Shown here piece by piece: positions 1-53,239 of a stretch of 53,239 nt of DNA. Each line of letters begins with the position of its first letter. Within the stretch, counting starts at the first letter, position 1. Source of the stretch: an uncultured Eubacteriales bacterium (GTDB lineage: Bacteria > Bacillota > Clostridia > Oscillospirales > Ruminococcaceae); assembly GCA_900314975.1 (NCBI GenBank), contig OMXI01000013.1:1-53239 (forward strand), given 5' to 3'. The notes below the pieces were generated by a model. It did no database searches, was not told the DNA's origin, and was given only the letters and a program-made list of their open reading frames with translations. The position numbers were made by a program, and so were the translations under genes.

Positions 1-51
1 ACCGCCTATTATGCTTCTTGCAAAAATCATTGAGCCGTTTTTTGTTATCAT
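1..51 (-). CDS. Partial CDS, start of next gene in phage-tail-like operon
   Basis: Only the first 17 codons are inside the window, beginning MITKNGSMIFARS. The ATG overlaps the stop of the upstream tail-like gene in an ATGA arrangement. It is preceded by a perfect AGGAGGT ribosome site (58-64) six bases away, so it is a genuine translated start and is co-transcribed with the gene at 48-1217. The product cannot be identified from so short a stretch. Confidence 0.6.
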   Translation of the reverse strand, partial: MITKNGSMIFARSIIGG

Positions 52-1217
52 TGTGTTACCTCCTGTGCTTTTGTGGTTACTCTGCTTACGATGTTTGCGC
101 AGGAAAGGACTCGCGGGCGCATTACGGGCAGACTTTCAATCTGCTTGCGCAGGTCGTCTATCTGCGTCTGCAGGTCGGGAGTGAACGGCTCCCAGCTGCT
201 GTCGGTCACACCTTTGTACCTTATCATCGGCAGTATAAGGTCGTTGTCAAAGGTCGTATCAACATCAAGCCACAGTTCAACATAGTTGTATGGGAACTCG
301 TCGTCGACCGTGAACGAAACATCGCTGCCCTCGCACCACGCAAGGCTGCGCTGAACAAGCGTACCGTCATCAAGGTCGTAGCCGATAACGCACACGGCGA
401 GCTTTGAAAAGCCGTTAGTACATATTATGTATTCGCCGTTTGGTATGTGCTTTATGCAGTCCTGCGATGAAGCGCTTGTCAAGGGTATGCTTGTGTAGGT
501 GCTGCCTGTTGTGCCGTTAAGGGTAAGCTCGCCGCCCTGCCCGACGGTCATTGTGACCTCACCATTGTCAAAGCCATCCGTACCGATTTTTAAAAGATTA
601 CGCTTTTCAAGACCTGTTGACGATTTGTTGACCGCAATTTGCGATGCACTTTGCTGTATTGAAAGCGCACACTCCTGCGCGGTCTGCACCGCCTCGTTCA
701 TCTGCGAAAGACAGGCGGTGAACTGCGACATAAGACGCTGCTGTGCCTGTGTTATCTGCGTTTGCGAGGTGTCAAGGTACTGCTGCTGCTCGACAAGAGT
801 TTCTCCCAGGTCTGTAAGCGCTGCGGCACACTGCTCTATCTTGCCCAGTATGCGAAGACTGTCCTCAAGCGCGGGAACGGGCTTTGAATCTGCATCAAGG
901 CTTGGTTTGATAACAAGACGCAGTATGTTGCTCTTTTTTACAACGGTATAGACATCGCCCTGCATATCGCACGCGTACACCTGCACATCAACATCGCCCG
1001 CTTTGCGCATAAGACCTGCTGTCAGCGCGACAACGCCGTCCTGTATGCGCGTTTCAAAGCACTCGCCGTCATCGTAGGAGATAACAAGGCTGTACATCTG
1101 CGCCTGCACGTTGTCAAGCCCTGCAAACTCGATAACACGGGAATTTGTCTCGCCGCAGTAGCCAAGCAGGTCATCACTGGCGACGGCAAAATAATTCTCG
1201 TCCAATACTATTGTCAT
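48..1217 (-). CDS. Phage tail/baseplate-like protein with C-terminal binding module
   Basis: This 389-residue protein starts at the ATG at 1217, chosen because GAGGAGG lies just upstream; the open frame continues back to 1331 without a ribosome site. Residues 1 to about 110 resemble the beta-rich N-terminal domain of BppU-type baseplate proteins of Gram-positive phages. Residues 120-200 are Gln-rich and helical, likely a coiled-coil stalk. From about 205 (GLEKRNLLKIGTDGFDNG) comes a beta-sandwich module of the kind found on phage fibres, ending in the common SWEPFTPDLQTQIDDL linker. The last 25 residues look unrelated to that pattern. It is the first gene after a LexA-controlled promoter and overlaps the next gene by 4 bases. 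The family assignment is by pattern only; it could be prophage remnant or a domesticated tail-derived particle. Confidence 0.7.
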   Translation of the reverse strand: MTIVLDENYFAVASDDLLGYCGETNSRVIEFAGLDNVQAQMYSLVISYDDGECFETRIQDGVVALTAGLMRKAGDVDVQVYACDMQGDVYTVVKKSNILRLVIKPSLDADSKPVPALEDSLRILGKIEQCAAALTDLGETLVEQQQYLDTSQTQITQAQQRLMSQFTACLSQMNEAVQTAQECALSIQQSASQIAVNKSSTGLEKRNLLKIGTDGFDNGEVTMTVGQGGELTLNGTTGSTYTSIPLTSASSQDCIKHIPNGEYIICTNGFSKLAVCVIGYDLDDGTLVQRSLAWCEGSDVSFTVDDEFPYNYVELWLDVDTTFDNDLILPMIRYKGVTDSSWEPFTPDLQTQIDDLRKQIESLPVMRPRVLSCANIVSRVTTKAQEVTQ

Positions 1218-1300
1218 ATTTTCCTCCTCGTTGTTTTTTGCCCTTGCTTTGTCGGCAAAAAGCGCGGGCGTATTCAAGCGTGTCGGCATTTTACGCTTGC

Positions 1301-1350
1301 GAACATTCGTTCGTTTTATATAGGATAGCACATATGTTCGGCAATGTCAA
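1301..1350 (-). promoter_or_regulatory. SOS promoter of tail-like operon with two LexA boxes
   Basis: Reading leftward there is a TTGACA -35 (1345-1350), a 17-base spacer and a TATCCT -10 (1322-1327). The spacer contains a LexA-type box GCACATATGTTC (1328-1339). A second, perfect box GAACATTCGTTC (1301-1312) covers the likely transcription start. The Gram-positive LexA consensus is GAAC-N4-GTTC. Confidence 0.8.
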
Positions 1351-1455
1351 CGGGTCTTAAACACTTTCTGCGTTTTGGACTAAACTGCGCTTTTGGTTTG
1401 TGCAAAATGGCGCGAACGGCATATGTCGCATTTCTTGCACAATTATTAACGCGGC

Positions 1456-1492
1456 AAACAAAAAGCCCTTGCGAAAGGGTTTTCCGCAAGGG
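1456..1492 (-). terminator. Rho-independent terminator of spoVT
   Basis: CCCTTGCG (1466-1473) pairs with CGCAAGGG (1485-1492), and reading leftward the stem is followed by GCTTTTTGTTT. It lies directly after the spoVT stop. Confidence 0.8.
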
Positions 1493-1502
1493 TGTACATA
1501 GT

Positions 1503-2045
1503 TTATTCTTCTATCTGCTTTCCCAAAAAGAGCGCCGCAGTCTTTGCAAGGAGCGCCTGCTTCATCGTTGCGCACTCGCTGTCGTTCTCGGCGACAAACG
1601 CCACCGCACCCGACACATCACCGTTTGAGATTATCGGCGCTACAGCAAGCGCGTGTGCTTTCAAGCCCTCCACGGGATATACTGCGCTCTGCGCGGAGTT
1701 GGTATACTCGTAGCTCTTTCGCTGCGCAAGTATCTCCTCAAGTGCGGGCGAAAGTCTGCGCTGCGAGTACTCTCTTTTAGACGCACCCGAGACCGCAACA
1801 ACGTGGTCGTTGTCAAACACCACCGCAGTTGCACTGCCAAGCTTTGAGATGACCTCCGCAGCCTGCACCGCACCCTCGGAAAGCTCGTTTATCGGCGAGT
1901 ATTTTTTGAATATCACCTCGCCGTCAGCGCTCGTGTATATCTCAAGCGGCTCGCCCTCGCGGATACGCATTGTTCTTCTTATCTCTTTTGGTATCACTAC
2001 CCTGCCCAAGTCGTCAATACGGCGGACAATTCCTGTTGCTTTCAT
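1503..2045 (-). CDS. spoVT: Stage V sporulation protein T, AbrB-family regulator
   Basis: The 180-residue length and two-part structure match SpoVT. Residues 1-50 form the AbrB-type swapped-hairpin DNA-binding domain (MKATGIVRRIDDLGRVVIPK, then EIRRTMRI), and about 55-180 form a GAF-like domain. In Bacillus SpoVT is made in the forespore under sigma-G and tunes late forespore genes and germination. The ribosome site GAAAGGAA precedes the ATG. A stem-loop terminator follows, so the gene is monocistronic. Identity is secure; the regulon in this organism is inferred. Confidence 0.93.
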   Translation of the reverse strand: MKATGIVRRIDDLGRVVIPKEIRRTMRIREGEPLEIYTSADGEVIFKKYSPINELSEGAVQAAEVISKLGSATAVVFDNDHVVAVSGASKREYSQRRLSPALEEILAQRKSYEYTNSAQSAVYPVEGLKAHALAVAPIISNGDVSGAVAFVAENDSECATMKQALLAKTAALFLGKQIEE

Positions 2046-2214
2046 ATATTAAATTCCTTTCTGGTCGATTTTTGTATTTATATGATTTGCGCAGATTTGT
2101 GGATTATTCACTTTTTTGAATAATAAAAAATGCCATCGTGCTAAAGTTGTTGAGTCGTTATGAATTTTACGCATCATACTTTTGCAGGAAAATTCAACTG
2201 TCCAAAAAATTGCC

Positions 2215-2264
2215 TTGACAAACATTTGTTCGTGTGGTATAATGTTAAAAACGAACATTTGTGC
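2215..2264 (+). promoter_or_regulatory. SOS promoter of the Y-family polymerase with two LexA boxes
   Basis: A consensus promoter TTGACA (2215-2220), 17-base spacer, TATAAT (2238-2243). AAACATTTGTTC (2220-2231) fills the spacer and GAACATTTGTGC (2253-2264) lies at the start of the transcript. Each matches the LexA consensus GAAC-N4-GTTC with one mismatch. The layout copies that of the tail-like operon. Confidence 0.82.
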
Positions 2265-2292
2265 TTTTGCAAAAAGGAGGGACAGTCCGTGA

Positions 2293-3750
2293 ACCCTGAA
2301 ATCGTTCTATGCGAGCGTTGAATGTGTTGCGCGCGGGCTTGACCCGCTTGACACGAACCTTGTTGTTGCCGACCTCTCGCGCACAGAAAAAACTATCTGT
2401 CTTGCGGTAACTCCCTCTCTCAAAAGCTTTGGCATTTCGGGCAGGGCGAGGCTGTTCGAGGTCATCGAGCGCGTTGGCGAGGTGAACGCACAGCGCAGGG
2501 TGAAAGCTGTGCACAGGGAGTTTTCAGGGAAAAGCAGCAGCTTTTCCGAGCTTACCGCTGATGCGTCGCTTGAGCTTGACTACATCACCGCGCCGCCGCA
2601 GATGGCGAAATACATGGCGGTCAGCGCGCAGATATACGGTATCTATCTCAAATACGTCGCGCCCGAGGACATCTTTGCGTACTCGGTGGACGAGGTGTTT
2701 ATAGACGCAACGGGCTACCTTGTCACCTACCGCACAGATGCGCACGGCTTTGCGAGAATGCTGATACAGGACGTTCTGTCGCAAACGGGCATAACCGCCA
2801 CGGCAGGTATCGGCACGAATATGTACCTTGCAAAAATCGCTATGGACATCGTCGCAAAGCATATCCCCGCGGACAAGGACGGCGTGCGCATAGCCGAGCT
2901 TGACGAGCAAAGCTACAGGCAGAGGCTCTGGGCGCACACGCCGATAACGGATTTCTGGAGAGTGGGCGCGGGTACGGCAAGGCGGCTTGAAAAGCTGGGC
3001 ATACGCACTATGGGCGACATCGCGCGGCACTCGCTCGACCACTACCTTATCAAGAGCATATACAAATCGCTTGGCAAAAGCGCCGAGCTGCTTATCGATC
3101 ACGCGTGGGGTATCGAGCCGACGACAATCGCCGATGTTAAGGCGTACCGTCCGCAGAGCAGCAGCATAACCTCGGGGCAGGTGCTTTCAGAGCCGTGCAG
3201 CTGCGAGCGCACGCGGCTTATCGTGTGGGAAATGGCGGATATGCTCTCGCTTGACCTCGTCGATAAGGGACTTGTGACAAAGCAGATAGTGCTGACCGTA
3301 GGCTACGACAGGCAAAGCCTTGCAAGCGGCGATTACAGGGGCGAGGTAACGCTTGACCACTACGGCAGGGCTGTCCCCAAGCACGCGCACGGCACGGTAA
3401 ACCTTGAGCGCCACACCTCGTCAGCGCGCGTGATAACAGATGCGGTAATGCAGCTTTTCGACCGCATTTACGATGTGAGCCTGCTTGCTCGGCGGCTGTC
3501 GCTGGTGGCGTGCAATGTCATCAACGAGCAGGATATCCCCGAAAGCGAGGGTTTTGAGCAGCTGAGCCTGTTTGACACTGCACCGCCGCAGCAAAACGAT
3601 ACCGCGCTTGAAAAGGAGCGCGCACTTCAGCAGGCAATGCTGAAAATAAAACACCGCTACGGCAAGAACGCGGTGCTTAAAGGCAAGAACTATATACAGG
3701 GCGCTACGGCACGCGAGCGCAACCGCCAGATCGGCGGTCACAAGGCGTGA
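2293..3750 (+). pseudogene. Y-family translesion DNA polymerase (UvrX/YqjW-like), 5' end lost
   Basis: From 2293 the frame reads T-L-K-S-F-Y-A-S-V-E-C and continues intact to 3750. It matches SOS-induced translesion polymerases of the UmuC/UvrX type: YSVDEVFID with the paired acidic catalytic residues, then a fingers/thumb region with a helix-hairpin-helix (RVGAGTARRLEKLGIRTMGD) and a little-finger domain. Intact relatives begin M-x(5-8)-FAIDLKSFYASVEC. Here a TGA at 2290-2292 sits directly before the frame, and the start codon, first beta strand and first metal-binding Asp are missing. A good ribosome site (AAAAGGAGG, 2272-2280) leads only to GTG at 2289, which is in another frame and stops after ten codons. 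CTG at 2296 or GTG at 2482 could restart translation but would give a protein without the Asp. Either a small deletion of about 20-30 bases or a sequence error is likely. The YolD-like partner follows 19 bases downstream. Confidence 0.85.
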
Positions 3751-3769
3751 GAAAATCGGAGATGATACA

Positions 3770-4183
3770 ATGCTTGAACAATACAATGAAATAATGTACG
3801 ACCATAGACCGCACTACGCGGATTTCCCCGAGATGAGCGCAAGCGACAGGGCGGCGCAGTTCTCGCCGTTTGCAGCGCTGGTGGGCTATGATGATGCAGT
3901 TGACGAAACGGCACGCCTTACCGACAGCAGAATTGATTTGACCGACGACGAGCAAGCTGCGCTCAACACGAACCTCAACCGTCTGCTCGGACTGCTTGAA
4001 GATTACCTGCCGACCGTGACGGTGACCTACTTTATCCCCGACGAGAGAAAGTCGGGCGGGCGGTACGTCAACAAAACGGGCGAGGTGCGCATATATGACA
4101 GCTGCGAAAACGCGCTGGTTTTCACAGACGGCGAAAGGATCGCAGTCAGTGACATTTACAGTCTTACCCTGCCCGAGAGCTGA
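3770..4183 (+). CDS. YolD-like protein, partner of Y-family polymerase
   Basis: 137 residues with the family hallmark M-S-A-S-D-R-A-A-Q-F-S-P-F-A-A-L-x-G-Y near residues 22-40. YolD-like proteins are encoded beside UvrX/DinB-type polymerases in Firmicutes and are thought to regulate or assist them, as UmuD does in proteobacteria. The start has an upstream GGAG and is 19 bases after the polymerase stop, so the two share the SOS promoter. It is intact even though the polymerase start is damaged. Confidence 0.85.
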   Translation: MLEQYNEIMYDHRPHYADFPEMSASDRAAQFSPFAALVGYDDAVDETARLTDSRIDLTDDEQAALNTNLNRLLGLLEDYLPTVTVTYFIPDERKSGGRYVNKTGEVRIYDSCENALVFTDGERIAVSDIYSLTLPES

Positions 4184-4222
4184 TAAATCACCCTCCTGCG
4201 AAAAAACAAAGCAGCTGCACGG

Positions 4223-4251
4223 TTGACTTTTGTTCGCACTTGTGGCATAAT
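4223..4251 (+). promoter_or_regulatory. Promoter of PNPOx-like gene
   Basis: TTGACT (4223-4228), 17-base spacer, CATAAT (4246-4251), about 35 bases before the start codon. Confidence 0.7.
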
Positions 4252-4286
4252 AGTATCAGCAGAAAAAAATCACAGGAGGGATAAAA

Positions 4287-4679
4287 ATGAAAGAAGTTTT
4301 CGATTTTTTGAAGAGCGCGGGGACATACTACCTTGCGACCGTTGAGGGCGACCAGCCGAGAGTGCGCCCGTTCGGTACGGTGGACATTTTCGAGGACAGG
4401 ATGTACATTCAGACTGGCAAGTCAAAGGACGTTTCAAAGCAGCTTGCGGCAAACCCGAAAGCCGAGCTTTGCGCTTTCAAGGACGGCACATGGCTGCGCG
4501 TTTGCGGCGAGCTTGTAAGCGACGACAGGCTTGAAGCAAAAGCACATATGCTTGATAACTACCCCGAGCTGAAGGCTATGTACTCCGCTGATGACGGCAA
4601 CACGCAGGTGCTGTATTTCAAGAACGCGACTGCTACATTCTCGTCATTCACCGCACCGCCGAAAACGGTGACTTTCTGA
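4287..4679 (+). CDS. Pyridoxamine 5'-phosphate oxidase-family flavin-binding protein
   Basis: 130 residues with a split-barrel FMN-binding fold: TYYLATVEGDQPRVRPFG, then a DRMYIQTGKSKDVSKQL segment typical of small PNPOx-like reductases. Such proteins bind FMN or F420-like cofactors and their substrates vary widely, so a role in pyridoxal phosphate synthesis should not be assumed. CAGGAGGG lies 8 bases before the ATG. It has its own promoter and terminator, so it is a single-gene unit. Confidence 0.8.
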   Translation: MKEVFDFLKSAGTYYLATVEGDQPRVRPFGTVDIFEDRMYIQTGKSKDVSKQLAANPKAELCAFKDGTWLRVCGELVSDDRLEAKAHMLDNYPELKAMYSADDGNTQVLYFKNATATFSSFTAPPKTVTF

Positions 4680-4689
4680 TAAAAAGATA

Positions 4690-4719
4690 ACGGGCTGCAA
4701 AAATGCAGTCCGTTTTTTT
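4690..4719 (+). terminator. Terminator after PNPOx-like gene
   Basis: ACGGGCTGCA (4690-4699) pairs with TGCAGTCCGT (4704-4713) and is followed by a run of T and GTACA. The same stem can act weakly for the convergent lipoprotein gene. Confidence 0.85.
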
Positions 4720-4725
4720 GTACAT

Positions 4726-5400
4726 TTATGGTTTTGTCTGTTCCGCTTGTATCCTCTTTACCAGCGCATCATAATCGCACAAAGCCCAGTAGTCGATGTC
4801 TGTCTTTTTTAACTGTTCATTCCTGTACTTAATGTCATAAGACTCCTGCGCATCGTAAATCATATCGCACAGCTTGAATTTCCCGCCTGTGCTTTGCACA
4901 ATGAAAGTAAACCTGCCATTCACACCCGTGCTGTAGACATAATCAGCTGTGTAAAAAATTATACCGTCGTTGTTTGAGTATGACAGCTCCATAAGGTGAG
5001 CCGACGGAGCATCGGAAAACAGCGTAGGCTTTACCGAGGCTTTTGTCTCAAGCTCAAGATACTTTGCAAGGTTCTCGTATTTGCAGTAGGGCGTAAAGTC
5101 AAAGCTCTGACCGCCGTTGTACATAGCCGTCCACTTTCTGCACACGAACCCGCAGAAGTCCTTTATCTCCTGCCATTCCTCCGCTTGGGTGTGGTACGCA
5201 TCCCTGGAGGTGAACTCTGTCTTTTCGGTGGTCGCCGCCGTAGTTGTCGCAGTGCTTGTCGCCGACTGTGACGCTATCGTCAGACTTGTCGCCTTTGTTG
5301 TAGTCTCTGTCTGGCTTTCGGTCAGGCTGCTGTTTTTCTGCTCACAAGAGCACAGCGTCAGCGCCGCACACACCGCAGCTATAAGCAATATCTTTTTCAT
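4726..5400 (-). CDS. Secreted lipoprotein of unknown function
   Basis: 224 residues. Residues 1-19 form a lipoprotein signal with lipobox LCSC (Cys at 19), followed by a Thr/Ser/Ala-rich linker to about residue 60 of a type common in Ruminococcus surface proteins. The remaining 160 residues form a compact alpha/beta-looking domain (DAYHTQAEEWQEIKDFCGF... DYWALCDYDALVKRI) I do not recognise. It is the last gene of a leftward series with the GNAT and glycosyltransferase genes, starting 23 bases after the GNAT stop. Its ribosome site is weak. Confidence 0.75.
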   Translation of the reverse strand: MKKILLIAAVCAALTLCSCEQKNSSLTESQTETTTKATSLTIASQSATSTATTTAATTEKTEFTSRDAYHTQAEEWQEIKDFCGFVCRKWTAMYNGGQSFDFTPYCKYENLAKYLELETKASVKPTLFSDAPSAHLMELSYSNNDGIIFYTADYVYSTGVNGRFTFIVQSTGGKFKLCDMIYDAQESYDIKYRNEQLKKTDIDYWALCDYDALVKRIQAEQTKP

Positions 5401-5423
5401 TATCAGTCACCGTTTTGTCTGCA

Positions 5424-6173
5424 TCAAAGATGAATGATCGAGCATTCTCCGACCTTTTCAAAGCCTATCTTTTCGGCTGTTTTTCTTGAAGCGATGTTCT
5501 CGCTGTGGCACGCCCACACAGGCTTTTTGCCGATTGACAGTACATACTCTGCCATTTTGCCTGCGACAGCTGCCGCAAGACCTTTGCCGCGGTAGCTTTC
5601 AAGCGTTTCTACGCCGATGTCGATCTGCGTATCGCTCACCGCCGCAGAGAACGCCCACGCCGCAGGTGTTTCGCCCTGCATAGCGCAAAAGCCCGCGCCG
5701 TTTTTGAGAAACTGTTCATCGCTGTCCCACGAAAACGAAGGCTTTATCCGCCCGTCAAGGCGCGGCAGGATAGAGGCATCTATCGGCTTCATTACGAAGT
5801 TCTCTGGCAGGATGATGTCACCCGATTTGTCCTGCGCAAGCTCGAAAAAGTATCTTTTCTCCACCTTTACGCCGCTGTTCATTTCAAAATACCTGCCCAA
5901 GCGCTCGTTCTCGCAAAACAGCACAAAGCGCCTGTCTTCAAGCCTGGCAGTGTGCATCAGATACGATATCTGCGTGATGTCCTTTGCAGTCGGTATGCCG
6001 TACATAAACGCAAATCCACAGCTGTGCCATACCACCCTGCACCCGCCGAAGCGGTACACCTCGCCGCTTTGATAGCCCTGCAAGACCGATTCGGGATAGA
6101 CCTCACCGCAGGTAATTATCCCGGCTTGTTCTTTGCTGTCCCAAAAACCGTACAGTTGTTCATCAGTAATCAT
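5424..6173 (-). CDS. GNAT-family N-acetyltransferase
   Basis: 249 residues. The N-terminal half (1-120) is divergent, while the C-terminal half carries the acetyl-CoA binding loop YRGKGLAAAVAG (about 195-206) and the closing SENIASRKTAEKIGF helix-strand. This two-part arrangement matches the GNAT_acetyltran group (PF12746) of Firmicutes, whose acceptor is unknown. It sits 3 bases downstream of the glycosyltransferase stop and is therefore co-transcribed. Confidence 0.82.
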   Translation of the reverse strand: MITDEQLYGFWDSKEQAGIITCGEVYPESVLQGYQSGEVYRFGGCRVVWHSCGFAFMYGIPTAKDITQISYLMHTARLEDRRFVLFCENERLGRYFEMNSGVKVEKRYFFELAQDKSGDIILPENFVMKPIDASILPRLDGRIKPSFSWDSDEQFLKNGAGFCAMQGETPAAWAFSAAVSDTQIDIGVETLESYRGKGLAAAVAGKMAEYVLSIGKKPVWACHSENIASRKTAEKIGFEKVGECSIIHL

Positions 6174-6176
6174 ACT

Positions 6177-6914
6177 TCACCCATTGTAGTCGTAAAACAG
6201 CTTGTCCACCAGCTTGTCATATTCCTTGCTGTCGCCAAGTGCCGCTTTTGCGAGGCTTCCCGCGTTTTCAAACATCAGCCTGATGTACAGCCAGTCGCCC
6301 ATATCGTCCCACTTGCGCGTGGAGTTGACAAGGTAATTGTTTTGCAGACAGCCGTACTTTTTGCCCAGCTTTTTGCCGTACGCTTTGAGGTTCTTGGCGG
6401 TCTGCACGTCCTCCATAGCACGCTTGTCGGCAAACCCGCCTATCGCCTCGAACGTCTGCTTTGATGCCCAGAAAATGCCGCAGTAAAGCCCTGTCAAGCC
6501 AAATCCGACACGGCACATATAGTCGTTCATATACAGCGGGAAGGAGTACCTTTCAAAGCGTATCGGCGCGCCTCCGCCGATAAACTTTCCGCTTTTGAGC
6601 AGGCAGTACGCCTCTTTAATCGTACCCTTTGTCATACGGTTGTCGCAGTCGATAGTCATTATGTACTTGCCGCGCGCAGCTTTTATGCCCGCATTGCGAA
6701 CCGCCGCGATACAGCGCTCCTCGTTGAGAACTACCCTTGCGCCGTTTTGCTCGGCGAGCTGCTGCGTATTATCGGTGCAGCGGTTGCAGACAATGATTAT
6801 CTCGACAGGCTTGCCGAAGACCTTTGCCGCCTTTTTGATAGAGTTAATGCACCGCACAACGTACTTTTCCTCGTTATGTGCAGGCACCACGACCGTGAAA
6901 ACATAATTCCCCAT
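6177..6914 (-). CDS. Glycosyltransferase family 2
   Basis: 245 residues with the GT2 start FTVVVPAHNEEKYVVRCI and nucleotide-sugar binding core GKYIMTIDCDNRM, where DCD stands in for the DxD metal motif. No membrane segment is evident, so it is probably cytosolic or peripheral. GGAGGAAC precedes the ATG at 6914. It is first in a three-gene leftward unit with the GNAT and lipoprotein genes. Donor and acceptor cannot be predicted. Confidence 0.85.
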   Translation of the reverse strand: MGNYVFTVVVPAHNEEKYVVRCINSIKKAAKVFGKPVEIIIVCNRCTDNTQQLAEQNGARVVLNEERCIAAVRNAGIKAARGKYIMTIDCDNRMTKGTIKEAYCLLKSGKFIGGGAPIRFERYSFPLYMNDYMCRVGFGLTGLYCGIFWASKQTFEAIGGFADKRAMEDVQTAKNLKAYGKKLGKKYGCLQNNYLVNSTRKWDDMGDWLYIRLMFENAGSLAKAALGDSKEYDKLVDKLFYDYNG

Positions 6915-6952
6915 TTTGTTCCTCCTTGCTTGTGTCCAATAATATGTACAGA

Positions 6953-6999
6953 TAAAACCTGTGACAGTTTATCTATATCCTATATTATCACAGGTTTTA
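6953..6999. repeat. 12-base perfect inverted repeat upstream of glycosyltransferase
   Basis: TAAAACCTGTGA (6953-6964) and TCACAGGTTTTA (6988-6999) are exact reverse complements separated by 23 bases. It lies 40-85 bases upstream of the glycosyltransferase start. It could be a dimeric regulator's operator or a leader hairpin. Confidence 0.6.
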
Positions 7000-7116
7000 T
7001 TAAGATGTCTTTAAGCTTTCAGCGCATGGCTCCATCTGTGAGTGTGCTGTACACTCTCTATACTTACCTAACCTTACCTATGTCGACGGATGGTTGACGG
7101 CTGGTTGACGGCAAGC

Positions 7117-7701
7117 TCAGGTCTTGTAAAAATGCTGGTAGTCCTTCTGTGTTTTCCAGTCGCCGCCCCACGTCCAGCCGCGCTGCTTGAACAGCTTGTA
7201 GGCAAGGTCGTTGTGGTCTATCTTGTGCGGAAAACTCTTGCTTCTGTCGGCGAATTTCACCGCATTTTCGGGCATTATCTTGCCGCCCACTATGTAGGGA
7301 TTGTGCAGCGGATTGATGTCGATAGCGCGCCCGTAGCCGTGCATTGATATCATATCCGTATCCGCAACGACACGGTAGTTGAACGCGGACGAATTGTTGT
7401 CCGCCATTGACTGCTCGTCATCAGCGCCGTACTCGTCCACAAGGCGCATTTTCTCTATCTGATAGCCAGCCTTGTACAGCTCGCGGAAAATCTCCAAAAC
7501 CTCCTTTGCGAGCGAGTAATGCACTATCATCTCGCCGCGCTGGGTGCTGCCGTGGTAGTCAACAAACAGCATTTGCAGATACGCAAGCTCGTCAAGCCCT
7601 ATATCGTGATTTTCACGGTAGGACTTGCCGCTTATCTTTTCGATTATGTTTTCGGGAAGGGCTGTTGCTGTGAAGCCCTCCTCAAGAATGATACTCTCCA
7701 A
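7117..7701 (-). CDS. M15-family D-Ala-D-Ala carboxypeptidase-like peptidase
   Basis: 194 residues. The zinc site is SMHGYGRAIDINP (His and Asp of the HxxxxxxD motif, about 138-150), and a distal GWTWGGDW...DYQHFY supplies the catalytic Asp and third zinc His. This matches the M15C group (Peptidase_M15_4), which trims peptidoglycan stem peptides and is common in phage lysins and sporulating Firmicutes. No signal peptide is visible, so it may be cytosolic, act through another export route, or be a phage-derived enzyme. It follows the amylase gene by 15 bases. Confidence 0.85.
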   Translation of the reverse strand: MESIILEEGFTATALPENIIEKISGKSYRENHDIGLDELAYLQMLFVDYHGSTQRGEMIVHYSLAKEVLEIFRELYKAGYQIEKMRLVDEYGADDEQSMADNNSSAFNYRVVADTDMISMHGYGRAIDINPLHNPYIVGGKIMPENAVKFADRSKSFPHKIDHNDLAYKLFKQRGWTWGGDWKTQKDYQHFYKT

Positions 7702-7716
7702 AGTGTTATCACCTCG

Positions 7717-9027
7717 TTATTTCTCCATTTTCCAGAACTCTACGCTGTACGGCTTTAGCTCGCTGCCGCCGCCGAAATCGTGAATCTCTCCCGTGATAAG
7801 CTCGAGCGCCTGACCGCAGCCTGCGTCAAAGTGCGCAGTGAACGGGTTCTCGTCGGCATTTATCGCAATAAGCACGCGCTCGTCCTCAAACTTTCTCTGG
7901 ATTATGCACTGCCTGTTTGTCAGCACCGGTACGGAAATATCGCCGTAGGCAAGCGCTTTGCTGCTGCGGCGTATCTCGCTCAATTTAGCGATAAGGTCGG
8001 TAAGCTCGTTCCATTCGGGCTTTTCAAAGCAGGCTCTCAAAGCGGGGTCGCCGTCCTTTTTATCAGCCTTTGCGCCCCATTCAGAGCCGTAGTAGATGCA
8101 GGGTATGCCCTTTATCGCAAACAGCAGCCCGTAGATAAGCGGCAGGTGCTTTGGATTGGTCAGCACGCTTGCGACCCTTGAAACGTCGTGGTTATCGACA
8201 AAATTGAGCAGCGTCATACCCTTGCAGCGGCACCAGTCCTCAGGACCGAACATATTCTTGACCGAGTGGCATATCTCAAACATATTCATCGAGTTGAAGC
8301 TCGAATACATTCCCTTGTAGCACTCGTAATTCGTGCAGGAGTGCAGCATTTCGGGGTTGACAATCTGCTTGTAGTCGCCGTGGATTATCTCGCCCACGAG
8401 GAAGAAATCCTGCTTTACCCAGTCGCAGTGCTGACGCAGACGCTTCATAAAGTTTCTATCAAGGCAGTACGCAACATCAAGGCGCAGACCGTCAATGTCA
8501 AACTCCTTCACCCACTGCGTAATGCACTCAAGAATGTGGTCGACCACCTGCGGATTGTTGAGGTTTAGCTTTACAAGGTCAAAGTGACCCTCCCAGCCCT
8601 CGTACCACAGACCGTCGTTGTAGTTTGAGTTTCCGCCGAAGTTGATGTAGAACCAGTCCTTATACGGCGAGGATTCGCGGTTTTTCAGCACGTCCTGAAA
8701 CGCCCAGAAACCCCTGCCGACGTGGTTGAAAACGCCGTCAAGAACGACCTTTATGCCTGCCTCGTGCAAATCGCTGCACACCTTGGCAAAATCCTCATTG
8801 GTGCCAAGGCGGCAGTCGATTTTACGGAAATCTCTTGTATTGTAGCCGTGCGTATCAGACTCAAACACGGGTGAAAAATAGATAGCATTTATACCCAGCT
8901 TTTTAAAATGCTCTGTCCACTGCGACACCTTTGTTATCCTGTGCTGCTGCACCCCGTCATTTTCAAACGGCGCACCGCAGAAACCAAGAGGATAGATCTG
9001 ATAAAACACGCTTTCGTAAGCCCACAT
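7717..9027 (-). CDS. GH13 alpha-amylase-family enzyme, cyclomaltodextrinase/neopullulanase type
   Basis: 436 residues from the ATG at 9027, chosen because MWAYESVFYQIYPLGF is the usual start of the catalytic barrel; the frame extends to 9084 only through leader sequence. GH13 motifs are DGVFNHV, GLRLDVA (nucleophile Asp), FFLVGEIIHG (acid Glu) and NFVDNHD. There is no signal peptide and no N-terminal CBM34 domain, so it is a short intracellular enzyme for maltodextrins or small branched glucans. A consensus promoter lies at 9083-9111, and the M15 peptidase gene follows in the same unit. Confidence 0.9.
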   Translation of the reverse strand: MWAYESVFYQIYPLGFCGAPFENDGVQQHRITKVSQWTEHFKKLGINAIYFSPVFESDTHGYNTRDFRKIDCRLGTNEDFAKVCSDLHEAGIKVVLDGVFNHVGRGFWAFQDVLKNRESSPYKDWFYINFGGNSNYNDGLWYEGWEGHFDLVKLNLNNPQVVDHILECITQWVKEFDIDGLRLDVAYCLDRNFMKRLRQHCDWVKQDFFLVGEIIHGDYKQIVNPEMLHSCTNYECYKGMYSSFNSMNMFEICHSVKNMFGPEDWCRCKGMTLLNFVDNHDVSRVASVLTNPKHLPLIYGLLFAIKGIPCIYYGSEWGAKADKKDGDPALRACFEKPEWNELTDLIAKLSEIRRSSKALAYGDISVPVLTNRQCIIQRKFEDERVLIAINADENPFTAHFDAGCGQALELITGEIHDFGGGSELKPYSVEFWKMEK

Positions 9028-9082
9028 AATATTAACATCCTTTCGCGGCGGCAAAAAATTATTCGCATTGTCCACCTTATAC

Positions 9083-9111
9083 ATTATAACAAATTTTCGC
9101 TAATTTATCAA
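9083..9111 (-). promoter_or_regulatory. Promoter of GH13-M15 unit
   Basis: Reading leftward: TTGATA (9106-9111), 17-base spacer, TATAAT (9083-9088). Confidence 0.75.
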
Positions 9112-9237
9112 TAGATAATTCACATTATATTTGCAAAGATTTTTGTGCATTGTGCATAGTTTTGTCAATCTGTGTCCGCGCGCTTTTGTTATCAATGCTG
9201 TCAGACTATCTCCCGACTCTCGTTCTTGACATCTCTT

Positions 9238-10023
9238 TCAGAGAGCAACATCAAGCGTCATCATTATGATAAATCCTATCATCACGCCGAGAGTACCGAT
9301 ATGCGAGTTCCCCAGGTGCGCCTCGGGGATAAGCTCCTCGACCACGACGTACAGCATAGCGCCTGCCGCGAACGAAAGCAGCCACGGCAAAAGCACCTGC
9401 ACCGTTCCCGCGATAAGCACCGTCAAAAGCCCAAAGATAGGCTCTACCACGCCCGATGCCGCGCCGCACACAAAAGCCCTCGTGCGAGAGCGACCCGACT
9501 GGCGAATAGGCAGAGCAATAGCCGCACCCTCGGGGAAATTCTGTATCCCCATACCGACTGCGAGCGCGACCGCAGACGCAAGCAGCACGCTGCTCTCGTT
9601 CTTCGCCGCAAGAGCAAACGCAAGTCCTACCGCCATACCCTCGGGTATGTTGTGCAGAGTTATCGCAAAAATAAGCATTGATGTGCGCTTCAGACCGCGC
9701 TTAACGCCCTCTTCCCTGTCAGGCTCGGGGTGAAAGTACGGCAGCACTTTGTCCAGCGCCATAAGAAACAGCACTCCCAGCATAAAACCAAACGCCGCAG
9801 GCACCCAGCCGACCTTGCCCAAGCGCTCCGCCTCCTCTATCGCTGGGATAAGCAGCGACCACACCGACGCAGCTATCATCACTCCCGACGCAAACCCGAG
9901 AAACGCACTTTGCGCCCTGTCACTGTGGTTGTCGGATTTAAAGAAAAACACCACACCCGCGCCCAGCACCGTCATTGCGAATGTAAAGCCCGTGCCGCCG
10001 AGTGCGTACAGTAAACCGTTCAT
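9238..10023 (-). CDS. ZIP-family divalent metal transporter
   Basis: 261 residues from the ATG at 10023, which has AAAGGGTGG six bases upstream; the frame runs on to 10089 without support. About eight membrane segments are visible. TLHNIPEGMAVGL and GMGIQNFPEGAAIALP are the paired HNxPEG/QNFPEG metal-binding motifs of transmembrane helices 4 and 5. ZIP proteins import zinc, iron or manganese; the substrate is not decided by sequence. The gene stands alone. An inverted repeat in its leader may be a metal-sensor operator. Confidence 0.9.
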   Translation of the reverse strand: MNGLLYALGGTGFTFAMTVLGAGVVFFFKSDNHSDRAQSAFLGFASGVMIAASVWSLLIPAIEEAERLGKVGWVPAAFGFMLGVLFLMALDKVLPYFHPEPDREEGVKRGLKRTSMLIFAITLHNIPEGMAVGLAFALAAKNESSVLLASAVALAVGMGIQNFPEGAAIALPIRQSGRSRTRAFVCGAASGVVEPIFGLLTVLIAGTVQVLLPWLLSFAAGAMLYVVVEELIPEAHLGNSHIGTLGVMIGFIIMMTLDVAL

Positions 10024-10047
10024 CAAAGCCACCCTTTCAGATAGTTT

Positions 10048-10086
10048 TGCAAGTGTACATTTTTTTGTACTGTATATATGCACTTG
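10048..10086. repeat. Inverted repeat in ZIP gene leader
   Basis: GCAAGTG near 10048 is mirrored by CACTTGC near 10080, with nested TGTAC/GTAC repeats around a T7 tract. It lies just upstream of the transporter start and is a possible operator or leader hairpin. The exact limits are approximate. Confidence 0.4.
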
Positions 10087-10239
10087 CATACTACAATCTA
10101 TGCTCTCGTGCGGCGGCTTGTTAAATAAAAAACTGTGTCTTTGGAAGCAAGAGTTTCACAAGCAAGATGCAAGAGGCTTGACAAAAGCGAGTTCCGTTTT
10201 ATGCCTCTAAATAACATCTAATTTCTTACCTCTGAACGC

Positions 10240-10268
10240 TTGACATTTTATACAAAGTATTGTAAAAT
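10240..10268 (+). promoter_or_regulatory. Promoter of zinc-ribbon membrane protein genes
   Basis: TTGACA (10240-10245), 17-base spacer, TAAAAT (10263-10268), 27 bases before the ATG at 10296, which has a GGAGGTG ribosome site. Confidence 0.75.
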
Positions 10269-10295
10269 AAGCTTGAAAAAACGGAGGTGCTTTTT

Positions 10296-10784
10296 ATGGA
10301 CTTCAGCTATAGAATTGACGACCCCGCTGTTGTTGCTGGCATATTTATCGGCGTTCTCATTGGCGCGACGATATGAGGCTTTGTTATCCGCTATCTTATG
10401 AAAACCAAGGGCTATCAGAACCTCGGCGCGTGGTTCTGCTGCGGATTCTTTCTGGGGATAATCGGCTTGATAATCGCCGTTACCCGCCCCGACCTCAAAA
10501 ATCAGCCTTTCCAAAACGGCAACCCTTACGGCAGCCCATATGCAAATCCCTACGGGCAGCCGATGCAGCCGCCGTATCCGAATCAGCCGTATCAGTACGG
10601 TCAGCCGATGCAGCCGCCGTACCCGCCGAATGAACCTTACGGTATGGGCAATCAGCCTATGCCGCCGTACCCTTATCAGCCGATGATGAATACGCAGCCG
10701 CAGGGTGTGCGCTGCCAGTCGTGCGGTATGATAAATCAGCCGGGTACAGCGTTCTGCTCGCAGTGCGGTGAAAAGCAGTTCTGA
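10296..10784 (+). pseudogene. Zinc-ribbon membrane protein interrupted by in-frame TGA
   Basis: Translation from the ATG at 10296 (ribosome site CGGAGGTGC) gives 26 residues ending GVLIGATI. A TGA at 10374-10376 follows, and then the same frame continues GFVIRYLMKTKGY... to 10784. Joined, the product would be about 162 residues: two membrane helices, a Pro/Tyr/Gly-rich tail of PYG and QPPY repeats, and a C-terminal CxxC-x9-CxxC zinc ribbon. The paralogue at 10806-11210 has this layout unbroken, with an Ile where the stop falls. The internal ATG at 10398 has no ribosome site. A nonsense mutation, sequence error or two-part product are all possible; nothing resembling a selenocysteine hairpin was seen. 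Confidence 0.65.
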
Positions 10785-10805
10785 TACCAAAGCGGAGATG
10801 TTATT

Positions 10806-11210
10806 ATGTTTCTTACAATATTCGGTAGTGATTCTTCCGGCTATGACGTTATATCCCATATACTTATCGCTATACCAATATTAGGGATTTATGGTCTGAT
10901 TTCTTTTCCCATTGGCTTATACTGCAGAACCTTAATGAAAACCAAAGGGTACGACGGCTCAACGGGATTCTATTTAGGATTTCTCTTGAGCATTTTGGGA
11001 ATGCTTATCTGCGCCTTAATGCCCGTTAATAAAGCGGAAACGCACTATCAGCCGCCGTATGAACCGTACGGTCAGCCCTATCAGCCGCCGTATGAGCCGT
11101 ACGAACAGCCTGCACAGGAGAACCTACTGGATATACGCTGTACAAGCTGCGGTACGCTCAACCCACCAGATTCAACGACCTGCTCGCATTGCGGCGAAAA
11201 ACTTTACTAA
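10806..11210 (+). CDS. Zinc-ribbon membrane protein, paralogue of upstream gene
   Basis: 134 residues: two hydrophobic helices (about 15-40 and 52-75) joined by the loop RTLMKTKGYDGS, then a proline/tyrosine-rich segment (QPPYEPYGQPYQPPYEPYEQ), then a zinc ribbon CTSCGTLNPPDSTTCSHCGEK. It shares the LMKTKGY loop, the tail and the ribbon with the preceding gene, so the pair arose by tandem duplication. The role is unknown. Confidence 0.75.
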   Translation: MFLTIFGSDSSGYDVISHILIAIPILGIYGLISFPIGLYCRTLMKTKGYDGSTGFYLGFLLSILGMLICALMPVNKAETHYQPPYEPYGQPYQPPYEPYEQPAQENLLDIRCTSCGTLNPPDSTTCSHCGEKLY

Positions 11211-11221
11211 TACCACAAAAA

Positions 11222-11260
11222 AAGCTCCCGTCAGTTTGTGAACGGGAGCTTGATTTTTTT
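11222..11260 (+). terminator. Bidirectional terminator between zinc-ribbon gene and gap
   Basis: AAGCTCCCGT (11222-11231) pairs with ACGGGAGCTT (11242-11251). T runs follow on both strands, so it serves the rightward gene and the leftward gap gene. Confidence 0.9.
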
Positions 11261-11272
11261 GTTGGTAAACTA

Positions 11273-12310
11273 TTAGCAGTTCTCTGCGAAATACTTGATA
11301 GTTCTAACCATCTGGCTTGTGTAGCTGTTCTCGTTGTCATACCAGGAAACAACCTGAACCTCGTAGCACTCGTCAGAGATCTGGCAAACCATTGTCTGTG
11401 TAGCATCAAAGAGTGAGCCGTACTTCATACCGATAACATCGGAAGAAACGATCGGATCCTCGTTGTAGCCAAAGCTCTCTGAAGCAGCAGCCTTCATAGC
11501 AGCGTTGATACCCTCAACTGTAACGTCCTTGCCCTTAACAACAGCTGTAAGGATAGTTGTAGAACCTGTTGGAACAGGAACTCTCTGTGCAGAACCGATA
11601 AGCTTGCCGTTGAGCTCCGGGATAACAAGTCCGATAGCCTTTGCAGCACCTGTTGAGTTAGGAACGATGTTTGCAGCACCTGCTCTTGCTCTTCTCAGGT
11701 CGCCCTTTCTGTGAGGACCGTCAAGGATCATCTGGTCGCCTGTGTAAGCGTGGATAGTGCTCATGATACCGCTCTGGATAGGAGCATACTTGTTAAGTGT
11801 ATCTGCCATAGGTGCAAGACAGTTTGTTGTGCACGATGCAGCAGAAATGATCTGATCCTCGCTTGTAAGTGTCTTCTCGTTTACGGAGAATACGATAGTC
11901 TTAAGATCCTTGCCTGCAGGAGCAGAAATAACTACCTTCTTTGCGCCGGCGTTGATGTGTGCCATAGACTTCTCCTTTGAGCAGTAGAAGCCTGTGCACT
12001 CCAGAACTACGTCAACGCCGATCTCGCCCCAAGGAAGATTGTTAGCGTCAGCCTCTTTGTAAATTGTAAGTGTCTTGCCGTCAACTGTAATGGTGTTAGC
12101 CTCATCATCAGCTGTAACAGTATGAGCGTTCTCACCTATCTTGCCGCAGTAGCCACCCTGTGCGGTGTCATACTTGAGAAGATTTGCGAGCATTGAAGGC
12201 TTGGTAAGGTCGTTGATAGCAACAACATCATAGCCCTCTGCGCCGAACATCTGTCTGAATGCCAGACGTCCGATACGTCCAAAACCATTGATTGCAACTT
12301 TAACTGCCAT
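11273..12310 (-). CDS. gap: Glyceraldehyde-3-phosphate dehydrogenase, type I
   Basis: 345 residues, the usual length. The N-terminal Rossmann motif is [13 protein letters not shown], and the catalytic Cys lies in [12 protein letters not shown] (about 150-160). It oxidises glyceraldehyde 3-phosphate with NAD in glycolysis. The ribosome site AGGAGGT and consensus promoter fit very high expression, and codon use is more biased than in neighbouring genes. It is a single-gene unit rather than part of a pgk-tpi operon. Confidence 0.97.
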
Positions 12311-12343
12311 AATTGTTATACCTCCTAAAAAAATTCTGTTATT

Positions 12344-12372
12344 ATTATACTACATTTCACCACACATTGCAA
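12344..12372 (-). promoter_or_regulatory. gap promoter
   Basis: TTGCAA (12367-12372), 17-base spacer, TATAAT (12344-12349) reading leftward, about 35 bases upstream of the ATG. Confidence 0.8.
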
Positions 12373-12449
12373 GCATTTTTCTGAAATTTATAATAACTTT
12401 TTGTTACCTTGTATGCACAGGCGATTTTAGACAAATTTATACATTTCTG

Positions 12450-12478
12450 TTGACACAGCGGGGAAAAACGGGTATAAT
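12450..12478 (+). promoter_or_regulatory. Consensus promoter of orphan kinase-like gene
   Basis: TTGACA (12450-12455), exact 17-base spacer, TATAAT (12473-12478), with a GAGGTG ribosome site before the ATG at 12532. Confidence 0.85.
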
Positions 12479-12531
12479 AGTTGAAACAGCAAAAAGCTGT
12501 TTGGGATGTATTATGAAGATGAGGTGCTTTG

Positions 12532-13608
12532 ATGAAATATATCGATAATCTTATCAAGGTATGGGAATTCTGCAAAAGGACCGTGATGATAGCTGACAGC
12601 GAGATGAACGTGCTGTGGTGCAACAAGCAGGGCGAACAGGCACTGTTTGACACGGCGAATCTGCACTTTTTGAACGACGCAGAGTTTGAGCTGCCCATAC
12701 CCTCGCCTGTCACCGTGCAGTATGAAGGCGATTTCGGACTTGCGCGCGCGGTGGAGATACTGCCGCTTGAAAACGGTGATGACGGCTATGTGCTTGAATT
12801 TTTCGACTGTGACGATATTGAGCTGCTTTCAGACCGCTCGGCGCATCTGCGTTACAAGTCCAACTTTATCGGCAACATACGCAGCGAGCTTTCGCAGCTG
12901 ATATTTATGCTCGACGCGAACAGACCGAAGTATGTTGAAAGCGGAGACCTTGACTATCTCAATTTCGACCGCGAGGCGAGATACCGCATTCTGCGTTCGT
13001 TTTCCGCAACGGTGAATATGAACGAGCTTGCAAAATACTACAACGGATTTTACCCCAACAGCGTGGTGAACATTTCCGAGGTGCTTACCGGGCTTGCGCA
13101 GGAGGTATCCGAGATGTTTGAAAAGCACGCGTGCAAATTCACCTGCAAGATACAGGAGAGGGTCTGCCTTTACACAAACGCCGACAGGCTGCGCGCAGCG
13201 GTGTGCAATCTGCTTATCAATGCGTATATGTACAACGAGGCGCAGGAGCGCACCTGCAAGCTTGAGGTTTACACGCAGGACGATGTGCTGACGATAATCG
13301 TTGAGGACAACGGCGGAAAGGTATCCGCGCAGGAGCTTGAAAGCTGCAAAAAGCCGTTTGTGTCCTTCCGCAGCTTCAGCGAGCAGGAATCGCTTGGCAT
13401 AGCCATAGCTTCAAAATACTGCGAATCGCTTGGCGGCACACTTACGGCAAAGTGCTGCAACAGCACAAGCACGACTATGAAAATGACCATACCCATCAAC
13501 ACCGAGCGCACACCGAGCGATTTCAGGATATGCAAGGTTGCGCCGATAACCAGCAGATACGATTTGCAGTACTGCATACTTGCAAAGGGTATCGACCCCA
13601 ACAAATAA
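12532..13608 (+). CDS. Orphan histidine-kinase-like ATPase lacking the phospho-accepting His
   Basis: 359 residues in the open frame, one fewer from the ATG preferred here. Residues 15-100 look like a PAS fold (RTVMIADSEMNVLWCNKQGEQAL). About 108-130 (YKSNFIGNIRSELSQLI) aligns with the dimerisation helix FIANVSHELRTPL, but Ser-118 sits where the phosphorylated His should be. From 210 on is a GHKL ATPase domain: N box CNLLINAYMYN, a modified G1 box VEDNGGKV and G2-like SLGIAIASKY. No membrane segment and no response regulator lie nearby. It may be a pseudo-kinase, an anti-sigma or partner-switching ATPase, or a divergent kinase using another residue. Confidence 0.75.
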   Translation: MKYIDNLIKVWEFCKRTVMIADSEMNVLWCNKQGEQALFDTANLHFLNDAEFELPIPSPVTVQYEGDFGLARAVEILPLENGDDGYVLEFFDCDDIELLSDRSAHLRYKSNFIGNIRSELSQLIFMLDANRPKYVESGDLDYLNFDREARYRILRSFSATVNMNELAKYYNGFYPNSVVNISEVLTGLAQEVSEMFEKHACKFTCKIQERVCLYTNADRLRAAVCNLLINAYMYNEAQERTCKLEVYTQDDVLTIIVEDNGGKVSAQELESCKKPFVSFRSFSEQESLGIAIASKYCESLGGTLTAKCCNSTSTTMKMTIPINTERTPSDFRICKVAPITSRYDLQYCILAKGIDPNK

Positions 13609-13615
13609 AAAAAAC

Positions 13616-13653
13616 AGCCGCACGGGAGGTTTTTACACTTCCCTGCGGCTTTT
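13616..13653. terminator. Bidirectional terminator between kinase-like gene and SurA-like gene
   Basis: AGCCGCACGGGAGG pairs, with one bulge, with TTCCCTGCGGCT, flanked by A- and T-rich tracts on both sides between the convergent genes. Confidence 0.8.
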
Positions 13654-13656
13654 GTG

Positions 13657-14976
13657 CTACTTGTTTTTTGTAGTAAAATCTGCGTACTTGTTGTACAGCT
13701 TTTTAGCGGAGTATCTCTTCAAAGAGTTGTTGTCGACCTTTATGTCAAGCTCCTCTGCCCACTTTGCAATAGTCTCGTCAAAGGTCTTTTCAAACATTTC
13801 CTTGACTACGGTATCGTGGTTGTCGCTTGCGTACTCCTTTGTTCTCTCCTTCACATCGCCCTTGATGACGATGTAGTAAGCATCGTCGTTTTCAAAAAGC
13901 TCCGCCTTGCCCTCGGACATTTCCTTTATCTTGACAAGTGCCTTGCCCGACTCGGTCTTGAGAGTTTCCTCGGTATACAGCGCATAGTTTATCATAGACT
14001 CGTTAGGATACTTGTTCTGAGCAGTTTCGCCCTCTGCCGCGCTGCTGTCATGGTCGTGGTCATGCTCGCTGTCTGCCTGTGAACTGCTGTCAGACTGTGA
14101 GCTGCTGTCGGTATCGCCGACCTTGCTTGATGAGCTGTCAGCAGAAGATGAACTGTCTGCTGTTGACGAACTGTCAGCGGAAGACGAGCTGTCAGCCGTT
14201 GACGAGCTTGATGAAGATGAGCTGTCAGCGCCCGAGCTGCTGTCGCTGCCCGATGCTGCCTTGTTCTTTTCCTCAACGTACTTGTTGTATTCCTCGATAA
14301 TGCTGTCAAAGCTTGAGAAGCTCGATGAAGCCGACTTTTTGAGATATTCCTCGGCAAGTGCCTTGTTCTCCTCGTTCTCCTTCTTCTTTTCGTCCTCGTC
14401 AGTCTTGGTACTCTTGCTTATCGTAATGCTCTTAAAGCGCAGATAGTTGTCGTTGACATACTTTTCGATATCCTCGTCAGAAGGCTTTTCCTTGCCCTCG
14501 CTGCCGTAGTAGTAATCAAAAAGCTTTTCCTTCATCTTTGTCTCTTTGAGCATCAGCTTGATAGACTCCTTTGAGATGCCCATTTCCTCGTACATATCCT
14601 TCTGCGCGTTGTAAGCGTTTGTCGCAGAGGCAGCTGCCGACTTTACATCATCGTCTGAAAGCTCAAGACCAAGCTCCTTGAACTTTTCGGTGACCGCACA
14701 GTACTCCTTGGTCTTTTTCATAGCGTTCTCTTCAAGGTAAACAGCCATTTCCTTGCCGTCGACCTTTTCGTCCATTACGCCGTTTGAAGAGCCTTTGTAG
14801 TACAGCGTATACTGCTGGTTGAGCATCTCGCTGACGATATTGTAGATGTATATTCCCGAATTTACGTCCGTATCGCCGTATTTCATAATGTATCTGCCGT
14901 TATCGCAGCCGGTGAGCATAGATGCTGCCATAGCCACGCTTACTGCGGCGCACGCAAGTCTTTTCAGAATTCTCAT
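13657..14976 (-). CDS. SurA/PrsA-like foldase lipoprotein with Ser/Asp-rich insert
   Basis: 439 residues. The signal peptide ends in lipobox LTGC (Cys about 24). Residues 30-220 form a charged helical region like the SurA/trigger-factor N-terminal chaperone domain (LSDDDVKSAAASATNAYNAQK, KLMLKETKMKEKLFDYYYG). About 235-330 is a low-complexity Ser/Asp/Ala stretch ending EHDHDHD, inserted where a parvulin domain often sits. A helical C-terminal segment follows. The parvulin fold itself is not evident, so enzymatic activity is doubtful. The Ser/Asp tract resembles that of the lipoprotein at 43.8 kb. It has its own promoter at 15033-15061 and ribosome site AAGGATAAGG. Confidence 0.75.
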   Translation of the reverse strand: MRILKRLACAAVSVAMAASMLTGCDNGRYIMKYGDTDVNSGIYIYNIVSEMLNQQYTLYYKGSSNGVMDEKVDGKEMAVYLEENAMKKTKEYCAVTEKFKELGLELSDDDVKSAAASATNAYNAQKDMYEEMGISKESIKLMLKETKMKEKLFDYYYGSEGKEKPSDEDIEKYVNDNYLRFKSITISKSTKTDEDEKKKENEENKALAEEYLKKSASSSFSSFDSIIEEYNKYVEEKNKAASGSDSSSGADSSSSSSSSTADSSSSADSSSTADSSSSADSSSSKVGDTDSSSQSDSSSQADSEHDHDHDSSAAEGETAQNKYPNESMINYALYTEETLKTESGKALVKIKEMSEGKAELFENDDAYYIVIKGDVKERTKEYASDNHDTVVKEMFEKTFDETIAKWAEELDIKVDNNSLKRYSAKKLYNKYADFTTKNK

Positions 14977-15032
14977 TATCTATCCTTATCCTTTCAAATC
15001 AATTTCCTTACAAGGCATAATTTAACCTATAC

Positions 15033-15061
15033 ATTATACACCAAAAACGCCTATAAGTCAA
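15033..15061 (-). promoter_or_regulatory. Promoter of SurA-like lipoprotein
   Basis: TTGACT (15056-15061), 17-base spacer, TATAAT (15033-15038) reading leftward. Confidence 0.8.
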
Positions 15062-15088
15062 GTGCCTTTTAAAACCGCGCAGATACGC

Positions 15089-15116
15089 AAAAAAAGAGGG
15101 ATGCAAGTCCCTCTTT
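15089..15116 (-). terminator. Terminator of cysE-cysS-cyclophilin operon
   Basis: AAGAGGGA pairs with TCCCTCTT around a six-base loop and is followed leftward by a run of seven or more T. Confidence 0.88.
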
Positions 15117-15118
15117 TG

Positions 15119-15925
15119 TCATTTTGAACTGTCAGGTTTATCGGGGAAAAACGCATCGTTTTTATGCTGCGCATATGTGGAAAGGTACACCTTTTCGATT
15201 TTAATCTCCACGGACGGCTCGGCGTTGCTCTCGTCTGTCGGCTCGGTGCCGCATATCTTTTCGTAAACGTCCATACCGTCATACACCTGCGCAAATACGG
15301 TATACTGCTTTGTGAAGTTAGGCACGCCGCCCATCTGCTCAAACGCTTCGGTGACCTCCTTGTTGTCAGCTGCGCTTTCAAACTCCTTTTTGAACTCGTC
15401 GTTGAAATCGACCGTGCCGACAAACATAATGCGGCTGCCCGAAACCTGCGAGCTAATAAACTTGTTGCTTTGTCCGCCGAATGACACAAGCGCGCCCTTG
15501 AACGGCCACAGGTCAGCATTTATCTCCTTTTCATAAGTTCTCTTGTCGGTGTCTTCGGTGTCTGTGCCGTCCTTGGACTTTGAGCCGCCCAAGAAATACA
15601 CGTCCTTTTGCACGCTGAAAACATATGTGCCGTCGTAGTAGCCGTCTCTTGCAAGCTCCTTGAAATACTTGCAGGCATCGGGTGCCTTGTCCTCGTACAG
15701 CACCGCCTTGAAGGTACCCATATTCGTTTCAAACACCGCTACCGCCGCATCGTCTGCAGGCAGCTGCCTTTGCACAAGCGTAGGGTTCTGGTAGTCCTTG
15801 CCGCTTTTCTTTTTGAAAAAGCTGCTGAACATCACCGTCAGCAAAGCTATCATCACAAAGCACACGATAAGGATAGATACCTGCACCATTGTTTTATTTT
15901 CGCCCTTGTTGTAATTGCTGCTCAT
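15119..15925 (-). CDS. Membrane-anchored cyclophilin-type prolyl isomerase, degenerate active site
   Basis: 268 residues. One membrane helix (about 13-37) anchors a cyclophilin fold on the outside (AVFETNMGTFKAVLYEDKAPDA... ELARDGYYDG). Family members normally continue F-H-R-V, with the catalytic Arg, and later S-Q-F-F-I. Here the corresponding stretches read VFSVQKDVYFLGG and GSRIMFVGT, so the Arg and the substrate-pocket residues are gone. It may be a peptide-binding chaperone without isomerase activity. It starts 15 bases after the cysS stop in the same operon, with a terminator just after. Confidence 0.8.
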   Translation of the reverse strand: MSSNYNKGENKTMVQVSILIVCFVMIALLTVMFSSFFKKKSGKDYQNPTLVQRQLPADDAAVAVFETNMGTFKAVLYEDKAPDACKYFKELARDGYYDGTYVFSVQKDVYFLGGSKSKDGTDTEDTDKRTYEKEINADLWPFKGALVSFGGQSNKFISSQVSGSRIMFVGTVDFNDEFKKEFESAADNKEVTEAFEQMGGVPNFTKQYTVFAQVYDGMDVYEKICGTEPTDESNAEPSVEIKIEKVYLSTYAQHKNDAFFPDKPDSSK

Positions 15926-15940
15926 TTCGTTTCCCCTTGC

Positions 15941-17356
15941 TTATTTGCGTCTTATCTTTGTTCCCTGTCTGGTTTCCTCGATGATGTAGCCCTTTGCCGC
16001 TATCTCGTCACGCAGAGCGTCAGCCTTTGCAAAGTCCTTTGCCTTTCGCGCTGCTGCCCTTTCCTCGACAAGCGCCATGATATCATCGGGGATATCCTCC
16101 TGTTCGCTCTGCTGTGCAAGCTTTTCAGCGTGTGCGATAAGTCCCAGTGAAAGCACCCTGTCAAAGTCCTCTGCCAGCGCAAGCTTTGTTGCGGCATTTG
16201 TATCTGCTTTAAGAACATCATACAGCGCGGTTATACCCAGCGCGGTGTTTATATCATTGTCAAGAGCATCTTTAAAGCCCTTTTTCAGCTCGTTGAATTT
16301 AGCCTCGTCAACGCCCGTGGTGTCGCCCTCGGCTTTGAGCTGTGCTATCCTTGCGATGAGCTTGTCATAAGCCTGTTTTGCGTTGTCAAGGTTTTCATAG
16401 GAGAACACAAGGCTCTTTCTGTAATGCGACTGCAAGCAGAAAAATCTGTAAACGATCGGGTCATAGCCCTTTTGTTCAAGCAGCGAAACGGTGAGAAACT
16501 CGCCCTTTGACTTGCTCATCTTTCCGCCCGCTGTGTTGAGATGATGAACGTGGAACCAGAAATTGCACCACTTGTGACCCAGATACGCCTCTGACTGCGC
16601 TATCTCGTTGGTGTGGTGAGGGAACGCATTGTCTATGCCTCCGCAGTGGATATCAAGATACTCGCCAAGGTTCTTCATCGAAATGCACGAGCACTCGATA
16701 TGCCAGCCAGGGTAGCCCACGCCCCACGGGGAGTCCCATTTAAGCTCCTGGTCATCAAACTTGGATTTAGTGAACCAAAGCACGAAATCCGCCTTGTTGC
16801 GCTTGTTAGTGTCCTCCTCGACACCCTCGCGCACGCCTACCTCAAGGTCGTCCTCGCTGAAATCGCCGAAAACGTAGTACTGATCGAGCTTTGAGGTATC
16901 AAAGTAGATGTTTCCGCCAGCCTCGTAAGCGTAGCCCTTGTCGATAAGCACGGTGATAACTCTGATGAACTCGTCTATCATGCTTGTGGCTGGTGCGACC
17001 ACATCGGGTGTTTTGATGTTCAGCTTGGCGCAGTCCTCAAAGAAAGCCTTGGTGTAGAACTGCGCTATCTCCATGACTGTCTTATGCTCTCTCTTTGCGC
17101 CCTTGAGCATCTTGTCATCGCCCGTGTCGCCGTCAGATGTTAAGTGACCCACGTCCGTGATGTTCATAACGCGCTTTACGTCAAGTCCGTCATAGCGCAT
17201 ATACTTTTCAAGCACGTCCTCCATTATATAGCTGCGCAGATTTCCGATATGCGCATAGTGGTACACCGTCGGACCGCAGGTGTACATTGCCACCTTGCCC
17301 GCAACGTTGGGAACAAACTCCTCTTTTTTGTGTGAAAGTGTATTGTATAACTGCAT
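15941..17356 (-). CDS. cysS: Cysteinyl-tRNA synthetase
   Basis: 471 residues from the ATG at 17356, which has GGAGG nine bases upstream; the open frame reaches 17398 but overlaps cysE. Class I signatures are YAHIGNLRSY (HIGH) and KMSKSKGEF (KMSKS). The zinc ligands include the N-terminal CGPTVYHYAHIGN Cys and WHIECSCIS. It charges tRNA-Cys. The stop of cysE lies 1 base before the start, so the two are translationally linked and both lie behind the Cys T-box. Confidence 0.97.
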   Translation of the reverse strand: MQLYNTLSHKKEEFVPNVAGKVAMYTCGPTVYHYAHIGNLRSYIMEDVLEKYMRYDGLDVKRVMNITDVGHLTSDGDTGDDKMLKGAKREHKTVMEIAQFYTKAFFEDCAKLNIKTPDVVAPATSMIDEFIRVITVLIDKGYAYEAGGNIYFDTSKLDQYYVFGDFSEDDLEVGVREGVEEDTNKRNKADFVLWFTKSKFDDQELKWDSPWGVGYPGWHIECSCISMKNLGEYLDIHCGGIDNAFPHHTNEIAQSEAYLGHKWCNFWFHVHHLNTAGGKMSKSKGEFLTVSLLEQKGYDPIVYRFFCLQSHYRKSLVFSYENLDNAKQAYDKLIARIAQLKAEGDTTGVDEAKFNELKKGFKDALDNDINTALGITALYDVLKADTNAATKLALAEDFDRVLSLGLIAHAEKLAQQSEQEDIPDDIMALVEERAAARKAKDFAKADALRDEIAAKGYIIEETRQGTKIRRK

Positions 17357-17357
17357 T

Positions 17358-18026
17358 TTACTTTTCCTCCTTGTTTTTCTGCGACTGTATTGCTTCAAGC
17401 TCTGCTATGCGCTTTTCAAGCGCGGCGAGCCGCTTTCTGTTGCGTGCTATCTCCTGCGCAACGGGGTCGGGAATGTGTATCTGGTCAAGGTCGAGAGTGC
17501 GCTTGCCGTTTTGCCGCACTATCCTTGCAGGCACGCCCACCGCTGTAGAATTAGGCGGCACTTCTTTGAGAACCACCGCATTTGCGGCAATTTTAGCATT
17601 GTCCCCCACCTTGAACGGACCGAGTATCTTCGCGCCCGCGCCGACCATAACGTTGTTGCCGAGTGTCGGGTGACGCTTGCCGTGGTCCTTGCCCGTACCG
17701 CCGAGCGTACAGCCCTGATAAAGCAGGCAGTAGTCGCCTATCTCCGCCGTTTCGCCGATAACCACACCGCTGCCGTGGTCGATAAGCAAGCCCTTGCCTA
17801 TCTTTGCGCCGGGGTGTATCTCTATACCCGTTATACCTCTCATCGTCTGGGAGATTATCCTTGCAATGACCTTGTGACCGCGCAGGTAGAACCGGTGCGC
17901 GAGCCTGTGAACTATCACCGCGTGTACGCCCGAATAGGTCAGCAGAACCTCCAGCGCACTGCTCGCCGCAGGGTCTCTCTCCATTACCGAGTGTATATCC
18001 TTTTTGACCTCTTTTATCCAGCCCAA
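17358..18026 (-). CDS. cysE: Serine O-acetyltransferase, EpsC/CysE type
   Basis: 222 residues. The N-terminal helical part is followed by a left-handed beta-helix of hexapeptide repeats (GIEIHPGAKIGKGLLIDHGSG, GDNAKIAANAVVLKEVPPNS). It acetylates serine with acetyl-CoA, the first step of cysteine synthesis. The C-terminal tail ends in a coiled coil (NRKRLAALEKRIAELEAIQ). Its pairing with cysS under one T-box means cysteine synthesis and tRNA charging rise together when charged tRNA-Cys is scarce. Confidence 0.95.
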   Translation of the reverse strand: MGWIKEVKKDIHSVMERDPAASSALEVLLTYSGVHAVIVHRLAHRFYLRGHKVIARIISQTMRGITGIEIHPGAKIGKGLLIDHGSGVVIGETAEIGDYCLLYQGCTLGGTGKDHGKRHPTLGNNVMVGAGAKILGPFKVGDNAKIAANAVVLKEVPPNSTAVGVPARIVRQNGKRTLDLDQIHIPDPVAQEIARNRKRLAALEKRIAELEAIQSQKNKEEK

Positions 18027-18044
18027 ACCATTTCACCTCGTAAA

Positions 18045-18295
18045 AAATAAAACCTCCACAGACAACATTTTGTCATCTGCGAAGGCAAGTCATCATCGAC
18101 CTACGGTCCCACTTCGTTTTCCCGTTAAAAACGGCTCTTTCGTCTTTAACGCAGACTATGCGAGGGAGAATACTGAGCCTTGCGCCGTTGTTGCTCCCCT
18201 GCTGTCAGCCGCACTTCACTTACGCCCTGCGCGGACGCTCTCACCGTGCCGTCCTCTCTGTAACGTGAAACCGTAAGCTACTCTTGCTGATACGC
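18045..18295 (-). promoter_or_regulatory. T-box riboswitch, Cys specifier, for cysE-cysS
   Basis: Reading leftward the leader shows AGUA (complement of 18279-18282), an apical GGUGAGAG motif, then GAAG-UGC-G with the specifier UGC, a Cys codon (complement of 18211-18213). Next comes the antiterminator T-box sequence GUGGGACCGUAG (18098-18114 region). It ends in a terminator whose arms (18053-18064 and 18073-18085) precede a U-rich tract. Uncharged tRNA-Cys should pair with the specifier and T-box to permit transcription. A weak promoter (TTGCAG-17-TATGAA, -10 at 18315-18320) lies just upstream. Confidence 0.87.
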
Positions 18296-18477
18296 ATTTA
18301 CTGTATGCTATTATTTCATATTGATAAGTGCCTGTGCCTGCAACATTTCCGACATCAGATCGCTTTTATGCATAAGAAGCAAGAACGCTTCGCTTTTCAG
18401 ATGCAAGAAGCAAGAGAAGGTATCGCCTTCGGCGATGATCTTCAAAAATATGCCGACACGCTGTTTTTCATTATTTC
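18296..18477. other. Gene-free stretch between T-box leader and pgsA
   Basis: Together with the T-box this makes about 450 bases without a gene. This part holds the weak T-box promoter, A/G-rich repeated words (GCAAGA, near 18381-18418) and a small hairpin TATCGCCTTCGGCGATGA (18420-18437). No open frame with a ribosome site was seen. Confidence 0.5.
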
Positions 18478-19053
18478 TTATTTACTTGAATCAATGTACT
18501 TCCAATAGCCCTTGAGGTAAACGCCGCCCGAAATAAGCGTGAGAACCACGGCTACCCATATAAGTGCCTCGTTCACAAGGAACACAGGTGCGCCCCAGTT
18601 CAAATCGGGGCTTCCCTTTGCATCGGGGTAGATTATCTGCAAAAGCATTATCGCCAGCAGCGCTATCATTGTGAAAGCCGTTTTGAGCTTTCCCCATATG
18701 CCTGCTGCGACCACGACTCCCTCGTTTGCGACCACAAGCCGCAGACCCGTCACCATAAACTCTCTTGAAAGTATAAGCACCACGGCTACGGGGTCAATCC
18801 ATCTTTCAAAGGCAAACACGATAAGCGCGGTCATTACCAGCAGCTTGTCAGCCAGCGGGTCAAGGAACTTTCCGAATGTCGTCACCAGGTTGTTTTTCCT
18901 TGCGATACGACCGTCAAGAAAATCGGTTATCGACGCGAGTGCGAAAAACACCAGCGCAAATATCATGTGCCCCTCAAAGAACCACAGCACAGATACCAGG
19001 AAGAACGGTATCAGCACCACTCGCAGCACAGTCAGTTTATTAGGCAGATTCAT
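18478..19053 (-). CDS. pgsA: CDP-diacylglycerol-glycerol-3-phosphate 3-phosphatidyltransferase
   Basis: 191 residues with four to five membrane helices. The CDP-alcohol phosphatidyltransferase motif D-G-x2-A-R-x8-G-x3-D-x3-D appears as DGRIARKNNLVTTFGKFLDP followed by LADK (about 48-70). It makes phosphatidylglycerol phosphate in the membrane. It follows rimO by 24 bases, and the rimO-pgsA pairing next to recA is a conserved Firmicute neighbourhood. Confidence 0.95.
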   Translation of the reverse strand: MNLPNKLTVLRVVLIPFFLVSVLWFFEGHMIFALVFFALASITDFLDGRIARKNNLVTTFGKFLDPLADKLLVMTALIVFAFERWIDPVAVVLILSREFMVTGLRLVVANEGVVVAAGIWGKLKTAFTMIALLAIMLLQIIYPDAKGSPDLNWGAPVFLVNEALIWVAVVLTLISGGVYLKGYWKYIDSSK

Positions 19054-19077
19054 ATAAAAACTATCTCACTTTCACAG

Positions 19078-20406
19078 CTAAACTCTCGAACCGATAAGGT
19101 CATAATCGAGCGTGTCGTCAACAAGCACGTTCACATACTCGCCGACCGCGACCTTTTTATCGCTCATGAAAAACACCTTGCCGTCTATCTCGGGCGCATC
19201 AAACGCACTTCTGCCGTAGTAGCACTCGGCATATCTGTCAAAGCCCTCGCAAACGACCTGCAGCGTTTTGCCGCAGCATTTTTCATTGAATTCGTCCGAT
19301 ATGAGCATCTGCTCTTCCATTATTATCTCGGCGCGTCTTTCACGCGTTTTCAGGTGTACCTGATCGGGCATATCGAATGCAGGCGTGTTTTCCTCGGGTG
19401 AAAACGCAAAGCAGCCCAGCCGTTCAAACTTAATCTGCTTTACAAACTCGCAAAGCTCCTCAAACTGTTCATCGCTCTCACCGGGGAAGCCCACGATAAG
19501 CGTTGTTCTCAAAACTATGCCCGGCACCTTTTCTCTGATATGCTCCACAAGCTGCGTGAGCGACTGTCTGTCGCCGCTGCGGTTCATACGGCGCAGTATA
19601 TCGCCGTTGCAGTGCTGCAAAGGCATATCAATATATTTAACGAGTTTTTCCTCACTTGCTATCGTATCGAGCAGCTCGTCTGTTATCCTTTCGGGGTAGC
19701 AGTAAAGCGTTCTTATCCACTTAAAGCCGTCAATTGCGCACAGCTCTCTCAAAAGCCTCGGCAGCTCGCTTTTTCCGTAGATATCCTCGCCGTAGCGGGT
19801 AGTATCCTGCGCGACAACGACAAGCTCGGTCACGCCGTTTTGCGCAAGCCATTTTGCCTCCTCAACTATATCCTCTATCCTGCGGCTGCGGAAAGCACCT
19901 CTTATCGACGGGATAGCGCAGTATGTACAGCAGTTGCTGCAGCCCTCGGCTATCTTGATATATGCGCAGAAAGGCTCGGTCGAGATTATTCTTCCGCCCT
20001 CAAGGCAAAGGTCGGTATTCTCGCCGTAAGCGCACACCTGCTTCTTATCGGCAAGCACCTGTGTGATTATATCGCACAGCTTTGCGTTTGAGCCAAGCCC
20101 TATAACAGCGTCAAGTTCGGGCATTTCCTTTACCATTTCATCGCGGTATCTTTCCGCAAGGCAGCCCGTAGCGATTATCGCCTTTATCCTGCCCTCTTTT
20201 TTAAGCTCGCTCAATTCAAGTATAGTGTCGATAGCCTCCTGCTTTGCAGACTCGATAAAGCCGCAGGTGTTGACTATCACCACATCGGCAAGCGCCGCAT
20301 CGGCGATTATCTCAAAGCCCTGCTGTTTGAGGTCATAAAGCATATGCTCGGCATCCACCTGGTTTTTGGGACATCCGAGCGAGACCATTCCAACTCTCGT
20401 TGCCAT
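19078..20406 (-). CDS. rimO: Ribosomal protein S12 methylthiotransferase
   Basis: 442 residues, full length. The N-terminal MTTase domain has VGMVSLGCPKNQVDAEHML. The radical SAM cluster is GCSNCCTYCAIPSIRG (CxxxCxxC, about 150-165), and a TRAM domain closes the protein. It adds a methylthio group to Asp of ribosomal protein S12 using two Fe-S clusters, which the Suf proteins at 33.6-35.2 kb could supply. It has its own promoter. Confidence 0.95.
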   Translation of the reverse strand: MATRVGMVSLGCPKNQVDAEHMLYDLKQQGFEIIADAALADVVIVNTCGFIESAKQEAIDTILELSELKKEGRIKAIIATGCLAERYRDEMVKEMPELDAVIGLGSNAKLCDIITQVLADKKQVCAYGENTDLCLEGGRIISTEPFCAYIKIAEGCSNCCTYCAIPSIRGAFRSRRIEDIVEEAKWLAQNGVTELVVVAQDTTRYGEDIYGKSELPRLLRELCAIDGFKWIRTLYCYPERITDELLDTIASEEKLVKYIDMPLQHCNGDILRRMNRSGDRQSLTQLVEHIREKVPGIVLRTTLIVGFPGESDEQFEELCEFVKQIKFERLGCFAFSPEENTPAFDMPDQVHLKTRERRAEIIMEEQMLISDEFNEKCCGKTLQVVCEGFDRYAECYYGRSAFDAPEIDGKVFFMSDKKVAVGEYVNVLVDDTLDYDLIGSRV

Positions 20407-20449
20407 ATGAAAATCTCCTGTAATTTACACAACAAAATTATACAAAGCT

Positions 20450-20478
20450 ATTATCTCACTTTTTTATTCTTTTGTCAA
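20450..20478 (-). promoter_or_regulatory. Promoter of rimO-pgsA
   Basis: TTGACA (20473-20478), 17-base spacer, GATAAT (20450-20455) reading leftward. Confidence 0.78.
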
Positions 20479-20534
20479 GCGCAATCTTACCGCGTACACA
20501 CATATTTTACTTGTGGGGCATATTTTTTCGACAA

Positions 20535-21158
20535 TTATTCATCTTCCCCGTCATATTCAGACTCTATCTGCTTGAAAACGCTGTTGATGTCGCTATAGTC
20601 ATAGCCGTATCGCACAAGCGAATTTTTCGCACGTATAATGCCCTTTTCATCGGTCATTATACGCAGATACTTTTTTTCTACAAGCGTGCGCAGTCTTTCC
20701 TGCACGCCCTCGTCATACTCCGAAAGCGCAATATCGATAACTTCCTTTGTCAGACCTTTAAGGCGCATTTCCTGAAAAGCCCTGCGTCTGCCGAACAGCT
20801 TGACCTCGCAGTAATGCCTTGCAAGCCCCTGCGCATAGCGCATATCGTTTATCGCGCCAAGCTCGACAAGGCGCTGCATAACGCGGTAGCAAAGGTCCTC
20901 GTCGTAGTTCTGCCGCAGCTTTTTGAACATCTCGACAAACGAATAGTCCCTGCGGTCGAGCAGATAAAGCGCACGCTCGCGCGCCCTGCGAAAATCGCTC
21001 TCGTCCTTTATTTGCTCCCACGCAGACAAAGGCAGGTCAAGACCTGCCTTGATGTTGAATTTACTGATTATCTCCAGATTCAGATACGCGCTCTCGCCCT
21101 CGTCAAAATCTACGCGGTATGTCGAGCCTTTGTACTTTTCAACTGCCGTTATCTTCAT
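20535..21158 (-). CDS. recX: Regulatory protein RecX
   Basis: 207 residues made of three-helix repeats typical of RecX, such as ARERALYLLDRRDYSFVEMFKKL, LVELGAINDMRYAQGLARHY and LVRYGYDYSDINSVF. The N-terminal beta extension MKITAVEKYKGSTYRVDFDEG is usual for Firmicutes. RecX binds RecA filaments and limits or remodels them. It begins 3 bases after the recA stop and is co-transcribed. Confidence 0.93.
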   Translation of the reverse strand: MKITAVEKYKGSTYRVDFDEGESAYLNLEIISKFNIKAGLDLPLSAWEQIKDESDFRRARERALYLLDRRDYSFVEMFKKLRQNYDEDLCYRVMQRLVELGAINDMRYAQGLARHYCEVKLFGRRRAFQEMRLKGLTKEVIDIALSEYDEGVQERLRTLVEKKYLRIMTDEKGIIRAKNSLVRYGYDYSDINSVFKQIESEYDGEDE

Positions 21159-21161
21159 CTT

Positions 21162-22373
21162 TTAGCCGCCAAGGTTTGATATATCAACAGGTGCGAACTC
21201 CTCAAAGTCCTCCTGCGTATCCTCGGTTTCCTTAACAACAGGCTTGATGCCCGCACTCTCGTTAGCCATTTTTTCAAGCTTTGAGGTTTCAGCCTTTTTC
21301 TTGGGTGCAGCCGCCGCAGCAGCCTCTGCCTCGCTCTGTGCGAACTTTTCTCTTATCTTTTGCTCTATCTCGTCCATTATCTCGGGGTTATCCAGCAGGA
21401 ACTGCTTGGAGTTGTCTCTGCCCTGACCCAGCTTCATATCGTTGTAGCTGAACCACGCGCCGCCCTTCTTGACGATGCCGAACTCAACGCCGATATCGAG
21501 TATCTCGCCGACCTTTGAGATGCCCTTGCCGTACATAATGTCGAACTCTGCCTCTTTAAACGGCGGTGCGACCTTGTTTTTAACGACCTTGCAGCGTGTT
21601 CTGTTTCCGATAACGTTAGCGCCGTCCTTTATCTGCTCACCGCGTCTTACCTCGATTCTGACAGATGCATAGAATTTCAGCGCACGACCGCCCGGAGTAG
21701 TCTCGGGGTTACCGTACATAACGCCTATCTTCTCTCTTATCTGGTTGATAAAGATAGCTGTGGTGTTTGATTTGCCTATGACCGACGTGAGCTTTCTCAA
21801 GCCCTGCGACATAAGTCTTGCAAGCTGTCCGACGTGGGAATCGCCCATATCTCCGTCGATTTCCGCCTTTGTGGTCATAGCCGCAACCGAGTCGATAACT
21901 ATGCAGTCGATAGCGCCCGACCTTGCAAGCGCCTCTGCTATTTCAAGCGCCTGCTCGCCCGAATCAGGCTGTGAAACGAGCATATTGTCGATATCAACGC
22001 CCAGCGCCGCCGCATAAACAGGGTCAAGCGCGTGCTCAACGTCGATAAACGCAACGTCGCCGCCCATTTTCTGTGTCTGCGCGATAACGTGCAGCGCAAC
22101 GGTGGTCTTACCAGACGATTCGGGTCCGTAAATTTCGATAATTCTTCCGCGCGGAACGCCGCCTATGCCCAGCGCCGTGTCCAGCGTCAGCGAGCCTGTG
22201 GAGATAGCCTCCACGTCCATAGCCTTTGCCTCGCCCAGCTTCATTATAGCGCCTTTGCCGAACTGCTGCTCAATGTACGCAATTGCAGTCTGCAGCGCCT
22301 TTTTCTTCTCCTCCTTGTCAGTGATGTTAACAACGGGAGTGGTTGATGCTTTCTTCTTTTTTTCCATCGCCAT
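21162..22373 (-). CDS. recA: Recombinase A
   Basis: 403 residues. Walker A is GPESSGKT (83-90), with the L1/L2 loops ([28 protein letters not shown]) intact. The C-terminal tail is long and acidic with an Ala/Lys-rich hinge ([15 protein letters not shown]). RecA carries out strand exchange and triggers LexA self-cleavage, so it would induce the SOS units at the left edge of the window. GGAGGT precedes the ATG. recX follows directly. Confidence 0.98.
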
Positions 22374-22426
22374 AACTATTGATACCTCCGATACTGTTTT
22401 GGGGTGTTTATTCCTTCTGCATATTT

Positions 22427-22456
22427 ATTATAGCACACTAACTGTCCGTTTGTCCG
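22427..22456 (-). promoter_or_regulatory. recA promoter with GTCCG-type repeats
   Basis: Reading leftward the -10 is TATAAT (22427-22432), with a poor -35 CGGACA (22451-22456) 18 bases away. The -35 region holds AACAGTCCG-N6-CGGACAGTT, nearly palindromic, and AACAGTCCG recurs at the prmC stop (22491-22499). No GAAC-N4-GTTC box is present. Confidence 0.6.
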
Positions 22457-22499
22457 GACTGTTAGACGAATTATTTTCAAGTACAAATTTTCGGACTGT

Positions 22500-23354
22500 T
22501 CATTTCCTAAAGCCCGTAATACAGCGGAAAGCTCCGCACGCGTCCTTGTGCGCCCTTACGTTTTCAAAGCCGTGGCGCACCAGCATAGTCATTACCTCGT
22601 CCTCCATGCCGATGCCTATTTCCAGGGCAATAAGCCCGCCCGTTCTGAGCGTTTGCTTAAAGTTTATCAGAATGTGCCTGTAAAAATCAAGCCCGTCGTC
22701 GCCGCCGAAGAGCGCGCCCTGCGGCTCAAACGTTACCTCCCGCTGCAGCAGTTTCATATCCTGCGCGGTAAGGTACGGCGGATTAGCCGTCAGCACATCA
22801 GCAGTCGGCAGATCAAGCGCCGTTTGCCTATCTGTAATATCGCCCTTTACGATTTTCATTTTGCTCTTGTTAATCGCGATATTTTGTTTCATATATTCTA
22901 TTGCCTCGTCCGAGACCTCAACGGCTGTCACCTGTTCGCAGTCAAGATACTTCTCCAGCGCGATACCAATGCACCCGCTGCCTGCGCAAAGGTCAACTAC
23001 CGTCAAAGGCTTGTCCTTTGGCGCTTTTTTGCGCACCGTGTCGATAAGCGTCTCCGTGTCCTGCCGCGGTATCAGCACGCCCTGCCCGACCTTGAACGGC
23101 AGTCCGTAAAACTCCCACTCGCCGACAAGATACTGCAAAGGCTCGCCGCTCAAACGCCTTTGGCAAAGGCTTTCAAACTCGCCCTGCACCACGCCGTCGG
23201 CAGAGTCCTGCAAACGCATTTCAAAATCAAACCTGCGGCAGTCACACCCAAGCGCCTTGCCCAGCAGTTCACGCGCGTTGAGGCTTTCGTCCTCAACGTG
23301 AGCTTTTTCAAAATCCTTCACCGCTTTTTCAAGCAGCTGCGCATAGGTACTCAC
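22500..23354 (-). CDS. prmC: Release factor glutamine methyltransferase
   Basis: 284 residues. A helical N-terminal domain precedes a SAM-dependent fold with VVDLCAGSGCIGIAL (SAM loop) and the catalytic NPPY in LTANPPYLT (about 190). It methylates the GGQ glutamine of release factors RF1 and RF2. Its start overlaps the DUF1385 stop by 4 bases, so the pair is translationally coupled. Confidence 0.94.
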   Translation of the reverse strand: MSTYAQLLEKAVKDFEKAHVEDESLNARELLGKALGCDCRRFDFEMRLQDSADGVVQGEFESLCQRRLSGEPLQYLVGEWEFYGLPFKVGQGVLIPRQDTETLIDTVRKKAPKDKPLTVVDLCAGSGCIGIALEKYLDCEQVTAVEVSDEAIEYMKQNIAINKSKMKIVKGDITDRQTALDLPTADVLTANPPYLTAQDMKLLQREVTFEPQGALFGGDDGLDFYRHILINFKQTLRTGGLIALEIGIGMEDEVMTMLVRHGFENVRAHKDACGAFRCITGFRK

Positions 23355-24328
23355 AGTCTGTCCTCCTGCGGATCATCGGGTATGCAGGCGGTAAGCGCCT
23401 TTATCGCGCACTCTATCTCCTCGCCGTCGGGTTCGCGCGTGGTTATGCGCTGTATCCACAGTCCGGGTGCAGAAATGATTTTTGTAACTATGTTGTCGTA
23501 CTTTCCCGCGAGCCTTATAAGCTCGTACGAAATGCCCATAACTACGGGCAGCAGCGCTATCTTTATCAGCACGCGCAGGAAGATGTTCCCCCACGATACC
23601 TGAAACACCGTGCTTACAAAAATGCTTATGAACAGCACAAGAAAGATAAAGCTCGTTCCGCAGCGCGGGTGAAAACGGCAGTGCTTTTTGACGTTCTCCA
23701 CCGTCAGCTCGTCGCCGTGTTCGTAGCAGGTTATCGTCTTATGCTCTGCGCCGTGGTACTCGTACGTCCTGCGTATATCCTTCATCAGCGCGGTCAGCGA
23801 GGTGTAGCCGATGAATATCGCTATCTTTATGATACCCTCGATGATGTTCTTTGCGATCGGAGAAAGGCTGACGACGAATTTGTCTATCAGCTTTGATATA
23901 CCGCTTGGCAGCAACATAAACAGCGCCACCGCCAGCGCAAGCCCGAGGATTATCGAAACGGTGGTGATTATCGGCATAAGCTTGTCGCCCAGCTTTTCGT
24001 CCACCCATTTTTCAAACTTTGACTGCTCTTCATCGCTGTCATCTTCCGCACTCATCTGCTTGTCCGCCGAGCGCGAAAGGCACTTGTAGCCCTCAATCAT
24101 TGACGATATGAACACAAACACTCCGCGCACGAACGGTATTTTGCGGTAAAAAGGTGCGTTTTTGCCGCCCTTTACTGCCCATTCCTCAAGGTCTATCTCG
24201 CCGCTCGGCAGACGGCACGCCATAGCCGCCTTGTCGATACCACGCATCATAACGCCCTCGATAACGGCTTGTCCGCCTATCTTTGATTTGAATTTTTCCC
24301 CCGAGGTGTTTTCCTTACTCTTGCTCAT
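23351..24328 (-). CDS. DUF1385 membrane protein (YqhQ-like)
   Basis: 325 residues. The N-terminal signature is KIGGQAVIEGVMMRG, and four or so membrane helices follow (about 120-150, 160-180, 220-245, 255-280). Between them lies YEYHGAEHKTITCYEHG with the conserved HGAEHK His residues and RFHPRCGTSF. The function is not established. In Firmicutes it is very often next to prmC, as here. It overlaps the upstream kinase gene by 14 bases. Confidence 0.93.
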   Translation of the reverse strand: MSKSKENTSGEKFKSKIGGQAVIEGVMMRGIDKAAMACRLPSGEIDLEEWAVKGGKNAPFYRKIPFVRGVFVFISSMIEGYKCLSRSADKQMSAEDDSDEEQSKFEKWVDEKLGDKLMPIITTVSIILGLALAVALFMLLPSGISKLIDKFVVSLSPIAKNIIEGIIKIAIFIGYTSLTALMKDIRRTYEYHGAEHKTITCYEHGDELTVENVKKHCRFHPRCGTSFIFLVLFISIFVSTVFQVSWGNIFLRVLIKIALLPVVMGISYELIRLAGKYDNIVTKIISAPGLWIQRITTREPDGEEIECAIKALTACIPDDPQEDRL

Positions 24329-25835
24329 TTACAGGATTTGTCCTTTCTAATTCAGGCTCTGATGAAATCAGCTGCACATCGGCAGTCGGAGCGCTTTGCT
24401 CGCTGCTGCCCTTCTTTTCCATGCACGGCAGCGTAATAAGCACCGTCGTACCCACGCCCTGCTCGCTGTTGATAGTCAGCGTGCCGCCATGGCGCTGGAT
24501 TATCTCGTCTGCGACCGCAAGACCGATACCCGAGCCTCGCCTTGTGTGGTTTGCTTTAAAGAACTTTGTCTTGACTTTTGGCAGGTCCTCCGCCGAGATG
24601 CCCATACCGGTATCTGAAATGGAAATGCATATCTCGCCGTGCTCCTCGTAAGCCTCGACCGACACGGTGTCGCCCTTGTCGGAATATTTTATCGCGTTGT
24701 CTACAATATTTATGAACACCTGACGCAGCCTGTTCTTGTCGCCGTAAACGAACGACAGCATTTCAGGCTCGTAGTAATCGAGCTTTATGCCCAGCGCACG
24801 CGCCCTTTCCTGATAGATAAGCACAGTTTCGCCAAGCTCAGCGAGGATGTCAATAGTGTCCATTATCAGCGTAAGTCTGTTATCCTGTATACGCGAGAAA
24901 TCCAGCAGTTCCTCCACCATCTGCGAAAGGCGCTCTGTCTCGCTGGTGATAACTCTCATACCTTTTTTGAACGTTTCCTTGTCCTCGTACATCGAGGTAA
25001 CGGTCTCCGTCCAGCCCTTTATCGCGGTAAGCGGCGTTCGCAGCTCGTGAGATACAGAGGAGATGAACTCGTTTTTCATCTGCTCTGTGTTTGAAAGCTC
25101 GTCAGCCATATAGTTGATAGAGTCGCAAAGCTCGCCCAGCTCGTCGTCGGACTCTTTCTTTATACGCTCGGAGAAATCGCCCTTTGCGAACTGCTTTGTC
25201 ATATCGCCTATGCTGCGTATCGGGTAAACGATAGAGCGCACAAAGTACATTCCCGAGAAAAAGATAAGCAGCATTATCGCAAGGCACACGACAAGCGTCG
25301 TTATGCTGATGATAAGTATCTGGTTGTCGATCTTTTTCATCGAGGCAAGCATACGCAGCGCGCTGTACTGGCTGTCCTTTGCGTTAATTACCGCCGTGAC
25401 CGCCACTACCTTTTCGCCCGTGGGCAGCTCGTATATCTGCGAGGCAAAGCCCTGCTTTGAGCTTTTTGCCTCCTCGTAGTCGCCCATCACGTCCTCTGAC
25501 GAGGGTGAAAAGCCCGATGAAGTGACCTCCACCTCTCCGTCGTTGTTGATAGCCATAAGCTCGATGCGTTCCTTTTCCTCATAGCCCTCAACGTACGTGC
25601 GTATACGCGAATTGAGACTCGCCTTGCCTGCATCGGAGTTTGTCTGTACAGCGGTGGACACGATATTCATTTTTGAGCTGAGGTACTCCTTTGCGGTGTT
25701 GTAGTAGTAATTGCGCACCACAAAGACCATAAGCACCTCAAGAAGCAGCAGTATCGCAACGATCACACCGAAGCTGTTGCGCAGCCAGTGCATAGTGATA
25801 CTGTGCTTTCCGTACTTGATCTCATGCTTTGCCAA
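24315..25835 (-). CDS. Membrane sensor histidine kinase
   Basis: 506 residues. Helix 1 (about 18-40) and helix 2 (about 175-200) flank an extracellular Cache-like sensor domain. A HAMP domain follows (YPIRSIGDMTKQFAKGDFSERI), then HisKA with the phospho-accepting His in FISSVSHELRTPL, and a complete ATPase domain (N box, DTGMGIS, GSGIGLAVADEII). The architecture matches WalK/PhoR-type kinases with an extracellular sensor. It lies 20 bases after its response regulator gene and shares a unit with a surface lipoprotein. The stimulus is unknown. Confidence 0.93.
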   Translation of the reverse strand: MAKHEIKYGKHSITMHWLRNSFGVIVAILLLLEVLMVFVVRNYYYNTAKEYLSSKMNIVSTAVQTNSDAGKASLNSRIRTYVEGYEEKERIELMAINNDGEVEVTSSGFSPSSEDVMGDYEEAKSSKQGFASQIYELPTGEKVVAVTAVINAKDSQYSALRMLASMKKIDNQILIISITTLVVCLAIMLLIFFSGMYFVRSIVYPIRSIGDMTKQFAKGDFSERIKKESDDELGELCDSINYMADELSNTEQMKNEFISSVSHELRTPLTAIKGWTETVTSMYEDKETFKKGMRVITSETERLSQMVEELLDFSRIQDNRLTLIMDTIDILAELGETVLIYQERARALGIKLDYYEPEMLSFVYGDKNRLRQVFINIVDNAIKYSDKGDTVSVEAYEEHGEICISISDTGMGISAEDLPKVKTKFFKANHTRRGSGIGLAVADEIIQRHGGTLTINSEQGVGTTVLITLPCMEKKGSSEQSAPTADVQLISSEPELERTNPVNEQE

Positions 25836-25855
25836 CTGTCACTGCTCTCCATTCA

Positions 25856-26563
25856 TCACGGGTTGCCGCCCGACCATTTGTAGCCGTATCCCCATATTGT
25901 AAGGATATACTTCGGATTTGACGGCTCGTCCTCTATTTTCATTCTTATTCTTCTGATATTAACGTCTACTATCTTGTCATCGCCGTAGTAGCTCTCGCCC
26001 CAGATATGTTTTAGTATGCTGGTTCTGTCAAGGGCGGTGTTCTGGTTTCTGAAGAAATACTCCATTATCTGATATTCAACTTGTGTGAGGTCTATCTGCT
26101 CACCGTTTTTGAAGACCGTTCTGCTCTTTAAGTTTAGCGTGAACGGACCCGAGGTCATCACCGAAGCCTCCTCGGGCTTTGAGCTTGACCTTGAAACACG
26201 CCTGCACACCGCATCAACTCTTGCGATAAGCTCGCTTATGGAGAACGGCTTTGTGATGTAGTCGTCAGCGCCGCTCATAAGACAGCTTATCTTGTCCATT
26301 TCCTGCGACTTTGCCGAAAGCATAATAATGCCGATGCTGTTGCTTTTCTCTCTTATTCTCTTGCACACCTGCATACCGTCTATGCCGGGCATCATAATGT
26401 CAAGCAGTGCAACGTCGAACTGACCGCCGCCTTCGTCGAATGCCTTGATAGCATCCTCACCGCAGTTTACGTCAACGACTTCGTAACCGCTTCTCTGAAG
26501 ATTGAGTACCACAAATTCTCTGATAGAATCCTCGTCCTCGCAAACAAGTACCTTTTTCAACAT
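25856..26563 (-). CDS. OmpR-family response regulator
   Basis: 235 residues from the ATG at 26563, which has GGAGGA six bases before it. The receiver domain has the phospho-accepting Asp in DVALLDIMMPGIDG and the Lys in DYITKPFS. The winged-helix DNA-binding domain ends KYILTIWGYGYKW. It is the partner of the kinase directly downstream. Confidence 0.95.
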   Translation of the reverse strand: MLKKVLVCEDEDSIREFVVLNLQRSGYEVVDVNCGEDAIKAFDEGGGQFDVALLDIMMPGIDGMQVCKRIREKSNSIGIIMLSAKSQEMDKISCLMSGADDYITKPFSISELIARVDAVCRRVSRSSSKPEEASVMTSGPFTLNLKSRTVFKNGEQIDLTQVEYQIMEYFFRNQNTALDRTSILKHIWGESYYGDDKIVDVNIRRIRMKIEDEPSNPKYILTIWGYGYKWSGGNP

Positions 26564-26581
26564 TTGTTCTCCTCCTGTCAT

Positions 26582-27910
26582 TTAGTCTATTATATAGAAA
26601 TTATTCTTTACCTCGTCAATAGTAAGCACAAGCTGGTCCTGCGTGTCCTTGGGGAACTTTACGAAAAACTGCAGCTGACCTCTTGAATCCACCAGCTCGT
26701 AGCCTTTTTTCTGCAATTCCTCTGCATTGTTCTTTGTCGCCGAGCAGAACCGCACAAGCTCTGTCGTTGACGTATTTATGTCGCCCGAATACTTGTAGCA
26801 CACCACATCGCCCGTATCGTTATCGCGCCTTACCGTCACCTTATCTGTCCAGCGCTTTGGGAACGCAAGGAAGAAGCCGTTGGATATCGAATAATATCCC
26901 GTATACTTTTCCTCAAGCGTGTAAAAGTCCTTATAGACGCTCCACGTTGTCATATACAGCATTTCGTCAGGCACTGCATTTTCATAGCCAAGCATCGGCT
27001 TTGCAGACGGTATCTCGACCACCGTATCGCCGTCAACGTCGGTGCAGTAGTACCCCACGGGTCTTGTACACCTCGGCAGGAGCCTTTCCTTGCTCTGCTG
27101 TATCGGGTTTTGAAGATTTGAATATCTGTAGTAAACTATCTCTGTCTGCATAAGACCCTCGGCAGTAGTGCTGTCTATGAACACCGCACTGCGCCCGCCG
27201 TCAAGCATACCCTTTGCAGCCTTGACGTATGCCGAGACATTGTCGCACATCTCGATAGTATGCTCGCGCTTTAACTCGCCGTTTTCCATCGAAAGTATCG
27301 ACGCTCTTGCAGTTATCTTCTCCGTCTCGGGATTGACGGTTTTCTGCACCGTAACAAGCTCCTTGCTGCCGTCGGAATTTATATCCATCATTTCAAGCAC
27401 CGAATAGGTATCCGTGCCTATCTTCTGGAAGCTGCCCGAATCATAGCTGTATATCTCTAGCGTCTTGTCGTCTGTAGCGGGGTTCTGGTAGCCTACAACT
27501 ATCTGCTTGCCGCTTTTTTTCCCAAGCGGCGATATCATTACCTTGTCGATATCCGTTCCCGCGCCGTGCAGCTCCTTGACCGACTGCCACTGTCCGTCCT
27601 CGTCGGTATCGAGCACGTTTATCCTCATACCGTTGTCCTTGATGTCCTTATATTCATAAAAAACGATAGCCTCGTTGTCGGGCTCGTCGTCAATATTTGC
27701 AATAACATATGCGCTTCGGTAATCGCCGTTTCTTGGGTATTTCAAAGTGATATTGCTTCCCACGCTCTCGATAAGCGCCTGATGTATCTCCTCCTGCTCC
27801 TTGGTGAGCTTTGGCGCGTCAACAAGACCTTCGACCGAAAAATTCAGCGCCGAACAGCCCGTCAGCATAACGCACGCCGTACACAAAGCCGCAAGTCTGA
27901 GCCTTCTCAA
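26582..27910 (-). CDS. Surface lipoprotein with FG-GAP-like repeats, in two-component operon
   Basis: 442 residues from a TTG at 27910, chosen because GGAAGGGAAG lies upstream and it begins a clean lipoprotein signal (LRRLRLAALC... lipobox LTGC). The frame runs to 28009 through the promoter. The body holds repeated beta motifs with D-x-D-x-D-G or N-x-D-G (NVLDTDEDGQWQSV, MMDINSDGSKELVTV, YCTDVDGDTVVEI), as in FG-GAP/VCBS beta-propellers. It is first in a unit with the response regulator and kinase, so it may be a ligand-binding accessory of that sensor. This role is inference from position. Confidence 0.8.
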   Translation of the reverse strand: MRRLRLAALCTACVMLTGCSALNFSVEGLVDAPKLTKEQEEIHQALIESVGSNITLKYPRNGDYRSAYVIANIDDEPDNEAIVFYEYKDIKDNGMRINVLDTDEDGQWQSVKELHGAGTDIDKVMISPLGKKSGKQIVVGYQNPATDDKTLEIYSYDSGSFQKIGTDTYSVLEMMDINSDGSKELVTVQKTVNPETEKITARASILSMENGELKREHTIEMCDNVSAYVKAAKGMLDGGRSAVFIDSTTAEGLMQTEIVYYRYSNLQNPIQQSKERLLPRCTRPVGYYCTDVDGDTVVEIPSAKPMLGYENAVPDEMLYMTTWSVYKDFYTLEEKYTGYYSISNGFFLAFPKRWTDKVTVRRDNDTGDVVCYKYSGDINTSTTELVRFCSATKNNAEELQKKGYELVDSRGQLQFFVKFPKDTQDQLVLTIDEVKNNFYIID

Positions 27911-27941
27911 GCTATCACTTCCCTTCCGCAAAACACAAAAT

Positions 27942-27996
27942 AAGGTCGGGCACGCATACCCGACCTTATTATACCACATTCGGCTCATATTTTCAA
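27942..27996 (-). promoter_or_regulatory. Promoter with immediate 5' hairpin for lipoprotein two-component operon
   Basis: Reading leftward: TTGAAA (27991-27996), 17-base spacer, TATAAT (27968-27973). The expected first transcribed bases form a perfect 9-bp hairpin, AAGGTCGGG/CCCGACCTT (27942-27950 and 27959-27967), followed by ATTTTGTGTTTTG. Confidence 0.75.
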
Positions 27997-28010
27997 GTGC
28001 TTTTATCAAA

Positions 28011-29354
28011 TTATCTCTGCTCCAGAGGAATGTATATCTTTTCCCTCATGACCGACTTGTAGGCAGGTCTGATGATCCTCTTGCCCGTTACCAGCTCTTC
28101 AAATCTGTGAGCACACCAGCCCGCCATTCTCGATACGGCGAACATCGGTGTGAACAGGTCATCGGGTATGCCAAGCATCTTATACACAAGTCCCGAATAC
28201 ATATCCACATTCGCACACATCGTCTTGTCGCTGCCCTTGACATCTCTGATAAGCGCAGGTGTGAGCTTTTCGATAGTTTCAAGCAGCTTGAACTCCTTTT
28301 CAAACTCCGTACCCTGTGCAAGCTTCTTTGCATTCGCCTTGAGTATAACTGCCCTTGGGTCTGAAAGCGTGTAGACAGCGTGTCCCATACCGTAGATAAG
28401 TCCCGTTTTATCGAACACTTCCTTGCGGATTATCTTTTTGAGGATATCAGCTACCTTATCCTCGTCCTCCCAGTCATCAACGCTGTCCTCAATGAACTTG
28501 TGCATTGCCGAGACCTTGATGTTCGCGCCGCCGTGGCGTGTACCCTTGAGTGCGCCGACAGCCGCAGCATATGCAGAATAAGGGTCTGTACCCGAACTTG
28601 TCAGCACGCGGCAGGCAAATGTGGAGTTGTTTCCTCCGCCGTGCTCTGCGTGCAGCATCATCATAAGGTCAAGCAGCTTTGCCTCTTCATCGGTGAATTT
28701 CCTGTCGGGGCGCAGCGCGGAAAGTATCATCTCCGCAGTGGACTGCCCGGGGATAAGCGGGTGCATAAACATACTCTCGCCGTCAAACGTGCGCCTCTTT
28801 ACCTGATATGCCGATACCATGATGTTTGGCAGCTTTGAGATTATCGAGATAGCCGTTGCCATTTCAAACTCGGGCGAGCGCTCCTCGGGGTTCGCATCAT
28901 ACGAATAAAGCGCAAGGATAGACCTCTCCATCTTGTTCATAATGTTCTTTGACGGTGCCTTTGAGATCATATCCTCAAAGAAGTCACCGGGCAGCGGTCT
29001 GTTGTCGGCTATCATCTTCTTGAAAGCGGCAAGCTCGTCCTTGTTTGGCAGATCGCCCATAAGCAGCAGATAAACTATCTCCTCGTAGGCAAATCTGTTT
29101 TCCTTGCGTGCGTTTGAGATAAGGTCGTTAATATTGTAGCCGCGGTAGATAAGCTGACCGTCTATTGGCGCTTTTTCGCCCTCGTTGATAACGTAGCCGT
29201 GAACGTTGCAAATGTTGGTAAGACCTGCCGTAACGCCCGTACCGTCGGCGTTTCTCAAGCCTCTTTTAACAACATACTTATCGTACAGCTTGGGGTCAAT
29301 GGTGTTGTTGTCTGTAAACTGTTTATAGAATATGCTCCTTGCTGTCTCTTTCAT
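28011..29354 (-). CDS. gltA: Citrate synthase
   Basis: 447 residues from the ATG at 29354, which has GGAG eight bases before it; a GTG three codons upstream is less well placed. Family motifs are MLHAEHGGGNNSTFACRVL and GMGHAVYTLSDPRA with the catalytic His residues, and an Asp in the C-terminal part. It condenses oxaloacetate and acetyl-CoA. In such fermenters it usually feeds glutamate synthesis through a partial TCA pathway. No aconitase or isocitrate dehydrogenase gene is beside it. Confidence 0.95.
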   Translation of the reverse strand: MKETARSIFYKQFTDNNTIDPKLYDKYVVKRGLRNADGTGVTAGLTNICNVHGYVINEGEKAPIDGQLIYRGYNINDLISNARKENRFAYEEIVYLLLMGDLPNKDELAAFKKMIADNRPLPGDFFEDMISKAPSKNIMNKMERSILALYSYDANPEERSPEFEMATAISIISKLPNIMVSAYQVKRRTFDGESMFMHPLIPGQSTAEMILSALRPDRKFTDEEAKLLDLMMMLHAEHGGGNNSTFACRVLTSSGTDPYSAYAAAVGALKGTRHGGANIKVSAMHKFIEDSVDDWEDEDKVADILKKIIRKEVFDKTGLIYGMGHAVYTLSDPRAVILKANAKKLAQGTEFEKEFKLLETIEKLTPALIRDVKGSDKTMCANVDMYSGLVYKMLGIPDDLFTPMFAVSRMAGWCAHRFEELVTGKRIIRPAYKSVMREKIYIPLEQR

Positions 29355-29392
29355 CTTCCTCACTCCATATACAAAACATAATGTGCCTTTAT

Positions 29393-29421
29393 ATTTTACT
29401 ATATTTCGCGAGTTTTGTCAA
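29393..29421 (-). promoter_or_regulatory. gltA promoter
   Basis: TTGACA (29416-29421), 17-base spacer, TAAAAT (29393-29398) reading leftward. Confidence 0.78.
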
Positions 29422-29465
29422 GCGCGCACGCATTATAAAAGAGACACAGCCTCAAATCGCCGCAC

Positions 29466-29984
29466 TCACACAAACGCAACACCTGCGCTTTCCAGAGCAT
29501 TTTTTCTTTTGCGCTGCTTTTTCCCGTCATATCGGCAGCCCGTAGCGCTTTGCACCAAAAACACCTTTTTGCACACCTTTGCCGCACCCAGCGCCGTCGC
29601 GCCCACACATCCGCAAAGGTCAACACCGCAGACGTATATTTCGCTGTAATCCTGCTTTTGCATAAACTCTCTGAATTTTTTGGCGGTAAAGCTGTCGGGC
29701 AGGTTTTTCTCAAAATAGTGATCGCTCACCACATCAAGTCCGCTGTAAAACTCTGCGCCCTGTGTGCCTTTTATCGAAAACCCGATAAACAGGCGGTTTG
29801 TGGGCAGATCAGGAAACACCTGCGCGATGTAGATAACATCTCCGCCCTGCTGCGCGAAGCCGTGAATAGTTTTATTCACTTCGTCAACAAGCGTTTTTGT
29901 GTCATACGAAAACTTTGCCTTTCTCTTATCCCACAGATAGTCATTCTGCATATCTATCACGATAAGCGCTTTCTTGTCAGCCAT
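29466..29984 (-). CDS. Isochorismatase-family cysteine hydrolase
   Basis: 172 residues from the ATG at 29984 (GGGAGGT upstream). It has ALIVIDMQNDYL with the catalytic Asp, and VCGVDLCGCVGATALGA with the nucleophile Cys near residue 125. The family includes nicotinamidases and N-carbamoyl hydrolases, and the substrate is not resolved. It ends in a basic tail KKQRKRKNALES. It overlaps the membrane-protein gene by 28 bases and is last in the TetR operon. Confidence 0.85.
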   Translation of the reverse strand: MADKKALIVIDMQNDYLWDKRKAKFSYDTKTLVDEVNKTIHGFAQQGGDVIYIAQVFPDLPTNRLFIGFSIKGTQGAEFYSGLDVVSDHYFEKNLPDSFTAKKFREFMQKQDYSEIYVCGVDLCGCVGATALGAAKVCKKVFLVQSATGCRYDGKKQRKRKNALESAGVAFV

Positions 29985-30478
29985 AACGCACCTCCCACAA
30001 CTATCGCCAGCGACGAATAAACCAGTACGAACTTTATAACATTGAACACCGTGAACGCCCACATAAGCACGCCGCTGCGGCTGCCCGCAAGCAGAAAGAA
30101 CATCATTGTGTTTTCAAGCAGGTCTGCCGTCACAGCGGCAACAGGCAGCATAGGCAGTATCTCGCCCACCCTGCCGCGCAGACCGCATCTTTCGACTACC
30201 GACTTTATCGCACAGCGGTAAAATGTGCCGTATGCAAGCGCATACACCATATCCACCGCGTAGAAACCCCATTGATAGAATGCCGCAGCCGTCCTGCCGT
30301 AGCGCGAAAGTGCAGCACTGATCTTGCTCGGCGTTATCCCGAACGTGAGGTCGATTATCCCCTGCCCGCCCGAAAGCTGCGCGACCTGCGCCGCCGTGAC
30401 ACGCATAAGTGCCATAAGCCCCAGGAAAATCGCAAGCAGTATCCCCAGCCCGAGCAGCCCGTGTGTTTTTCTTTGCAT
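29957..30478 (-). CDS. Small polytopic membrane protein of TetR operon
   Basis: 173 residues with about four hydrophobic helices (9-28, 65-90, 110-130, 140-165) and no recognised domain. The loop ITPSKISAALSRYGRTAAAFYQWGFYAVD is fairly conserved in look. The ATG at 30478 is preceded by GAGGGG; a GTG three codons earlier overlaps the tetR stop region. It lies between tetR and the hydrolase with overlaps or very short gaps, so it is probably part of whatever the TetR protein controls. Confidence 0.7.
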   Translation of the reverse strand: MQRKTHGLLGLGILLAIFLGLMALMRVTAAQVAQLSGGQGIIDLTFGITPSKISAALSRYGRTAAAFYQWGFYAVDMVYALAYGTFYRCAIKSVVERCGLRGRVGEILPMLPVAAVTADLLENTMMFFLLAGSRSGVLMWAFTVFNVIKFVLVYSSLAIVVGGALWLTRKRLS

Positions 30479-30490
30479 ACCCCTCACCCC

Positions 30491-31072
30491 TTAATCAAGA
30501 AACCTTCCGACACTTTCACGAACATATCTTTCAAGCACCGCGTCATCGCACAGGTCAAGCCCGCAGTCGGCTTTAAGCTGCTCGTGGCACAGCACCGCGA
30601 CCTCGTGCAGACTTGAAAGCTCAAACGCTGTCATACGGCACTGCTGCTCGCTTTTGCGCCCGCCGAAATGCTCGGTTATGCACGGCAGGCTCTCCATACC
30701 CATTTCACCGCCGCGGTTGAGCAGTATGTACTTTGTCACCGCGCGCGAATAGCTGAAATTTGCTATCATCAGCTTCATCATATTGTAGTGCAGCATTATC
30801 ACGCGCTCTTTTGGCGCAATATCAGCACTCAAAAGCCGCGAAAGCTCGGGGTTTGCCCTTTGCGCATCTGCGAGCAGCTGCTTGAATACCTCGTACAGCA
30901 GCGCCTCGCGCGAGCCAAAGCAGTAGTTTATCATCGCAACATTGACATCTGCCCTCGCCGCAACAGCGCGGCTTGTTACCTCGTCTGCATCGCCGCAGCT
31001 CGTCATAAGCTCCTTTGCAGCCGCAAGCAGAGCCTTTTTCGTGGCATCAAGATCCCGTTGTTTCGCAGACAT
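30491..31072 (-). CDS. TetR-family transcriptional regulator
   Basis: 193 residues. The N-terminal helix-turn-helix is VTSRAVAARADVNVAMINYCFGSREALLYEVF, and the ligand domain is divergent as usual. It is first in a leftward unit with a membrane protein and a cysteine hydrolase. A palindrome TTAAACGTGTTTAA (31091-31104) sits between its -10 and its ATG, so self-repression is likely. A near-identical palindrome lies at the aldo/keto reductase gene. Confidence 0.92.
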   Translation of the reverse strand: MSAKQRDLDATKKALLAAAKELMTSCGDADEVTSRAVAARADVNVAMINYCFGSREALLYEVFKQLLADAQRANPELSRLLSADIAPKERVIMLHYNMMKLMIANFSYSRAVTKYILLNRGGEMGMESLPCITEHFGGRKSEQQCRMTAFELSSLHEVAVLCHEQLKADCGLDLCDDAVLERYVRESVGRFLD

Positions 31073-31090
31073 CTTATCATCTCCTGTTTA

Positions 31091-31144
31091 TTAAACGTGT
31101 TTAATTACTAACTGCATTATACACCACATACACAGTTTTGTCAA
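31091..31144 (-). promoter_or_regulatory. tetR promoter and TTAAAC-GTTTAA operator
   Basis: TTGACA (31139-31144), 17-base spacer, TATAAT (31116-31121) reading leftward. The operator-like palindrome TTAAACGTGTTTAA at 31091-31104 covers the early transcript. Confidence 0.8.
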
Positions 31145-31233
31145 GAGTTTTTTTCGCTTATCGGAATATTTTCCCCTGCGCGTGAATATACATAGTAACA
31201 GTACCCGCAAGGACAAGCCAAAGGAGGATAAAA

Positions 31234-32241
31234 ATGAAAGAATACATACAAGCCGCGGTCGCATTCGCGGTGCTGCTGATGATAATACCCTGCGTGGTGT
31301 TTTTAAGTCCGCAAAATCCGCAGGCGCAAGGCTCACCCGAAAGCTATGCCGTGCAAAGCGAGCAGTCAGCCGACACGCAAAGCGTCAAGATATACTTCAC
31401 CGCCGAAAAGCAGCTGCGCGAGTACACAATGCAGGAATATATGACAGGCGCGGTACTTGCACAGATGCCTGCCGACTTTGAGCCCGCGGCTTTGCAGGCA
31501 CAGGCTGTACTTGCGCGCACCTATGCGCTTTACCGCACAGCCGCCGAAAGCACCCACCCGACCGCCGCGCTTAACGGCGCTGTGATGAGCGATGACACAA
31601 AGCTGTACCACGGCTTTTTTACACCGCAGCAGGCAAAGGCACTTTACAAGGACGGCTACGACAAGGCGCGCGAAAAGGTCGAGCAAGCCGTTAAGGCAGT
31701 CAGCGGCAAATATCTCGCCTACGAGGGCAAGCCGATAGTTGTCGCATTCCACGCGGTCTGCGACGGACATACACGCAGCGCAAAGGACGTATGGGGACAG
31801 GACATTCCCTACCTTTTGAGTGTCGAAAGCAAGCAGGACGAAACGCTCAAACAAGCCGCCTCAAAGACCGAGCTTACGAGCGCGCAGCTCAAAGAAAAGC
31901 TGGGCAAGGTCTACGACGATATAAAGTTTTCTGCTAGCGCGGACGAATGGCTGAAAATCACGCAGACAGGCGAATTCGGGCTTGTCAAAGAGGTGTCCGT
32001 GTGCGGCAGGCAGATACCCGCGGGCGAGTTTTGCGAAATTCTCGACCTCGCCTCACAAAGCTTTGCATTTGAGCTTTCGGGCGACAAATTCATCTTCACC
32101 TGCAAGGGACTTGGGCATATGGTCGGACTCAGCCAGCTCGGCGCAAACGAAATGGCAAAGCAGGGCAGCACCTGCGAGCAGATACTCACCCACTATTTTA
32201 CGGGTTGTAAACTTTGTGATAATTCACAGCAAACTCCTTGA
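31234..32241 (+). CDS. SpoIID/LytB-domain protein, substituted catalytic Glu
   Basis: 335 residues: N-terminal membrane helix (7-25), then a SpoIID domain. SpoIID is a lytic transglycosylase of the engulfing mother-cell membrane. The signature normally reads MPxxFxxEALKAQAVAARTY; here it is MPADFEPAALQAQAVLARTY, so Ala-85 (codon GCG, 31486-31488) replaces the conserved Glu while Glu-83 remains. The downstream HAVCDGHTRSAKDVWG and closing GLGHMVGLSQLGANEMA segments are typical. AAAGGAGG precedes the ATG. Its upstream sequence has GAATATT (31164-31170) and ATACA (31188-31192), loosely like a sigma-E promoter. It may be the real SpoIID or a paralogue with binding only. Confidence 0.85.
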   Translation: MKEYIQAAVAFAVLLMIIPCVVFLSPQNPQAQGSPESYAVQSEQSADTQSVKIYFTAEKQLREYTMQEYMTGAVLAQMPADFEPAALQAQAVLARTYALYRTAAESTHPTAALNGAVMSDDTKLYHGFFTPQQAKALYKDGYDKAREKVEQAVKAVSGKYLAYEGKPIVVAFHAVCDGHTRSAKDVWGQDIPYLLSVESKQDETLKQAASKTELTSAQLKEKLGKVYDDIKFSASADEWLKITQTGEFGLVKEVSVCGRQIPAGEFCEILDLASQSFAFELSGDKFIFTCKGLGHMVGLSQLGANEMAKQGSTCEQILTHYFTGCKLCDNSQQTP

Positions 32242-32266
32242 AAGTAGCGGCAGAATGTGTTATACT
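32238..32266 (+). promoter_or_regulatory. galE promoter
   Basis: TTGAAA (32238-32243), 17-base spacer, TATACT (32261-32266). It begins inside the last codons of the spoIID-like gene. Confidence 0.75.
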
Positions 32267-32302
32267 TTTAATCGAAATATAACCGAAAGGACGGAGTGTT
32301 TT

Positions 32303-33313
32303 ATGCCAAATATCCTTGTTACAGGCGGTGCGGGCTTTATCGGCAGCCACACCTGCGTTGCCCTGCTGAATGCAGGCTATGATATAGTTATCGCCGACAA
32401 CTTCTCAAACTCCAAGCCCGAGGCGCTCAACCGAATCAAAACCATCACGGGCAAGGACTTCAAGTTCTACGAGGTCGACCTGCTCGAGCGTGAAAAGCTT
32501 GAAAAGGTCTTTGAGGAGAACAAGATCGATGCTGTCATTCACTTTGCAGGCTACAAGGCGGTCGGCGAGTCGGTCGCAAAGCCGCTGAAATACTACCACA
32601 ACAACATCACAGGCAGTATCATCCTGCTCGAAACAATGGCAAAATACGGCTGCAAAAAGATAGTTTTCTCCTCCTCCGCGACCGTCTACGGACCGATAAA
32701 TCCGATCCCCTACGTTGAGGATATGCCCACCAGCGCGACCAATCCCTACGGCTACACCAAGCTGATGATAGAGCAGATACTCAAAGACGTTTACGTTTCG
32801 GACAACGAGTGGTCTGTCTCGCTGCTGCGCTATTTCAACCCTATCGGCGCGCACCCGTCGGGACTTATCGGCGAGGACCCCAACGGTATCCCGAACAATC
32901 TTCTGCCTTACATCTGTCAGGTAGCAGTCGGCAAGCTTGAAAGACTGGGCGTTTTCGGTGACGACTACGACACCCCCGACGGCACGGGCGTAAGAGATTA
33001 TATCCACGTGTGCGACCTCGCGGACGGACACCTTTGCGCAGTTAAATATGTGCTGGAGCATAAGGGCGTCGAGGCAGTCAATCTCGGAACGGGCAAAGGC
33101 TCGAGCGTGTTTGACGTGCTGCACAGCTTTGAAAAGGCGTGCGGAAAGCAGCTGCCGTACAAGGTGCTGCCGCGCAGACCGGGCGACCTGCCCGCCAACT
33201 ATGCAAAGACCGACAAGGCAAAGCAGCTTTTCGGCTGGGAAGCAAAGTACGACCTCGACCGGATGACCGCAGACAGCTGGAACTTTATCAGCAAGAACCC
33301 CAATGGCTTATAA
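32303..33313 (+). CDS. galE: UDP-glucose 4-epimerase
   Basis: 336 residues from the ATG at 32303 (GGACGGAG upstream); the open frame reaches far back into the previous gene only by chance. NAD is bound at ILVTGGAGFIGSH. The catalytic Ser/Tyr/Lys set is in FSSSATVYG and NPYGYTKLMIE. The C-terminal substrate region RRPGDLPANYAKTDKAK is typical. It interconverts UDP-glucose and UDP-galactose for exopolysaccharide or galactose use. It has its own promoter and terminator. Confidence 0.97.
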   Translation: MPNILVTGGAGFIGSHTCVALLNAGYDIVIADNFSNSKPEALNRIKTITGKDFKFYEVDLLEREKLEKVFEENKIDAVIHFAGYKAVGESVAKPLKYYHNNITGSIILLETMAKYGCKKIVFSSSATVYGPINPIPYVEDMPTSATNPYGYTKLMIEQILKDVYVSDNEWSVSLLRYFNPIGAHPSGLIGEDPNGIPNNLLPYICQVAVGKLERLGVFGDDYDTPDGTGVRDYIHVCDLADGHLCAVKYVLEHKGVEAVNLGTGKGSSVFDVLHSFEKACGKQLPYKVLPRRPGDLPANYAKTDKAKQLFGWEAKYDLDRMTADSWNFISKNPNGL

Positions 33314-33317
33314 ACCG

Positions 33318-33439
33318 AACAGTACAAAAAAGAGGACAGCTTTTAGAGGTAAGAGATAAGATGTAAGAGGTTGGGTCAGCCAAGTGAATATGTGTACAAA
33401 AAAGAGGACAGCTTTTAAACTGTCCTCTTTTTGTACGCC
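33318..33439 (+). repeat. Duplicated terminator-type repeat after galE
   Basis: The word GTACAAAAAAGAGGACAG followed by CTTTTA occurs at about 33322-33345 and again at 33394-33417. The second copy completes a palindrome with CTGTCCTCTTTTTGTAC and forms a terminator. Between the copies lies AGAGGTAAGAGATAAGATG-type purine-rich sequence. The first copy is a half-palindrome, as if the unit had been duplicated and truncated. Confidence 0.65.
33399..33435 (+). terminator. galE terminator
   Basis: AAAGAGGACAG pairs with CTGTCCTCTTT around CTTTTAAA, followed by TTGTAC. Confidence 0.8.
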
Positions 33440-33470
33440 TAAATCCATCGCCGCAGACGATACCGCAATT

Positions 33471-33506
33471 ATTCACTATTCATTATTCACTTTTCACTAT
33501 TCACTG
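33471..33506. repeat. TATTCACT-type short tandem repeats
   Basis: Five imperfect copies of the octamer type TATTCAYT or TTTTCACT in a row. No gene is present; it lies between the galE terminator and the sufB terminator. Confidence 0.5.
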
Positions 33507-33507
33507 A

Positions 33508-33536
33508 AAAAGCCGCACATAAGTACGGCTTTTGTT
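33508..33536 (-). terminator. Terminator of sufCB
   Basis: AAAAGCCG-type stem with CGGCTTTT around a short loop, and T runs on both strands; positioned 25 bases after the sufB-type stop. Confidence 0.78.
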
Positions 33537-33558
33537 TCTGCCCTCTTTTTATTTTGTC

Positions 33559-34482
33559 TTATTTCAAGAATCCCGAGATTATCTTCTGCTCGGCTTCCTC
33601 CTCGGTAAGACCGAGGGTGCGCAGCTTGAGCAGCTGCTCGCCCGCTATCTTTCCGATAGCCGCCTCGTGTATCAGCGCAGCATCTGGGTGTTCAGCATCA
33701 AGCTGCGGCGATGCCGACACCTTGCCGTTGCCAACAAGTATCGCGTCGCACTCCGAGTGTCCCGTGCACACGTTCATACCCTTGATAACGCTGTGATACT
33801 CCTGGTACGACTCGTCCTTTGCCACCGACCTTGACATCAGGTCAACACCGCTGTTCTCGCCCTTAAGCTCAACGTAGAAATCGGTTTTAGCCTGCTCAAC
33901 GCCGTTAGTCATAATTCTTTCCTTAATGATAAGCCTTGCGCCGTCACCAAGTACTCCCCTTGTCGTTCTGGTAGTAAAATCCACACCGCTTAACTGCACC
34001 GTATTCATTGTCAGCTTTGCGTTTTCGCCAAGCTCAATGTCGGTGACAGGGTCTATCTTGCGTAAGCCCTCTGCCTCGCCCGTGCCGATGTGCTTTTCCT
34101 CGTACACAACGTTTGCGTTTTTCTCGATAAAGAAACGGTGTATGCCGTTGTGGCGCGCCTCCTCTTCACCCGAGTTATGCACGCCGCAGCCCGCTACGAT
34201 AGTAACGTCTGCGCCCTCGCCGACATAGAAATCATTGTAAACGAGGTCGTCAATGCCGCTTTTGGTAACGCACGCGGGAATGAACACCTTTTCGCCCTTT
34301 GTGAACGGCTTGATGCGTATCACAAGACCCGGTGCGTCCTGCTTTGATTCTATCTTTATGTTTTCCGAGGACTGCCTTGCGGCGCACTGCCCGTCCTCAC
34401 GGATATTGTATGCTCCATTGAACTCGCCGTTGTAGTCCGAGATTATCTCAAGGAGCTGCTTTGTAATATCATTCATCTTCAT
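33559..34482 (-). CDS. SufB/SufD-family Fe-S scaffold subunit
   Basis: 307 residues, shorter than E. coli SufB. It has the SufBD beta-helix features (GADVTIVAGCGVHNSG, ENAKLTMNTVQLSGVDFTTRTTRG, YQEYHSVIKGMNVCTGHSECDAILVGNG). With the ATPase encoded just upstream it forms a two-gene system like the minimal SUF (SMS) type found in anaerobes, without SufS, SufU or SufD nearby. The start overlaps the sufC stop by one base. It should build Fe-S clusters for enzymes such as RimO. Confidence 0.9.
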   Translation of the reverse strand: MKMNDITKQLLEIISDYNGEFNGAYNIREDGQCAARQSSENIKIESKQDAPGLVIRIKPFTKGEKVFIPACVTKSGIDDLVYNDFYVGEGADVTIVAGCGVHNSGEEEARHNGIHRFFIEKNANVVYEEKHIGTGEAEGLRKIDPVTDIELGENAKLTMNTVQLSGVDFTTRTTRGVLGDGARLIIKERIMTNGVEQAKTDFYVELKGENSGVDLMSRSVAKDESYQEYHSVIKGMNVCTGHSECDAILVGNGKVSASPQLDAEHPDAALIHEAAIGKIAGEQLLKLRTLGLTEEEAEQKIISGFLK

Positions 34483-35195
34483 TAGCTCCTTTCACACGGT
34501 CTGGGAGTTCTGCTTCCCTTTATCAGCTTTGGCAGTATCTCGTCAGCACTGCCGCTTGCCTCGACCTTGCCGCCCGAAATAACAACTATCTCGTCGGCTA
34601 TCTCAAGTATCCTCTCCTGGTGAGAGATTATCATAAGCGTGCCCTTTATCTTGTTTTTGACTTCCTTGAAAACATCGACCAGTCCCGCAAAGCTCCAAAG
34701 GTCTATGCCCGCCTCCGGCTCGTCAAAGATAGACAGCTTGGTGTTTCGCGCAAGTACGGTCGCTATCTCGATACGCTTTATCTCACCGCCCGAAAGCGAT
34801 GCGTTTACCTCGCGGTCGATGTAGTCGTTCTTGCAAAGCCCGACCTTGCCAAGCAGCTCGCAGATCTCGGGCTGCTTCAGCTCTCTGCCCGCCGCAAGCT
34901 CAAGAAGGTCACGAACAGTCAGTCCCTTGAACCTTACAGGCTGCTGAAAGGCATAGCTTATGCCCAGCTTTGCACGCTGCGTGATGTCAAGCTCCGTTAT
35001 GTCCTGCCCGTCAAAGATTATCCTTCCCGATTCGGGCGTGATAAGTCCCGCAACGGTCTTGGCAAGCGTAGTCTTTCCTCCGCCGTTTGGACCTGTTATG
35101 ACCACAAGCTTGCTGTCGGGTATCTCAAGGCTTACATCGTTGAGTATGCCTCTGCCGTCCTCAAGGCTCCATATTATATTTTCCAGTTTAAGCAT
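34482..35195 (-). CDS. sufC: SufC-type Fe-S assembly ATPase
   Basis: 237 residues with Walker A GPNGGGKTT, Q loop FQQPVRF, ABC signature LSGGEIKRIEIA, Walker B LSIFDEPEAGIDLW and switch His ISHQE. SufC drives conformational change of the SufB scaffold. The ribosome site AAAAGGATG and a promoter at 35232-35260 precede it. It is translationally coupled to the sufB-type gene. Confidence 0.93.
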   Translation of the reverse strand: MLKLENIIWSLEDGRGILNDVSLEIPDSKLVVITGPNGGGKTTLAKTVAGLITPESGRIIFDGQDITELDITQRAKLGISYAFQQPVRFKGLTVRDLLELAAGRELKQPEICELLGKVGLCKNDYIDREVNASLSGGEIKRIEIATVLARNTKLSIFDEPEAGIDLWSFAGLVDVFKEVKNKIKGTLMIISHQERILEIADEIVVISGGKVEASGSADEILPKLIKGSRTPRPCERS

Positions 35196-35231
35196 TTTAC
35201 TTCATCCTTTTGATTATTTTAGGTCTTTAGT

Positions 35232-35260
35232 AGTATACCACGAAACTAGGTTTTCGTCAA
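35232..35260 (-). promoter_or_regulatory. sufCB promoter
   Basis: TTGACG (35255-35260), 17-base spacer, TATACT (35232-35237) reading leftward. No palindrome typical of an IscR site was noticed. Confidence 0.75.
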
Positions 35261-35328
35261 TAGCAAATATCACTAAAAAAGTATTATTTGCAGTAAGTTC
35301 AAAACTATCCCCAAAAAGCGCAAAATGC

Positions 35329-35357
35329 TTGACAAGTGAGCGAAAATGCTGTATAAT
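35329..35357 (+). promoter_or_regulatory. greA-lysS promoter
   Basis: TTGACA (35329-35334), exact 17-base spacer, TATAAT (35352-35357). Confidence 0.85.
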
Positions 35358-35412
35358 ATCAATTTGACAGTACCATTGTTAAAAGAAATTTTAGATTTAG
35401 GAGTGATATATC

Positions 35413-35886
35413 ATGGCAATGCAGAAAACAGTTTCAAGAGCAGGTTATGAAAAGTTACAGGAAGAGAGAGAGTACCTTGTTACCGTCAGACGTAAAGAGG
35501 TAGCACAGAAGCTCAAAGAAGCACGTTCCTTCGGCGACCTCTCCGAGAATGCGGAGTATGACGAGGCGAAAAACGAGCAGGCTATACTCGAATCCAAGAT
35601 AAACGAGCTTGAACTGCTTATCGCAAATGCTATTGTCGTTGAGGACGACGAAATTTCAACAGACGAGATAGGCGTAGGCTCCATCATCAAGATCAAAGAC
35701 CTCGAGCTTAACGAGATCGAGAATCTTCAGATCGTAGGTACTACCGAATCAGACCCCAAGAACGGCAAGATATCCGACGAGTCCCCTATCGGCAAGGCTG
35801 CACTTCGCAAGAAGGTCGGCGATGTATTCGAGGTAGAGGCACCCGCAGGCATTCTCAAATTTGAGGTGCTGGAGATCTCAAGATAA
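35413..35886 (+). CDS. greA: Transcription elongation factor GreA
   Basis: 157 residues: N-terminal antiparallel coiled coil (to about 75, with the acidic tip region ENAEYDEAKNEQ) and a C-terminal FKBP-like domain (ISDESPIGKAALRKKVGDVF). GreA enters the RNA polymerase secondary channel and stimulates cleavage of backtracked RNA. lysS follows after 46 bases; greA-lysS is a common Firmicute pairing. Confidence 0.96.
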   Translation: MAMQKTVSRAGYEKLQEEREYLVTVRRKEVAQKLKEARSFGDLSENAEYDEAKNEQAILESKINELELLIANAIVVEDDEISTDEIGVGSIIKIKDLELNEIENLQIVGTTESDPKNGKISDESPIGKAALRKKVGDVFEVEAPAGILKFEVLEISR

Positions 35887-35905
35887 TTACAAGGGTAATT
35901 TTTTG
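35884..35905 (+). terminator. Weak hairpin between greA and lysS
   Basis: AATTAC pairs with GTAATT around AAGG, followed by TTTTTGTACA. The stem is only six weak pairs, so it probably attenuates rather than stops transcription into lysS. Confidence 0.45.
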
Positions 35906-35932
35906 TACAGCTATAACGAAAGGAAATATAAA

Positions 35933-37507
35933 ATGAGTGAAGAGATACTTGAAACACCCGTTGAGGAGGAGCTTTCACAGGAAGAGGTCAACAGCCTCAA
36001 GCAGATAAGGATAGACAAGCTCAACGCCCTCAAGGCAAAGGGTGCAGACCCGTTTGAGATAACAAGATTTGATGTGACCTCCTCAAACGCAAAGGCAAAG
36101 CTCAGCTACGAAACGCTCGAAGCAGCCTGCAAGGTTCAGGCGGGCGATGACGAGGAAAAGCTCAAGCAGCTGCTTGACGAGCAGCGCATTGACGTTCGTA
36201 TCGCAGGCAGAATAATGTCGTGGCGCGATATGGGCAAGGCAAACTTTATAGACGTTCGCGACAAGACCGACAGAGTTCAGGTGTATGTCAGAATGAACGA
36301 TATCGGCGAGGAAGAGTTCAAGGATTTCAAAACATGGGATATCGGCGATATCGTAGGTATCGACGGCTATGTTTTCAGAACAAGGCGCGGAGAGATATCA
36401 GTTCACGCACATAAGATAACTCTGCTTTCAAAGTCGCTGCTGCCGCTGCCTGAAAAGTGGCACGGACTTACCAACACAGACGTGAGATACAGGCAGAGAT
36501 ACACCGACCTTATCTGCAACCCCGAGGTAAAGGAAACGTTCATCAAGCGTTCGCAGATAATCTCGTCGATAAGAAGATACCTCGATTCGCAGGGCTTTAT
36601 GGAGGTAGAAACTCCAATGCTGGTTTCAAATGCGGGCGGCGCTGCTGCAAGACCGTTTGAAACTCACTACAACGCGCTCAACGAGGACGTTAAGCTGCGT
36701 ATCAGCCTTGAGCTTTACCTCAAAAGGCTTATCGTCGGCGGACTTGAAAGAGTCTACGAGATAGGCAGAGTTTTCAGAAACGAGGGTGTTGACGCAAGAC
36801 ACAATCCCGAGTTCACCCTGATGGAGCTTTATCAGGCGTATACAGACTACCACGGCATGATGGAGCTGACCGAGAATATGTTCAGGCACGTCGCTATGGA
36901 GGTCTGCGGAAAGACCTGCGTGCCTTACGGCGAGTACGAGATAGACCTTGGCAAGCCGTTTGAAAGACTGACGATGATCGACGCTGTCAAGAAGTATTCG
37001 GGCGTTGACTTTGCAAAGGTAAAGGATACCGACGAGGCAAAGGCTCTTGCAAAGCAGCATCACGTTGAATTTGAGGACAGACATACAAAGGGCGATATCC
37101 TCAATCTGTTCTTTGAGCAGTTCGTTGAGGAAAACCTTATACAGCCTACATTTATAATGGATCACCCTGTTGAGATCTCGCCGCTGACAAAGAGAAAGCC
37201 CGATGCTCCCGACTATGTTGAGAGATTCGAGCTGTTCATCACAGGCAGAGAGATGTGCAACGCTTACTCCGAGCTTAACGACCCTATCGACCAGCGCGAG
37301 AGATTTGCCGAGCAGGAAAAGCAGTTTGCCGCAGGCGACGAGGAGGCAAACCACACCGACGAGGATTTCCTGCGTGCGCTTGAGATAGGTATGCCTCCAA
37401 CGGGCGGTATCGGCTACGGCATTGACAGACTTGTAATGCTGCTGACCAACTCCCCTGCTATAAGGGACGTACTTCTCTTCCCGACGATGAAGAGTTTAGA
37501 CAAATAA
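35933..37507 (+). CDS. lysS: Lysyl-tRNA synthetase, class II
   Basis: 524 residues from the ATG at 35933, with AAAGGA eight bases upstream. It has an N-terminal OB-fold anticodon-binding domain (VRIAGRIMSWRDMGKANFID), motif 2 (YEIGRVFRNEGVDARHNPEF) and motif 3 (GGIGYGIDRLVMLL). The family is usually near 500 residues; the extra length is an acidic N-terminal extension (EEILETPVEEELSQEEVNS). It charges tRNA-Lys. Confidence 0.97.
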   Translation: MSEEILETPVEEELSQEEVNSLKQIRIDKLNALKAKGADPFEITRFDVTSSNAKAKLSYETLEAACKVQAGDDEEKLKQLLDEQRIDVRIAGRIMSWRDMGKANFIDVRDKTDRVQVYVRMNDIGEEEFKDFKTWDIGDIVGIDGYVFRTRRGEISVHAHKITLLSKSLLPLPEKWHGLTNTDVRYRQRYTDLICNPEVKETFIKRSQIISSIRRYLDSQGFMEVETPMLVSNAGGAAARPFETHYNALNEDVKLRISLELYLKRLIVGGLERVYEIGRVFRNEGVDARHNPEFTLMELYQAYTDYHGMMELTENMFRHVAMEVCGKTCVPYGEYEIDLGKPFERLTMIDAVKKYSGVDFAKVKDTDEAKALAKQHHVEFEDRHTKGDILNLFFEQFVEENLIQPTFIMDHPVEISPLTKRKPDAPDYVERFELFITGREMCNAYSELNDPIDQRERFAEQEKQFAAGDEEANHTDEDFLRALEIGMPPTGGIGYGIDRLVMLLTNSPAIRDVLLFPTMKSLDK

Positions 37508-37540
37508 TACAGATACAGACACAGATAAACGGGGAGAACA

Positions 37541-37999
37541 ATGAACAGAATAATAAAAGTTACCATATCGGCCAGCTTTACGCCGATCTGCTTCGTGCTT
37601 ATCGCACTTTCTGTGGCTATACCGACAATTGCGACAGTCGCTTCGGGCAAAAAACAGGTGGGGATGTATATACTGTTTTCGGCGATCACCTTTATTGCGC
37701 TGCTCGCACTGCTGTGGTCAAAGCGATTCAGAGTAACGCTTGACGGCAGAACATTCGGCGTAAGAAAAACACTTTCGCCCGAAAGATCATTTGACGCAAG
37801 CGAGATAACGGGTATAATCTGGCGCAGAACACTGAGCAATTTAGGTCTGATTGAAAACATCGTGATAAGCAAAGGCAAAAAGAAGATCTCAGTAGATTCG
37901 TCAATGACGGGCTTCGAGCATTTTTCAAAGCAGCTCGTACAGATAGTGCCGCAGAATATCATTAGCTTTGTCGACAAAGATATACGCACAAAAAGATAA
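37541..37999 (+). CDS. Small membrane protein with PH-like domain, unknown role
   Basis: 152 residues. Two hydrophobic helices (about 8-32 and 42-60) precede a cytoplasmic beta-rich segment (RFRVTLDGRTFGVRKTLSPERSFDASEITGIIW) that resembles bacterial PH-type membrane proteins. GGGGAGAACA precedes the ATG. It follows lysS by 33 bases and may be read through from it. Confidence 0.65.
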   Translation: MNRIIKVTISASFTPICFVLIALSVAIPTIATVASGKKQVGMYILFSAITFIALLALLWSKRFRVTLDGRTFGVRKTLSPERSFDASEITGIIWRRTLSNLGLIENIVISKGKKKISVDSSMTGFEHFSKQLVQIVPQNIISFVDKDIRTKR

Positions 38000-38036
38000 A
38001 CAAAGAGGACAGTCTGATAACTGTCCTCTTTTTTGT
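37996..38036 (+). terminator. Terminator after PH-like membrane protein
   Basis: AAAGAGGACAG pairs with CTGTCCTCTTT around TCTGATAA and ends TTTGTACAC. The stem is the same sequence as that after galE. Confidence 0.85.
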
Positions 38037-38105
38037 ACACTAATATCATCGCCATTATTTTGATATGCACCCGAAGGGGTTTGGGGGCGACCGGAAAACC
38101 CCCAA

Positions 38106-38138
38106 TTGAAAAGCCGCACAATTCGTGCGGCTTTTTTT
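38106..38138. terminator. Bidirectional terminator before paaK-type gene
   Basis: AAAAGCCGCAC pairs with GTGCGGCTTTT, with T or A runs on both sides. It lies 5 bases from the stop of the leftward ligase gene. Confidence 0.85.
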
Positions 38139-38142
38139 CTTA

Positions 38143-39453
38143 TTATTTACCCTCATTCCTGAGGTCAACTATTCTCTTTGCCTTGCCTGCAAATCTCTCC
38201 AGCGAGCCGAAATCCACAAGTGTTATCTTGGTCTGTATGCCAAGCACCGTTTTCATATCGTGGGTGATGCGGTCGTGCAGTTCTTCAAGCTTTGGATAAT
38301 TCTCTATCATCTCGTGGCTGATAGTGTTTGAAAGCTCCACCTTTATCTCCAGGTGATCTGCGAAATTCGACCTTGTCAATATCAGCTGATAGTGCGGGGC
38401 TACCTCTTCAAAGCCCATAAGCACCGACTCTATCTGCGACGGGAACACATTCACTCCCCTGATTTTGAGCATATCGTCCGAGCGTCCGCGCGGCTTTGCC
38501 ATTCTCGCAAAGGTTCTTCCGCACTTGCACGGCTCGTAGTCTATCTCGGTGATGTCCTTTGTGCGATAACGCAGGATAGGTATGCCCTCTTTTGAAAGCG
38601 TTGTTACAACAAGCTCGCCCTCGCTGCCCTTGTCAAGCACATCGCCTGTCTTTGGGTCGATTATCTCGGCAAGGAAGTGGTCCTCGTTGATGTGCATACC
38701 GCAGCGCTCGGTACACTCGCCCGAAACACCCGGTCCCATAAGCTCGCTCATTCCGTAGTTGTCGGTAACGAACATTCCCAGCGTCTTTTCTATCTGGTCT
38801 CTCATCTCGACCGTGCAGCCTTCAGAGCCGAGCAGACCGAGCTTTAGGTGTATCTTGTCAAGCACGCCCTTTTCCTTTGCAAGCTCGCCTATGTACTGCG
38901 CATACGACGGCGTTGAAACCAGCGTATTTGTGCCGAAATCCTGCATCAGCATTATCTGCTTTTCGGTGTTTCCGCTTGATGACGGAATGACAGTTGCGCC
39001 TATCTTTTCAAGCGCGTAGTGAAGTCCCAGCGCACCCGTGAAAAGTCCGTAGCCAAAGCATATCTGCACGATGCTCTCATCGCTCGCACCGGCAGCCATT
39101 ACAAGACGCGCCATACAGTCGCTCCACATATCAAGGTCGCCCTTTGTGTAGCCCACAACCGTAGGCTTGCCTGTCGTTCCCGAAGACGCGTGTATACGCG
39201 TGATGTTCTTCAGCGGCTGGGCAAATAGCCCGAACGGATAGGTGTCGCGCATATCCGCCTTTGTCGTGTAGGGTATGTACTGAATGTCTGAAAGCTGCTT
39301 TATCTTGTCATCGTTTACGCCTGCCTCGGTCAGTCTCTTGTTGTAAAACGGAACGTTGTCCATACAGTATTTAACGAGATGCTTCAGCTTTTTGAGCTGT
39401 ATCTCCTCTATCTGCGCCCTTGACATCGTTTCAAGTTCTTTTTGAAAAAACAT
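38143..39453 (-). CDS. Phenylacetate-CoA ligase-family adenylating enzyme
   Basis: 436 residues. AMP-binding signature ASSGTTGKPTVVGYT (about 90-104) and the C-terminal GRSDDMLKIRGVNVFPSQIE hinge identify the PaaK group of acyl-CoA ligases. In gut Firmicutes such enzymes act on aryl acids of unclear identity, often far from any phenylacetate pathway, and no pathway partner is adjacent here. GGAGATA precedes the ATG. It is a single-gene unit. Confidence 0.9.
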   Translation of the reverse strand: MFFQKELETMSRAQIEEIQLKKLKHLVKYCMDNVPFYNKRLTEAGVNDDKIKQLSDIQYIPYTTKADMRDTYPFGLFAQPLKNITRIHASSGTTGKPTVVGYTKGDLDMWSDCMARLVMAAGASDESIVQICFGYGLFTGALGLHYALEKIGATVIPSSSGNTEKQIMLMQDFGTNTLVSTPSYAQYIGELAKEKGVLDKIHLKLGLLGSEGCTVEMRDQIEKTLGMFVTDNYGMSELMGPGVSGECTERCGMHINEDHFLAEIIDPKTGDVLDKGSEGELVVTTLSKEGIPILRYRTKDITEIDYEPCKCGRTFARMAKPRGRSDDMLKIRGVNVFPSQIESVLMGFEEVAPHYQLILTRSNFADHLEIKVELSNTISHEMIENYPKLEELHDRITHDMKTVLGIQTKITLVDFGSLERFAGKAKRIVDLRNEGK

Positions 39454-39491
39454 AGCTGCATATCTCCTTTAAAGTTTTAAAGCACCTAATT

Positions 39492-39520
39492 ATTGTAACA
39501 TATTATGTATGATTTTTCAA
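39492..39520 (-). promoter_or_regulatory. Promoter of PaaK-type gene
   Basis: TTGAAA (39515-39520), 17-base spacer, TACAAT (39492-39497) reading leftward. Confidence 0.72.
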
Positions 39521-39546
39521 GTAGCCTATCAAACAAAAATCCGCCC

Positions 39547-39575
39547 TTGATTTTATGCAAGTTTTATTGTATAAT
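39547..39575 (+). promoter_or_regulatory. Promoter of small membrane protein-thioesterase unit
   Basis: TTGATT (39547-39552), 17-base spacer, TATAAT (39570-39575). Confidence 0.75.
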
Positions 39576-39622
39576 AGTGAGTGATGTGCAAACACCGAAA
39601 AAATATATGGGGAGAGATAATA

Positions 39623-39916
39623 ATGGATACAAACAAGGCTGAACAGGAAAGAAAGCAGTACAACAAAAAGCTGCTGAAAGAATCATTTAATGGTGAGATG
39701 AAAAAGCCGCACCGTACCGACTGGGCAACTGTTATAGCTACATTTTTCGGTACTATGCTGGGGTTATTCATACAAGACGTGATAGACACCGAAAAGCTTA
39801 TCTCAAACACTGTCCTGCGGTTCTGCGTTGATGTTCTGATAATAGTGATAGCGATAACCGTTGTTCATGGTATTATCGCTCTGGTAAAAAAACTGACCGC
39901 AAAAAAGCAAAGCTAA
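39623..39916 (+). CDS. Small two-helix membrane protein
   Basis: 97 residues from the ATG at 39623, chosen for GGGGAGAG upstream; the frame extends to 39581 over the leader. A basic N-terminal 35 residues are followed by two helices (about 36-53 and 65-88) and a KKLTAKKQS tail. The function is unknown. It lies 22 bases before the thioesterase gene. Confidence 0.65.
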   Translation: MDTNKAEQERKQYNKKLLKESFNGEMKKPHRTDWATVIATFFGTMLGLFIQDVIDTEKLISNTVLRFCVDVLIIVIAITVVHGIIALVKKLTAKKQS

Positions 39917-39938
39917 TCTGAGGAAAGAAAGTGTAAAA

Positions 39939-40658
39939 ATGATATACGAAATGCAAAGAACAGTCCGCTGCAGCCAGATAGGCGAGGACGGCGCTATGCG
40001 CTCCAGCGCCCTTGTTGACTTTATGCAGGACTGCAGCCTGAAGCACCTTGAAAACGAGCCTGTTATGGCCCCGTATTTCAGAGAAACCGGCTGCATAATG
40101 TTTCTTATCTCGCGCCAGCTGGATATCGTAAGAAAGCCGCAGCTTGACGAAAAGGTCACCGTAAAAACGTGGTGCTACGAGCTTAACCGTCTGTACGGCT
40201 TCAGAAACACGGTCATCTACGGCGAAAATGGCGAGATACTCGTAAAATCCATAGCGGGCGGCTGCTTTATCGACTCTGCAAGCATGCGCACTATGAAAGT
40301 TCCGCAGGAGGTTATAGACCGCGTAAAGCTCGAACCAAAGCTTGAGGATATCCAGTACCTGCCGCGCAAGATAACACTGCCCGACTGTGAGCCGCAGACC
40401 TTTGAAAATGTGCATATCAACCGCTGCTTTATCGATATGAACAAGCACGTCAACAATGCACGCTATCTCGACATCACCGACGAGTTTCTGCCCGACGGCG
40501 CAAAGGTAAAGCGGATCCGCTGCGAATATAAACTGCCCGTCCGCCGCGACAGCATAGTTATCCCCAAGGTGTACACGCAGGGCAATATCCTCACCGTAGA
40601 CCTTACCACTCCGCAGGGCAAATGCTGCACCGCCGTGGAGTATACACTTGATACCTGA
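39939..40658 (+). CDS. Acyl-ACP thioesterase
   Basis: 239 residues forming a double hot-dog fold of the FatA/FatB-like bacterial family (PF01643). The first half has CSQIGEDGAMRSSALVDFMQ. The second carries the catalytic region DMNKHVNNARYLD with Asn-x-His. It releases free fatty acids from acyl carrier protein. The preceding small membrane-protein gene shares its promoter. Confidence 0.9.
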   Translation: MIYEMQRTVRCSQIGEDGAMRSSALVDFMQDCSLKHLENEPVMAPYFRETGCIMFLISRQLDIVRKPQLDEKVTVKTWCYELNRLYGFRNTVIYGENGEILVKSIAGGCFIDSASMRTMKVPQEVIDRVKLEPKLEDIQYLPRKITLPDCEPQTFENVHINRCFIDMNKHVNNARYLDITDEFLPDGAKVKRIRCEYKLPVRRDSIVIPKVYTQGNILTVDLTTPQGKCCTAVEYTLDT

Positions 40659-40680
40659 CCCCGAAAGCACAGCTTGCCTA

Positions 40681-40709
40681 TTGACAGCGTTGCAATTTTG
40701 TGATATTAT
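40681..40709 (+). promoter_or_regulatory. Promoter of six-helix membrane protein
   Basis: TTGACA (40681-40686), 17-base spacer, TATTAT (40704-40709). Confidence 0.75.
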
Positions 40710-40739
40710 TTTAATATATTATTAAAGATTAAAACTGTC

Positions 40740-40780
40740 AAGGAGGTAGTGCCTGCCGCAGCAGGCACAGCGCAATTATG
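40740..40780 (+). promoter_or_regulatory. Ribosome site, hairpin and AUG in unusual order
   Basis: The Shine-Dalgarno AAGGAGGT (40740-40747) is about 30 bases from the ATG at 40778, far beyond the usual 5-10. A perfect 8-bp hairpin, GTGCCTGC/GCAGGCAC with loop CGCA (40749-40768), lies between. Folding it would leave about 11 bases of effective spacing. No in-frame start codon lies nearer the Shine-Dalgarno. Confidence 0.75.
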
Positions 40781-41446
40781 GGTAATTACATAAATCATGC
40801 CGAGCATAGAGCCGCTGTGCGCTGTATACAGCTGCTTGCCTATCTCTCGCTCGTTGGCGTGCTGACGGTAGTGGTGCTTTTCATCGCGCGCTCGCTGAAA
40901 GACCACAACACAATGGATTCGCAAATATTCTTTGTGCTTATGATACTGTCGCTGACAGCCAGCGCGCTTAACTGCGCAGTCGGCATATCGCTGCCGCACG
41001 CAGGTAAATTTGTCTATTACAAAATACCTGTCCACCTGTTTATCATCGCCGATATAATCGGTCTTGGATACGGTGTGCGCTCGCTCACCGCCAGAGGACA
41101 GGATTTCAACGACATTATGCCGTTCATTTTCTACTCCGCGTTTTATCTGGGGTGTCTGGTGTGCAATATCCTTATGCTGCGTTTTCTTATCGGCTCGGTC
41201 TCACGCCGTACCGCTACGGTCGCAGAGGTGGTAATAATACTGCTGATAGCGCTGCATATCGCAGATATAACCTACTGTCTTGTCTACCCCGATGCATTTG
41301 CAGATGCAGAGCCTAACAGGAACAATCTGATACGGCTGTCAAGCTATATCGTTTTTCTGCTCACCGCCGTTTCATCACTTATTGTCGTGCGCATCAAGCC
41401 AAAGGAAAGCGAGCACACCTACGAAGACCCTCTGCGAAATCAATAA
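40778..41446 (+). CDS. Six-helix membrane protein of unknown function
   Basis: 222 residues with about six hydrophobic helices and short loops. It begins MGNYINHAEHRAAVRC and ends in a charged tail. No domain is recognised. This ATG is the first start in frame, and its only ribosome site lies upstream of a hairpin. The gene has its own promoter and ends beside a terminator hairpin shared with a leftward small RNA. Confidence 0.75.
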   Translation: MGNYINHAEHRAAVRCIQLLAYLSLVGVLTVVVLFIARSLKDHNTMDSQIFFVLMILSLTASALNCAVGISLPHAGKFVYYKIPVHLFIIADIIGLGYGVRSLTARGQDFNDIMPFIFYSAFYLGCLVCNILMLRFLIGSVSRRTATVAEVVIILLIALHIADITYCLVYPDAFADAEPNRNNLIRLSSYIVFLLTAVSSLIVVRIKPKESEHTYEDPLRNQ

Positions 41447-41454
41447 TGCTTATA

Positions 41455-41651
41455 AATCAAAAATCACGGTGACTGCACAACAAAATGCGGTCACCGTGAT
41501 ACTGTATTGAGCAAAATAAAAAGCAAGTCAGCTGTTCACGGTTATAGGACTCCAATTGTCCCAATCGACTTCAACTGCTTGCAGATAAGCAAGTGAACTG
41601 CTTGCCGATATAGAACGCCAATTGTCCCAATCAGCAAACGTCACTTGCTCT
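41455..41651 (-). ncRNA. Candidate small RNA with two tandem hairpin modules
   Basis: Read leftward, a consensus promoter (41658-41686) should start transcription near 41651, and a strong terminator ends it near 41459, giving about 195 nucleotides. Two successive hairpins follow the start. The first has arms AGCAAGTGA/TCACTTGCT (41641-41649 with 41588-41596). The second has arms near 41572-41582 and 41523-41534, about 11 pairs with one bulge. Each apical part carries the same 24-base segment, on the plus strand TATAGRACKCCAATTGTC plus CCAATC (41543-41566 and 41609-41632), differing at two positions. The transcript has no credible ribosome site. A frame through it would encode a repeated DWDNW peptide but begins upstream of the promoter. 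It is divergent from the deformylase gene. No known RNA family is recognised. Confidence 0.65.
41459..41500 (-). terminator. Terminator of the candidate small RNA
   Basis: ATCACGGTGAC (41463-41473) pairs with GTCACCGTGAT (41490-41500), 11 perfect pairs. Only on the leftward reading does a T run (TTTTTGATTT) follow. Confidence 0.85.
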
Positions 41652-41657
41652 GCTAAT

Positions 41658-41686
41658 AATATATCACAATCCGAAGAAAGTGTCAA
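41658..41686 (-). promoter_or_regulatory. Promoter of the candidate small RNA
   Basis: TTGACA (41681-41686), exact 17-base spacer, TATATT (41658-41663) reading leftward. Confidence 0.75.
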
Positions 41687-41734
41687 TACCCCCGAATCAA
41701 AATCTATCAGCACATCAGGATAAGGAGCAATAAT

Positions 41735-42145
41735 ATGATAAGACCCATAGTAAAAGACGTCCTGCTGCTTGCGCGCAAAAGCACCCCCGCAGGAAAAGAG
41801 GATATGCAGATCATCACCGACCTACGCGATACGCTGCAAGCAAACCGCGAGCATTGCATCGGCATGGCGGCAAATATGATAGGCTCTTTAAAGCGGATAA
41901 TCATCGTCTCCACCGAGCTTGGCGATATGGTAATGATAAACCCCGTTATCGCTTCAAGAAACGGTAAATACGAGACTGAGGAAGGCTGCCTGTCGCTTGT
42001 CGGGACAAGAAAAACGCAGCGCTTTGAGAGCATAACCGTGCGCTACCTTGATGAAAACTTCACCGCGCGTAAAGGCAGATTTTCGGGACTGACCGCGCAG
42101 ATAATCCAGCACGAATGCGACCACCTCGACGGCATAATCATATGA
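41735..42145 (+). CDS. Peptide deformylase-like metalloprotein
   Basis: 136 residues with motif 2 EGCLSL (metal Cys) and motif 3 QHECDHLDG (HExxH). Motif 1, normally G-x-G-L-A-A-x-Q, reads GMAANMIG, so the Gln that polarises the substrate is Met. Removal of the N-formyl group would be expected, but the change and the short length suggest the divergent second deformylase often seen in Clostridia. AAGGAGC precedes the ATG. Confidence 0.82.
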   Translation: MIRPIVKDVLLLARKSTPAGKEDMQIITDLRDTLQANREHCIGMAANMIGSLKRIIIVSTELGDMVMINPVIASRNGKYETEEGCLSLVGTRKTQRFESITVRYLDENFTARKGRFSGLTAQIIQHECDHLDGIII

Positions 42146-42150
42146 ACTCA

Positions 42151-42187
42151 CCCTGCTCGGCGAAAACCGAACAGGGTAATTTTTTGT
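42151..42187 (+). terminator. Terminator of deformylase-like gene
   Basis: CCCTGCTCGG (42151-42160) pairs with CCGAACAGGG, one mismatch, followed by TAATTTTTTGTAC. Confidence 0.83.
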
Positions 42188-42202
42188 ACACTTACTTGCA
42201 GC

Positions 42203-42231
42203 TTGACAATATCCGCGCAAGGTGATATACT
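42203..42231 (+). promoter_or_regulatory. Promoter of uracil/xanthine permease
   Basis: TTGACA (42203-42208), 17-base spacer, TATACT (42226-42231). Confidence 0.8.
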
Positions 42232-42273
42232 CAAAAAGGTCGAAAAAACAATGTTCAGGGAACGGTGATAGAA

Positions 42274-43650
42274 ATGAAAATGATATACGATATAAACGAC
42301 AAGCCAAAGCCTGCGAGTCTGCTTATCCTCGCGCTGCAGCAAATGCTTGCAATTCTCTCGGCAACAATAGCCGTGCCGCTGATAATCGGCAACGGGCTGA
42401 CACCTGCATCTGCAATGTTCGGCGCAGGCATAGGCACACTGGTCTATCTGTTTTTCACCCGCCGCAAAAGCCCCGTGTTTCTGGGTTCATCGTTTGCGTT
42501 TATCGGGTCGATGTCATCAGCGTTCGCAGGCGCTGTCTCAATAAAGCTGGGAATGCTGGGGCTTGTCATAGGCGCACTTGCCGCAGGACTGGTCTATGTG
42601 GTTTTGAGTTTCATCGTCAAGCTGTTCGGCGTGGGCTGGATAAACAAGCTGATGCCGCCTATCGTTATCGGACCGACAGTTGCGATAATCGGACTTTCGC
42701 TTGCGGGCAGCGCGGTTGACAATATGCAAAAAGGCGCATTTGCAAGCACGCACAACACTTCCGGCAGTACATATGCCGCGCTTGCGTGCGCACTTATAAC
42801 CCTCGCTGTAACTCTGCTCTGCTCGACCTACGCGGGCAGGCGGCTCAAGCTTATCCCCTTTGTGTGCGGAATCCTCGCGGGATACGCCGCAGCATCGCTG
42901 TTCACCGTTATCGGCACAGCCACAGGTATCGACAGCATAAAGCTCGTTGACTTCGGTATCTTCAAACAGACCATGTTCAAAGACGGCTTCAGCGCACAGA
43001 CGTTTTTCCGTGTCCCAGACTTTGTTTTCATAGATGCCTTCAAGGGCTTTGACGAGCTTGACAGCTCATACATCATCACCGTGCTTATCGCCTACATTCC
43101 CGTTGCCTTTGTTACCTTTGCAGAGCATATCGCCGACCACAAAAACCTCTCCTCTGTCATCGGCAAGGATCTTCTGAAAGACCCGGGACTTCCTGCTACA
43201 CTGCTTGGTGACGGCGTAGGCTCTATAGTCGGTGCGTTTTTCGGCGGCTGCCCCAACACCACCTACGGTGAATCGGTAGCCTGTGTTGCGATAACCAAAA
43301 ATGCATCTATAATCACAATATTCTGCGCAGCGATAGGCTGTATGCTGTTTTCGTTCGTGAGCGTGTTTGTCGCTTTCGTCAGCTCGATACCGCCGTGCGT
43401 AATGGGCGGAGTGTGCGTGGCACTGTACGGTTTCATCTCGGTATCAGGCTTTAAAATGTTCAAGCACGTTGACCTTGACAAAAGCAGAAATCTGTTCGTC
43501 GCATCGGTAATACTCGTCACGGGTATCGGCGGACTTGAGCTTTCGTTCGGCAAGGTGACTGTAACAAATATCGCCCTTGCACTTATCCTTGGGATACTCA
43601 CCAACCTTATGCTCTCCCGCGAAAAGCAGGACGATCAAGACCAAACATAA
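42274..43650 (+). CDS. Uracil/xanthine permease, NCS2 family
   Basis: 458 residues with about fourteen membrane segments, starting at the ATG at 42274; a GTG at 42265 is too close to the ribosome site. The family signature around helix 8-10 is VTFAEHIADHKNLSSVIGKDL, with GLPATLLGDGVGSIVGAFFGG then CPNTTYGES. It resembles UraA more than guanine or xanthine members. No PyrR-type leader was recognised; the leader is about 40 bases. Confidence 0.92.
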   Translation: MKMIYDINDKPKPASLLILALQQMLAILSATIAVPLIIGNGLTPASAMFGAGIGTLVYLFFTRRKSPVFLGSSFAFIGSMSSAFAGAVSIKLGMLGLVIGALAAGLVYVVLSFIVKLFGVGWINKLMPPIVIGPTVAIIGLSLAGSAVDNMQKGAFASTHNTSGSTYAALACALITLAVTLLCSTYAGRRLKLIPFVCGILAGYAAASLFTVIGTATGIDSIKLVDFGIFKQTMFKDGFSAQTFFRVPDFVFIDAFKGFDELDSSYIITVLIAYIPVAFVTFAEHIADHKNLSSVIGKDLLKDPGLPATLLGDGVGSIVGAFFGGCPNTTYGESVACVAITKNASIITIFCAAIGCMLFSFVSVFVAFVSSIPPCVMGGVCVALYGFISVSGFKMFKHVDLDKSRNLFVASVILVTGIGGLELSFGKVTVTNIALALILGILTNLMLSREKQDDQDQT

Positions 43651-43665
43651 CAAAGCATCGCATCT

Positions 43666-43699
43666 GCCCTGTTCGGTAAAACGAACAGGGCTTTTTATT
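43666..43699 (+). terminator. Terminator of permease gene
   Basis: GCCCTGTTCG pairs with CGAACAGGGC around GTAAAA, then TTTTTATTT. Confidence 0.88.
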
Positions 43700-43719
43700 T
43701 CACACAACTCTCACGATAG

Positions 43720-43740
43720 TTTAAGCTTATTTTAAGGCGG
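43720..43740 (+). promoter_or_regulatory. Direct repeats TTTAAG upstream of disordered lipoprotein
   Basis: TTTAAGC and TTTAAGG repeat 11 bases apart, one helical turn, upstream of a possible -10 TACAAT (about 43746-43751). This spacing suits an OmpR-type regulator or phosphate-type box. The -35 is poor. Confidence 0.45.
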
Positions 43741-43785
43741 GGCGTTTACAATGTAAGCAATCACAAAAGAAAGAGGGTAATAGCC

Positions 43786-44949
43786 ATGAAAGAAAACAAC
43801 AAAATCAAAGCAGCAGCTCTTGTGCTTGCTATGTGCATACTCGCCTCGGGCTGTTCAAGTACCTCGTCAAGCTCGTCCGAAAGCAGCGGCGATACATCAC
43901 CGAGTATATCCTCGCAGCACGCGCAGGACAGCTCCGCAGCAGACGAAAGCTCGTCAAAAAAGGACAAGTCGGCGCGCTCCGACACAAACTCTGCGGCTGA
44001 CTCCTCAGGCACAGAAAGCAGCGGGGATTCAAGCAAGACAAAGCAGCGCAAGCAAAAATCGCAAACCGACAGCAGCTCCGCAGAAACAGACTCTGACAGC
44101 ACGTCTGACGGTTCATCGGACAGCAGCTCGGACAGCTCAAGATCAGGCTCCAAAAAGCAGCGCAAAAAGCGTTCCACTGACAGCAGTTCGTCAGACACCG
44201 CTTCCGAAAGCAGCAGCGCTTTAGCATCATCAGACAGCAGCGAGGCAAAAACAAAAAAGTCTAAAGCCTCGACCGACACAAGCTCGTCAGCAAGCGATAC
44301 GGGCAGCAGCAAGTCTGCAAAGCGCAGCAAAAAATCAGCTTCAAGCAGCACAGCCGATTCGGACAGCTCGCAAAGCACAGCGAACAGCTCGGCAGCCGCA
44401 GCAGTCACAAACACAGTAAGCACCGAAAGTTCTTCGTCAGAAGATACCGAGCAGAAAACCGCTGACACCGACAGTTCCTCGGCAGCCGAAACCGAGCAGA
44501 AAGCAGCAGACACCGACAGTTCCTCGGCAGCTGAAACCGAACAGAAAACCGCTGACACAGACAGTTCTTCGGCAGCAGATACCGAGCAAAGTGCAGCTGA
44601 CACCGACAGCTCTGCCGAAAGCAGCGAACAAACACAAAGCGAGCAAAAGAAAGAACGTCGCCGCAAGCCGAAGGCAGACAGCGACACCGACAGCACTTGC
44701 GCTGAAAACGGCAGCGTAAAGCCGCACAAAAAGCGCCCCGCAAACTCCGAAACAGCGCAGGACGAAACATCTGCGAACAAAAAGCCTCGCAGACATAAAG
44801 CAGCAGACAGCAGCGCGCAAGACGAACAGGACAGCACCACCACCGAAAAGCCTGCAAAGCCTCCAAAGCACAGCAAAACAGATAGCGCATCAAGCGAGGA
44901 CAGCACGCAAACCGAAATGACCGAAAGCAGTTCAGACACTTCCGAATAG
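43786..44949 (+). CDS. Wholly low-complexity Ser/Asp/Thr-rich lipoprotein
   Basis: 387 residues. The signal peptide ends in lipobox LASGC (Cys about 23). Everything after it is low complexity: Ser/Asp/Thr/Glu runs broken by basic clusters (KQRKQK, KKQRKKR, KRSKK, KKERRRK, KKPRRHK). Residues about 221-275 are near-perfect 15-residue repeats of the type TEQKTADTDSSSAAE, three complete and one decayed. No globular domain is visible. AAAGAGGG precedes the ATG. A surface-anchored, disordered, perhaps phosphorylated or glycosylated spacer or wall-binding polymer is possible; the function is unknown. Confidence 0.8.
   Translation: MKENNKIKAAALVLAMCILASGCSSTSSSSSESSGDTSPSISSQHAQDSSAADESSSKKDKSARSDTNSAADSSGTESSGDSSKTKQRKQKSQTDSSSAETDSDSTSDGSSDSSSDSSRSGSKKQRKKRSTDSSSSDTASESSSALASSDSSEAKTKKSKASTDTSSSASDTGSSKSAKRSKKSASSSTADSDSSQSTANSSAAAAVTNTVSTESSSSEDTEQKTADTDSSSAAETEQKAADTDSSSAAETEQKTADTDSSSAADTEQSAADTDSSAESSEQTQSEQKKERRRKPKADSDTDSTCAENGSVKPHKKRPANSETAQDETSANKKPRRHKAADSSAQDEQDSTTTEKPAKPPKHSKTDSASSEDSTQTEMTESSSDTSE
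44446..44625 (+). repeat. 45-base coding tandem repeat, four units
   Basis: Units at 44446-44490, 44491-44535 and 44536-44580 are almost identical at DNA level, with a fourth, diverged unit after. DNA-level identity shows recent expansion. Confidence 0.8.
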
Positions 44950-44955
44950 AAAAAT

Positions 44956-44987
44956 CACCCTGCCCGATCCGGACAGGGTGTCTTTGT
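44956..44987. terminator. Bidirectional terminator between lipoprotein and DUF3737 gene
   Basis: CACCCTGCCCG pairs with CGGACAGGGTG around ATC, with short T-rich tails. Confidence 0.75.
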
Positions 44988-44991
44988 GCTG

Positions 44992-45837
44992 TCAGCTGTT
45001 TCTTACCGTAACCTGCGCGTCACACGGCATTACCGCGTCTTCCCATATGACCTCGCCGATGCTGTCAGCGGTTATGCTGCCGCAGCGCGGATTTTTCACC
45101 GAGTCGATATGCCCGATGACCGCTGCCTGCACGTCCGAGTATTCAAACGACAGGTCACAGCCCTGCATCTCGCAGTCTATCAGCGTCAGATTTTTGCAGT
45201 AGCAAAGCGGCTGCGTGCCGATTATCCTGCAATTGATAAGCGTTAGTCCGTCAGAAAACCACGCAAGGTACTCCCCCTTGACGACCGAGTTTCTCACCGT
45301 AACGTTTTTTGAGTGCCAGAAAGCGTCCTTGGTGTCAAGTACACAGTCGTTTATTTCAAGCCCGTCAACGTACTGGAACGAGTACTTGCCCTCGTATTTC
45401 ACGCGCTCAAGTAAAACGTTTTTTGCATCAAAGAATATGTACTCCGAAACGATTTTGCTGTCGCTTATCCTGGTGTTTTGTGTCTTCCAGCCAAACTCCG
45501 CTGATTCAAATTCGCAGCCGGATATCTGCGTGTCGCAGCACTCGCGCAAAGCCTTGACGCTGTATATGCGCGTGTTCTTTATCACACCGCCGTTTGAGTA
45601 CCAAAGCGGCGCTCTTGTCTTTTCATCAAGCACGCAGTCGGTCAGCTCATACTTCTGAGCGTGCCAGATAGGGTATCTCAAAGAAAAGCTGCACCCCTGT
45701 ATCACCACGTTTCGTGTTTCCTTCAGCACCGATTCGCCGTCAGCCTCGCCCGCAAACGTGCAGTTTTTCACGACCGTATCCCGCACGCTGTACAGCGCCC
45801 TTTCCTCGTCAAAGGTGCGGTCTTGTATCATTTCCAT
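44992..45837 (-). CDS. DUF3737 parallel beta-helix protein
   Basis: 281 residues beginning EMIQDRTFDEERALYSV, with regularly spaced rungs (VVKNCTF, VVIQGCSF, YELTDCVL, ISGCEF, LEINDCVL, VTVRNSVV, LTLIDCEM) that stack into a right-handed beta-helix. No signal peptide is seen. DUF3737 proteins are widespread in gut Firmicutes and lack a tested function. It follows the aldo/keto reductase gene by 16 bases and shares its promoter. Confidence 0.88.
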   Translation of the reverse strand: MEMIQDRTFDEERALYSVRDTVVKNCTFAGEADGESVLKETRNVVIQGCSFSLRYPIWHAQKYELTDCVLDEKTRAPLWYSNGGVIKNTRIYSVKALRECCDTQISGCEFESAEFGWKTQNTRISDSKIVSEYIFFDAKNVLLERVKYEGKYSFQYVDGLEINDCVLDTKDAFWHSKNVTVRNSVVKGEYLAWFSDGLTLINCRIIGTQPLCYCKNLTLIDCEMQGCDLSFEYSDVQAAVIGHIDSVKNPRCGSITADSIGEVIWEDAVMPCDAQVTVRNS

Positions 45838-45853
45838 AATTCAGTTCTCCGTT

Positions 45854-46705
45854 CTAAATTTTCTCAAGCGGCATCTCGCAGTGCGGCGCTTTGAAGCTGT
45901 GCGACAGCACCTGCATATCCTCGCTGCTTATCTCGCCGAAAACATTTTGCATATTGTGCGCAAGATGCTGTTCGCTCGAGGTCTTGAATACCGTGATGAT
46001 ATCCCTGCCGCGTATCACAAACGAAAGCATAAGCGACTCGCAGGTCTTGCCTTCCCTTTGTGCGATTTTCACCACATTCGCATCACTCGTGACCGCCATT
46101 CGCTCGCTCGCACTCTGACAAAGCGGCGAGTACGCCATAACAAGCACGCCGTGCTGCCTGCACCACGGTATCAGCGAGAATTCAGGACCTCTCACCGCAA
46201 GGTTGTAAAGCACCTGATCACAAAAACAATTGCTGCCCTTTTCGCACGCAAACAGCTCACGCATATCGTCCGTATCAAAGTTTGAAACTCCCCAGTGCCT
46301 TATCATTCCCTTTTGCACCAGCTTTTCCATATTGTCGACCATATCCTGCAAATTAACGCCGCCGCGCCAGTGCAGCAGATACAGGTCGATATAGTCCGTA
46401 CCCAGCCTTTCCAGCGAGCGCGCACACGACTCATAGTAAAGCCCGCTGCGAGCATTGTGCGGAAGTATCTTGTCAACGATAAACAGCTTTGTGCGGTCAA
46501 AGCCCGCTGTCACCTTTCCGACAAATTCCTCGCTCAAACCGTCAGCGTACATCTCTGCCGTGTCGATAAGCGTCATATCATAATTCTCTATCCCCAGCCT
46601 GAACGTCTGTGCCTCGCGCTGCATTGCGCCACTGTCCTCGCCGAGCCTGTATGTTCCTATCCCAACGAGTGAGATTTTTTCGCCCCTATGCTCCAAATAC
46701 TGCAT
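45854..46705 (-). CDS. Aldo/keto reductase
   Basis: 283 residues forming a TIM barrel. The catalytic set is Asp and Tyr in DTAEMYADG, Lys in IVDKILP and His in LLHWRGG; SNFDTDDM binds near the cofactor. It reduces carbonyl compounds with NADPH, with substrate unknown. It is first in a two-gene unit with the DUF3737 gene. Its promoter carries a TTAAGCGTACTTAA palindrome nearly identical to that at the tetR gene, so the same regulator may control it. Confidence 0.92.
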   Translation of the reverse strand: MQYLEHRGEKISLVGIGTYRLGEDSGAMQREAQTFRLGIENYDMTLIDTAEMYADGLSEEFVGKVTAGFDRTKLFIVDKILPHNARSGLYYESCARSLERLGTDYIDLYLLHWRGGVNLQDMVDNMEKLVQKGMIRHWGVSNFDTDDMRELFACEKGSNCFCDQVLYNLAVRGPEFSLIPWCRQHGVLVMAYSPLCQSASERMAVTSDANVVKIAQREGKTCESLMLSFVIRGRDIITVFKTSSEQHLAHNMQNVFGEISSEDMQVLSHSFKAPHCEMPLEKI

Positions 46706-46734
46706 ATCACAACTCCGTAATCATTATTTGCGTA

Positions 46735-46778
46735 TTAAGCGTACTTAAATTATACTATATCAATGCCTTTTTTGTCAA
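46735..46778 (-). promoter_or_regulatory. Aldo/keto reductase promoter with TetR-type operator
   Basis: TTGACA (46773-46778), 18-base spacer, TATAAT (46749-46754) reading leftward. The palindrome TTAAGCGTACTTAA (46735-46748) directly abuts the -10. Confidence 0.78.
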
Positions 46779-46834
46779 GCCAAAGCGCCCGATCAGCCGC
46801 GCACGTTCACACTGTGATCTGGCTTTGGGATAAT

Positions 46835-46874
46835 CTAAAGAAATCTTTAGGTTTTCTTGATTTGTCTTTTTAGG
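46835..46874 (+). promoter_or_regulatory. Operator-like repeats upstream of ABC transporter operon
   Basis: CTAAAG-AAAT-CTTTAG (46835-46850) is a perfect inverted repeat, and TTTAGG recurs 23 bases downstream (46869-46874). A possible -10, TAAGAT, lies near 46884 with no good -35, as expected for an activated promoter. The response regulator at 48.7 kb is a candidate. Confidence 0.5.
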
Positions 46875-46920
46875 CTGCGGTGTTAAGATATAGACAACAA
46901 CAAAACAGGAGGCAGCAAAA

Positions 46921-47838
46921 ATGACTGACTACATTTTAAAAACCAATTCGCTTTCCAAGCATTACGGAAAGTTTGCAGCGAACGACAACATCTCAATGGG
47001 CATAAAAAAAGGCTCCATCTACGGACTCGTAGGGCGCAACGGCGCCGGCAAGACGACCTTTATGAAAATGATATGCTCACTTTCCTCGCCAACATCGGGC
47101 GGATTTGAGCTTTGCGGAAAAAGCTATCCCCGCCTTGAAAACGCAAGGGCAAAGATAGGCAACCTTATCGAAGACCCAGGCATCTACGCAAATATGTCGG
47201 CATTTGACAACCTCAAAGCCAAAGCAAAGCTTTACGGCAAAGTTGATGAGAACAAAATAAAGGAGATAATCAGAATAGTCGGTCTTGAAAAAGCAGGCAA
47301 AAAGCCCGCAGGCAAGTTCTCGCTGGGTATGAAGCAGCGCCTTGGCATAGGTCTTGCACTTGTCGGTGACCCCGAAGTGCTGGTGCTTGACGAACCAATA
47401 AACGGGCTTGACCCCGCTGGCGTTGCGGAGATACGAGACACCCTGCAAAAGCTCAACACCGAAAGAGGCATTACGATACTTATTTCAAGCCATATCCTCG
47501 GCGAGCTTTCAAAGCTCTGCACCGACTACGGCTTCATCGACCGCGGAGAGCTTATAAAAGAGATATCAAACGAGCAGCTGATGAACGACTGCACCGAGTA
47601 CACAAAGCTGAAAGTAGACGACACCGCAAAGGCAAAGAAAGTGCTTGAAAGTCTTGGCATAGACAGTGCAGACGAAACGGAAAGCGGCGTGCTTCGCATA
47701 ACGCAGACGCAGGTCGGCACAGACGACATCACCGAGGCAATGGTGCTCAACAAGGTAAGAGTTTACGAGATATCCAAGCAAGGCACAGACCTCGAAGGGT
47801 ATTATCTGAATATGATAGGAAACGGAAGGGAGTCATAA
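46921..47838 (+). CDS. ABC transporter ATPase, peptide/bacitracin immunity type
   Basis: 305 residues. Walker A is GRNGAGKTT, signature FSLGMKQRLGIG, Walker B VLVLDEPINGLDP, switch His SSHILGELSKL. The C-terminal 90 residues (DYGFIDRGELIKEIS onward) are the usual extension of BcrA/LanF-type ATPases. AGGAGG precedes the ATG. It is paired with a permease 2 bases downstream and a two-component system after that. Confidence 0.92.
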   Translation: MTDYILKTNSLSKHYGKFAANDNISMGIKKGSIYGLVGRNGAGKTTFMKMICSLSSPTSGGFELCGKSYPRLENARAKIGNLIEDPGIYANMSAFDNLKAKAKLYGKVDENKIKEIIRIVGLEKAGKKPAGKFSLGMKQRLGIGLALVGDPEVLVLDEPINGLDPAGVAEIRDTLQKLNTERGITILISSHILGELSKLCTDYGFIDRGELIKEISNEQLMNDCTEYTKLKVDDTAKAKKVLESLGIDSADETESGVLRITQTQVGTDDITEAMVLNKVRVYEISKQGTDLEGYYLNMIGNGRES

Positions 47839-47840
47839 TT

Positions 47841-48578
47841 ATGTTTGGCAATTTAAGTCTTGATATGTTTGTAATGAAAAAGAAGAAGTCCACATATATA
47901 ACAGCGCTTTTGATGTTTGCCTGCGCACTTTTGACAGGTATGCTCATAAGAGCCAATTCGGGCGAGATGACATTCACAGAGCTTACGGTGCAGTCCTCGT
48001 CATTGGCAGCATTGTTTATAGGCATATATTATGTAATGTTCCTTGGGTCAGACATCAAAAACGGCTTTATCAAAAACACCGCAGGCACGGTCAAGAGCAG
48101 TATGGTTTACATCCTCTCCAAAGAGATAACCCTCGCAGTCTATACAATCGTCGGCATAGCGGCGCTCACGCTCGGCTCGTTCATCTTATCTGCCCTGCTG
48201 CTTGACGGCACAAAGGGCTTTGAAGCTGTCCCGTTCATAAAGTATCTCGGCGTTATGTATCTGCTGCTTATCGGCTTTTCCTCGTTCATCACCTTCCTTG
48301 TGTTCACAATAAGAAACACAGTCGCACCAATGGTCATAGGCGTACTGCTCACCAGCGGCGCAGGCGTAAATATTATCTACACACCTATAGAGGTACTGCT
48401 GGGTAAGGCAGGCGTGAATTTTGATTTCAGATACATCTCCTGCGTAAAAAATCTGATGCTGCTCAATACCGATACATCGGGCAAGGATATGCTAATCGCC
48501 TGCGCAGTCGCAGTCGGGCACATCATCGTGTTCAACACACTCACCAAGCTTGTTATGCAAAAAAAGGACATTGCATAA
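47841..48578 (+). CDS. ABC-2-type permease
   Basis: 245 residues with six membrane helices and the KKKKSTYITALLMF cytoplasmic start typical of LanE/G or BcrB-type permeases. It works with the ATPase gene immediately upstream and probably moves peptide antibiotics or lipids away from the membrane. The substrate is inferred from context only. Confidence 0.85.
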   Translation: MFGNLSLDMFVMKKKKSTYITALLMFACALLTGMLIRANSGEMTFTELTVQSSSLAALFIGIYYVMFLGSDIKNGFIKNTAGTVKSSMVYILSKEITLAVYTIVGIAALTLGSFILSALLLDGTKGFEAVPFIKYLGVMYLLLIGFSSFITFLVFTIRNTVAPMVIGVLLTSGAGVNIIYTPIEVLLGKAGVNFDFRYISCVKNLMLLNTDTSGKDMLIACAVAVGHIIVFNTLTKLVMQKKDIA

Positions 48579-48594
48579 TACAATACTTTTTTCA

Positions 48595-48632
48595 GGGAAC
48601 AAAGCAGCCGCCAAAGCGGTCACTTTGTTCCC
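48595..48632 (+). terminator. Hairpin between permease and response regulator
   Basis: GGGAACAAAG (48595-48604) pairs with CTTTGTTCCC (48623-48632), with an inner CCGC/GCGG stem. There is no T run, so it may be a weak terminator or mRNA-end hairpin. Confidence 0.55.
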
Positions 48633-48670
48633 ACTACCCTTTTACAGAGCCTGTGAAAATGCGTACATAA

Positions 48671-48700
48671 TTGACATTGCTGCCGCCTATGTGGTATAAT
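48671..48700 (+). promoter_or_regulatory. Promoter of response regulator-kinase pair
   Basis: TTGACA (48671-48676), 18-base spacer, TATAAT (48695-48700). Confidence 0.8.
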
Positions 48701-48728
48701 GTGAAAAACGCCTGCAAAGGAGAAAACC

Positions 48729-49418
48729 ATGGAAAACGAGTACATACTTATCGTTGACGACGACAGCGATATAAGAAACCTTATAGGCATATACCTTGAA
48801 AACGAGGGCTATAAATACATCAAGTGCGACAATGCCCTTTCGGCGCTTGAGGTGGTGCAGACCACCAAAGTCGCACTTATTCTGCTTGATGTGATGATGC
48901 CCAAAATGGACGGCATAACCGCCTGTATGAAGCTGCGTGAAAAGACTAACGCGCCGATAATCTTCATCTCCGCCAAGAGTGAGGATATGGACATCGTCAG
49001 CGGTCTTATGTCGGGCGGCGACGACTACGTTACCAAGCCTTTCAGTCCCGTTCAGCTGATGACGAGAGTCAAGGCACAGCTTCGCCGCTACCGCCAGTAC
49101 AGCCCGTCACAGCAGGAACAGCCAAAGTCCACATTGGAGTTTGAGGACATAACCGTCGATACCGACTCGCATCAGGTGTGGGTAAACGGCACACTCACCG
49201 AGCTGACCTTCAAGGAGTACGAGATACTCGAGCTGCTTATGCGCAACAAAGGCATAGTGCTTTCGATAAAGCGCATATATGAGGCGGTGTGGCATGAGGA
49301 GTTCTACGCCGCAGAAAATACCGTTATGATGCACATTGCAAACCTTCGTAAAAAGCTTTCCCCCGACGGCAGCAAGACCTACGTCAAGACCGTTTGGGGC
49401 AGGGGGTACAAAATATGA
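48729..49418 (+). CDS. OmpR-family response regulator beside ABC transporter
   Basis: 229 residues. The receiver Asp is in ALILLDVMMPKMDG and Lys in DYVTKPFS. The winged-helix C-terminus ends KTYVKTVWGRGYKI. The stop overlaps the kinase start (ATGA). It probably controls the ABC transporter operon upstream, as in BceRS- or LanRK-type modules. Confidence 0.94.
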   Translation: MENEYILIVDDDSDIRNLIGIYLENEGYKYIKCDNALSALEVVQTTKVALILLDVMMPKMDGITACMKLREKTNAPIIFISAKSEDMDIVSGLMSGGDDYVTKPFSPVQLMTRVKAQLRRYRQYSPSQQEQPKSTLEFEDITVDTDSHQVWVNGTLTELTFKEYEILELLMRNKGIVLSIKRIYEAVWHEEFYAAENTVMMHIANLRKKLSPDGSKTYVKTVWGRGYKI

Positions 49419-50710
49419 AAAAGCTTTGGCACAAGCTTAAAAGCATAGGCTTTGTCTACATTGTCGGCGGCTTGATAATAAGCGGCATAGCGCTGCTGAT
49501 GACAGTCGGGCTGACAGCCGTTATATCAGAGCAGGATGGCACCCCCTCGCACCGCAAAGCGATAATGATAGCTGCATATGTATTCGGCGGCGTGCTTTCC
49601 GTGCTGATAATGCGCCATACTGTGAGCAAAAAATTCAGAAAGCTGAAAAACTATTACCTTATGGCTTCTGTCATATCCTTTACCGTCTCGCTTATAGCTA
49701 TTGAGATAGCAAGCTTGTTCCTTAACGCAGCGACTGATGCGGTCGAGCCCGAAAAAGCAACAACAAAAGACCTGCTTTTCATTATTGCCATGCTGTTTAT
49801 ATTATTTGCAGTAGGCATATTCGTATTTCTTCTGACGTTCGGTCTGACAACCAAGAACAAGTCAAAGTATATCAGCTACATTTGTGACGAGGTCGGCAGG
49901 CTCGCTGAAAGCAGCGAAAATATCGTCATAGACGAAAAAGGCGGAGACGAGCTTGAAAAGATAAGCGCAAGCATAAACAAGATGTCAAAAGAGCTGAACG
50001 AAAAACGCCAGCGCGAGCGCGAGCTTGAAAACCAGCGCAGCGAGCTTATCACCAACGTTTCCCACGACCTGCGCAGCCCGCTCACTTCGATAATCGGCTA
50101 TGTGCGGCTGCTCAAAGAGAACGGCATTGCCGACGAGCAAAAATTCAACGAGTATATCGAGGTCACAGACAGACGGCTTCAGGGGCTTAACAAACTCGTA
50201 GGCGAGCTGTTTGAGCTTACAAAGCTCGATGCTCCCGACTTCACTATGAACTTTGAAAAAGGCGATGCAACGGGTCTTGTCAAGCAGTTCGGCTTTGAAA
50301 TGGACGCTATCCTTGCACAGCGCGGCTTTTCGCTTGAATGTGATATAGACGATACTCCTTTCGAGATGATGCTCGACTACGAGCGCCTTGCAAGAGTTTT
50401 TCAGAACCTCTTTGCAAACGCCGCAAAATATGCGCAGCCCAATACATCTGTCAGGCTCGCAAGCAAAGTCACCCCCGAAAGTATCACCGTATCGCTGTCA
50501 AACCGCATAGCGCAGGGAGCGTCAGTGGATACCGCAAATATGTTTGACCGTTTTTATAAGGACGACCCCTCGCGCAGCGACAGTTCAGGCGCAGGTCTGG
50601 GGCTTGCCATAGCAAAACGTATTGTCGAGCTGCACAGCGGAAACATCAGCGCCGAATCGCAAAGCGGCATCATAACCATCACCGTAACACTCCCCAAAAA
50701 CCATACATAA
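49415..50710 (+). CDS. Four-helix sensor histidine kinase, VanS/LanK-like
   Basis: 431 residues from the ATG at 49415, which overlaps the regulator stop. Four membrane helices occupy the first 160 residues, with very short outer loops. HAMP-like and coiled segments follow, then HisKA (ITNVSHDLRSPLTSIIGY) and an ATPase domain with VFQNLFANAAKYA and GAGLGLAIAKRIV. The HDLRSPL H-box is typical of kinases that sense antibiotics or cell-envelope stress. Confidence 0.93.
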   Translation: MKKLWHKLKSIGFVYIVGGLIISGIALLMTVGLTAVISEQDGTPSHRKAIMIAAYVFGGVLSVLIMRHTVSKKFRKLKNYYLMASVISFTVSLIAIEIASLFLNAATDAVEPEKATTKDLLFIIAMLFILFAVGIFVFLLTFGLTTKNKSKYISYICDEVGRLAESSENIVIDEKGGDELEKISASINKMSKELNEKRQRERELENQRSELITNVSHDLRSPLTSIIGYVRLLKENGIADEQKFNEYIEVTDRRLQGLNKLVGELFELTKLDAPDFTMNFEKGDATGLVKQFGFEMDAILAQRGFSLECDIDDTPFEMMLDYERLARVFQNLFANAAKYAQPNTSVRLASKVTPESITVSLSNRIAQGASVDTANMFDRFYKDDPSRSDSSGAGLGLAIAKRIVELHSGNISAESQSGIITITVTLPKNHT

Positions 50711-50714
50711 AACC

Positions 50715-50750
50715 AACCCCACCCGATTCACAGAACCGAGTGGGGTATCT
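50715..50750. terminator. Bidirectional terminator between kinase and diguanylate cyclase
   Basis: CCCCACCCG pairs with CGAGTGGGG (one bulge) between the two convergent genes, with ATCTTT beyond. Confidence 0.7.
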
Positions 50751-51395
50751 TTATGCAAATTTTCTTTCTTTTACTGCTTTTTTCATTTCATACATCTTTT
50801 CATCGGCATTATCCATTACATCCTTGAACGAAACAGAATCCTTCACGCTGTTGTTGTATATACCGTAGCTTAAGCTGCAACCGAAATCGTCATCGTACTC
50901 CTCGTTAAGACGCGGCAAAGCAGCGTACCATTCCTCAGCAATAGCGTCAAGTCCCTGTGCGGACATATTTGTCACTACAACGATAAACTCATCTCCGCCT
51001 ATCCTGTAAAGCTCGCCGTACTTGTGCCAGAAGCTCAATTGCTCCGCAGCTTTGATAAGTACCTTGTCACCCGCGTTGTGACCATGCACGTCGTTCATCT
51101 TTTTCAGGTTGTTCACATCAAAGAATAATACCGAATAATCGCTGTGCTTTTCATATTCAGCGACCTTTGATTCAAGCATAGTGCGGTTGCTGCAGCCTGT
51201 CAGCTTGTCGTGCGTGCCAATTTCCTGTATCGGCTTCATCAGCATCTTCCACGCATTGACGATATTGCACAAACCCATGAACACATATATGCAAATAACG
51301 CTGAACGGCGAGAATATTTCCAGCGCCCATAGCGAAATGATTATCACCGAAAATAAAACGCACCCAAGGATCTGTAAGAATACAAGACGTTTCAA
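50751..51395 (-). CDS. Diguanylate cyclase with two membrane helices
   Basis: 214 residues from a TTG at 51395, chosen for GGAAAGGGGG upstream; another TTG lies at 51431. Two helices (about 4-25 and 30-48) anchor a GGDEF domain: DKLTGCSNRTMLE start, YSVLFFDVNNLKKMND with the metal Asp, and active-site RIGGDEF. No RxxD inhibitory site precedes GGDEF. It should make cyclic di-GMP. No partner phosphodiesterase is nearby. Confidence 0.88.
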   Translation of the reverse strand: MKRLVFLQILGCVLFSVIIISLWALEIFSPFSVICIYVFMGLCNIVNAWKMLMKPIQEIGTHDKLTGCSNRTMLESKVAEYEKHSDYSVLFFDVNNLKKMNDVHGHNAGDKVLIKAAEQLSFWHKYGELYRIGGDEFIVVVTNMSAQGLDAIAEEWYAALPRLNEEYDDDFGCSLSYGIYNNSVKDSVSFKDVMDNADEKMYEMKKAVKERKFA

Positions 51396-51434
51396 GCTGC
51401 CGCCCCCTTTCCGAAGCAAGTATATCTTCAATTT

Positions 51435-51463
51435 ATTATACTACTAATAATCAATTATTTCAA
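51435..51463 (-). promoter_or_regulatory. Promoter of diguanylate cyclase gene
   Basis: TTGAAA (51458-51463), 17-base spacer, TATAAT (51435-51440) reading leftward. Confidence 0.75.
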
Positions 51464-51585
51464 TACCCACCCGACAAAAAAAAGTAATCGTTTCGGTCAT
51501 ACAACAACGTAACAAACAGTAGACAAAACGCTTGCAATTGTTAATTATTCACAAATCGTTATAAATCGTACTGTGCATTATCACA

Positions 51586-51615
51586 TTGACAAAGAATTTA
51601 CAAATATGCTATAAT
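51586..51615 (+). promoter_or_regulatory. Promoter of DUF4236 gene
   Basis: TTGACA (51586-51591), 18-base spacer, TATAAT (51610-51615). Confidence 0.8.
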
Positions 51616-51650
51616 GTTTACAGATATATATTAAAAGCGAGGTGGTACAT

Positions 51651-52361
51651 ATGGGATTTAGATTCAGAAAAAGCATAAAAATTGGAAAGAACACAAGATT
51701 TAATATTAATAAGAAAAGTGTAGGATTCTCTTTTGGCACAAAAGGATTCAGAAGAAGCATCAACACATCTGGCAGAAAAACAACAACCTTCAGCCTGCCT
51801 GGAACAGGCTTATCATATGTAAGCACCAAAAACAGTAAGAATAATAAGAGAAAACCCACAACATCACCGAGTAAAAGTAACAAATCATATATAGTGTCAT
51901 TATTAGCTGCACCATTTTTTATCATTATGATTGTCCTTTCTCTATTTATCGGTTGTTCAGACAATAGTAGCAAGAACAAGGAAACCTCCATTTCATCAAG
52001 CACAGCCACAACAACTACAAGCTCAACCACAACAACTACAAGCACTTCACAAACTACAACATCTCAAACCGAATCAACAACCACAACCCAAACTACTACA
52101 CAGCAATCCTCTACTACACAAGCTACAAGCGAAACAATCCAAGCAATTACATCTGAAACAACGCAGCAAACTGTAACTACAACCCAAGAAACACAAACCA
52201 AAAGTCACTTTGTTCTGAATTCTGGAACAATGAAAGCACATTCCCCTGGCTGTTCATCAATAGAAAAAATCAAAGACATAAACAAAGTTGAATTTGACGG
52301 AACCATTGATGAACTTAAAGGAATGGGTTATCAGCCGTGCGGAAGATGTCATCCGTGGTGA
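51651..52361 (+). CDS. DUF4236 protein with Thr-rich linker and C-terminal Cys motif
   Basis: 236 residues from the ATG at 51651 (GAGGTG upstream). The order is: DUF4236 at the N-terminus (GFRFRKSIKIGKNTRFNINK... TTTFSLPGTGLSYVS), a membrane helix (about 85-106), a Thr/Ser/Gln linker (about 110-185), and a C-terminal small domain HFVLNSGTMKAHSPGCSSIEK...YQPCGRCHPW, which resembles the Ada-like zinc-binding module found at the end of secreted nucleases. The base composition is more A-rich than its neighbours and codon use differs, suggesting transfer. The function is unknown. Confidence 0.82.
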   Translation: MGFRFRKSIKIGKNTRFNINKKSVGFSFGTKGFRRSINTSGRKTTTFSLPGTGLSYVSTKNSKNNKRKPTTSPSKSNKSYIVSLLAAPFFIIMIVLSLFIGCSDNSSKNKETSISSSTATTTTSSTTTTTSTSQTTTSQTESTTTTQTTTQQSSTTQATSETIQAITSETTQQTVTTTQETQTKSHFVLNSGTMKAHSPGCSSIEKIKDINKVEFDGTIDELKGMGYQPCGRCHPW

Positions 52362-52453
52362 AATAATAAACATCAAAAATTCCCTTTTATATTTTTGCGC
52401 GAACTGCAAAAGATATTACTGCAAACCCGAATCGAATAAAAGGAGAATTAACA

Positions 52454-52702
52454 ATGAAAGGTGTAACAACACAGCAGGGCAGAGAGACCCTCAACAGATT
52501 CAAGATGGAAGCTGCAAGCGAGGTTGGTGTAAATCTCAAGCAGGGCTACAACGGCGACCTTACCTCCCGTGAGGCAGGTTCAGTCGGCGGTCAGATGGTC
52601 AAAATGAAAGGTCCCGAACTCCAATTTTTGTTCCCACCACGAAAACTTCGTGCAAACACCGCAGAATCAGCGATTACATACCAGATCGAAATAGTGGCAT
52701 AA
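52454..52702 (+). CDS. Alpha/beta-type small acid-soluble spore protein with unusual C-terminus
   Basis: 82 residues. Residues 12-50 match the SASP family: RFKMEAASEVGVNLKQGYNG with the GPR protease site region, then DLTSREAGSVGGQMVK. SASPs coat spore DNA. Normally the protein ends about 10 residues later in a K-M-I type helix; here a 32-residue extension follows (MKGPELQFLFPPRKL... YQIEIVA) that is not SASP-like. AAAAGGAG precedes the ATG. Replacement of the last codons by a rearrangement or frameshift is likely. Confidence 0.82.
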   Translation: MKGVTTQQGRETLNRFKMEAASEVGVNLKQGYNGDLTSREAGSVGGQMVKMKGPELQFLFPPRKLRANTAESAITYQIEIVA

Positions 52703-52709
52703 TATCAAA

Positions 52710-52745
52710 ACCACCCTGCCCGAAACACAATTCGAGCAGGGTTTT
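52710..52745 (+). terminator. SASP gene terminator
   Basis: ACCCTGCCCGAA pairs with TTCGAGCAGGGT around ACACAA (one mismatch), then TTTTTGG. Confidence 0.8.
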
Positions 52746-52852
52746 TGGCGTTCTTAGGAGTGTAAGATCATTAGAGTAATAATATGAGCTGCGAGTGTGC
52801 TTCAAAGCTCGTATTTACGCAAAAAAATAGGACGCCACCGCAGTGCCGCCCT
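52746..52852. other. Gene-free stretch after SASP gene
   Basis: No ORF with a ribosome site, promoter or strong hairpin was seen. With the flanking terminators and insertion end, most of 52703-53239 carries little coding sequence. Confidence 0.5.
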
Positions 52853-52877
52853 TACAAAAAGCTATAAAGCTTTTTTT
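52853..52877 (-). terminator. Terminator of the small leftward ORF
   Basis: AAAAAGCT pairs with AGCTTTTT around ATAA, with T runs on both strands. Confidence 0.6.
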
Positions 52878-52879
52878 GC

Positions 52880-53128
52880 TTAAGTTTTTTGCATCTCAAG
52901 AACCAACCTCTTGAATTCTTCCTTTGATTTAACAATCTTATACGGTGCATATTCGCCGTATGCTGTAGGTCTGCTGATAACTATTATCTGAATTCCATCT
53001 TTGCTGATAGCATCGTTCAGTTCTTTGGTATAATTAGAAAGCTCTTTTCCGATCCGTGATTTCAAAGCATAACATCCCTGCTTGTTTCTATCCTTCGCAA
53101 CTATATAACCACGACTTATGTCCCCCAC
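52880..53128 (-). CDS. DUF6718-like small protein, 5' end abutting insertion element
   Basis: 82 residues in the open frame. From residue 8 (YIVAKDRNKQGCYALKS... VISRPTAYGEYAPYKIV) it looks like a small conserved protein family that I place, with moderate confidence, as DUF6718. Members normally start within one or two residues of YIVAKD. Here the first seven codons (GTG start, MGDISRG) read into the hairpin end of an IS200/IS605-like element, and no ribosome site is visible. The native start has therefore probably been displaced and expression may be lost. The function is unknown. Confidence 0.6.
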   Translation of the reverse strand: MGDISRGYIVAKDRNKQGCYALKSRIGKELSNYTKELNDAISKDGIQIIVISRPTAYGEYAPYKIVKSKEEFKRLVLEMQKT

Positions 53129-53239
53129 CTCTTAGGCGGTGGTCATCTTAGTCTTTCGGTGGTGGGAATGAATCCCCCACCGAAACCCTAAGCGGCTAAC
53201 GCCCAGTCGTGCTTGAATGACGGGGCGATGCCCCTTATT
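53108..53239 (-). mobile_element. Right end of IS200/IS605-type element with omegaRNA-like hairpins
   Basis: The final 130 bases hold three compact hairpins: CCACC/GGTGG (53125-53142), CGGTGGTGGG/CCCCCACCG (53158-53183) and GGGGC/GCCCC (53222-53234). This is the layout of the 3' end of tnpB elements, where a structured guide RNA scaffold overlaps the end of the tnpB gene. The outer boundary (about 53108-53115) is uncertain. The adjoining bases TTATATAG would be the guide if the scaffold is real. The rest of the element lies beyond the window. Confidence 0.6.
53188..53239 (-). CDS. Partial CDS, possible TnpB C-terminus
   Basis: One leftward frame reads RGIAPSFKHDWALAA and stops at 53188-53190, within the hairpin scaffold. 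This is where tnpB genes normally end. Too short to identify by itself; support comes from the surrounding hairpins. Confidence 0.4.
   Translation of the reverse strand, partial: IRGIAPSFKHDWALAA

What the first reader, a model, noticed from the sequence alone, without database searches (positions are those of the whole stretch)
41455..41686. Independent small RNA built of two tandem hairpins with an identical apical segment
A consensus promoter (TTGACA-17-TATATT) and an 11-bp intrinsic terminator bracket about 195 bases on the minus strand that contain no ribosome site. Inside are two successive hairpins whose arms differ but whose apical parts share a 24-base segment with only two mismatches, including CCAATTGTCCCAATC exactly. 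Each apex can fold to ATTG-GGA-CAAT. Repeated hairpins presenting the same loop are the layout of protein-sponging RNAs such as CsrB or 6S-like decoys, and GGA in a loop is the CsrA motif. No csrA is in view, so the partner is open. I recognise no known family.
Basis: partly seen in the sequence, partly recalled or inferred. Interest (0 to 1): 0.78.

Follow-up and report, generated by a model that had tools for sequence, protein, structure and literature searches.

The report
Hairpin RNA from phage toxin genes
The window holds a stray copy of an undescribed, roughly 70-base hairpin RNA whose gene often lies on the opposite strand inside the end of a predicted RNA-cutting domain (MuF_C) carried by phages and other mobile elements; it probably acts as the antidote to that domain, and stray copies and tandem arrays in bacterial chromosomes look like immunity genes made of RNA.

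Summary
In detail: on the minus strand a near-consensus promoter (41686-41658) leads into two tandem hairpins (41651-41586, 41585-41520) sharing an apex, with a T-tract and a second terminator. The CsrA/CsrB reading fails: the GGA is paired and the loop is AAUUGG. A covariance model built from these two hairpins alone finds relatives and opens an RNA family without Rfam match. In nested copies the RNA gene lies antisense at the 3' end of the MuF_C domain (a predicted BECR-fold RNase) of phage and ICE-like proteins. Of 27 testable MuF_C loci found by the domain, 21 have a perfect TTGACA-17-TATAAT antisense promoter. Promoter and hairpin exceed synonymous recodings in most loci, controls along the genes are near flat, and 19 of 20 stem pairs show two-sided changes. 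Of 51 copies in 396 family genomes, 27 are not at a MuF_C end; some form arrays of 2-5 units resembling different toxin alleles; the window is such an orphan. E. coli phage and prophage-like loci repeat both arrangements. I read it as an RNA antidote, most likely binding the RNase domain; antisense silencing is the main rival. The RNA gene is well supported by comparison; expression and function are inferred.

The parts
41658..41686 (-). sigma70-type promoter TTGACA-17-TATATT of the RNA
   Evidence: 11 of 12; same placement, about 5-6 nt before the first stem, in relatives
41586..41651 (-). hairpin 1: stem, apical UGGGAC(AAUUGGC)GUUCUA; no T-tract of its own
   Evidence: (z -6.0); used to build R1
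41520..41585 (-). hairpin 2: stem, apical UGGGAC(AAUUGGA)GUCCUA
   Evidence: (z -3.4); blastn to MT835857.1 E 2e-7; used to build R1
41513..41522 (-). T-tract directly after hairpin 2 (TTTTTATTTT), as in single-hairpin relatives
41463..41500 (-). second intrinsic terminator (15-nt arms), followed by a T-rich tail on the minus strand
41518..41713 (+). remnant of the MuF_C C-terminal reading frame (ASQLFTVIGLQLSQSTSTACR*, then ASELLADIERQLSQS...), broken by stops, showing descent from a toxin-nested copy; no MuF_C domain in front of it
   Evidence: (the only MuF_C match over the cut-off in this genome is on contig C43)
40778..41446 (+). flanking gene, predicted membrane protein of unknown function, convergent with the RNA
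41735..42145 (+). flanking peptide-deformylase-family gene, divergent from the RNA
   Evidence: PF01327

Best explanation
The window carries an orphan member of a new family of small hairpin RNAs that act as antidotes (immunity RNAs) to MuF_C domains. Shown by comparison: (1) in most MuF_C genes examined here, the antisense strand just past the domain holds a promoter, a ~65-nt hairpin with a similar 7-nt apical loop, and a T-tract; (2) in most loci these are stronger than the protein sequence requires, and the stem changes on both sides; (3) the same RNA gene also exists away from MuF_C, in chromosomes and prophage-like regions, singly or in arrays whose units resemble different MuF_C alleles. 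Inferred: MuF_C is a BECR-fold RNase effector; the RNA, driven by a consensus promoter, is made wherever the element's DNA is present and neutralises the domain, most likely by direct binding of the stem-loop (a type III-like RNA-protein antidote); orphan copies protect the bacterium, or a rival mobile element, from incoming MuF_C proteins. In the window the coding frame is broken, the RNA is kept, and it has been duplicated into two hairpins behind one promoter.
Confidence: 0.55

Rival explanations
1. Antisense (type I-like) control: the RNA pairs with the MuF_C mRNA over about 70 nt, through its UUGG loop, and blocks or destabilises it; orphans silence incoming related genes in trans.
For: Complementarity in cis is given by position in every nested copy. 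The loop UUGG fits the YUNR U-turn motif of antisense RNAs (recalled, not tested). The five L212 array units are 80-92% identical to toxin RNAs, so trans pairing is possible.
Against: It would act inside very long messages (3027-aa open frame in the own genome). Stem changes are often compensated and strong folding persists in orphans. The loop core is shared across alleles rather than diversified. Window hairpin 1 has no close target among the toxin loci held (best 75% over 76 nt, E 0.005).
Confidence: 0.25
2. The RNA is a substrate, guide or cofactor of the MuF_C domain or of the element (for example a decoy, a packaging signal or a replication/transfer signal) rather than an antidote.
For: The shared apex around AUUG could be a cleavage or recognition site, and nested copies are tied to mobile elements and phages.
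Against: Arrays and orphans away from MuF_C are hard to explain unless the RNA helps its carrier; they could still be selfish.
Confidence: 0.12
3. A mobile or selfish terminator-like cassette without trans function that spreads by recombination among element genes.
For: Tandem duplications in frame (L157), in the window and in arrays; a copy at the start of an unrelated gene (L079).
Against: Near-perfect promoters kept for an RNA with no product would be odd; two-sided changes in stems; the same nested position, at the end of MuF_C, in Bacillota, Treponema, Moraxella and E. coli phage copies.
Confidence: 0.06
4. An artefact: promoter and palindrome are by-products of the conserved MuF_C C-terminal codons.
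For: Promoter and apex do coincide with conserved motifs (GLQLP, IIIH, NIVK).
Against: Synonymous recoding removes both in most loci; orphans with stops or frameshifts keep them.
Confidence: 0.02

Closest known systems
Type III toxin-antitoxin systems (ToxIN, CptIN, TenpIN; the last two names recalled)
   Same: Predicted RNase toxin paired with a small structured RNA; RNA units may be tandem (window, arrays)
   Different: RNA gene lies antisense inside the toxin's own coding region with its own promoter and is not co-transcribed upstream; the toxin domain is part of large polyvalent proteins; stand-alone RNA arrays exist
Type I toxin-antitoxin systems (TxpA/RatA, BsrG/SR4; names recalled)
   Same: Antisense RNA overlapping the 3' part of a toxin region, own strong promoter, intrinsic terminator
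   Different: Toxin is not a small hydrophobic peptide; structure covaries; RNA persists and multiplies away from the toxin gene
Orphan immunity-gene arrays of polymorphic toxin systems (titles and abstract starts seen)
   Same: Tandem, diverse stand-alone copies resembling the antidotes of several toxin alleles
   Different: Here the units are RNA genes; the immunity genes in those papers encode proteins
MuF-C/PBECR domains of polyvalent proteins (Iyer et al. 2017, PMC5512222)
   Same: The protein partner; predicted there as BECR-fold RNase or RNA-binding domain
   Different: The words promoter and antisense do not occur in its main text; no nested RNA in the passages seen
CsrB/CsrC and 6S RNA
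   Same: Stand-alone RNA, repeated hairpins
   Different: GGA is not in a loop; no 6S-like single long hairpin; no Rfam match

Membership tests
Type III toxin-antitoxin | toxin is an RNase of ToxN type | tested here: inconclusive
Type III toxin-antitoxin | RNA antitoxin encoded upstream of and co-transcribed with the toxin gene | tested here: not met
   in nested copies the RNA lies on the opposite strand at the domain's 3' end
Type III toxin-antitoxin | RNA binds and inhibits the toxin protein | not testable with these tools
   no binding data
Type I toxin-antitoxin | toxin is a small hydrophobic peptide | tested here: not met
   MuF_C is a ~100-aa globular domain in open frames of 240 to over 4000 residues
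Type I toxin-antitoxin | RNA complementary to an adjacent toxin mRNA | tested here: met
   nested antisense in 24 of 51 places; not met for the other 27, the window included
CsrA-sponging RNA (CsrB/CsrC) | GGA motifs in hairpin loops | tested here: not met
   GGA is paired; loop AAUUGG
Known Rfam family | score above a gathering threshold | tested here: not met
   window, 19 and 7 further loci: no matches
Immunity-gene array of polymorphic toxins | tandem diverse antidote genes without the cognate toxin | tested here: inconclusive
   arrays of 2-5 RNA units found, some units weak; antidote activity untested

The most novel reading that the evidence does not exclude
Bacteria and mobile elements hold RNA-based immunity against MuF_C RNase effectors. 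Each effector gene carries its own antidote RNA gene nested antisense within its coding sequence, so toxin and antidote cannot be separated by recombination; recipients capture the antidote alone, stack variants into arrays, and keep them in chromosomal loci as a memory of effectors met, the RNA equivalent of orphan immunity-gene arrays. The window is such a captured antidote, sitting in a hotspot where a sister genome keeps a type I-C CRISPR-Cas system.
Probability: 0.42. Interest if true: 0.95.

Novelty: categorically new. Interest (0 to 1): 0.9.

Why it matters
A consensus-promoter RNA gene conserved inside the coding sequence of a predicted RNase effector, on the other strand, and again as free-standing arrays, is an arrangement for which I saw no precedent in the listings of ten full-text searches of the open-access library (several listings were cut at 8-20 rows of more papers) or in Rfam. 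If it is an antidote, it explains how polyvalent-protein RNases are carried safely, adds RNA to the known kinds of polymorphic-toxin immunity, and gives a sequence handle (model, loop, promoter) to find such immunity in gut bacteria and E. coli. It is directly testable in K-12, because phage PhiR5_2 (recorded host MG1655) carries a nested copy.

Tried and rejected
CsrB/CsrA and 6S: rejected because the GGA is paired and Rfam is empty. A coding reading of the minus-strand DWDNW frame: set aside (17 of 41 relatives with the loop motif have a stop in that frame, 7 of 48 lack the motif), although the nearest relatives share it. DNA search of the window RNA over 29 genomes of the genus gave short matches in 24, best other than self 5e-7 and to the promoter only; in the nine loci I read, and in a scan of all 33 loci then held, there was no other TTGGGACAATTGG with up to one mismatch. 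R1 over the same genus found one real weak relative, G014 (E 0.05). Plasmid collection with the window RNA and with L087: no match. Viral pattern scans gave 4 and 25 hits, most of them chance; by inspection L092, L111 and L113 look like relatives (R1: only L092 under 0.01; R2: L092 1e-7, L113 0.09, L111 none; L092 and L111 have MuF_C beside them). Domain alignment of all 18 MuF_C was too diverse for the search for related loci, so only the phage-type subgroup (A3) was scanned in genome contigs: the 21-of-27 count describes that subgroup and its neighbours; one of its two search peptides covers the codons under the RNA's T-tract. Alignment A6 (48 rows) left out L144, L146, L154, L164, L167, L171, L175 and the hits L081, L086, L090, L111, L113, L092; L122/L154, L128/L164, L131/L167 and L132/L171 have identical RNAs, so the 50 loci are not 50 independent events. 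R2 contains the window hairpins, so their R2 scores are not independent evidence. RNAalifold alone finds only the 4 apical pairs on A6; the 20-pair structure is mine, taken from single-sequence folds. In one search the toxin-like frame was picked by motif; one search repeats it by alignment (18 of 29 disrupted, some by paired gaps that may be alignment noise). In one search three E. coli orphans were folded at wrong offsets; folds them rightly (all long hairpins). E. coli prophage sRNA papers (PMC13192938: outline, abstract, passages, section 17; PMC4104026: passages) do not describe this hairpin in what I read; PMC9503650 and PMC5576092 were seen as passages only. The PDB profile search gave nothing useful (best E 0.17). 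L208 is a likely false R2 hit. Structure libraries that were not searched or a family not listed prove nothing about other folds.

Full report
What is in the window. On the minus strand, TTGACA-17-TATATT (41686-41658) is followed after 6 nt by two tandem hairpins, 41651-41586 and 41585-41520, a T-tract at 41522-41513 and a second terminator at 41500-41463. Folding is far better than shuffles (z -5.8 for the pair). Both apices are a UGGGAC/GUYCUA stem around AAUUGG[C/A]. The promoter alone is not significant; comparison makes the case. The genome is 2.92 Mb in 91 contigs; a genome of the same genus has a contig of exactly the length of the R. bicirculans 80/3 chromosome (G001:C1, 2240877 bases; L158).

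The site. The flanking genes are a membrane protein and a peptide-deformylase-family gene. In the nearest relative (G020) the same gap holds Cas3, Cas5c, Cas8c and Cas7c and CRISPR-like repeats (seen); in G028 what looks by eye like a histidine kinase and regulator (not family-scanned); in four others a short gap or a small open frame. R1 finds no copy in these six loci. So the RNA sits in an insertion hotspot and is absent from the relatives read there.

Finding the family. DNA search of the window RNA hits one phage-collection record, MT835857.1, at E 2e-7. A covariance model from the two hairpins alone (R1) scores that place at E 2.2e-12 and finds six more genomes of 396. Each of these seven places has TTGACA-17 or 18-TATACT in front and five or more T behind. 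Apical stems differ but pair: GGGAC/GUCC, GGAU/AUCC, GGGA/UCCC, GGAA/UUCC, GGGC/GCCC.

Is the RNA more than a shadow of the protein? MuF_C was searched by itself. In 247 family genomes there are 18 places over the cut-off in 15 genomes; 17 of 18 have a 10-12/12 promoter on the antisense strand right after the domain. In the collection of 84,980 species genomes, a scan with the domain of the phage-type subgroup (A3) gave 28 loci; of 27 that run on, 21 have TTGACA-17-TATAAT perfectly, 3 have 11, 2 (Treponema) 10 and 1 (Moraxella) 9 of 12. The domain query overlaps the RNA by about 12 nt (T-tract and foot of the stem); the promoter is outside it. I recoded each gene synonymously with its own codon use (400 recodings for promoters, 100 for folds): the antisense promoter beats recodings at p <= 0.05 in 43 of 50 loci and <= 0.01 in 37; the antisense fold has z <= -2 in 40 of 50, median -2.9. 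The same test at six other offsets (40-51 loci each, 40 recodings) gives median z of -0.4 to +0.6 and promoter means within 0.15 of the recodings; 0 to 5 loci per offset reach z <= -2. Exceptions at the right place: promoter p above 0.05 in L135, L143, L144, L145, L153, L170 and L175; fold z above -2 in L134, L143, L145, L146, L147, L158, L162, L163, L170 and L174. Many loci are related, so they are not independent events.

Structure. On 48 RNAs (window included) a 20-pair hairpin has 72.9% of cells paired (63.7% shuffled), 19 pairs changed on both sides in some sequence, 114 such cells against 49 in shuffles, covariation 0.355 against 0.210, 0 of 500 shuffles as high; the number of pair types is not above shuffles (80 of 500). 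Sliding the partner by one column lowers the score to 0.282 or 0.158, further slides to 0.15 or less. RNAalifold alone proposes only the four apical pairs.

Orphans and arrays. With the larger model R2, 34 of 396 family genomes (22 of 126 genera) have 51 places. 24 are nested at a MuF_C 3' end and 27 are not; 20 genomes have nested copies, 18 have others and 4 have both, the window's genome among them (checked in the stretches held, mostly 1.5 kb or more each side; three of the 27 lie within about 1.2 kb of a MuF_C domain but not at its end). In a sample of 398 genomes of the phylum only 5 match, including the own genome and G091 of the own family. Of 29 orphan units, 26 fold at z <= -2, median -4.0; 18 have a stop or an uneven gap in the toxin frame and 11 are still open. 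L212 has five units about 113 bp apart, each with a 12/12 promoter and each most like a different toxin RNA (80-92%); unit 4 is 68 of 69 identical to the RNA of the MuF_C gene in L131. The array lies beside a zeta-toxin gene. Three species of one genus keep 3, 3 and 1 units (two of them weak, E 0.02-0.04) downstream of the same UvrD/PcrA-type helicase gene; on the other side lies a flavin-reductase-like gene in L216 and L223 and an IS110 transposase gene in L215 (of these, Pfam was run on the L215 helicase, the L215 transposase and the L216 reductase). In 25 orphan-to-toxin comparisons, changed stem pairs are kept 85 times (34 by two-sided change) and broken 47 times; substitution rates are loop 15%, stem 17%, unpaired 20%, so the loop is not strikingly favoured.

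E. coli. Phage PhiR5_2 (PV340546.1, host MG1655) has a MuF_C domain (E 2e-25) in a large hypothetical protein with the same antisense hairpin: z -4.0 against recodings, the lowest of the windows slid over 1.3 kb (three others at -2.2 to -2.4), a T5 tail, and a weak promoter TTGCGA-17-TATTTT. Of 5426 E. coli genomes, 117 match a 141-bp query from it at E <= 0.01; 9 cover at least 80% (LPD38 protein gene). Of the 20 rows listed, 9 are that gene and 11 are 69-bp hairpin-only matches with no annotated gene. The six hairpin-only copies read lie beside PerC-like, ProQ/FinO-family, SSB and primase or DUF927 genes, have an upstream sequence with TATAAT unlike that of the phage copy, and their four alleles fold as long hairpins. 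One shows a G-C to U-A double change in the apical stem. An O157:H7 LPD38 gene has other arms around the same apex (z -2.2).

Reading. The RNA gene is real by comparison. Because it is tied to a predicted RNase domain, driven by a consensus promoter, kept and multiplied away from the domain, and varied in step with domain alleles, I take it as an antidote. Binding of the protein is favoured over antisense because structure covaries and persists in orphans, and because proteins delivered with DNA could not be stopped by silencing a message; this last step is inference.

Literature and libraries. No Rfam match for the window and 26 further locus sources. The listings of ten full-text searches of the open-access library show no RNA antisense to MuF_C; several listings were cut, and subscription papers are not covered.

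Noticed in passing
L073 (G020:C17:3500-12500): The sister genome carries Cas3, Cas5c, Cas8c and Cas7c (type I-C) plus CRISPR-like repeats between the same two genes that flank the RNA in the window.
   Followed up: partly
L218 9317-9386 (G000:C43:189316-189385): The window's own genome has a MuF_C gene with a nested RNA, and a second hairpin with an 11/12 promoter about 200 bp N-terminal to the domain, antisense in the same gene.
   Followed up: partly
L212 8414-9415: A zeta-toxin gene (PF06414) lies next to the five-unit RNA array.
   Followed up: no
L224 2572-3084 and L091 1484-2092: Orphan RNAs lie near SLOG/YpsA-like genes: the L224 gene matches PF06908; in L091 a gene with a TGHRPEKL start, directly downstream of the hairpin in the same direction, looks alike by eye but was not scanned (its neighbour 914-1402 was, with no match).
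   Followed up: partly
L235, L238, L239, L240: E. coli orphan hairpins sit at one syntenic place beside PerC-like regulators and a ProQ/FinO-family RNA-binding protein, with several alleles of the apical stem.
   Followed up: partly
L157 from about 3300: The RNA-encoding stretch appears to be duplicated in tandem and in frame inside a MuF_C gene (EKSQNLFERWG twice).
   Followed up: no
window 43786-44949: Very Ser/Lys/Asp-rich low-complexity predicted protein with repeated TEQKTADTDSSSAAE units.
   Followed up: no
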